From NCBI GenBank assembly GCA_027068435.1, contig JAMOTA010000019.1:1-43362 (forward strand): a stretch of DNA of 43,362 nt, read 5' to 3'. Under the pieces are notes generated by a model, which saw nothing but the letters and a program-made list of their open reading frames with translations, did not search any database and was not told the DNA's origin. The position numbers and the translations under genes were made by a program. Below, one piece after another: positions 1 to 43,362 of the stretch (within the stretch, counting starts at the first letter, position 1; each line of letters starts with the position of its first letter). Source of the DNA: Sulfurovum sp. (GTDB taxonomy: Bacteria > Campylobacterota > Campylobacteria > Campylobacterales > Sulfurovaceae).

Positions 1-543
1 CGTGGTATAGGGTTTGGTAGGTTTATAAAATTTATCATAAAATCCTGCACGAAGATCTAAAATCTCATCATTTTCTAAATAACTATCCATTAATGCTGTA
101 CCATGAAGAGAATAAAATTTTTCTACATTAATATCTCCAACTAAAGACCCCTGTTTTAAACGATAAGCAGGGATGAAATCATCAGCACGTAAAAATCCAA
201 AAAGGTTAGAACATAAAATGACATGTTCATCTATATATGCCTGTGTGGCATTATCTAATGTAGTATAAGATAAATAATCAAAAGCTACACCAGTATAACG
301 CTCAATAGCTTTCATTGTAGGTTCATGAATAATATCTTTTGCATGAGAGAGTATATCTGACTCTTTTTTAAGTCCAAACATTTTAGAAAGAACAACTAAA
401 TCTTTTTTTTGAATAATATTAATATAGCTGTGTAGCAGTTTTGTACGAGATGATAATAGAGACTTAAATAAAAGTGCATCTAAATGAAAAGCTTCTGCAC
501 CTCCACTTTTCTTAGTTTCACTAGGTGCCAATAAAATTTTCAT
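1..543 (-). CDS. yaaA: YaaA/UPF0246 (DUF328) family protein, partial
   Basis: The minus-strand frame starts at ATG 543-541 after AAGGA (spacing about 6) and stays open to the left edge, so about 181 N-terminal codons are present and the C-terminus is missing. The product begins MKILLAPSETKKSGG, the typical opening of YaaA. It later shows GVAFDYLSY, TTLDNATQAYI and the diagnostic SNLFGFLRADDFIPAYRLK block. In E. coli YaaA limits oxidative damage to DNA by lowering free intracellular iron, and structural work suggests DNA binding; that role is family knowledge and not shown here. The gene is divergent from the tRNA-tuf operon. A TAAAAT (complement of 568-573) is a possible -10. The family assignment is secure, the physiological role less so. 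Confidence 0.88.
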   Translation of the reverse strand, partial: MKILLAPSETKKSGGAEAFHLDALLFKSLLSSRTKLLHSYINIIQKKDLVVLSKMFGLKKESDILSHAKDIIHEPTMKAIERYTGVAFDYLSYTTLDNATQAYIDEHVILCSNLFGFLRADDFIPAYRLKQGSLVGDINVEKFYSLHGTALMDSYLENDEILDLRAGFYDKFYKPTKPYTT

Positions 544-623
544 GATTTTTCCTTATATAATGTTTGTATTTTAGTAGGATAAGATTAAAAAGAGAAGAAT
601 TTTAAAGAAATTTACATAAACCC

Positions 624-652
624 TTGACATTTATTTTTTATTTGTCTATAAT
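624..652 (+). promoter_or_regulatory. Consensus sigma70 promoter of the tRNA-tuf cluster
   Basis: TTGACA at 624-629 and TATAAT at 647-652 are separated by exactly 17 bases, a perfect consensus match. Transcription should start near 659, about 30 bases before the first tRNA. Perfect -35 boxes are otherwise rare in this window; the only other one precedes the rRNA leader near the right edge. This suggests strong, growth-rate-linked expression of stable RNA. Confidence 0.9.
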
Positions 653-690
653 TCTCGTCCATTTAAAGTATAACAACTTTTTATGATGGT

Positions 691-767
691 GCTGGTGTAG
701 CTCAGTTGGCTAGAGCAGCTGATTTGTAATCAGCAGGTCGGGGGTTCGAGTCCCTTCACCAGCTCCA
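691..767 (+). tRNA. tRNA-Thr (anticodon TGT)
   Basis: The acceptor stem GCTGGTG pairs with CACCAGC, followed by discriminator T and encoded CCA. The anticodon arm GCTGA-TTTGTAA-TCAGC gives TGT at positions 34-36. The GGTTCGAGTCC T-arm is canonical. It is first in a four-tRNA cluster ahead of tuf. Confidence 0.97.
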
Positions 768-820
768 TAGAAATATAATTATCAGTGTTTGTACCAGTTA
801 TAATAACAAACAATTTAAGT

Positions 821-905
821 GGTGGGTTACTCAAGTGGCCAACGAGGGCGGATTGTAAATCCGCTGACTACGTCTTCGAAGGTTCGAATCCTTCACCCAC
901 CACCA
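821..905 (+). tRNA. tRNA-Tyr (anticodon GTA)
   Basis: GGTGGGT pairs with ACCCACC, followed by A and CCA. The anticodon arm GCGGA-TTGTAAA-TCCGC gives GTA. The 85-base length with a long variable arm (ctgactacgtcttcg region) is the class II form expected for bacterial tRNA-Tyr. GTA is a queuosine-type (GUN) anticodon, which fits queF being present in this window. Confidence 0.97.
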
Positions 906-930
906 TAAAATGTTAAGTTACATAAAATAC

Positions 931-1006
931 GCGGGCGTAGCTCAGTGGCTAGAGTTCCTGCCTTCCAAGCAGGCTGTCGAGGGTTCGAATCCCTTCGCCC
1001 GCTCCA
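931..1006 (+). tRNA. tRNA-Gly (anticodon TCC)
   Basis: GCGGGCG pairs with CGCCCGC, then T and CCA. The anticodon arm CCTGC-CTTCCAA-GCAGG gives TCC. It is third in the cluster. The next 115 bases are AT-rich spacer with only a weak TGTGAA/TTCACA inverted repeat. Confidence 0.97.
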
Positions 1007-1121
1007 TAAACTGGGAGCTGTGTGAATTATGTACTTAATAAATTACTTCACATACTAAAGCTTTCTCAATTTATTCATTTATGACTTAACAAATATATTA
1101 TTTATATATGACTGTGACTAT

Positions 1122-1196
<75 letters not shown>

Positions 1197-1203
1197 GAAT
1201 TAG

Positions 1204-1247
1204 ATATGGACAAAAGTATTACAGTTGTGTGATAGTTTTGTCCATAT
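1204..1247 (+). terminator. 12-bp hairpin between the tRNA cluster and tuf
   Basis: ATATGGACAAAA (1204-1215) pairs perfectly with TTTTGTCCATAT (1236-1247) around a 20-base loop. There is no clear T-tract after it. It lies between the last tRNA and the tuf -10 box, so it may end or process the tRNA transcript and allow partial read-through into tuf. Confidence 0.5.
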
Positions 1248-1266
1248 AGGTTTAAGATACTTTAGG

Positions 1267-1272
1267 TATAAT
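1267..1272 (+). promoter_or_regulatory. Probable -10 box of a tuf promoter
   Basis: TATAAT sits 34 bases before the tuf ATG, in the context ttaggTATAATattgcc. No good -35 is visible, which is common for sigma70 promoters of Campylobacterota. It would give tuf its own promoter beside read-through from the tRNA promoter. Confidence 0.6.
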
Positions 1273-1306
1273 ATTGCCTTTAAAACATTTACGCTAGGAG
1301 AAAAGC

Positions 1307-2515
1307 ATGGCTAAAGAAAAATTTGAACGAACAAAACCGCATGTTAACATCGGTACTATTGGTCACGTTGACCACGGAAAAACTACACTAACAGCTGCAA
1401 TTACAGCTGTACTTGCTGTTGCAGGTGATACTGAGCTTATGGATTACGATGCAATCGATAATGCACCAGAAGAGAGAGAAAGAGGAATTACAATTGCTAC
1501 TTCTCACGTAGAGTATGAAACTGAAAACAGACACTACGCTCACGTAGATTGTCCAGGTCACGCGGATTACGTTAAAAACATGATTACTGGTGCTGCTCAA
1601 ATGGATGGTGCTATTCTTGTAATTGCTGCAACTGATGGTCCAATGGCACAAACTAGAGAGCATATCCTTCTTTCTAAGCAAGTAGGTGTACCATATATTG
1701 TTGTTTTCTTAAATAAAGAAGATCAACTTGATGATGAAGATAAAGAAGAGATGTTAGAGCTTGTAGAGATGGAAGTTCGTGAACTACTTGAAGAGTATGA
1801 TTTCCCAGGTGACGATACTCCAATCGTAGCTGGATCTGCATTCCAAGCACTTGAAGAAGCTAAATCTGGTACACTTGGTGACTGGTCAGCAAAAATTACT
1901 GAGCTTATGGCTCAAGTTGATGCTTATATCCCTGAACCAGTAAGAGAGACTGAAAAAGATATGCTAATGGCTATCGAAGATATCTTTACTATTCAAGGTC
2001 GTGGTACAGTTGTAACTGGTAAAGTTGATCAAGGTAAAGTATGTGTAGGTGACGAAGTTGAAATCGTTGGTCTTAAAGATACTCAAAAAACAACAGTAAC
2101 TGGTGTTGAAATGTTCCGTAAAGAGATGGATTGTGGTCTTGCTGGAGATAACTGTGGTGTTCTTATACGTGGTATCGACAAAGATGCAGTTCAAAGAGGT
2201 ATGGTTCTTTGTAAGCCAGGTTCAATCAATCCTCATACAGAATTTGAAGCTGAAATTTATGTACTTACTAAAGAAGAAGGTGGAAGACATACTCCATTCT
2301 TTAATAACTATAGACCACAGTTTTACGTTCGTACGACAGATGTAACTGGTTCAGTTCAACTTCAAGAAGGTACTGAAATGGTTATGCCAGGTGATAATGT
2401 TAAAGTAAATGTTGCACTTATTGCTCCAGTTGCTCTTGACTTAGGTACTAAGTTTGCTATCCGTGAAGGTGGTAGAACAGTTGGTGCTGGTGTTGTTTCT
2501 AAAGTAATTGCTTAG
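1307..2515 (+). CDS. tuf: Elongation factor Tu
   Basis: This 402-residue GTPase delivers aminoacyl-tRNA to the ribosomal A site. The G domain shows the P-loop GHVDHGKT near residue 19, switch [15 protein letters not shown] (G3, with the catalytic His), NKED (G4) and GSA (G5). Beta-barrel domains II and III follow, ending in [11 protein letters not shown]. The length is normal for the family and the start follows AGGAG (spacing 7). The gene lies between the tRNA cluster and rpmG-secE-nusG, the tufB position in E. coli. It is probably the only tuf nearby, since fusA at 16.1-18.2 kb is not followed by a second copy. Confidence 0.99.
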
Positions 2516-2524
2516 AACATACCA

Positions 2525-2549
2525 TTACAAGAGCTTTTGCCTCTTGTAA
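2525..2549 (+). other. Hairpin between tuf and rpmG
   Basis: TTACAAGAG pairs with CTCTTGTAA around the loop CTTTTGC, 9 bases after the tuf stop and 20 before rpmG. It has no T-tract, so it more likely protects the abundant tuf message or attenuates than terminates fully. Confidence 0.5.
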
Positions 2550-2569
2550 ACTTATCATAGGAGATAACA

Positions 2570-2722
2570 ATGAGAGAAACAGTTCACTTAGGTTGTGAGA
2601 AATGTACTAGACGTAATTATCATACAACTAAGAATAAAAAAACAACAACAGGGAAACTTGCACTTAAGAAATATTGTAAATGGTGTAAAGAACATACTGT
2701 TCATAAAGAGACAAAACTGTAA
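2570..2722 (+). CDS. rpmG: 50S ribosomal protein L33
   Basis: The 50-residue protein begins [12 protein letters not shown] and ends HTVHKETKL. It carries two CxxC pairs (CEKC near residues 9-12 and CKWC near 36-39), so it is the zinc-binding (C+) form of L33. It is basic and of normal length. The start follows ATAGGAG (spacing 6). Its position between tuf and tRNA-Trp/secE is the common Campylobacterota arrangement. The last codons and stop form the left half of a 26-base palindrome, an unusual overlap of coding sequence with RNA structure. Confidence 0.96.
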
Positions 2723-2735
2723 TTACAGTTTTGTC
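2710..2735 (+). terminator. 26-base palindrome overlapping the rpmG stop
   Basis: GACAAAACTGTAA and TTACAGTTTTGTC form a perfect 13+13 palindrome followed by CTTTAAT. The left arm encodes the end of rpmG. It could act as a weak terminator or as an RNA-processing stem upstream of tRNA-Trp. Confidence 0.55.
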
Positions 2736-2743
2736 CTTTAATC

Positions 2744-2761
2744 GAGACTACTTTTAGTCTC
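2744..2761 (+). other. Hairpin just upstream of tRNA-Trp
   Basis: GAGACTA-CTTT-TAGTCTC is a 7-bp stem ending 5 bases before the tRNA 5' end, followed by ATTTT. With the preceding palindrome it forms tandem stems ahead of the tRNA. A processing or partial-termination role is inferred. Confidence 0.45.
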
Positions 2762-2766
2762 ATTTT

Positions 2767-2842
2767 AGGCCAATAGCTCAGTTGGTAGAGCACTGGTCTC
2801 CAAAACCAGGTGCCGTGGGTTCGAGTCCCTCTTGGCCTGCCA
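2767..2842 (+). tRNA. tRNA-Trp (anticodon CCA)
   Basis: AGGCCAA pairs with TTGGCCT, then discriminator G and CCA. The anticodon arm CTGGT-CTCCAAA-ACCAG gives CCA. The secE ATG lies only 17 bases past the tRNA 3' end, so processing of the tRNA leaves secE a very short 5' leader holding its AAAGG. Confidence 0.97.
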
Positions 2843-2859
2843 TAACAAAAGGTAAAAAA

Positions 2860-3039
2860 ATGGGAAAAATTTCAACATTTATAGCAAACGCGAAAGCAGA
2901 AATCCATAAAGTAATATTTCCAACTAAAGTACAAGTAAGACAAGCATTTTTAGCAGTTATACTAGTTGTAACTGTAATATCAATATTTTTAGCATTGGTT
3001 GACCTCTTAATGTCATCAATAGTTTCAACAGTTTTATAG
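2860..3039 (+). CDS. secE: Protein translocase subunit SecE
   Basis: SecE is an inner-membrane subunit of the SecYEG channel. This is the short 59-residue, single-span bacterial form: an amphipathic N-terminus (MGKISTFIANAKAEIHKVIF), the conserved FPT turn, then one transmembrane helix over about residues 30-50. A frame starting earlier at 2782 runs through tRNA-Trp and is rejected. ATG 2860 follows AAAGG and is directly linked to nusG, as in most bacteria. Confidence 0.95.
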   Translation: MGKISTFIANAKAEIHKVIFPTKVQVRQAFLAVILVVTVISIFLALVDLLMSSIVSTVL

Positions 3040-3047
3040 GATAATAG

Positions 3048-3578
3048 ATGGCTTTTCAGTGGTATGCAATTCAAACATATTCAGGATCAGAACTCTCTGT
3101 AAAAAGAGCAATAGAACAACTTGTAATCGATTATGGTATCGAGGAAAAAGTTGAAAATATTGTTGTTCCTACAGAAGAGGTAATAGAAGTAAAAAATGGT
3201 GAAAAAAAGATAACAGAGAGAACACTCTACTCTGGTTACGCTTTTGCACATATAGACCTGGATACTGATCTTTGGCATAAGATTCAATCTTTGCCTAGAG
3301 TATCTAGATTTATCGGTGAACAGAAGACACCTACAGCACTTGCAGCAGCAGATGTTAAAAATATTTTAGACAAAATGGAGCAAAAATCTGCCCCACGTCC
3401 TAAAGTAGACTTTGAAACAGGAGAGATGGTACGTATCGTTGATGGTCCATTCTCTAACTTTACAGGTATGGTGGAAGAGTATGATCTTAATCATGGTACA
3501 TTAAAGTTAAATGTTTCAATTTTTGGTAGAAATACACCAGTAGAAATACTCTACACGCAAGTAGAAAAAATTATATAA
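3048..3578 (+). CDS. nusG: Transcription termination/antitermination factor NusG
   Basis: The 176-residue protein opens with WYAIQTYSGSE, the NGN domain signature, and ends with a KOW domain (VRIVDGPFSNFTGMVEEYD, near residues 126-144). NusG binds RNA polymerase across the cleft and links it to Rho or the ribosome. The gene begins 8 bases after secE. The insert-free length matches the minimal two-domain form. Confidence 0.97.
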   Translation: MAFQWYAIQTYSGSELSVKRAIEQLVIDYGIEEKVENIVVPTEEVIEVKNGEKKITERTLYSGYAFAHIDLDTDLWHKIQSLPRVSRFIGEQKTPTALAAADVKNILDKMEQKSAPRPKVDFETGEMVRIVDGPFSNFTGMVEEYDLNHGTLKLNVSIFGRNTPVEILYTQVEKII

Positions 3579-3611
3579 CCTTCAGGGTTAAATCAAACAA
3601 AGGAAGAACAG

Positions 3612-4037
3612 ATGGCAAAAAAAATAACTGAAAAGTTTAAAATGATGATCCCAGCTGGATCAGCAAACCCATCACCACCAGTAGGTCCTGCACTTGGACA
3701 ACGTGGTGTTAACATTATGGAGTTTTGTAAAGCATTTAATGAAAAAACAAAAGATAAAATGGGTTATAAAATACCTGTTGTTGTAACTGTATATTCAGAT
3801 AGAAGTTTTACTTTTATTACAAAACAACCACCTGCAAGTGATCTTATTAAGAAAGCTGCAAATATTAAAAAAGGTACAGATAATCCAATTCTTAATAAAG
3901 TTGGTTCTATCACTAAAGCAAAACTTGATGAAATTATTGATCAAAAAATTGTAGACCTTAATACAAATGACAGAGAGATGGCAGCAAATATTATTTCTGG
4001 TTCTTGTAGAAGTATGGGTGTTGAAATCGTAGATTAG
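3612..4037 (+). CDS. rplK: 50S ribosomal protein L11
   Basis: The 141-residue L11 forms the GTPase-associated centre on 23S rRNA. The N-domain has [20 protein letters not shown] and the C-terminal rRNA-binding domain ends in [20 protein letters not shown] precedes the ATG. The gene sits in the conserved nusG-rplK-rplA order. Confidence 0.98.
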
Positions 4038-4071
4038 TTTTAACTAACTATTCAATGTAAATGAATCTTAA

Positions 4072-4095
4072 CCACATGATTTTAAAATGTGGGAG
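4072..4095 (+). promoter_or_regulatory. Hairpin with GTGGGAG box between rplK and rplA (possible L1 operator)
   Basis: CCACAT (4072-4077) pairs with ATGTGG (4087-4092), and the 3' arm runs into GTGGGAG (4089-4095). From memory, the L1-binding region of 23S rRNA contains the same GTGGGAG string, and in many bacteria L1 represses its own mRNA through rRNA mimicry. The hairpin is visible; the L1-binding role is inferred. Confidence 0.35.
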
Positions 4096-4116
4096 CAACA
4101 GTAAGCGGAGAAAGAA

Positions 4117-4821
4117 ATGGCAAAAAAACCAAGTAAAAAAAGAGAAGCTCTACTTAAAAAAGTAGATGCGACTAAAGAGTATAGTGTTGACGAAGCGATG
4201 GTTACACTAAAAGAACTTAAATCAGCAAACTTTGATGAAACTGTAGAGATTGCACTTAACTTAAATGTTGACCCTAGACATGCAGACCAAATGATTAGAG
4301 GTTCTGTAGTTCTTCCTCATGGAACAGGTAAAACAGTAAGAGTAGCAGTTTTTGCTAAAGATGCTAAAGCTGATGAAGCTAAAGTAGCAGGTGCAGACCT
4401 TGTTGGCGCTGCAGATCTTATAGAAGATATTCAAGCAGGTAAAATTGATTTTGATATCGTTATCTCTACACCAGATATGATGGGTGTTCTTGGTAAAGTA
4501 GCAAGAATTCTTGGACCAAAAGGTCTTATGCCAAACCCTAAAACTGGAACAGTAACTATGGATGTTACTAAAGCAGTAACAAATGCTAAGGGTGGACAAG
4601 TTAACTTTAGAGTTGATAAAAAAGGTAACATTCATGCAGGAATTGGAAAAATCTCTTTCTCTGCTGAAGCGATAAAAGAAAACTTTATCACTATAGTTGA
4701 AATGGTAAATAGAGCTAAACCAGCATCTGCAAAAGGTAGATTTATTACTAATGCAGCTATTTCATTAACTATGAGTCCATCAATTACACTTAATACATCT
4801 GAAGTAATGGATATTAAATAA
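4117..4821 (+). CDS. rplA: 50S ribosomal protein L1
   Basis: The 234-residue protein binds the mobile L1 stalk of 23S rRNA and helps release E-site tRNA. The family signatures are [15 protein letters not shown] in domain I and [20 protein letters not shown] in the hinge region. The start follows CGGAGAAAG. L1 is a known translational repressor of its own operon in other bacteria; a candidate site lies just upstream. Confidence 0.98.
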
Positions 4822-4831
4822 ATTGTAAAGT

Positions 4832-4859
4832 ATAAAGATAGATTGATTTCTATCTTTAT
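4832..4859 (+). terminator. 11-bp hairpin after rplA
   Basis: ATAAAGATAGA pairs with TCTATCTTTAT around TTGATT, then TACTATTTTC. It is a weak intrinsic terminator or attenuator that would partly separate rplKA from rplJL. A TATAAT at 4884-4889 could restart transcription. Confidence 0.5.
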
Positions 4860-4959
4860 TACTATTTTCAATAAAGAGTTAATTATAATTTTTTCTTGAG
4901 AGTAAATTTGCTACTCATAATCTTAGATTTAAGATAAAAGGGGCGTAAGCTTAATTAAT

Positions 4960-5003
4960 CTATGCGAAAGTATAGATGTGTTGGATTTGTTAAAAATCAA
5001 CAC
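4960..5003 (+). promoter_or_regulatory. L10-type autoregulatory leader of rplJL (two stems)
   Basis: In the 210-base rplA-rplJ gap, CTATGC-GAAA-GTATAG (4960-4975) forms a stem capped by a GNRA tetraloop. It is followed directly by GTGTT...AACAC (4978-5003), extended by GATTT/AAATC past a bulged G. The rplJ Shine-Dalgarno lies 15 bases further on. In many bacteria the L10-L12 complex binds a structured leader here to repress translation. The position and stems fit; the binding is inferred. Confidence 0.5.
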
Positions 5004-5031
5004 CCTTTTAGAGATCGGAAGGAGAATATAT

Positions 5032-5517
5032 ATGACTAGAACTAGAAAAGAAGAGTTAGTTGCAGAGATGACAGCAGAGTTTAAAGACGCTGGTGCCATT
5101 ATCGTTTGTGATTACAAGGGTATGACAGTTGAAAATCTTGAGATTGTAAGAAATCTTGCTAAAGATGAAGATACAAAAGTACAAGTAGTGAAAAATAAAC
5201 TAGCAATGATTGCATTGAAAAATGCAGGTTGTGAAGTAGTGAATTTTTCAGATACAAATCTTGTAATCTGGGGTGACGCACAAGTTACACCATGTAAAAT
5301 AGCTGATAAAGCTGCTACTGAATTTAAAGATAGTTTTTCAATCAAAGCTGGTTTAATCCAGGGTGAAGTTGCAAGCATGGAGACTATCAATGCTATGGCT
5401 AAACTTCCTACAAGAGATGTACTTATTGGTATGCTTCTTAATGTATGGAATGCACCAGTGCAAAACTTTACAATTGGCATGGATGCACTATCTAAAAAAT
5501 TAGAAGAAGAAGCATAG
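5032..5517 (+). CDS. rplJ: 50S ribosomal protein L10
   Basis: The 161-residue protein is the stalk base that anchors L7/L12 dimers. It opens MTRTRKEELVAEM and has the CDYKGMTVENLEIVRNL and VQVVKNKLAMIAL blocks of L10, with a C-terminal helix for L12 binding. An upstream in-frame ATG at 4978 lies inside the leader stems; ATG 5032 follows GGAAGGAG and gives the family N-terminus, so I chose it. Confidence 0.97.
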   Translation: MTRTRKEELVAEMTAEFKDAGAIIVCDYKGMTVENLEIVRNLAKDEDTKVQVVKNKLAMIALKNAGCEVVNFSDTNLVIWGDAQVTPCKIADKAATEFKDSFSIKAGLIQGEVASMETINAMAKLPTRDVLIGMLLNVWNAPVQNFTIGMDALSKKLEEEA

Positions 5518-5524
5518 AGTGGTG

Positions 5525-5543
5525 AGAGCCTCTAGGCTCTTTT
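5525..5543 (+). terminator. Attenuator-like hairpin between rplJ and rplL
   Basis: AGAGCC-TCTA-GGCTCT is followed directly by TTTAATTTT, a proper intrinsic-terminator shape. A second small stem, AAATGC-AAAA-GCATTT, follows at 5551-5566. L12 is needed in excess over L10, so partial termination here would require a separate rplL promoter or efficient read-through. Confidence 0.55.
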
Positions 5544-5592
5544 AATTTTAAAATGCAAAAGCATTTAAAACATATATTTTAAGGAATTAAAA

Positions 5593-5961
5593 ATGGCAAC
5601 AACTAAAGAAGATGTTCTTGAGTTTATCTCAAACATGTCAGTACTTGAGCTTTCTGAGCTTGTAAAAGAATTTGAAGAGAAATTTGGTGTATCTGCACAA
5701 GCTACTGTAGTAGCTGGAGCTGGAGCAGCAGTAGAAGCTGAAGAAGAGCAAACAGAATTTGACGTAGTACTTACAGGTGCTGGTGAAAAGAAAATCAATG
5801 CTATTAAAGTAGTAAGAGCTATTACAGGTCTTGGACTTAAAGAAGCAAAAGCTGCTGTTGAAGATGTTCCAACAGTACTTAAAGAAGCTGCATCTAAAGA
5901 TGAAGCTGAAGAGATCAAAAAACAAATCGAAGAAGCTGGTGCTTCTTGTGAGCTTAAATAA
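5593..5961 (+). CDS. rplL: 50S ribosomal protein L7/L12
   Basis: The 122-residue acidic stalk protein recruits translational GTPases. It has an N-terminal dimerisation helix pair ([19 protein letters not shown]), an Ala/Glu-rich hinge near residues 36-52, and the C-terminal factor-binding domain with [25 protein letters not shown] precedes the ATG. Confidence 0.98.
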
Positions 5962-5977
5962 TTCATTTTATTTAAGA

Positions 5978-6002
5978 GAGTTTAGGCATTTTGCCTAGAC
6001 TC
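5978..6002 (+). terminator. Hairpin between rplL and rpoB (attenuator)
   Basis: GAGTTTAGGCA pairs with TGCCTAGACTC (one G-T pair) around a TTT loop. AATTTAAC follows, so the T-tract is poor. In E. coli an attenuator at this place lowers rpoBC expression relative to ribosomal proteins; the position here is equivalent. Confidence 0.6.
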
Positions 6003-6030
6003 AATTTAACTTCTAAGATATAGTTAAAAG

Positions 6031-6064
6031 CTATTCGGAGACATTTCATACCCTCCTCTAATAG
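6031..6064 (+). other. Imperfect stem in the rpoB 5' leader
   Basis: CTATT and GGAG (6031-6040) pair with CTCC and AATAG (6053-6064) across a small asymmetric internal loop. The rest of the 204-base rplL-rpoB gap shows no clear promoter. The function is unknown; it may be an RNA-processing or regulatory stem. Confidence 0.3.
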
Positions 6065-6123
6065 TTTCTTTGTGTATCTAAATCAAGTCTACTATCATGA
6101 CTAAAACGATATTAATCAATTAA

Positions 6124-14845
<8,722 letters not shown>

Positions 14846-14883
14846 GCTTGAATTAAACAAATTTATAATAATAATTTATATAT

Positions 14884-14910
14884 TTAGGAATCGATTTTAT
14901 CGATTCCTAA
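14884..14910 (+). terminator. 12-bp perfect hairpin after rpoC
   Basis: TTAGGAATCGAT-TTT-ATCGATTCCTAA is a perfect stem with a 3-base loop, 38 bases after the rpoC stop. No T-run follows (GGTATGAG), so intrinsic termination may be partial. It marks the end of the rpoBC transcript. Confidence 0.6.
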
Positions 14911-14965
14911 GGTATGAGAACTAAAATAAGAAACTTCACGTAAGAAAATCCAAAGATTATTTCGA

Positions 14966-14971
14966 TATAAT
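14966..14971 (+). promoter_or_regulatory. Probable -10 of the str (rpsL) promoter
   Basis: TATAAT in the context ttcgaTATAATatgcc lies 132 bases before rpsL and after the rpoC hairpin. No -35 match is obvious. The leader that follows has no strong structure that I can see. Confidence 0.6.
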
Positions 14972-15097
14972 ATGCCTCCAAAAATCTGCATGATTTAGGC
15001 TAGATAAAAGCGTTTAATTAAACGTTGTTATGTGGTGTAAGAACCCAGATTCAAGAGACATAGATCTCAATTCAAACTAACCAGAAAAGGAAACAAT

Positions 15098-15472
15098 TTG
15101 CCTACAATTAACCAATTGATTCGTAAAGAACGTAAGAAGCAAGTGAAAAAATCAAAATCACCTGCACTTGTAAAATGTCCTCAAAGAAGAGGTGTATGTA
15201 CTAGAGTTTATACAACAACTCCAAAAAAACCTAACTCGGCACTTAGAAAAGTAGCTAAAGTAAGATTAACATCAGGATTTGAAGTAATCTCATACATTGG
15301 TGGTGAGGGTCACAACCTTCAAGAACACTCAATCGTACTTGTACGTGGAGGTAGAATTAAAGATTTACCTGGTGTAAAATATCATATCGTTCGTGGTGCA
15401 TTAGATGCTTCAGGAGTAAACGGTAGAACAGTTGCTCGTTCTAAATATGGTACTAAAAAACCAAAAAAATAA
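15098..15472 (+). CDS. rpsL: 30S ribosomal protein S12
   Basis: The 124-residue S12 helps decode at the A site. It has the highly conserved [17 protein letters not shown], with Lys in the position that gives streptomycin sensitivity, and [21 protein letters not shown]. The start is TTG at 15098, not ATG: no in-frame ATG is nearby, the residues after it ([13 protein letters not shown]) are the family N-terminus, and AAAAGGAAA sits at a suitable distance. Confidence 0.97.
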
Positions 15473-15598
15473 ATCTTTAAATTCTAGTTTATTAGAGAAG
15501 TAAGAAAAAATGTTAGCTTAGTAAAGAGCTTAAAACAGGTATTGTCATTTAGTCTATTAGAGACTTACCTTAGGGGACAAGACTTGAGTAAATTATAA

Positions 15599-16084
<486 letters not shown>

Positions 16085-16095
16085 GGAACTAAGTT

Positions 16096-18186
16096 ATGGC
16101 AAGAACGCACAAACTTGAAGACGTTAGAAACATTGGTATTGCAGCTCACATTGATGCAGGTAAAACAACAACAACTGAAAGAATCTTATTCTATACAGGT
16201 GTTGAACACAAAATAGGTGAAGTACATGATGGTGCTGCAACTATGGACTGGATGGAACAAGAGCAAGAGAGAGGTATTACAATTACCTCTGCGGCTACTA
16301 CTTGTGAGTGGGATAAAAAGCAAATTAACATTATAGATACTCCAGGTCACGTTGACTTCACCATTGAAGTTGAACGTTCTATGAGAGTACTTGATGGTGC
16401 AGTTTCTGTTTTCTGTGCAGTTGGTGGGGTTCAACCACAATCTGAGACAGTATGGAGACAAAGAAACCGTTATGGTGTACCTTCTATTGTTTTTGTAAAT
16501 AAATATGATAGAACAGGTTCTGATTTTTATGAAGTTGAAAGACAAATAAAAGAGAAACTGAAAGGTAATCCAGTTCCAATTCAACTACCAATCGGTGCTG
16601 AAGAAGATTTTGCAGGTGTTGTTGACCTTGTCAAAATGAAAGCAATTGTTTGGGATAAAGATGCTGAAATGGGTTCTAACTACCATGTAGAAGAGATTTC
16701 AGAAGACATGATGGAACTTGCAGAAGAGTATCGTGAAAAGTTAATTGAGAGCATTGCTGAAGTAGATGGTCAAGAAGAACTTATGGAAAAATTCCTAGAA
16801 GGTGAAGAGATTTCTGAAGAAGAGATTAAAGCTGGAATTAAAGCTGCAACTATTGGTATGCATATCGTCCCAATGACTGTTGGTACAGCATTTAAAAACA
16901 AAGGTGTTCAAACACTTCTTGATGCTGTTGTTGCTTACCTTCCATCTCCTATTGAATCAGCTGCCATTAAAGGTACAATGATGGATGATGAGACTGTAGA
17001 AGTAGAAGTAGAATCTACTGATAATGGACCATTTGCATCATTGGCATTTAAAATTATGACAGATCCATTTGTTGGACAGTTAACGTTTATTCGTGTTTAT
17101 CGTGGTTCTTTAGAATCAGGTTCATATATTCACAACTCAACAAAAGATAAAAAAGAGCGTATTGGTCGTATCATGAAAATGCATGCTATTAAGCGTGAAG
17201 AAGTTTCTGAAATATATGCGGGAGAAATCGGTGCTGTTGTTGGTCTTAAAAATACAACTACAGGTGATACTCTTTGTGATCCTTCTGATAAAGTTGTTCT
17301 TGAAAGAATGGATTTCCCAGATCCAGTTATCTCTGTTGCAGTTGAGCCTAAAACAAAAGCTGACCAAGAAAAAATGGGTGTTGCTCTTTCTAAACTAGCA
17401 GCTGAAGATCCATCTTTCCGTGTATCTTCTGATGAAGAGACAGGCCAAACTATTATTTCGGGAATGGGTGAACTTCACTTAGAAATCCTTGTTGATAGAA
17501 TGAAAAGAGAATTTAAAGTTGAAGCAGAAGTAGGAGCACCACAAGTTTCTTACCGTGAGACAATTAAAGATGCTGTTGACCAAGAGTACAAATATGCTAA
17601 ACAATCAGGTGGACGTGGACAATTTGGTCATGTTTATCTTAGAATTGAACCACAAGAGCCAGGATTTGGTTATGAATTTGTGGACGCAGTTAAAGGTGGG
17701 GTAATTCCAAAAGAGTTTATCAAACCAATTGATAAAGGTATTCAAGAAGCTATGGCTAGAGGTATTCAAGCAGGTTACCCTGTTGAAGATTTAAAAGTTA
17801 CTGTATATGATGGTTCTTACCATGATGTAGATTCATCTGAAATGGCATTTAAACTTGCTGCTTCTATGGGACTAAGAGAGGGTTGTAGAAAAGCAAATCC
17901 AATCATCCTTGAGCCTATGATGAAAGTTGAAGTTGAAACTCCTGAAGATTACATGGGTGACGTTATTGGCGATATCGCTAAAAGACGTGGTCAAGTAACA
18001 GGTATGGATGACAGAGCTGGATCTAAAATCGTTAACGCGTTTGTTCCTCTTTCAGAAATGTTTGGATACTCAACAGACTTACGTTCAATGACTCAAGGTC
18101 GTGCAACGTACGCTATGGAATTTGATCACTATGAAGAAGTTCCACAAAATGTAGCAAAAGAAATTATTGAAAAGAGAAATAGCTAG
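16096..18186 (+). CDS. fusA: Elongation factor G
   Basis: The 696-residue translocase GTPase has [19 protein letters not shown] (P-loop), [12 protein letters not shown] (switch I), DTPGHVDFT (G3) and NKYD (G4). Domain IV with [19 protein letters not shown] and domain V follow. The length is normal. AAGGAACT precedes the ATG. It ends the str operon here: a terminator-like hairpin follows and no tuf comes next, unlike E. coli. Confidence 0.98.
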
Positions 18187-18200
18187 TCTTCTCCTTTCTT

Positions 18201-18227
18201 AGACCAAATGAATTTTTCATTTGGTCT
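18201..18227 (+). terminator. 12-bp hairpin terminator after fusA
   Basis: AGACCAAATGAA-TTT-TTCATTTGGTCT is perfect, 14 bases after the fusA stop, followed by ATCTCCTCTTT. It closes the long plus-strand block. Its stem length and TTT loop match the hairpins after rpoC and rplL. Confidence 0.7.
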
Positions 18228-18296
18228 ATCTCCTCTTTACTTATCTTCCATACCATGTATTTTTTAATTCATACTTTATTTTCAATATTAATAAGC

Positions 18297-18302
18297 TATA
18301 AT
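18297..18302 (+). promoter_or_regulatory. Probable -10 of the lipoprotein gene promoter
   Basis: TATAAT in aagcTATAATatattt lies 26 bases before the ATG, in a strongly AT-rich stretch typical of Campylobacterota promoters. No -35 is recognised. Confidence 0.5.
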
Positions 18303-18328
18303 ATATTTATAAATATTAAGGAATAAAA

Positions 18329-19048
18329 ATGAAAAAATATAGACTCTTTTTACCGTTACTATCAATATTGATGATAGGTTGTGGAAGTAGTGATTCATCA
18401 AAAAAACCAGCTGATACTACACCTGAACCATTGGCAGTGTATGATTTTAGTGAATTTATAGTACCTCCTGGTGAGATATACTATACATATAATACGATTA
18501 GCTATGAAAAGGATGAGGGTGATTATGTAGAGAGCGATAATTCATCTTTTTATAGAAAGTATCATTATAATGATAATGGTTCAATCACTATTTTAGATGA
18601 TGATATTGAACAAAAAAAGATTATTATTAGTGCTAATGATATTATTATAGAAAACCTTCTTGATGTAAATGAATCAAGCATTGAGCTAGAGAGAAATGTA
18701 AGTATAGGTGATGTTATCTTTAGTAATGAATTTAATGAAACACGCGATAACTTTGGTGGAAAAACAGTTACAGATTGTACTATTACTAAATATTTAGATG
18801 AAAAAGTTATTGAAGATAAAAATATTTCAAATGTTTTAGAAAAAACTTGTATTAGTCAGTTTAAAGGAACAGGTAGTGGTACGAATACAAGAGAAGATAC
18901 ACTTACTGTGGTTACTTATTTTGCAAAAAATAGTGGAGAAGTTTCCTCTGTGAATGAGTCATGTATTGTAATTAAATGGGGAGATGATATACTAGAAAAT
19001 AATTGTACTAAAGTTGAAACAACATTGAACTTAGTAATTGAACCTTAA
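18329..19048 (+). CDS. Predicted lipoprotein of unknown function
   Basis: I do not recognise this 239-residue protein. It starts MKKYRLFLPLLSILMIGCGSS, a lipoprotein signal with lipidation Cys at about residue 18; Met at -3 makes the lipobox slightly off-consensus. A low-complexity Ser/Lys/Pro linker follows. The mature part is acidic, rich in Asn, Ser, Asp and beta-forming sequence, with four more cysteines (TDC, KTC, ESC, NNC) that could form two disulfides in the periplasm. AAGGAATAAAA precedes the ATG. It ends one base before the next gene's ATG, so the two are probably co-transcribed. It resembles an outer-membrane or periplasmic accessory lipoprotein; no substrate can be inferred. Confidence 0.75.
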   Translation: MKKYRLFLPLLSILMIGCGSSDSSKKPADTTPEPLAVYDFSEFIVPPGEIYYTYNTISYEKDEGDYVESDNSSFYRKYHYNDNGSITILDDDIEQKKIIISANDIIIENLLDVNESSIELERNVSIGDVIFSNEFNETRDNFGGKTVTDCTITKYLDEKVIEDKNISNVLEKTCISQFKGTGSGTNTREDTLTVVTYFAKNSGEVSSVNESCIVIKWGDDILENNCTKVETTLNLVIEP

Positions 19049-19049
19049 A

Positions 19050-19415
19050 ATGAAATATATTATTGACCTTATCGAAGATGTACGTGAAAGTATTGGTAAT
19101 AGTGGAGAATTTCTTCTCTCTGCTATGCTTCTTAAAGAAAATGCAGATGATGTTAAACAACTTATTTATGCAGGTGAAGCATCTTTAAATGCTTTTACTA
19201 TAGATAAAGAGCAGAAGAGACTATTGTTTAGTATCAATAGTAGTGCTACTAGAGTAAGTATAGAGAGCCTTATTCCCTCTTTGCTTATACTTGATATGGA
19301 TGCAATGATGTATGAGCTTAGAATGGATGTGAACAGTCAGTATCAAAATATTGAAATTATAGGTTTTGGTAAAAATGAGGAAGAGAAAAAATATATCTTG
19401 TTTATCAAGATATAA
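19050..19415 (+). CDS. Conserved-looking hypothetical protein
   Basis: The 121-residue protein from ATG 19050 begins MKYIIDLIEDVRESIGNSGE; a TTG at 19038 would add four residues and overlap the lipoprotein gene. No signal peptide or membrane span is visible. It looks like a small alpha/beta cytoplasmic protein with alternating charged helices and a C-terminal strand (KKYILFIKI). It likely shares the lipoprotein transcript. Its 3' end overlaps the convergent HTH gene by 11 bases. The function is unknown; I suspect it is conserved in related genomes but cannot check. Confidence 0.65.
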   Translation: MKYIIDLIEDVRESIGNSGEFLLSAMLLKENADDVKQLIYAGEASLNAFTIDKEQKRLLFSINSSATRVSIESLIPSLLILDMDAMMYELRMDVNSQYQNIEIIGFGKNEEEKKYILFIKI

Positions 19416-19647
19416 TAGCTAAAGATATGGGTTCTTCTTTTAATAGAATCCAGTTCATATTGACTTTATGTTTTTTACAAAATAGTGATATAGCAAGATA
19501 GGGTATCTTTTTGCGTCTTTTGATGACGGCATAGTATTGAGGGTCAAGATCAAGTGCCTCTGCGATGTCTTTATCTTTTATTTTACTTTTTTTAGTACCC
19601 CATAAAATAACTTCCCTAATACGTTGCATTATCTCTTGAAAATTCAT
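19405..19647 (-). CDS. Small HTH protein, phage CI-repressor-like
   Basis: The 80-residue protein has a helix-turn-helix at about residues 24-48 (KDKDIAEALDLDPQYYAVIK) followed by RRKKIPYLAISLFCKKHKVN and NWILLKE. This is the pattern of the XRE/CI N-terminal DNA-binding domain, where the last helix usually reads 'sLNWLLtG'. No protease-like C-terminal domain follows, so it would be a compact DNA-binding protein. AAGGA precedes the ATG. A 29-base palindrome (19708-19736) and a TATACT -10 (complement of 19681-19686) lie just upstream, so autoregulation is possible. No phage genes surround it, so it may be a domesticated regulator. Confidence 0.75.
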   Translation of the reverse strand: MNFQEIMQRIREVILWGTKKSKIKDKDIAEALDLDPQYYAVIKRRKKIPYLAISLFCKKHKVNMNWILLKEEPISLAIIS

Positions 19648-19707
19648 AGCTTTTATCCTTCTATATGTTTAATACCTAGAAGTATAATGAGTTTTTTGTT
19701 TATAGGT

Positions 19708-19736
19708 TAAAAGTATGTCAATTTGACATACTTTTA
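19708..19736 (-). terminator. 29-base palindrome at the queF stop: terminator and/or operator
   Basis: TAAAAGTATGTCAA and its exact complement flank one central T. On the minus strand the hairpin begins in the queF stop codon and its second arm ends in CTTTTA, an intrinsic-terminator look. The same site lies upstream of the HTH gene promoter, and its TATGTCAA/TTGACATA core is operator-like. Either or both roles are possible. Confidence 0.6.
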
Positions 19737-20111
19737 GTTGTCTTGACTATCTATTTTTATAATAGTATGAACATTCCCTCTTGGGTTAAAGTCTGCTATA
19801 AGCTTCATAAACTTTGGTTCTAGTTTTTGAAAAAGTGTATCATATATCTCATTAGCTGAGTTTTCATGTGAGACATGTCTGTACATAAATGAGTTAATAT
19901 ATAGTTTAAGGGCTTTAAGCTCTATTACTTTTTTATTTGGGCTATAAGATAGTTTAATGGTTGCAAAATCAGGGTACCCAGAACGAGGGCATAGGCACAT
20001 GAATTCAGGTAAATCAATATTGATTGTATAATTTTTCTCATGTGCATTTGGCCAGAAATTCTCTTTGGCATTAATATTAAATTCTTGTATCTCTTTTTCA
20101 CCATATTTCAT
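19734..20111 (-). CDS. queF: 7-cyano-7-deazaguanine (preQ0) reductase QueF
   Basis: QueF reduces the nitrile of preQ0 to preQ1 with NADPH, for queuosine in GUN-anticodon tRNAs. The 125-residue protein is the short unimodular form. It has the catalytic Cys in FMCLCPRSGYPDFATIKL (Cys41 before Pro, Asp48) and the QueF motif ELKALKLYINSFM, followed by RHVSHENSANEI. The fold is the tunnelling-fold type that assembles to a decamer. It lies 9 bases after the GGDEF-EAL gene and is probably co-transcribed. Other queuosine genes are not in the window. Confidence 0.96.
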   Translation of the reverse strand: MKYGEKEIQEFNINAKENFWPNAHEKNYTINIDLPEFMCLCPRSGYPDFATIKLSYSPNKKVIELKALKLYINSFMYRHVSHENSANEIYDTLFQKLEPKFMKLIADFNPRGNVHTIIKIDSQDN

Positions 20112-20120
20112 TGTTTGCCT

Positions 20121-21548
20121 TTAATTGTATTTGTTTATAAGTTCAGTTTCTGTAATGGGTTTGCTAATACCAAAACCTTGAAGGTAATCAATACCCAAAG
20201 CTTCTAGCTTTTGTTGTTGAGACTCTTTATCTACCCACTTTGCTACGGTGGTAATTTGAAGCTCTTTTGACATTCTTGTTAGAGATTCAAGCATGGCATA
20301 ATTTATTTTATCATCAAGGTTAGTCACATAGTCTCTATCAAACTGTATCATATCAAATTTAAAATGTTTTATATACTCCATAGAGGCATTAGAGGAACCA
20401 AAGTTGTCTATACAAATACGTAATCCTTTAGCTCTAAATTTATGAAGTGTTTTGAGGTAACTACCTATGTTATGATGAGTTTTGCGTTCATAAAGTTGTA
20501 TAATTAGACGAGAAGGCTCAATCTTTTTCTCATCAAGATAATCAAAAACCTTCTTTTGAAAGTTTGGATCTCTTAATGAAAAGGGAGAAAGATTAAATGT
20601 TAAAGAGATGTTATTATGAACCAGTGGTAAAAGGTCAATAATATGCTTAACTAGAGTAAAGTCATACTCTCTTCCTAATCCTAAACGATTAATCACTGGA
20701 AGATAGACTCTAGGTAAAATTTTACCTACATTTGAAGCATTTAGCTGAATAGCAATTTCATAAATATCTATATTATGACTTTTTGTATTAAGTAAGGGTC
20801 TAAAACTAAGAAGTAAATTGTTCTCCTTGATAGAAGAGATAATAGCTTTTTCCATATCTGTAATCTCTTTGGCATCTTTACTTACATGTACTCCTTGTAT
20901 CTTTTTACTTTTTTCACATTGTGTAGCTATAATGTCTTTTAATTGATGCATAATAAGTTTAAAATCTTTACCTGTATTGGTCATAATAGAAAATAGATAT
21001 GCCATTTCTATGTTATTGATACTAAGATTTTCTTCTGTAAACTCTTCTAAAATTTTTTCTAAATCTTCATGATTCTCATCTAATGCAATAAGAAACTCAG
21101 CTCCATATCGTCTTCCAATAAGGGCTTTGGGTAAACCTTTTTGCTGAAACTTAAGGTTGAGTTTTTGCATAAGGGTGTAGAGTACGGCATCTACTTCTTC
21201 CTCACTATAGTTTTGGTTAAGTATAAAGAGGTTATCTATGATGATAAGGGCTAGGGTTTTAGGTTTTGTATCTTCAAGCCTTTGAATAAACGCTTTTTGA
21301 TTAAACCCATGGGTTGTCTGGTCTATAAGTGTCTCTTTTACACTCAGATGCATCAGAAAATAGATAAAGTAAATAGTAATAAAGGTAATAGCAGTTATAA
21401 GAAAAAGATTTTGTATGCTTAGTTCAAAGGTTTCATTGGTTGTAAATGTTGTAAATACCACTAAAAAGATAAGGATAAGAACAGGGATACCTGCCCTAAG
21501 GGCAAGTTTAAAGTGACGTCCACGCTCTTCTAGTTCGGAAAGTAGCAT
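20121..21548 (-). CDS. Membrane protein with degenerate GGDEF and EAL domains
   Basis: The 475-residue protein has two transmembrane helices (about 19-37 and 46-66), a GGDEF-like domain (about 85-225) and an EAL-like domain (about 235-470). The GGDEF active site reads RYGAEF (147-152). In the EAL domain the E of YEI (264), N319, E354 and D381 remain, but the paired Asp is Asn382 (CIDNFG), the usual KID lysine is Gln402 and the AEGVE glutamate is Lys437 (VAKWVD). Catalytic synthesis and hydrolysis of c-di-GMP are both unlikely. A c-di-GMP-binding or protein-interaction role is inferred. It starts 6 bases after the gyrB stop without a clear Shine-Dalgarno, so translational coupling is likely. 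Confidence 0.85.
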   Translation of the reverse strand: MLLSELEERGRHFKLALRAGIPVLILIFLVVFTTFTTNETFELSIQNLFLITAITFITIYFIYFLMHLSVKETLIDQTTHGFNQKAFIQRLEDTKPKTLALIIIDNLFILNQNYSEEEVDAVLYTLMQKLNLKFQQKGLPKALIGRRYGAEFLIALDENHEDLEKILEEFTEENLSINNIEMAYLFSIMTNTGKDFKLIMHQLKDIIATQCEKSKKIQGVHVSKDAKEITDMEKAIISSIKENNLLLSFRPLLNTKSHNIDIYEIAIQLNASNVGKILPRVYLPVINRLGLGREYDFTLVKHIIDLLPLVHNNISLTFNLSPFSLRDPNFQKKVFDYLDEKKIEPSRLIIQLYERKTHHNIGSYLKTLHKFRAKGLRICIDNFGSSNASMEYIKHFKFDMIQFDRDYVTNLDDKINYAMLESLTRMSKELQITTVAKWVDKESQQQKLEALGIDYLQGFGISKPITETELINKYN

Positions 21549-21553
21549 GGCGT

Positions 21554-23869
21554 TTACACATCTAAGTGTTTTACATCTTTAGCATGGCTTTCAATGTAAT
21601 TTCTTCTTGGTTCAACTTCATCACCCATAAAGAGGGTAAAGGTATCACTTGCAGTTTCTACATCATCTATTTTGACTTGTAGTAGTCTTCTGTTCTCTGG
21701 AGTCATGGTTGTCTCCCAAAGTTGTTCTGGGTTCATCTCACCTAGACCTTTGTATCGTTGGATGTAAGCACCTTTCTTAGCACTTGCTTCTACTTGTGCA
21801 AAGAGTGCTAAGAGGTCTTGATCTTTAAACTCATCAGTAATATGTTCTTGAATCTTTTGATGAATAAGAATAGCTTCATTGTAGTGAGGATTGCTAAAGA
21901 GTATTTCATCAATAATAAGCTCTTCAAGACCATCATTCGTCTGAACAAAATAGTGAAGTCTATCTTCAGTCAGTGTTTTATTCAGAATGTTATATCCCAG
22001 ATCACCAATAAACTTTTCAATAGTTATAGCTAACTCTTTATTGGATGAACCAATAATATCTGGATTTTCTATCATGTATCGTAGTGCTTCAGGAAGTGCA
22101 AAACGTTTCTCTATCTCTTTTAGTGTCATTTGGTAATATGCGATGAGTTTAAAGAGTTCTACAAGGTCTTTTTCTCCCATAGTGGTACTCTCTATAGCAG
22201 AGATACCATTTTCTATAAGGAAATCATTGAGTGATTTATCATCTTTTAAATAGGTCTCATTTTTACCTTTTTTATAACGGTAAAGTGGTGGTTGAGCTAA
22301 GTATAAGTAACCTTTTTCTATAATAGGTTGCAAAAATCTAAAGAAAAATGTCATAAGCAGTGTCTGAATATGAGAACCATCTACATCGGCATCGGTCATG
22401 ATGATAACTTTGTGGTATCTAAGTTTTTCTTCATTAAACTCTTCACCAATACCACAACCAAGAGCAGTAATCATATTTTTAATCTCATCAGATTTTAAAA
22501 TCTTCTCTAGACGTGCTTTTTCAACATTGAGAATCTTACCTTTAAGTGGTAAAATGGCTTGAAACACTCTGTCCCGTCCTTGTTTTGCAGAACCACCAGC
22601 AGAGTCCCCTTCCACCAGATAAATTTCTGAAATTTCAGGGTCTTTACTTTGACAGTCTGCAAGTTTTCCAGGAAGTGTACCTATGCTCATAGAGTCTTTA
22701 CGTTTGACTAAATCTTTTGCACGTTTAGCTGCATCTCTACCCCGAGCGGCAAGTAATACTTGCCCCATAATAGCTTTGGCTTCAATAGGATTCTCTTCTA
22801 AGTATTTATTAAAGTTTTCAGAGAAGAATTTTTGAACAAGAGGACGTACATAAGAAGAACCTAGTTTCCCTTTTGTTTGCCCCTCAAATTGTGGTTCAGG
22901 TACACGTACAGAGATAATGGCGATAAGCCCCTCTTTACAGTCTTCACCTGTTATCTTCGTACCTTTCTCTTTAGTATTAGCATTTTTAGAGATGTACGAT
23001 GCCATAGAACGGGTAAGTCCTGCTCTAAAACCAGCTTCGTGTGTTCCTCCATCAGCAGTTTTAATGTTGTTTACAAAAGAGAGAGATTTTTCAGAATCAG
23101 CGTCACAATACATAAGTGCGATGTCTATCTCTATATCGTCTGCTTTACCTTGAAAAAACTGTGCTTGGGTAAGAGGCTCTTTACTGTTCATATCTTCAAC
23201 AAACTGTTTGATACCACCTTCAAAATGAAAAATCTCTTTAGTTCCATCTCTATCATCTCTGAAATCAATAGTGATTTTAGGGTTAAGATATGCAAGCTCT
23301 TTAAATCTTTTCATCAAAATCTCTTTTTGGAAAGTAGTACCTTCCGTAAAGATAGTCTCATCTGCCCAAAACTCTATTTTGGTACCTTTTTTGCGAGAAG
23401 TTCCTGTCTCAACTAAAGGCTCCTGGGGGATACCCTCTTTAAAGTCTTGCTCATAAGTATGCCCATCACGATTGATGGTTAAATGAAGGTCTTTAGAAAG
23501 AGCATTTACAACAGAGACACCAACACCATGGAGTCCACCCGAAACTTTGTATGTATCTTTGTCAAATTTACCACCAGCATGAAGTACAGTAAGTACTACA
23601 GTAGCAGCAGATATCTTCTCCGTAGGGTGTTCTGTAACTGGAATACCACGACCGTTATCTTCAATAATAGCAGAACCAGTTTTAGTAAGTCTTACTTTTA
23701 TCGTGTCACAAAAACCTGCCATTGCTTCATCGATAGAGTTATCAACAACTTCATATACAAGGTGGTGAAGACCTTTTGTAGAGGTGTCACCGATGTACAT
23801 ACCAGGTCTTTTTCTTACCGCTTCTAGTCCTTTAAGAACTTTAATATTACTAGCACCATATTCTGCCAT
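21554..23869 (-). CDS. gyrB: DNA gyrase subunit B
   Basis: GyrB is the ATPase and Toprim half of gyrase, which negatively supercoils DNA. The 771-residue product has the GHKL ATPase (EVVDNSIDEAMAG, DNGRGIP, GGLHGVGVSVVNAL), a transducer with QTKGKLG, the Toprim motifs VEGDSAGGSAKQGRDR and TDADVDGSHI, and a C-terminal YKGLGEMNPEQLWETTM. I chose ATG 23869 (MAEYGASNIKVLKGLEAVRK) because GGAG lies 6 bases upstream. An ATG at 23881 adds MESN but has no ribosome-binding site. The acidic stretch after the Toprim motifs is of normal Campylobacterota length. gyrA is not in the window. Confidence 0.98.
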   Translation of the reverse strand: MAEYGASNIKVLKGLEAVRKRPGMYIGDTSTKGLHHLVYEVVDNSIDEAMAGFCDTIKVRLTKTGSAIIEDNGRGIPVTEHPTEKISAATVVLTVLHAGGKFDKDTYKVSGGLHGVGVSVVNALSKDLHLTINRDGHTYEQDFKEGIPQEPLVETGTSRKKGTKIEFWADETIFTEGTTFQKEILMKRFKELAYLNPKITIDFRDDRDGTKEIFHFEGGIKQFVEDMNSKEPLTQAQFFQGKADDIEIDIALMYCDADSEKSLSFVNNIKTADGGTHEAGFRAGLTRSMASYISKNANTKEKGTKITGEDCKEGLIAIISVRVPEPQFEGQTKGKLGSSYVRPLVQKFFSENFNKYLEENPIEAKAIMGQVLLAARGRDAAKRAKDLVKRKDSMSIGTLPGKLADCQSKDPEISEIYLVEGDSAGGSAKQGRDRVFQAILPLKGKILNVEKARLEKILKSDEIKNMITALGCGIGEEFNEEKLRYHKVIIMTDADVDGSHIQTLLMTFFFRFLQPIIEKGYLYLAQPPLYRYKKGKNETYLKDDKSLNDFLIENGISAIESTTMGEKDLVELFKLIAYYQMTLKEIEKRFALPEALRYMIENPDIIGSSNKELAITIEKFIGDLGYNILNKTLTEDRLHYFVQTNDGLEELIIDEILFSNPHYNEAILIHQKIQEHITDEFKDQDLLALFAQVEASAKKGAYIQRYKGLGEMNPEQLWETTMTPENRRLLQVKIDDVETASDTFTLFMGDEVEPRRNYIESHAKDVKHLDV

Positions 23870-23951
23870 ATTAGACTCCATTTTTTTGGGGGTATGAGTA
23901 TAGTTATTTTAGCTAAATTTTGCTTAGAAAATAGGGTAAAAAATGGTATAG

Positions 23952-23973
23952 GGTGTTATCTGTTTATAACACC
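23952..23973 (-). terminator. Hairpin after tsaD
   Basis: On the minus strand GGTGTTAT-AAACAG-ATAACACC starts at the tsaD stop codon and is followed after a few bases by a T-run (CCATTTTTTACCC). It separates tsaD from gyrB. TAAAAT and TATACT elements in the remaining gap could form the gyrB promoter. Confidence 0.55.
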
Positions 23974-24986
23974 TATAAAAGCATACCTGATTGTTGTTTT
24001 TTAGTACTTATAATGTCTATATCATTGGGGTCTATAAATTGTTTTTTACTGTAGGCATCAAGAGCATATCTACCTATCATAGCAGCATTATCAGAACAGT
24101 ATTTAAGTGGTGCAACATGAAGGGTTTTCCCAAACTCACTACAGAGTTTTTCATACGCATTTCTAATATAACCATTTGCAGAAGCCCCACCCACTATAGC
24201 AAAATCCTTAATAGGCTCTTTTGCAAATATTTTTTTACTTTTTTGTAGTAAATGTAGTTTGATTGCTTTTTGAAAAGAGGCAGAGAGGTCTGCTCTGTCT
24301 TGTTCACTCATCTTCTCTTTTCCTCCACACGCTTCTATTTTAAGGCGTACAGCATTTTTAAGTCCAGAGAGAGAAAATGCTATAAGTGGGGAGTGACGTA
24401 AAGGTATAGGTAAATCAAAACGGTTTTCATCTCCTTTGCGTGCAAGTGCTTCCACAAGTGGCCCTCCAGGGTACCCTAAGCCCATCATCTTTGCACACTT
24501 ATCAAAGCTCTCTCCTACAGAGTCATCTATACTAGTTGCTAGTATCTCCATACGTTCAAAACTCTCTACACGTATAATCTGTGTATGCCCTCCAGAGATG
24601 AGAAGTACAAGAAGAGGTAAGATAGATGGCTTTTCTATAAAAAGTGAGTAGATATGTCCTTTGAGATGATGTACGGCTATAAGAGGAATATTTTGTAGCG
24701 TAGCCAATGTTTTTGCCATCGCTATGCCCTCAAGCAGTGTAACCCCTAACCCAGGCTGATTTGTTACTGCTACAGCTTTAAGTTTGTCAAAGTAGGGCTT
24801 TGTCTCTGCTAGTATTTCAGGAAGTACTACAGCATGAAGCCTAGAAGCCAACTCAGGCACCACTCCCCCATACATCGAGTGTTGCTCCTCTTGTGAAATC
24901 TTTTTATGGTAAAGTATATTCTTAGTCGCTATCTCAGTAATGGCAATAGAGCTATCATCACAACTTGATTCGATGCTTAGTATCAT
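23973..24986 (-). CDS. tsaD: tRNA threonylcarbamoyladenosine transferase subunit TsaD
   Basis: TsaD transfers threonylcarbamoyl-AMP to A37 of ANN-decoding tRNAs (t6A), working with TsaB and TsaE. The 337-residue ASKHA-fold protein opens [16 protein letters not shown]. It has the metal-binding HHLKGH (residues 106-111), [34 protein letters not shown] and [15 protein letters not shown]. The length is normal. Two tRNA-Thr genes, whose tRNAs carry t6A in bacteria, lie in the same window. Confidence 0.97.
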
Positions 24987-25017
24987 GGATTCTCACTTTC
25001 TATTTTTGTATATATAT

Positions 25018-25554
25018 TTAACCTTTTAATGTCAAGTCTTCTATTAGTTCCCATTTTCCGTATCCACTATCTGCATTGATATGTCCAGCATTTTTAAGTG
25101 TTGTAAATTGCATATTGAAATGAGAAGCTATGTTTTGAGCCTCTTCTATCTCTACCCATGGGTCATCGTCTGAGACTATCATGTGTGCCTCTTTTGCAAA
25201 GATATTTTTAGGTAGAGGGCAAGGGAAGAAGCTTCTAATGGTTTTTTCTTTGGTATTAAGGCTGGGTAGAGAGACCATAAGGAGCCTCTCTACTTCTATC
25301 ATGTCACTCTCTTCGCAGAGCCAAAACCACAGGTTATTGGCAAGAGAGTGACACACTACGGTATGGGGTTTAAACTCTAAAAGTAGTGCTTTTACCTGTT
25401 TTATCCATCTATTTTTAGAAGGGAAGTGACAGTTGTCAAGAAGAGGAAAAGAGACAGTTCCATAGTCTTTGGCTATTTTGGAGGCTAGCTCTGCTTGCCA
25501 ATGAGGAGTGTCAGAACCTCCCCAACCGTGCAAGATAAGGGTTTTATTGGACAT
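25018..25554 (-). CDS. RBBP9/YdeN-type alpha/beta hydrolase
   Basis: The 178-residue protein has the fold opening LILHGWGGSDTPHWQ, a nucleophile elbow VVCHSLANNLW (Ser70), an acid in VSDDDPWV (around Asp129-131) and a base in AGHINADSGYGKWE (His158). This is a complete Ser-Asp-His triad of the RBBP9/DUF1234 type of small hydrolases. The natural substrate of the family is unclear. Its start overlaps the end of dxr by 11 bases, and tsaD follows, so it belongs to the cdsA-dxr transcript. It probably acts in the cytoplasm; no signal peptide is seen. Confidence 0.88.
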   Translation of the reverse strand: MSNKTLILHGWGGSDTPHWQAELASKIAKDYGTVSFPLLDNCHFPSKNRWIKQVKALLLEFKPHTVVCHSLANNLWFWLCEESDMIEVERLLMVSLPSLNTKEKTIRSFFPCPLPKNIFAKEAHMIVSDDDPWVEIEEAQNIASHFNMQFTTLKNAGHINADSGYGKWELIEDLTLKG

Positions 25555-26617
25555 AAGCTCTTACTTCTTTATCTATCTGGATAATATCTGCTATGTTAGA
25601 GGCTTTAACTTTATTAAATTTTTTGTAAGCATTGAGTATCATGTCGCTCATTCCAAAAAATGAACATTGCTCTTTTTGAAAAGCCTCTATGGCTACTTCA
25701 TTTGCAGCATTAATCACAACACCTAAATGGGGGTTAAGTAAAATATCTTCTTTAATACTCCAAATAGGGTAACGTTCTGCTTCTATGGGTAAAAACTCTA
25801 GGCTACCCATAGCTAACAAATCTGTAGAAGGTAAGATGTTTTCTTGCACTTCACCTCTAAGAGCAAAAGCAATAGGGAGTTTCATATCAACTCCTGCAAA
25901 ATGTGCAGTGGTTGAACCATCGTTGAACTCACACAAGGCGTGAATAATAGACTTTTTTTCTATAATCGCATCGATGTTAGAAGTGTTAAAAAGCCATTTC
26001 GCTTCTAAAAGTTCAAAGAGTTTGTTTATCATCGTAGCAGAGTCTATGGTGATTTTATTACCCATAGACCAATTGGGATGTTTCAGTGCATCAGAAAAAG
26101 TAGCATCTTTCATTTTGGAGAGTTCCCAGTCTCTAAAAGCCCCACCACTTGCTGTAATGTAAAGCTTAGAGAAAGGACGCTCATTCATAAGATACCAAAG
26201 CCCAAAATGTTCAGAGTCTATGGGTGTGATAAGAGACATATCTATGAACTCTCCTGCGACAACTAAAGACTCCTTATTTGCTAGTGCTACACGTTTGCCC
26301 ATGCTTGTGGCTTTGAGGGTAGGGGCAAGTCCTGCGTAGCCTACTAGGGCATTGACTATCGTTGTACTTTTAGCATTTTCTATGAGTGTTAAGATACCTT
26401 CATCTCCACAAAGTACATGAGAGTGGTTTACTTTGTGTCTGTCTGAAGCATGGGCTATAGCTACAACTTTGGGTTTATGTATGGCTATTTGTCTGTTTAG
26501 CAGTTCTATGTTAGCACCTGCTACAAGTGCCTCAATACTAATGTTATAGCGTTGGGCGATGATGAGTGTGTTTACACCTATGGAACCAGTAGAACCTAAT
26601 AATACTATGCTTGACAT
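25544..26617 (-). CDS. dxr: 1-deoxy-D-xylulose 5-phosphate reductoisomerase
   Basis: Dxr converts DXP to MEP with NADPH, the committed step of non-mevalonate isoprenoid synthesis. The 357-residue protein begins MSSIVLLGSTGSIGVNTL (NADPH P-loop). It has LANKESLVVAGE, the metal site DSEH (S-E-H), ASGGAFRDW and HPNWSMGNKITIDSATM. It is slightly shorter than E. coli Dxr (398), as is usual in this phylum. It begins 3 bases after cdsA and lacks a good Shine-Dalgarno, so coupling is likely. Confidence 0.97.
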   Translation of the reverse strand: MSSIVLLGSTGSIGVNTLIIAQRYNISIEALVAGANIELLNRQIAIHKPKVVAIAHASDRHKVNHSHVLCGDEGILTLIENAKSTTIVNALVGYAGLAPTLKATSMGKRVALANKESLVVAGEFIDMSLITPIDSEHFGLWYLMNERPFSKLYITASGGAFRDWELSKMKDATFSDALKHPNWSMGNKITIDSATMINKLFELLEAKWLFNTSNIDAIIEKKSIIHALCEFNDGSTTAHFAGVDMKLPIAFALRGEVQENILPSTDLLAMGSLEFLPIEAERYPIWSIKEDILLNPHLGVVINAANEVAIEAFQKEQCSFFGMSDMILNAYKKFNKVKASNIADIIQIDKEVRAYVQ

Positions 26618-26620
26618 GGC

Positions 26621-27376
26621 TTAAATGAGTGATCTAAGAGCAATGACCATGATAATAGCACCAAAGAGATACCCATCTATTCTGTCTAATATACCACCAT
26701 GCCCTGGTAGAAGGTCGCCAGAGTCTTTGACTCCCGCTTCACGTTTGAGGTAACTCTCAAACAAGTCACCAAAGATAGACGCTACAGCAGTTAAAAAGGT
26801 TACAACTAAAGCGATCCAAAATTCAACTACGTAGAGTCCTACAAAAGCTCCTGCTACAGTAGCAAGAAGTACACCACCAAAAACACCCTCTAGGGTTTTG
26901 TTAGGTGAAGTGTCTGAAAATTTGGTTTTACCTATGGCTTTACCTGTAAAGAATGCACCTATATCTGTAAGTGCAACGGTAACAAGAAGCCATAGCATTG
27001 AAGCAATACCAAAATCTTTATAGAGAATAAGAAAGAAAAGTATACCACTTACAGGGTAGAGAAAAGGGAGTAAAAGTCTCTTGTCAAAGTTATGTAGGTA
27101 GGCAAGTGATGAAGCAAAAATAATAGCGATAAAGAAGAAAAGATCATCAGGGTTAGGATAGAAGTATGCCACAACCCATAATAGTGCCGCCCAAAAATAA
27201 GTGGGAGGAGATATGAGGTTAAAAAGCTTCATCGCTTCATAAAATGCGAACATATAGATAACACCTAAAAACAACCACATAACAGTGAAGTTGTCAACCC
27301 AGCCGATAAAGCCTACAAGTACTAAAAGAGCAATACCTGTGATAATACGTTGATGTAATGAGCTTAAGTTTTTCAT
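26621..27376 (-). CDS. cdsA: Phosphatidate cytidylyltransferase
   Basis: CdsA makes CDP-diacylglycerol from phosphatidate and CTP, the branch point of phospholipid synthesis. The 251-residue protein has about seven or eight membrane spans and the CDS signature [20 protein letters not shown], continuing GILDRID, near the C-terminus. [16 protein letters not shown] is the other conserved block. AGGA lies about 10 bases before ATG 27376. It is the first gene of the cdsA-dxr-hydrolase-tsaD run, with a TATAAT 35 bases upstream. Confidence 0.97.
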
Positions 27377-27410
27377 GATAATAATTTCCTGATAGTTAGT
27401 ATAGAGGGTG

Positions 27411-27416
27411 ATTATA
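27411..27416 (-). promoter_or_regulatory. Probable -10 of the cdsA operon
   Basis: The minus strand reads catggTATAATcaccc just after the end of the NFACT gene. It is the only clear -10 between that gene and cdsA and would drive cdsA-dxr-hydrolase-tsaD. Confidence 0.55.
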
Positions 27417-27428
27417 CCATGCTTTGCG

Positions 27429-28787
27429 TTAAATCCTAATCTCTACACCCTCTTTGGTAACACGAATAGTTTCATACTTGTTATAAAATACATTAGAACC
27501 CTCTTGAACTTTAATAAATTTACGTTTGGTATAATCTACCTCATAATCTCCAGGATTTTTTACTGAAAAGTCAACACAAAGTTTGGCAGCTGCTTGTATC
27601 ACAGAGTCAGGTAAGTTCTGTTTATCTGTTCTAATAATAACATGAGAAGAGGGGACATCACGTATATGCATCCAGAGATCATTTGCTTTGGCAATCTGGA
27701 GAAGTTTTTGGTTTTCGTTGCTGTTTCGACCTACAAGTACTTTGTATCCCTCTATCCAAAAGAGTTCTCCCTCTCTTAGTTTCTCTTTTTTACGTAATGA
27801 TTTTGCACGTTTAGGGACAAGAAGCTCTAGCTCATAAGGGGTAGTTGCTTGTTCTAATGCATAGTAGATGTTTTCATAAAAAGATTGTTTAGAGCTAAGG
27901 TTCTCTTGCTCTATGTGTACATTTTTTCCTTTACTCTTGGCACGTTTAGAGAGGTTAAAGTAGTAGTCAGGCATACGGTTAACTTTAACATCTTTAGGAA
28001 GAGATATCGTTACCTCTTCTCCCTCAAAATCAAAAGTTTTGAGTGTAGAGTCATAGGGTTTTATCTGATAAAGGTTGGCTAAGATGAGGTTACCATAGTT
28101 ATTGTGTTTACGTGAAGTTTGTAGTAAAGAAGCTTCATTAGGTAGTTTCTTTAAGAGTTGAGCAAACTTTTTTATTTTCTTTGCAACAGTAGAGAGTTTC
28201 TGTTTTTTTAGCTCTTGAAGACGCTGTTTTTGAATAGCAAGATACTTCTCATGAAGGAGTTGGTCGATGTCACTGGTCTCATCTTCTTTTTGTGTAGTGT
28301 TGTTATGAGATGACTCTCTAGGAGGAATGGCTAGTAACTCCATACCTGGGCGAATAACACGAAAAGAGCTGTCTGCATCTATGTGACGCAAGGCTTCTAT
28401 GATAACTTCATTATCATCAATAAGAATCGCATTGGTATTTTTACCTGTAAATTCAAGCTGTAAGTAGATAATCTTATCTTTATAAGAGCTTTTTGGTGCA
28501 AGGGTAAAACGTAAAATACGGTCATTATCGGGTACCTCTACGCTAAGGAGCTTACCCCCACTCATAAGAGAGTGTAGTAGGGTGTCAAAAGGAGCATTGT
28601 AGCCTTGTAAAGGTCTTTGAGAAGGTGCTTTATATACAAAGCTATGTCCCCTAGTAAGGTTGAAAAAATAGCTTTCAGATTTGTCAAACATTATCTCTAA
28701 TGTGTTGTCCTCTATGCGTCTTGCACGACTGATGAAGGTAAAGGTATTTAACCGTTTTGCGATGGCTTTTAGTTCATGTAGTTTCAT
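27429..28787 (-). CDS. NFACT family protein (RqcH/Fbp54-like)
   Basis: The 452-residue protein has the NFACT-N domain ([13 protein letters not shown], then [14 protein letters not shown] and [12 protein letters not shown]), a central basic coiled coil (about 185-250 and 320-350), and the NFACT-R domain ([20 protein letters not shown], then [19 protein letters not shown]). RqcH members bind stalled 50S-peptidyl-tRNA and add alanine tails in ribosome rescue; some are annotated as fibronectin-binding. The protein is shorter than Bacillus RqcH (about 570). I chose ATG 28787 after CGAGGA; an ATG 30 bases upstream has no ribosome-binding site. A role in ribosome quality control is inferred from the family. 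Confidence 0.88.
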
Positions 28788-28794
28788 GTTTCCT

Positions 28795-28858
28795 CGTAGG
28801 GTGAAGGTATTCACCATTATCTGATTTTTGTTTTAACGGTAGATAAATCTACCCTACG
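28795..28858. repeat. Nested inverted repeats between the NFACT gene and leuC
   Basis: CGTAGGGT (28795-28802) and ACCCTACG (28851-28858) enclose two hairpins: GGTGAA-GGTA-TTCACC (28800-28815) and GGTAGA-TAAA-TCTACC (28838-28853). The outer and inner arms share bases, so alternative foldings compete. The GC-rich arms stand out in AT-rich DNA between divergent genes. Confidence 0.5.
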
Positions 28859-28905
28859 CGTTGTGATTATTCATTTCATGAAATTTTACCATAAACAACT
28901 TTCGC

Positions 28906-28911
28906 TATAAT
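28906..28911 (+). promoter_or_regulatory. Probable -10 of the leuC promoter
   Basis: TATAAT in ttcgcTATAATtcgca lies 42 bases before the leuC ATG. The purT promoter region on the other strand has a similar ttcgcTAAAAT. Confidence 0.6.
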
Positions 28912-28953
28912 TCGCATAATATTATATACATTATACATCAGCAAGGACACCCT

Positions 28954-30234
28954 ATGGCACAGACTATGACAGAGAAGATTTTTTCAGAACATGCAGGACA
29001 TGAAGTTACCGCAGGAGAGATAGTAAGAGTAGATATCGATATGATTATTGGTAATGACATCACAACACCTATCTCTATACGCGCATTTGAAGAGAGTGGA
29101 GCAGAGAAGTTGGCTAGACCAGATAACTTCTGTATTGTTATGGATCATTATATCCCTGCAAAAGATATCGCTTCGGCAAATCAAGCAAAGATTTCAAGAG
29201 AGTTTGCCTATAAACATGATTTAAAAAACTTCTTTGATGAGAAAGATATGGGTATAGAACATGCATTACTTCCAGAAAAAGGGCTTGTAATCCCAGGTGA
29301 TGTTATCATCGGAGCAGACTCACACACTTGTACACATGGTGCATTGGGAGCATTTTCAACAGGTATGGGAAGTACAGACCTCTCATTTGGTATGATAACG
29401 GGTGGCAATTGGTTTAAAGTTCCTGAGACTATTAAAGTAGAGTTAACAGGTAAACCAGGAGAGCATATCTATGGTAAAGATATTATCTTAGAACTTATCC
29501 GTGAGATAGGTGTTGATGGTGCATTATATAAATCGATTGAATTTACAGGTGAAGCTATCCAGTACCTTGAGATGGCAGATAGATTCTCTATCTCTAACAT
29601 GGTTATAGAAGCAGGTGCTAAAAATGGTATTTTTGCAGTAGATGACATTACAGTAACTTACCTAGAAGAGAGAAAAGAGGTAAATGGTGGTTTAAGAGCA
29701 GAACCTAAAATCCACACTTCAGACGCAGATGCAATATACTGTCAAACGATAGTTATAGACACAGCAGCACTTAGCCCAGTTATCGCGTACCCATTCTTAC
29801 CTTCAAATGGTAAACCTGTAGAACAAGCTGTAGCAGATGACTTGAAGATAGACCAAGTAATGATAGGTTCTTGTACAAACGGACGTATAGAAGATTTACG
29901 TATTGCAGCTAAAATCATGAAAGGTAAACGTGTAGCTAAGCATACAAGAATGATAGTTACTCCTGCCACACAAAAAATACTACTCCAAGCTCAAGATGAA
30001 GGATTAATGAGAATCCTCATCGAAGCAGGAGCAGTTGTCTCTAACCCTACATGTGGGGCTTGTTTAGGAGGCTATATGGGTATCTTAGGTGATGGTGAAA
30101 GATGTGTCGCTACAACAAACCGTAACTTCGTAGGACGTATGGGTGCAAGAACCTCAGAAATCTACCTAGCAAACTCAGCAGTAGCAGCAGCAAGTGCTAT
30201 AGCAGGGAAGATAGTAGACCCTAGAGATATATAA
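28954..30234 (+). CDS. leuC: 3-isopropylmalate dehydratase, large subunit
   Basis: LeuC with LeuD isomerises 2- to 3-isopropylmalate in leucine synthesis. The 426-residue aconitase-family protein has GADSHTCTHGALGAFSTGMG, IGSCTNGRIEDLRIAAKIM and NPTCGACLGGYMGILGDGE, which give the three 4Fe-4S cysteines. The size is that of the shorter LeuC/homoaconitase class. The start follows AAGGA. leuD and leuB are not adjacent: the next gene is convergent, so the partner subunit must be encoded elsewhere. The specificity call (leucine rather than homoaconitate) rests on the expected biology. Confidence 0.92.
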   Translation: MAQTMTEKIFSEHAGHEVTAGEIVRVDIDMIIGNDITTPISIRAFEESGAEKLARPDNFCIVMDHYIPAKDIASANQAKISREFAYKHDLKNFFDEKDMGIEHALLPEKGLVIPGDVIIGADSHTCTHGALGAFSTGMGSTDLSFGMITGGNWFKVPETIKVELTGKPGEHIYGKDIILELIREIGVDGALYKSIEFTGEAIQYLEMADRFSISNMVIEAGAKNGIFAVDDITVTYLEERKEVNGGLRAEPKIHTSDADAIYCQTIVIDTAALSPVIAYPFLPSNGKPVEQAVADDLKIDQVMIGSCTNGRIEDLRIAAKIMKGKRVAKHTRMIVTPATQKILLQAQDEGLMRILIEAGAVVSNPTCGACLGGYMGILGDGERCVATTNRNFVGRMGARTSEIYLANSAVAAASAIAGKIVDPRDI

Positions 30235-30250
30235 ATATCTTTATTTAACA

Positions 30251-30283
30251 GTAAAGCTTTAAGTTATTCTTTTAAGGCTTTAC
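30251..30283. terminator. Bidirectional terminator between leuC and sdhB
   Basis: GTAAAGCTTTAA pairs with TTAAGGCTTTAC (one T-G pair) around a 9-base loop. TATCTTTTGTTTCATTTT follows on the plus side. It sits in the 77-base gap between convergent genes and can serve both. Confidence 0.65.
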
Positions 30284-30311
30284 TATCTTTTGTTTCATTT
30301 TACCTCTATCT

Positions 30312-31031
30312 TTAAAACCCACCATTTGGATCAAATCCAAATCCTCCACCAAAATCTGGTGTTCCAAAACTTTGTGTTGCAAAAGAGGGGTCTGTGTGTC
30401 CGTGTTGTAGGGAGATTCCTCTAAGCATCGTGATGTCCATTTTTGGGTCTATGCCTTTAGGGCAGACAGCTGTACACTCTCCACATAAGGTACAATCCCA
30501 CACACCATTGGTTTGAATGTTATCTACGATAGCTTTTGCGTTACTCTCTTGTTTATCTATACTATATCTGTAGGCACGAGTGAGAGTAAAAGGACCAAGA
30601 AAGTCAGGGTTAACTGCTAAGACAGGGCAGGCTGAGTAGCATGAGTCACAGAGTATGCAGTCTGTCTGTTTTTCAGTTTGCATTTCATCTTTATGGTTGA
30701 GTGAAGTTTCTTGATAGCTTTGTAACCATGCCGTACTTTTGGTTAGTGTCTCTTTTGCTTTGTGTTTATCTACTTTTAAGTCACGTAGTACGGGGTGGTA
30801 CTGTAGTGGCTCTATGGTGTCACCCTCTTGTACCTTATACGCACAAGAGAGTACCTCTTTCCCATTTACTCGAACAGCACACGTACCACAAACAGAAGCA
30901 CGACAGCCTGCTGAGAATGTAAGTGAAGCATCTTGAGCTTCTTTTATCTCATAAAGAGCAGTAAGGAGGGTAATACCATGGGAGACTTCAAAAGATTCTA
31001 CACTTTTTTCACGTTGTATTTTTATCTCCAT
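30312..31031 (-). CDS. sdhB: Succinate dehydrogenase/fumarate reductase iron-sulfur subunit
   Basis: The 239-residue protein has a 2Fe-2S domain with C43, C48, C51 and C63 (CRASVCGTCAVRVNG), then C125-xx-C128-xx-C131-xxx-C135-P and C180-xx-C183-xx-C186-xxx-C190-P. In classical SdhB/FrdB the place of C183 is Ile or Val and the cluster is 3Fe-4S; here a second 4Fe-4S is expected, as in SdhE-type enzymes. The C-terminus is Gly/Phe-rich (PDFGGGFGFDPNGGF). ATG 31031 overlaps the sdhA stop (TAATG) and follows GGAG; an upstream in-frame ATG at 31049 has no such support. No anchor subunit gene follows. Confidence 0.93.
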   Translation of the reverse strand: MEIKIQREKSVESFEVSHGITLLTALYEIKEAQDASLTFSAGCRASVCGTCAVRVNGKEVLSCAYKVQEGDTIEPLQYHPVLRDLKVDKHKAKETLTKSTAWLQSYQETSLNHKDEMQTEKQTDCILCDSCYSACPVLAVNPDFLGPFTLTRAYRYSIDKQESNAKAIVDNIQTNGVWDCTLCGECTAVCPKGIDPKMDITMLRGISLQHGHTDPSFATQSFGTPDFGGGFGFDPNGGF

Positions 31032-32626
31032 TACTGCTCCTTTTTCCATTGTAAAACAATATGTTTTTGTAAATCTTTATTTTCCTCTTCAAAACCTACT
31101 TTAAAGTGTGCCCCTCTACTCTCATCTCTAGCTATAGCAGAGGAGATAATAGTAGGTGCAAGAAGTAGGGCATTGGAGAACTCTAAAAAGTCGATGAGGT
31201 TACTGTTATTGGCTTGATGTTTATCTTCTATACCCATCTGGGTTAACGCAACTTGTACCGATATTACCTCTTCTAATGCTAAATGTAACGCTTTGTTCTC
31301 TCTTACGATACCAACTTTTTGGTAAAAGAGTTTACCTAAAGAGACTCTCTTTTCATAAAAGTTTATACGATTTTCTTTTTTATAAATAGTTTCTATATAA
31401 GCTTTGTCTTCTTGAAGTTGTTTATCATCAGCTGATTTACTACTTGCATAGATGGAGTGCTTATACGCATTCTCTCCTGCAAATTTACCAAATGCAGAAA
31501 TCTCAAGTAGAGAGTTCCCACCAAGTCTATTTGCTCCATGAACTTTAGCATTAGAACATTCACCTACGGCAAAACAGCCTTTTATACCATTGACTTCTAG
31601 TGCATAGTCAACATCTATGCCACCCATGGAGTAGTGAGCTACAGGTTTAATAGGGATAAGCTCCAAAGAGGGATTTACTTGTTCATGAAGTTTACAAAGT
31701 GCTACCTCTTGAGGGAGTGTCTCCATAAGTTTTTTCTCTCCTAAATGTCTCAAATCTAAAAAGACCTCTTTATTATTTTGCAATTGAGAAAAAATGGCAC
31801 GTGCAACTTCATCTCTAGGTTTTAGTTCATCTACAAATCGTTCATTGTCAGAGTTAAGTAGGTAACCCCCTTCACCTCTTGCACTCTCACTGATGAGTAT
31901 GGCAGAGTGTTTAAATGCGGTAGGGTGAAACTGTATAAACTCCATGTCAGAGACTGCACCACCTGCACGAAGTACAGCTGCTACACCATCACCAGTAGAG
32001 CCGTAAGCATTGGTAGTAAACCCATGATAAAGAGAAGCATATCCACCTGTTGCTATCACTACAGATTTTGCATCTATCTGTTTAAGTTCTCCTGTACGGA
32101 TGTTTAAAAAAGTAGCTCCTTTAGATACCCCATCTTTGATGATAAGATTAAGTAAATAATGTTCATCTAAAAAGTCTATTTTCTCTTTTAAACACGTGTC
32201 ATAAAGTGTATGAAGTATTTTAAGTCCTGTATAGTCTTGAGCATAACAAGCACGTTTAGCAGAAGCACCACCCATCTGATGTTGTGCTACTGTCTCTTTT
32301 CCACTTTTGCCGTTGTCTAAACGAGAAAAGGGTACCCCTAACTGTTCTAGCCACTCTATGGTTTGTGGTGCATCTGCACACATTTTACGTACCATATCGT
32401 CATCACATAAACCATGAGCAGATTTAATGGTATCTGCTATATGTGAACTTACATGGTCTTCATTTATATTACCAAGTGCAGCATTGATTCCACCTTGTGC
32501 CATGGAAGTTTGAGAGTTAGTGGGATATGTTTTACCCACTACAAGAACAGAAGCCCCTGCTGTTTGAGCAGAAAGTGCAGCAGTAAGTCCTGCTCCTCCT
32601 GAACCTATAATAAGAACATCTATCAT
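31031..32626 (-). CDS. sdhA: Succinate dehydrogenase/fumarate reductase flavoprotein subunit
   Basis: The 531-residue flavoprotein interconverts succinate and fumarate. It has the FAD-binding IGSGGAGLTAAL, MEFIQFHPTAF (His234), SESARGEGGYLLN, RDEVARAI (Arg271, the proton-shuttle position), HYSMGGI (His331) and HGANRLGGNSLLE (Arg367), so the catalytic site is intact. The usual covalent-FAD histidine (RSHT in E. coli) is Gln39 in PTNSQTSMAQGG, so FAD should be non-covalent. There is no Tat or Sec signal, so the enzyme faces the cytoplasm, unlike MfrA. The C-terminal domain is short. sdhA lies between a hydroxyacid dehydrogenase gene (1-base gap) and sdhB. L-aspartate oxidase is excluded by the sdhB partner. 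Confidence 0.93.
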   Translation of the reverse strand: MIDVLIIGSGGAGLTAALSAQTAGASVLVVGKTYPTNSQTSMAQGGINAALGNINEDHVSSHIADTIKSAHGLCDDDMVRKMCADAPQTIEWLEQLGVPFSRLDNGKSGKETVAQHQMGGASAKRACYAQDYTGLKILHTLYDTCLKEKIDFLDEHYLLNLIIKDGVSKGATFLNIRTGELKQIDAKSVVIATGGYASLYHGFTTNAYGSTGDGVAAVLRAGGAVSDMEFIQFHPTAFKHSAILISESARGEGGYLLNSDNERFVDELKPRDEVARAIFSQLQNNKEVFLDLRHLGEKKLMETLPQEVALCKLHEQVNPSLELIPIKPVAHYSMGGIDVDYALEVNGIKGCFAVGECSNAKVHGANRLGGNSLLEISAFGKFAGENAYKHSIYASSKSADDKQLQEDKAYIETIYKKENRINFYEKRVSLGKLFYQKVGIVRENKALHLALEEVISVQVALTQMGIEDKHQANNSNLIDFLEFSNALLLAPTIISSAIARDESRGAHFKVGFEEENKDLQKHIVLQWKKEQ

Positions 32627-32627
32627 T

Positions 32628-33560
32628 TTACTTCTCCAAAAATGTATGAATATTTTTTACGATACCCGCAAGAAGCTTTTTTCTAGCTTCTATACTTGAC
32701 CATGCTATATGTGGGGTAATGAGTAGTCTCTCTTTGTGTTTTATCTCTCTTAGTCTGTTGTTTTCACAAAGAGGTTCAGTCTCAAGTACATCTAGCCCCG
32801 CGTAAAACCTCTTTCTATCAAGCTCATAAGAGAGATCAGTCTCATCTATAATACCACCTCTTCCAAGGTTAAGTAAAATAGCATCTTCTTTAATAAATGG
32901 TAAGTTTATTTCATTAATAAGCTCATAAGTGTCATCATTAAGTGGTGCATGAATAGAGATGATGTCAGAATCCTTAAGAAGAAACTCCAAATTTTGATGA
33001 GGGTAACCATGTTTAAGGTTTTTTCCAGAAGTAGAGTAGTAGCTTACCTCTGCTCCAAAAGCAGTAGCAATGTCTGCAACCCCTTGTCCTATAGCTCCAA
33101 AGCCAATAATCCCCCATTTTTTCCCAGCAATCTCATAAAAAGGACGTGAAACATCAGTAAATAGATTAGACTTTGTCCATGTGTCATTTTGTACTACTTC
33201 ATTGTAGTAGGCTATCTTCTCTAAAAGATACAACGCCATAGAGAATGTATGTTGAATGACAGACTGTGTAGAGTACCCTGCAACATTCTTAACTGCTATC
33301 TCTTTAATCTTTGCTGCTTTAAGGTCTACATTATTCATCCCTGTAGCTGCGATGCAGATGAGTTTTAAATTGTGACACATATCCATGATTTTAGCACCTA
33401 TAACTACTTTATTAGTAATGACAATATCTGCATATTCAATACGAGAGAGGGTCTTTGATGCATCAGTCGTCTGATACTTCGTTACTGTACCAAAAGTATC
33501 TAATATACTAAGATCTAAATCATCACCTAGCGTTTGTGCATCTAGTAGTACGATATTCAT
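32628..33560 (-). CDS. D-isomer specific 2-hydroxyacid dehydrogenase (glycerate/hydroxypyruvate type)
   Basis: The 310-residue NAD(P)-dependent enzyme has the Rossmann motif IGFGAIGQGVADIA (about residues 150-163), the substrate Arg in LLNLGRGGIIDE, a Glu in DVLETEPL and the catalytic His in LLITPHIAWSS. The N-terminal block LICIAATGMNNVDLKAAK is typical of hydroxypyruvate reductase/glycerate dehydrogenase (HprA), but lactate and other 2-keto acids cannot be excluded. I chose ATG 33560 (MNIVLLDAQTLGDD) after AGGATAG; a longer frame adds nine residues without a ribosome-binding site. It lies between purT and sdhA in one transcript. Confidence 0.9.
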   Translation of the reverse strand: MNIVLLDAQTLGDDLDLSILDTFGTVTKYQTTDASKTLSRIEYADIVITNKVVIGAKIMDMCHNLKLICIAATGMNNVDLKAAKIKEIAVKNVAGYSTQSVIQHTFSMALYLLEKIAYYNEVVQNDTWTKSNLFTDVSRPFYEIAGKKWGIIGFGAIGQGVADIATAFGAEVSYYSTSGKNLKHGYPHQNLEFLLKDSDIISIHAPLNDDTYELINEINLPFIKEDAILLNLGRGGIIDETDLSYELDRKRFYAGLDVLETEPLCENNRLREIKHKERLLITPHIAWSSIEARKKLLAGIVKNIHTFLEK

Positions 33561-33576
33561 ATCTATCCTTATACTA

Positions 33577-34740
33577 TTAACTGTCACTTATACTTGAAGC
33601 GATAGCTAATGCACGCTCTTTAGCGTTCTCTACTTCATCTAACACAAGACTTACTGCCATACGACGGCCTACATGAGACTCAGGTTTTCCAAAGACTCTT
33701 ACGAAACTGTCTTTTGTAAAGGCAGAGTCTGGCACTTCAAGCGTAGGGTTGAGTTTTTCATTTTTAGCTTTGTATGCACCACATGCACCAGAACCATAAG
33801 TGATATACTCAAGAGGCAGACCAAGAACAGCTCTTATGTGTAATGCAAATTGACTTTGGCTTTGGGTAATAAGTGTTACCATCCCTGTGTCATGTGGACG
33901 AGGGCTAAGTTCAGAGAAGTAAACCTCACCATCTTTTACAAAGAACTCTACACCAAAGATACCACGACCACCAAGACCACCTGTTACTGCTTTAGCAATG
34001 TCTTTTGCCTTTTGAAGTGTCTCTTCACTCATCTGTGCAGGTTGCCATGAAAGTATAAAGTCACCATCTTTTTGTACATGCCCAATAGCATCACAAAATA
34101 CCGTACCTGTTTCATTACGTACAGTAAGTAGGGTGATTTCATAGTCAAAAGGAACAAACTCTTCAACGATGAGTTCAGAGGCATCACCACGAGCCTCTTT
34201 TGCTATCTCCCAAGACTTCTCTATGTCATCAGCACTTTTTGCAATACTCTGTCCATGTCCTGAAGAACTCATAACAGGTTTAATAACACAAGGGAAGCCT
34301 ATACGTTGAGCAGCTTCTTTAAGTCCCTCAAAAGTCGTGATAAACTCATACCCACTTGTTTTAAGTCCCAATGTTTCAGCTGCAAATACACGAATGTTTT
34401 TACGGTTCATCGTTTTATTTACTGCCTCAGCATTTGGGATAACATGAAAGCCACGTTTCTCTGCTTCAAAAAGTGCAGAGATGCTTATCGCTTCTACTTC
34501 TGGCAATATATAGGTAGGTTGTTCCTTTTCTATAAGCTCAAGAACAGCCTTTTCATCTTGCATATCTATAGCATAAGCACGGTTAGCTACTAAATGAGCA
34601 GGTGCATTTTTATACTTGTCAACAGCTATGACTTCAATGCCAAGCCTTTGTGCTTCTATAGCAACTTCTTTACCTAGCTCACCAGAGCCAAGTAGCATGA
34701 TTTTAATCGCATCTTTTTGTAGAGTAGTAGTAAATGTCAT
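33577..34740 (-). CDS. purT: Formate-dependent phosphoribosylglycinamide formyltransferase (GAR transformylase 2)
   Basis: PurT makes formyl-GAR from GAR, formate and ATP, replacing the folate-dependent PurN step. The 387-residue ATP-grasp protein has [57 protein letters not shown] and [20 protein letters not shown]. The length is normal. AAAGG precedes the ATG by 8 bases. It is the first gene of the purT-dehydrogenase-sdhA-sdhB run and has its own TAAAAT promoter element. Confidence 0.97.
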
Positions 34741-34770
34741 TAGGATAACCTTTGAAAAAATATAGAGATT

Positions 34771-34776
34771 ATTTTA
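34771..34776 (-). promoter_or_regulatory. Probable -10 of purT
   Basis: The minus strand reads ttcgcTAAAATaatc, 30 bases before the purT ATG. It is divergent from the rplM promoter in a 180-base shared gap. Confidence 0.4.
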
Positions 34777-34822
34777 GCGAAATTATTACTTGTTTTACTT
34801 TTAATTAAAGATATTTAACTTT

Positions 34823-34859
34823 AAACCTTAAGTTAATCTTAATTTAAATAAACCTTAAG
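34823..34859 (+). repeat. Two AAACCTTAAG direct repeats upstream of rplM
   Basis: The decamer occurs at 34823-34832 and 34850-34859, 27 bases apart, each followed by TTAATC- or ATTAAG-like sequence. The second copy ends 10 bases before the rplM -10. It could be a regulator site or simply curved, A/T-phased promoter DNA. Confidence 0.45.
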
Positions 34860-34869
34860 ATTAAGTGGA

Positions 34870-34875
34870 TACAAT
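34870..34875 (+). promoter_or_regulatory. Probable -10 of the rplM-rpsI promoter
   Basis: TACAAT in gtggaTACAATccgtcc lies 45 bases before rplM. The GTCC just after it also follows the -10 of the tRNA and rRNA promoters in this window, which suggests a shared GC-richer discriminator. Confidence 0.5.
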
Positions 34876-34920
34876 CCGTCCACAAAAGAGCAATGACTCT
34901 GATTTATATAAGGAAAATTC

Positions 34921-35346
34921 ATGAAATTAACATCAGTTCTTAAACCTGCTGACGTACAACGTGACTGGGTTTTGATAGACGCAGATGGTAAAACATTTGG
35001 TCGTATCTTAACTGAGGTAGCTACACTTCTTAGAGGTAAACATAAACCATCATTTACACCAAACGTAGATTGTGGGGATTATGTAGTAATCATCAACGCT
35101 GAAAAAGCAAAATTCTCAGGTGCAAAACTAGAGCAAAAAGAGTACTTTACTCACTCAGGTTACTTTGGTTCAACTAAAAGTAAAAAACTTAGTGATATGC
35201 TAGAAAACCATACTGAAAAACTTTTCAGATTGGCTGTAAGAGGTATGCTTCCAAAGACTACTCTGGGTCGTGCGATGCTTAAAAAACTTAAAGTGTATGC
35301 AGGTTCTGAACACCCACATACAGCACAAATCAATAAGGAAGCGTAA
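34921..35346 (+). CDS. rplM: 50S ribosomal protein L13
   Basis: The 141-residue protein has [36 protein letters not shown], and [20 protein letters not shown], all L13 signatures. It binds 23S rRNA early in 50S assembly. AAGGAAA precedes the ATG. rpsI begins 2 bases after its stop. Confidence 0.98.
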
Positions 35347-35348
35347 TC

Positions 35349-35738
35349 ATGGCAACTATTTATGCAACAGGAAAAAGAAAAGCGGCTATCGCTAAAGTTT
35401 GGATGACTCCAGGTAACGGCGAAATGCTTATCAATGGTAAAACTCTTGACCAATGGTTAGGTGGACATGAAACATTGAAAATGAAAGTTAGACTTCCACT
35501 TGAAGCTACTAAACAACTTGATAACATGAATATCAAGGCTACTACACTTGGTGGTGGTTACTCTGCTCAAGCAGATGCACTTAAACATGGTATTACTAAA
35601 GCTCTTGTAGAGTTTGAACCATCTTACAGAGCAATTCTTAAGCCAATGGGACTTCTTACTAGAGATAGTAGAGTTGTAGAGCGTAAGAAACCAGGTAAGA
35701 AAAAAGCGAGAAGATCTCCACAATTCTCAAAAAGATAG
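35349..35738 (+). CDS. rpsI: 30S ribosomal protein S9
   Basis: The 129-residue S9 starts [18 protein letters not shown], has [19 protein letters not shown], and ends in the basic tail [12 protein letters not shown], whose last Arg contacts P-site tRNA. Its ribosome-binding site (AAGGAAGCG) overlaps the end of rplM. Confidence 0.98.
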
Positions 35739-35764
35739 TCAGTATTTATACAGACTTTCTTTTT

Positions 35765-35809
35765 CAAGCTTTTTGCTTGGAATGTTTTGCAAGAAATTTT
35801 TCTTGCAAA
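35765..35809. terminator. Tandem hairpins after rpsI (convergent terminator)
   Basis: CAAGC-TTTTT-GCTTG (35765-35779) is followed by TTTGCAAGA-AATTTT-TCTTGCAAA (35786-35809) and then TATATTT. The minus-strand gene ends 6 bases further on, so the second stem probably terminates both directions. Confidence 0.7.
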
Positions 35810-35814
35810 TATAT

Positions 35815-36642
35815 TTAATTTGGGTTTACAATAAAATAAGCACTAACAATACACACTAAAGCAAATATTACTCTTTTAAGAACAACTCCAATATTATTTC
35901 CTACTTGACATGAAGTACACTGTTTAAATTTCTTAGCTTCATAATTTGCAAAGATAAAAAATCCAACCATTAATGCTATAACCATAGGAAAAGCAACTTT
36001 ATCATAAGTAAACCAACTTGATAGAGTCTCTTTAGAGATATTAAAAAGTGGTAGAAAAAGTGAAACAAGCATAAAAAAGAGTAGTTTGTCTGCAACACTT
36101 ACAAAGTAAACTTTTTTACTTTCTGGTGGACAAAATGCATTTTCCTCTAGGATAGGCATATCACCTTTACCTGCCATGGCACGTGCCGCTTGTTCTTTTT
36201 GATGTAGAGGTAGCCTATCAATAAGTGTAGTATTAAAAAGATAATCAATCATTCTTTGAAATGTTGATGCCTCCTCTTTATTGTCTACTTTTTTAGTTTG
36301 CATGTTACCATGCTCATCTTCATAAATAATACTGAGTGTTTGATAACGTTTTACTGTAATAGGGTGATTATGAAAGTAACTACATATTTCAGTTGAGTCA
36401 AAAATATTTTTTTGCGTAATAATTCGAGGATTTGCATAAGCAACATACTCTTTATCTTCTTTTATAACCATGAGCTGATAAAGATGACCAATCTGAATGG
36501 CACTTAAAGCTGTGAGTTCTTTTTCTTTCATCGTATCTACTATATCTTCATAAATAAGTAGATAACTCTCCTTAAAATCTCTTACAGGACCAGCATTTAC
36601 GTTAATAGAGGTATCGGGATAGTATTTAAGTGTTTGAATCAT
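35815..36642 (-). CDS. Membrane protein with a catalytically dead peptide-deformylase domain
   Basis: Residues 1-150 align by eye with peptide deformylase: LKYYPDTSINVNAGPVRDF (start), ALSAIQIG (for GxGLAAxQxG), LMVI, YANPRI, EICS (for EGCLS, Cys87 kept) and FQRMIDYLFNTTLIDRL (for QHExDHLxGxLFIDRL). The HExxH metal motif is R130-M-I-D-Y134, so both histidines and the catalytic Glu are lost. A linker then leads to three transmembrane helices (about 184-200, 217-233, 253-272) with CTSC (242-245) between the last two. AGGA lies 8 bases before the ATG. No catalysis is expected; sensing or binding of peptide N-termini at the membrane is a guess. The true def gene must be elsewhere. Confidence 0.78.
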   Translation of the reverse strand: MIQTLKYYPDTSINVNAGPVRDFKESYLLIYEDIVDTMKEKELTALSAIQIGHLYQLMVIKEDKEYVAYANPRIITQKNIFDSTEICSYFHNHPITVKRYQTLSIIYEDEHGNMQTKKVDNKEEASTFQRMIDYLFNTTLIDRLPLHQKEQAARAMAGKGDMPILEENAFCPPESKKVYFVSVADKLLFFMLVSLFLPLFNISKETLSSWFTYDKVAFPMVIALMVGFFIFANYEAKKFKQCTSCQVGNNIGVVLKRVIFALVCIVSAYFIVNPN

Positions 36643-36679
36643 GGGATTTTCCTAGGGATTAATATGAGAGGGGGGAGTA

Positions 36680-36727
36680 AAATATTTATGAAGATTAAAT
36701 ATTTTGGATTAAACTTCATAAATATTT
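36680..36727. repeat. 14-bp perfect inverted repeat upstream of the pseudo-deformylase gene
   Basis: AAATATTTATGAAG (36680-36693) and CTTCATAAATATTT (36714-36727) flank a 20-base AT-rich spacer. It ends 38 bases from the pseudo-deformylase start codon and follows a terminator hairpin, so it occupies the promoter region of that gene. Confidence 0.5.
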
Positions 36728-36732
36728 GAAAG

Positions 36733-36759
36733 AGAAGAAGAGCATAAAGCTCTTCTTCT
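36733..36759 (-). terminator. 11-bp hairpin after the 53-codon gene
   Basis: AGAAGAAGAGC pairs with GCTCTTCTTCT around a 5-base loop, 5 bases beyond the stop of the small gene on the minus strand, followed by TCAAATATTT. It ends the SQR-small gene transcript and supports the small gene being real. Confidence 0.65.
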
Positions 36760-36764
36760 AAATA

Positions 36765-36926
36765 TTAGTGACTTTTACTTACTACTACTAACATTTTAAT
36801 ATTAATAACCGCAAATCTAAATGCTTGAAAGAGAAGACAAGTTCTCATTTTTTTAGCAAATCCACCAGGGATCATAGTGAGTGTAAATTGGTTATGTTTT
36901 TCAAAGTTTTTTTCTTCTTGTTTCAT
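36765..36926 (-). CDS. Small basic protein (53 residues) in the SQR operon
   Basis: From ATG 36926 the minus strand encodes a 53-residue protein: MKQEEKNFEKHNQFTLTMIP, then GGFAKKMRTCLLFQAFRFAV, then INIKMLVVVSKSH. An excellent AAGGAGA lies 6 bases upstream and a terminator hairpin lies just after the stop. The N-terminus is charged; residues 28-48 form a moderately hydrophobic, amphipathic stretch with one Cys. It begins 27 bases after the SQR-like gene in the same direction. I do not recognise a named family. A membrane-associated partner of the flavoprotein is a reasonable guess from position only. Confidence 0.7.
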   Translation of the reverse strand: MKQEEKNFEKHNQFTLTMIPGGFAKKMRTCLLFQAFRFAVINIKMLVVVSKSH

Positions 36927-36952
36927 TGTGTCTCCTTTAATTTTATAGTGGC

Positions 36953-38425
36953 TTATTCAGGGATAAGCGTCCAACCTGGCTTAAGTTTTGCTTTGTAGAT
37001 AAACATATGGTGTAAGATATGTTTAATCCAGTGTCCTGCAAGACCGATTTCACCGAAAGTATAGTCTGTATCACGTCCCGTTCCTGGGTATTTTTCAAAG
37101 TCTGGAACAACAGGGTAAACAGTCATCGCAGCAGCAGTTCCTGAAGTAAGACCTTTTCCAGCAGATGCAACACATGCTGCACCCATTTCAGCCATTGATG
37201 CTTCATGTAAATGAGCCTCTTTGCCTTTATTGATAAGATCACATACTGAATGAGCAACAGCTTTACCAATAATACCTGCAGGCATACCAGTTCTTGGTGG
37301 TGTAGGGTTAATTGGAGTTCCATTTACAGAACTTGCTGGTTTAGAGATAAGGTGTGGTGGTGCAAATGCAATACCACATGCAAACATATTGCTGTGATCA
37401 GGGTTTTGGTAAGTACGAGGCCAGTCAGATGCTTTCCAATTTTCGTAAGCACCTGCATCGTATTTTGCATCTACTTTCATAAAGCCATTTGGAGCAAAGA
37501 TATTACTTGTTATATCTGCACCCTCTTTATCGTATGCTTTAAGACCAACACCTGCAAATGGTGGGATAAGCATTGCAAAGTCAAACTCTTCTTCACCCAT
37601 AGTTCCATCAAGAAGTTCATAGCTTACTTTTCCTGCTTCTACTTTGTTAACATGTGCTCCGATAATCCAAGGAACATCTCTCTCAGCAAAAAGTGATTCA
37701 GCAAAAAGTTTAGAACTTACAACGTAACCTCCAACTTTCATATGAAGACCACCCATACCAAAGTCACCCATAAATGATTCATTAGAAATCCATTTAATAT
37801 CTAGCATATCTCTTACACCAGCTTTATTTGCTTCATGTTCGATGTTAAAGATATATTCAAATGCAGCACCTTGACATGTACACATACCATGACCAGTTCC
37901 TACAAGAATTTTTTGTCTTTCACCTTTTTTTGCTTTTTCAAAAATTTGGTTAAGTTCTAAACTTGCATGAACAGCGTGATCTGCAGTACATACAGAAACA
38001 GTATGCTCTCCAAGGTGACCCTTTCCATTTCCTAAACCAGGTGTAGCATCAAAATTTAGTTTAGGACCAGTAGCATTAATAAGATAATCATATTCTATTA
38101 CTTCTGTTTGACCCTCTTTATCTTGCCCTGTATATTCAATAGTAATATACTCTTTATCACTCTCTTTATTTCCATGAGGATGAATTGAAACAGCTTTTGC
38201 TTGCTTAAAATCAATTCCAGCTTTTTCATAAACAGGAGCTAATGAGAAGACTACGTCCTCTTTTGCCAGTTGACCAACTCCAACCCAGATGTTAGATGGA
38301 ATCCAATTCCATTGTGAATTTGGAGTAACCACTACTACTTCATGCTCATCTCCGAGCCATTTTCTTGCAAATGTTGCAGCAGTATGTCCAGAGACTCCAC
38401 CACCCATAACTATTAAACGTGCCAT
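36953..38425 (-). CDS. Sulfide:quinone oxidoreductase-like FAD flavoprotein
   Basis: The 490-residue protein opens MARLIVMGGGVSGHTAATFA (FAD dinucleotide fold) and has INATGPKLNFDA (second nucleotide motif), HTVSVCTADHAV (Cys146), GHGMCTCQGAAFEY (Cys182, Cys184) and MFACGIAFAPPH (Cys350), then TPPRTGMPAGIIGKAVAHSV. These match SQR motifs; Cys146 and Cys184 fall at SQR catalytic cysteine positions, but the third sits three residues early. The C-terminus (HWIKHILHHMFIYKAKLKPG) is amphipathic and could dock on the membrane. SQR oxidises sulfide and reduces quinone. A longer C-terminal part than type I suggests another SQR type. AAGGAAAG precedes the ATG. Confidence 0.85.
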   Translation of the reverse strand: MARLIVMGGGVSGHTAATFARKWLGDEHEVVVVTPNSQWNWIPSNIWVGVGQLAKEDVVFSLAPVYEKAGIDFKQAKAVSIHPHGNKESDKEYITIEYTGQDKEGQTEVIEYDYLINATGPKLNFDATPGLGNGKGHLGEHTVSVCTADHAVHASLELNQIFEKAKKGERQKILVGTGHGMCTCQGAAFEYIFNIEHEANKAGVRDMLDIKWISNESFMGDFGMGGLHMKVGGYVVSSKLFAESLFAERDVPWIIGAHVNKVEAGKVSYELLDGTMGEEEFDFAMLIPPFAGVGLKAYDKEGADITSNIFAPNGFMKVDAKYDAGAYENWKASDWPRTYQNPDHSNMFACGIAFAPPHLISKPASSVNGTPINPTPPRTGMPAGIIGKAVAHSVCDLINKGKEAHLHEASMAEMGAACVASAGKGLTSGTAAAMTVYPVVPDFEKYPGTGRDTDYTFGEIGLAGHWIKHILHHMFIYKAKLKPGWTLIPE

Positions 38426-38633
38426 AGCTTTCCTTCATATTAAAATATTTTCATATAAAATAATAGAGTAACATTATTTAAATCTAAGTTAATTTCTATA
38501 AATTAAGTTAGATAATAATAAATACTTATTTAAATGGTTAAATATGTTACTTATAATTGAAAAGTAAATGAGTAATCTAAATCATTATAATAAATAATAT
38601 TGATAATATATTATAGATAGATAATTATTATGT

Positions 38634-38639
38634 TAAAAT
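38634..38639 (+). promoter_or_regulatory. Possible -10 of the ABC transporter operon
   Basis: TAAAAT lies 43 bases before ATG 38683. The 257-base divergent gap (38426-38682) is extremely AT-rich, with many near-matches and no clear -35, so this is only a candidate. The gap holds no other feature I can support. Confidence 0.3.
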
Positions 38640-38682
38640 CTACTCTTTGATAAATATCTATAAAAAGGTGTATTTTAGTTCA

Positions 38683-40875
38683 ATGAATAGTTTAATATCT
38701 AGTAATTTCTTAAGATATCTCTTTTTAATGATATTTTTTACATCAAATATCTTTTCTACGATATGGAATAGCCCACATACTATAAAAAAAGATGTATCTA
38801 AAACACTATATAGGGCTTTTTCTATCTCACCTAAAAGGCTTGACCCTGTAGTTTCATATAGCGCAAATGAGTGGGCTATTATTGGGCAGATATATGAACC
38901 ACCTTTACAATATAATTATTTGAAACGTCCTTATGTGTTAGAACCATTAACTCTTACCAAAATGCCAACTATTACCTATTTAGATAAAGAGGGTAATGAA
39001 GTAGAAGAGAACTCTTCTAAAGTAATGTTTTCACAATATCGTTTAGAGCTAAGAGAAGATATTTTGTATCAAAATCATCCTTGTTTTGTAAAAGATAATA
39101 ATGGAGGTTTACTTTATGGATCGCTCTCTAACAATGATTTAATGCAGATAACTAAGTTAAGTGATTTTAAACAATCAACTACTCGCTACTTGGTTGCAAA
39201 TGACTATGCATATGCTATTAAACGTATGGCAGTAAGACAAAATCATTCGCCTATTTTAGACAATATGAAAGCATATATTGTAGGACTAGAATCATTTTCT
39301 AAGTCTATTAATTCTATTGTTAAAGAAAAAAAGAAAAAAAATCAATTAGTTGATTTACGTTCATATTCGATTGATGGAGTAAAAGTTCTTAATGATACTA
39401 TCTTAACTATAAAGATTAAAGGAGAGTATCCACAGTTTCTATATTGGTTGAGTATGAATTTTTTTGCGCCTATTCCTTGGGAAGCAGATCTGTTTTATCA
39501 ACAGTCTGGACTTATTGCTAAAAATTTAACCCTCAATTGGTTTCCTGTAGGTACAGGGGCATATTATTTAGCTGAAAATAATCCAAATCGACAGATGAAA
39601 TTACTTGTAAATCCTAACTATCATAGTGAGAATTATCCACGATTAACTCAAGAAGAGAGTAAAAAATCTCATATACCAAAAGAACTATTAGAAGACTCTG
39701 GAAAAAAGCTTCCTTTTATTAAAGAAGTTATTTATTCTCTTGAAAAAGAGAGTATTCCATTATGGAATAAATTTTTACAAGGATACTATGATGCTTCAGG
39801 TATAAGTTCTGAAGCGTTTGATCAAGCAGTACAAATTTCTACTTCAGGCAGTATGGGCTTAAGTAATGAAATGAGAGATAAGGGTATTGTATTAAAAAGT
39901 TCAGTAGAACCCTCTATTTTTTATTTAGCATTCAATATGTTAGATCCCATCGTAGGTGGATATTCTTCGTCAGCTAAGAAGTTACGCCAAGCTATTAGCA
40001 TAGCACAGAATCAAGAGGAGTATATCTCTATCTTTACTAATGAAAGAGGTATTCCAGCACAAGGTCCTATCCCCCCAGGTATTTTTGGATATGAAGAAGG
40101 TAAAGAAGGAACAAATAGTATTATTTATAATTGGATAGATGGAAAATATGAAAGAAAATCTTTAGATGAGGCAAAAAAACTATTATCTGAAGCGGGTTAT
40201 CCTAATGGAATTTCTAAAAAAACAGGTAAACGATTAAGACTCTATTATGATACAACTGCAACAGGACCTGATGATAGAGCCTTAATGGACTGGAGACGAA
40301 AACAGTTTGATAAGCTAGGGATACAACTGGTTATAAGAGCAACTGATTATAACCGTTTTCAAGATAAAATACGAAAAGGAAAAGCTCAACTTTTTTCATG
40401 GGGATGGAACGCAGATTATCCAGATCCCGAAAATTTTCTTTTTTTACTTTATGGTGGTAATGCAGTAGTTAACACAAATGGTGCAGGAATAAACTCTTCA
40501 AATTATCAAAATCCTAAGTTTGATAAACTTTTTAATGAGATGAAAACAATGAAAAACTCTCCTCTTAGAATGCAAAAAATTAAAGAGATGGTAAAGATAT
40601 TAAGAGAAGATACTCCTTGGATTTGGGGAATGCATCCAAAGTCATTATCTCTTTCTCATAAGTGGTATCGTAATGTTCAACCTCATGCTATGGCAAATAA
40701 TACACTTAAATATAAACGTATTGATACAGAATTAAGAGCAAAAAAACAAGAAGAGTGGAATCAACCTATCTTATGGCCGTTGGGAGTACTTCTATTTTTA
40801 ATCATTATTTTAAGTTATTCTCTATATTATGCTTATATCTTACGGCAAAGTAGTGTAATAAAAGGAAAATCCTAA
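38683..40875 (+). CDS. Peptide-type ABC transporter substrate-binding protein with C-terminal membrane anchor
   Basis: This SBP_bac_5-family protein has 730 residues from ATG 38683. It has a Sec-type signal (SSNFLRYLFLMIFFTSNIFS), the opening LYRAFSISPKRLDPV, and late family motifs GTGAYYLAENNPNRQM, FSWGWNADYPDPENFLFLLY and NYQNPKFDKLFNEM. Unusually a hydrophobic helix lies near the C-terminus (ILWPLGVLLFLIIILSYSLY), so the protein should be anchored in the inner membrane rather than lipid-tethered or free. An in-frame TTG at 38647 or GTG at 38668 could be the start, but neither has a ribosome-binding site; AAGG precedes 38683 at a long 14-base spacing. Oligopeptides are the family substrate; YejA-like peptide uptake is an option. 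Confidence 0.88.
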   Translation: MNSLISSNFLRYLFLMIFFTSNIFSTIWNSPHTIKKDVSKTLYRAFSISPKRLDPVVSYSANEWAIIGQIYEPPLQYNYLKRPYVLEPLTLTKMPTITYLDKEGNEVEENSSKVMFSQYRLELREDILYQNHPCFVKDNNGGLLYGSLSNNDLMQITKLSDFKQSTTRYLVANDYAYAIKRMAVRQNHSPILDNMKAYIVGLESFSKSINSIVKEKKKKNQLVDLRSYSIDGVKVLNDTILTIKIKGEYPQFLYWLSMNFFAPIPWEADLFYQQSGLIAKNLTLNWFPVGTGAYYLAENNPNRQMKLLVNPNYHSENYPRLTQEESKKSHIPKELLEDSGKKLPFIKEVIYSLEKESIPLWNKFLQGYYDASGISSEAFDQAVQISTSGSMGLSNEMRDKGIVLKSSVEPSIFYLAFNMLDPIVGGYSSSAKKLRQAISIAQNQEEYISIFTNERGIPAQGPIPPGIFGYEEGKEGTNSIIYNWIDGKYERKSLDEAKKLLSEAGYPNGISKKTGKRLRLYYDTTATGPDDRALMDWRRKQFDKLGIQLVIRATDYNRFQDKIRKGKAQLFSWGWNADYPDPENFLFLLYGGNAVVNTNGAGINSSNYQNPKFDKLFNEMKTMKNSPLRMQKIKEMVKILREDTPWIWGMHPKSLSLSHKWYRNVQPHAMANNTLKYKRIDTELRAKKQEEWNQPILWPLGVLLFLIIILSYSLYYAYILRQSSVIKGKS

Positions 40876-41853
40876 ATGTTTACATATATAATTAAACGCA
40901 TTTTGTATGCAATACCTATTTTGATAGGGGTAAATCTTATTACTTTTATACTCTTTTTTATGGTAAATAGCCCAGATGACATGGCAAGAGCTCAACTAGG
41001 AGCTAAACAAGTAACGCCTCAACTTATCTTGTCATGGAAAGAGGAAAAAGGGTATGATAAACCACTTTTTTTTAATAGTAATGTTGAGGGTATGAAAACT
41101 GTAACAGATACGCTTTTTGTACAAGAGTCTATTAAGCTTTTTACCTTTAACTTTGGGTACTCCGATAGCAACCGTGATATAGGTTCAGATATACAAGAGA
41201 GAATGATTCCTAGCTTATCTATCGCACTACCCACATTTATAATATCATTAATTACAAATATCTCTTTATCACTCTTATTGGTGCTATTTCGTGGCTCTAC
41301 ACTAGATACTAGTATGATGATTATTGCGGTTATGATTATGTCAATCTCTGGACTTTTTTATATTATAGCAGGGCAAGTACTTTTTTCTAAAATGTGGCAT
41401 TGGGTTCCTATCTCTGGTTATGAGAGTGGATGGGGTGCTATAAAGTTTATACTTTTACCTGTACTTATAGGTGTTTTCTCTGGGATAGGTTCAGGGGTAA
41501 GATGGTATAGAAGTATCTTTTTAGAACAGGTAAACCAAGATTATGTTAGAACAGCTAGAGCTAAAGGACTATCTGAAGTAGATGTACTTTTTGGGCATGT
41601 TTTGAGAAATGGAATGTTACCTATTTTAACAGGGGTTGTGGTAGTTATTCCTATCCTTTTTATGGGTAGTCTTATTATGGAATCATTCTTTGGTATCCCT
41701 GGCTTGGGTTCTTATACTATAGATGCTATAAATGCACAAGATTTTGCTATTGTTAAAGCAATGGTATTTTTAGGTTCAGTACTTTATATTTTAGGATTAA
41801 TTTTAACTGATATCTCTTATACCTTATTTGATCCAAGGATAAAACTATCATGA
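40876..41853 (+). CDS. Peptide-type ABC transporter permease (DppB/YejB-like)
   Basis: The 325-residue protein has about six membrane spans. It opens MFTYIIKRILYAIPILIGVN, the DppB-family N-terminus, and has the EAA loop DYVRTARAKGLSEVDVLFGH, ESFFGIPGLGSYTIDAI and DISYTLFDPRIKLS. It starts directly after the binding-protein stop (TAAATG) and overlaps the next gene by four bases (ATGA), so the three are one operon. It is of normal length. Confidence 0.93.
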   Translation: MFTYIIKRILYAIPILIGVNLITFILFFMVNSPDDMARAQLGAKQVTPQLILSWKEEKGYDKPLFFNSNVEGMKTVTDTLFVQESIKLFTFNFGYSDSNRDIGSDIQERMIPSLSIALPTFIISLITNISLSLLLVLFRGSTLDTSMMIIAVMIMSISGLFYIIAGQVLFSKMWHWVPISGYESGWGAIKFILLPVLIGVFSGIGSGVRWYRSIFLEQVNQDYVRTARAKGLSEVDVLFGHVLRNGMLPILTGVVVVIPILFMGSLIMESFFGIPGLGSYTIDAINAQDFAIVKAMVFLGSVLYILGLILTDISYTLFDPRIKLS

Positions 41854-43187
41854 AGTTAGTATTTCTTTGGACAGATATAATGGTTTGGTTTTTAGTTATC
41901 TCATTGCTTACTTGGAGTTGGTTTATTGCTAAATCCCCACAAGTGAGAAAGCAGTGGCATACTATCTTCAAATCAAGCATCGCAATGGCATCTTCAATTG
42001 TTTTACTTTTTTATTTACTTTTTACTCTTCTTGATTCTGTACATTTACGTTTTTCAATGGAGTTAAAAGAGAGTAAAAAGTCAGAACTACAGTATTCAGA
42101 TACAGTAAGTCTTTTAGATTTAATTCTAAAGCATAACATTGAGTATACAGAGCGTACCTATTCTGCTCCCTTTGCTACTTCTGAATATACATCATCTATT
42201 ATTGTAGATGAAAAAGGAGTTATACAAAAAGAGTATCTACCTCTTAAATATGTAGGTAAAAGTGATGATATAGTCTCAAAATCATTTACTGCTATTACTC
42301 TAGGAATATGTATAAGTTTAACTTTGATAATTATACATTTGTTATGGCGTAAAAAAAGAGGCTTTGAGAGTGAACTACCTTGGCGTACTGCGTATATAAT
42401 TTCACTTCTGTTGATTACTATCTTTACATGGTTTTATATACTTAGTTTCGACTATCATGTTTTAGGTACAGATAAAGTAGGGGGAGATGTCCTCTATCAA
42501 AGCTTAAAAAGTATTCGTACAGGTGTACTTATAGGAGTTTTAACTACTTTTATTATGCTACCTGTAGCTATATTATTAGGTGTTAGTGCAGGATTCTTTG
42601 GAGGATGGATTGATGATATAATTCAATACCTTTATACAACATTAAGTTCAATTCCAGGTGTATTACTTATCGCTGCAGGAGTACTTTCAATGCAAGTAAT
42701 AATGGATAATAACCCTACATGGTTTGAGACTACTTTAGAACGTTCAGATTTACGATTATTATTTCTTATTTTTATACTTGGTATTACTTCATGGACAGGA
42801 CTTTGTCGATTACTTCGTGCAGAGACTCTTAAAATATCCCAAATAGAGTTTGTAACAGCAGCTAAGGCATTTGGTGTGAGTAAATTTACCATTATTCGTC
42901 GTCATATTATTCCTAACTTAATGCATATTATTCTCATATCTGTAGTTTTAGATTTTTCTGGGTTAGTACTAGCAGAGGCTGTACTCTCTTATGTTGGTGT
43001 AGGTGTTGACCCTACAATGCATTCATGGGGAAATATGATAAATCAAGCAAGACTTGAAATGGCAAGAGAACCTATGGTCTGGTGGTCACTTTTTTCTGCA
43101 TTTATTTTTATGTTTATACTAGTTCTTGCTGCAAATCTTTTGTCAGATAGAATTCAAACAGTGTTAGATCCAAGAAATAAAAAGTAA
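41850..43187 (+). CDS. Peptide-type ABC transporter permease (DppC/YejE-like) with N-terminal extension
   Basis: The 445-residue protein has a normal DppC core from about residue 180: LGTDKVGGDVLYQSLKS (205-221), GFFGGWIDDIIQYLYTT, the EAA loop EFVTAAKAFGVSKFTIIRRH and LSYVGVGVDPTMHSWGNM. The N-terminus is about 140 residues longer than usual, with two early helices (about 8-27 and 45-62), a polar domain (65-145) and two more helices (147-166, 181-200). A similar inserted domain is known in YejE-type permeases. No ATPase gene follows; the rRNA promoter comes next, so the ATPase must be encoded elsewhere. Confidence 0.92.
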   Translation: MKLVFLWTDIMVWFLVISLLTWSWFIAKSPQVRKQWHTIFKSSIAMASSIVLLFYLLFTLLDSVHLRFSMELKESKKSELQYSDTVSLLDLILKHNIEYTERTYSAPFATSEYTSSIIVDEKGVIQKEYLPLKYVGKSDDIVSKSFTAITLGICISLTLIIIHLLWRKKRGFESELPWRTAYIISLLLITIFTWFYILSFDYHVLGTDKVGGDVLYQSLKSIRTGVLIGVLTTFIMLPVAILLGVSAGFFGGWIDDIIQYLYTTLSSIPGVLLIAAGVLSMQVIMDNNPTWFETTLERSDLRLLFLIFILGITSWTGLCRLLRAETLKISQIEFVTAAKAFGVSKFTIIRRHIIPNLMHIILISVVLDFSGLVLAEAVLSYVGVGVDPTMHSWGNMINQARLEMAREPMVWWSLFSAFIFMFILVLAANLLSDRIQTVLDPRNKK

Positions 43188-43242
43188 AATTTATTCTTAT
43201 AATGTAAGTACAAAAAGAATTTTAACAAATTAGTGAAACCAC

Positions 43243-43271
43243 TTGACAATAGGAGAGTAAGGTGCTATAAT
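43243..43271 (+). promoter_or_regulatory. Consensus sigma70 promoter of an rRNA operon
   Basis: TTGACA (43243-43248) and TATAAT (43266-43271) are 17 bases apart. The GC-rich discriminator ACGCGTCC follows, as in stringently controlled stable-RNA promoters. The leader below supports an rrn operon starting past the right edge. Confidence 0.9.
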
Positions 43272-43274
43272 ACG

Positions 43275-43311
43275 CGTCCAACAACACATGGACGTTTAGT
43301 GAGTAGCTAAA
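43275..43311 (+). promoter_or_regulatory. Two hairpins in the rRNA leader (boxB-like)
   Basis: CGTCCA-8 bases-TGGACG (43275-43294) begins about at the expected transcription start, and TTTAG-TGAGTAG-CTAAA (43295-43311) follows with no gap. Stacked stems ahead of boxA are the layout of rrn antitermination leaders. Confidence 0.6.
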
Positions 43312-43326
43312 AAGAGTGTTATTGAG

Positions 43327-43339
43327 TGATCTTTGACAA
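43327..43339 (+). promoter_or_regulatory. boxA antitermination element
   Basis: TGATCTTTGACAA matches E. coli rrn boxA TGCTCTTTAACAA at 11 of 13 positions, allowing A for C and G for A. It binds NusB-S10 (NusE) so RNA polymerase can read through structured rRNA. The following AT-rich bases run to the window edge; 16S is not reached. Confidence 0.75.
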
Positions 43340-43362
43340 CCAAATATAAGTAAACAAATCAA

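Follow-up and report, generated by a model that had tools for sequence, protein, structure and literature searches.

At vents and in sulfidic waters, sulfur-oxidizing Campylobacterota are major sulfide oxidizers; the fate of the sulfur made by their SQRs is, to our knowledge, poorly known. We know of no described SQR that has a pseudo-deformylase or the 53-aa protein described below as a partner. The portion of PMC8056087 that was available mentions neither, and a literature search carried out mostly at the level of database records returned no description of a membrane pseudo-deformylase paired with SQR. For peptide deformylases (PDFs), the available portion of PMC5591237 describes a C-terminal extension important for ribosome binding, as well as type 3 enzymes from Archaea and trypanosomatid mitochondria that are weakly active or inactive.

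The locus described here lies in a Sulfurovum sp. contig of 43,362 nucleotides, the whole of which is referred to below as the window. Its minus strand encodes a 275-aa protein that the original prediction had described as a dead deformylase fold joined to a membrane domain:

35815..36642, minus strand: pseudo-peptide-deformylase (pseudo-PDF) with three C-terminal membrane helices, 275 aa
36166..36642, minus strand: PDF-fold domain, residues 1–159, with C87, R130 and Y134 at the PDF metal-ligand positions Cys, His and His
35818..36165, minus strand: C-terminal part, residues 160–275, supported by hydropathy, AF2 and conservation

The PDF fold is present in this protein, which scores 75.7 against a Pfam cut-off of 22.8, while its best NCBIfam score of 43.6 falls below the cut-off of 190. 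The metal ligands of motif III (HExDH) are replaced, the motif reading RMIDY, and motif II (EGCxS) reads EICS, with the Cys kept and the Gly lost. Compared with peptide deformylase (PF01327, Def; E. coli PDF 1icj), members of the family have both His and nearly always the Cys and the Glu replaced, and the segment past motif III is neutral rather than basic and leads into three membrane helices. Type 3 PDFs, as described in the available portion of PMC5591237, likewise combine a PDF fold with motif substitutions, a likeness by description only; however, no membrane domain or SQR linkage is described for them there, and the pseudo-PDF family is bacterial.

A first homologue search returned 158 proteins at E ≤ 1e-3, most of them 260–279 aa long among the 120 matches listed, and a 38-member profile yielded 219 matches at E ≤ 1e-5, the best 120 of which were 262–304 aa in length and contained PF01327 in every case. 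Listed proteins and those from the analyzed loci (240–340 aa) were combined and, after removal of start-only variants, gave 220 distinct full-length sequences. None of these has both metal His together (H at position 130 in five, at 134 in three), none has the motif II Gly, and only one has Glu at position 131; the Cys87 position is occupied by T in 92, S in 88, C in 31, D in seven and other residues in two. N71, E85, R99, D133, C242, C245 and Q246 are invariant in all 220 sequences, Q50 is found in 198, P172 in 214 and C171 in 213, and two of the seven proteins without C171 (L103 and L127) still have CxxCQ. Judged from this alignment, the conserved part of the protein is the PDF scaffold plus a membrane-side cysteine motif, and not the catalytic center. 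The observation of a dead deformylase fold on a membrane domain was thus confirmed, and the lost metal site and the membrane domain proved to be conserved together among these relatives in sulfur-oxidizing Campylobacterota; neither of the outcomes named as damaging to it, a missing deformylase fold or homologues with an intact HExxH, was encountered. Several database entries for this protein bear the name “peptide deformylase,” which conceals the role of the protein, because the lost metal site speaks against a deformylase.

In a quick tree of 31 intact defs and 37 pseudo-PDFs, the latter formed one side of a branch (SH-aLRT 100). Of the 25 pairs with the highest similarity below 99% identity, the 22 with finite values had dN/dS ratios of 0.032–0.150, with dS high in many, and by these estimates the gene is under purifying selection. 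A PF01327 search of the 79 genomes that carry a pseudo-PDF found a match in all 79, with the best match at E ≤ 1e-43, which we count as a separate strong def, in 75; the four others are G145, whose def-like copy has one stop, G341, G357 and G387. The separate intact def that the original prediction had suggested looking for is present in the genome of the window (C16:71399-71875, with EGCLS and HEIDH). Net charge over a stretch of at most 32 residues past motif III averages +7.4 (sd 1.6) in 31 defs vs. +0.3 (sd 1.4) in 92 pseudo-PDFs. Genome G372 has two strong deformylase matches besides its pseudo-PDF (C16:63664-64134 and C28:7292-7768), and in the def tree one of the two, L195, stands on a very long branch and is possibly foreign or a contaminant.

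Hydropathy indicates three membrane segments in the C-terminal part, and an AF2 model of residues 159–275 alone also has three helices (pLDDT 88.6, pTM 0.78); structural comparison of this bundle gave no informative fold match. Residues 160–275 comprise C171-P172, the three helices, and C242-T-S-C245-Q246 between helices 2 and 3. The CxxC loop is the most positive (3 K/R, 1 D/E, with K256-R257 adjoining) and the first loop is balanced (2 K/R, 2 D/E), whereas the stretch before helix 1 in the window, despite K176-K177, is net negative (2 K/R, 4 D/E). Because the PDF-like domain has no evident signal peptide, we infer that the N-terminus and both Cys sites are cytoplasmic; with the pre-helix-1 stretch of the window not net positive, this predicted topology is a guess.

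Upstream of the pseudo-PDF, on the same strand, are a hairpin, a small protein and an SQR-like gene:

36733..36759, minus strand: hairpin with 11-bp arms and a loop of 5, situated 5 bases past the small-protein stop codon
36765..36926, minus strand: conserved 53-aa small protein between the SQR-like gene and the pseudo-PDF, with conserved RTC, Q, RF, IN.KM and KSH
36953..38425, minus strand: SQR-like flavoprotein, 490 aa (PF07992; matches to PDB 3hyv and 3sz0)

The flavoprotein is a homologue of the Aquifex SQR 3hyv (E 2e-36) and the Acidithiobacillus SQR 3sz0 (E 2.5e-28); it belongs to the PF07992 fold family and has three Cys (at about 146, 184 and 418) in columns common to both structures, which we take to be the active-site cysteines of SQR. 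Its sole NCBIfam match, to the type III selenoprotein model, reached 36.9 bits against a cut-off of 525. Gene order was compared across 101 loci, made up of 60 genome contigs, the window and 40 further regions, with partial overlap between the sets (L054 and L126 have identical SQRs). The ORF caller grouped the pseudo-PDF in 97 of these, the exceptions being L056, L072, L074 and L092, where overlapping ORFs or the edge of a contig interfered. In 78 of the 97, the pseudo-PDF is immediately preceded by an SQR-like gene of the same strand, at 114–559 bases (median 302.5) from the called pseudo-PDF start; in the remaining 19, the contig end cuts off eight (L057, L059, L070, L071, L082, L088, L089 and L123) and eleven copies lie elsewhere. 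Across 397 genomes of the phylum, an SQR-like gene (E ≤ 1e-100) was found in 111 and a pseudo-PDF (E ≤ 1e-20) in 79, including G249, where it is split across two contigs; all 79 carriers have the SQR (Fisher p 1.4e-57, uncorrected for kinship), and 32 of the 111 SQR genomes have no pseudo-PDF. On an SQR tree of 85 chosen rows, the adjacency label needs 8 changes vs. 28.6 in shuffles (0/500 as low), a clustering inflated by near-identical copies. Genetic linkage of the two genes is therefore well supported at the level of gene order and genome content, though such pairing can come from shared regulation without contact.

The gap between the two genes holds the small protein (an ORF of 52–67 aa) at 77 of the 78 SQR-adjacent loci, L045 alone being unmatched by the search pattern. 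Fifteen columns are invariant among 44 aligned sequences, including its Cys, and the copy in the window has no Pfam or NCBIfam match. For comparison, we used 40 SQR loci without an adjoining pseudo-PDF, nine of them from genomes with a pseudo-PDF elsewhere. The small protein was present at 31 of these; the SQRs without it comprise six of family f4 (L148–L151, L166 and L167), which are about 50% identical to the SQR of the window, plus L145, L175 and L176. In the small protein of L165, which accompanies an SQR without pseudo-PDF, the Cys is missing at the conserved place. The small protein is probably an SQR partner in its own right and, since it often follows SQR without a pseudo-PDF, looks like the older companion, with the pseudo-PDF as a later third member.

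At these loci, the stop codon of the small protein is followed by a hairpin whose sequence varies, and at 70 of 77 no more than 2 of 40 shuffles reached it. A consensus terminator scan did not call it a terminator, and the T tract is mostly poor, with a run of four T after the hairpin in only 6/79 and 5/25. The hairpin is just as strong at loci without a downstream pseudo-PDF, and the SQR/small-protein message seems to have its 3′ end there. Because it separates the small protein from the pseudo-PDF, co-transcription is not certain and the case for a tight operon is weakened; pseudo-PDF expression would depend on read-through past the hairpin or on a promoter of its own.

The eleven copies in another setting (L095, L101, L103, L108, L109, L112, L115, L122, L127, L130 and L131) include one adjoining uvrB (L122) and one adjoining a sigma-54 gene (L109). 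Two pseudo-PDF copies occur in each of eight genomes (G009, G037, G129, G186, G303, G333, G361 and G390), and six of the copies away from SQR (L101, L108, L109, L112, L115 and L130), five of which are second copies, form one clade (support 98). In gene clusters whose members were checked by Pfam, a MerR-type regulator gene was found near five of the eleven (L095, L108, L112, L115 and L131), a CMD/AhpD-like gene near four of those five, and a DsrE-family gene adjoining two (L108 and L112). DsrE/DsrF-like proteins (PF02635) are sulfur carriers; theirs is a different domain from the pseudo-PDF, with which they have the neighborhood alone in common. This company is a small hint of redox or sulfur chemistry.

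With SQR as its usual neighbor, a role for the pseudo-PDF in sulfide metabolism is suggested rather than protein trimming, and the two are likely functional partners. The alignments show that every relative compared retains the PDF fold and has lost the metal site, and the gene tracks SQR by position and by genome. The reading we favor, with confidence somewhat short of even, is that the pseudo-PDF is a membrane-anchored pseudo-enzyme acting as an accessory partner of SQR, with a possible part for its three Cys in handling or sensing sulfane sulfur. The SQR module would then comprise the flavoprotein, the ~53-aa protein and the pseudo-PDF, with the PDF-like domain docking the protein onto membrane-bound SQR from the cytoplasm, and with C171, C242 and C245, at the cytoplasmic face of the membrane, positioned to accept, pass on or sense SQR-made sulfane sulfur (persulfide or polysulfide). 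An accessory rather than a core subunit is indicated, because so many SQR genomes do without it. More doubtful is the fuller proposal that a deformylase fold was repurposed as an SQR membrane partner whose three Cys, perhaps joined by that of the small protein, accept or sense sulfane sulfur and couple sulfide oxidation to downstream sulfur use. With its invariant Cys motif beside SQR, the pseudo-PDF is a testable candidate for the fate of SQR-made sulfur and, if the proposal is true, would clearly exemplify how a housekeeping fold can become a pseudo-enzyme and acquire a new partner.

The data are explained nearly as well by a structural metal site or an assembly role. As an assembly or anchoring factor, which we consider rather unlikely, the pseudo-PDF would insert, anchor or stabilize the SQR/small-protein complex, and its Cys would hold structural Zn or Fe. 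The same linkage data apply, SQRs are monotopic membrane enzymes, and C171, C242 and C245 could be such a site, perhaps of four Cys if the invariant Cys of the small protein joined the CxxC and C171. This metal site is predicted at most, however; the L165 small protein lacks the Cys at the conserved place, and the 32 SQR genomes that go without a pseudo-PDF argue that it is dispensable. An improbable alternative is that the Cys read sulfide, polysulfide or redox state and pass a signal on, e.g., to a hybrid histidine kinase and an OmpR-like regulator whose genes lie nearby in lineage f7. Of 40 loci, 20 have kinase-like cluster 2, in most cases immediately downstream, and 19 have response-regulator-like cluster 3, with one member of each (L102) confirmed by Pfam, and the MerR-type genes near five copies point the same way. 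The pseudo-PDF itself, however, has no output domain, and neither the window nor the large gene clusters of 61 loci include a kinase/regulator pair, so such a pair is not a constant partner.

The role given to the protein in the original prediction, as a membrane protein that senses or binds formyl-Met N-termini or that chaperones nascent membrane proteins, fared less well than its structural observations and now appears very unlikely. It draws on the retained fold, with Q50 usually and E85, R99 and D133 always kept, but the motif II Gly is lost throughout and the segment after motif III, basic in true PDFs, is neutral here, which speaks against work on nascent chains; the C-terminal extension of PDFs is tied to ribosome binding (PMC5591237, available portion). 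The usual neighbors are the SQR-like gene and the small protein, and the constant ones include no gene of translation or export. That the gene is a decaying, functionless def duplicate, as the loss of catalytic residues might suggest, is hardly credible: the low dN/dS ratios contradict it, as do the residues outside the metal site that are invariant in all 220 relatives and the grouping of the family in one clade.

Elsewhere in the window, genes for ribosomal proteins L13 and S9 lie beside the pseudo-PDF on the opposite strand, tail to tail, and such genes are near it in 19 and 23 of 61 loci. Divergent from the SQR-like gene, a peptide-binding protein (PF00496) and then two permease genes (PF00528) occupy 38647-43187 on the plus strand; the PF00496 gene is present in 29 of 61 loci. 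Five tRNA genes around an EF-Tu-like gene, recognized by eye, form an ordinary cluster at 691-2839 on the plus strand.
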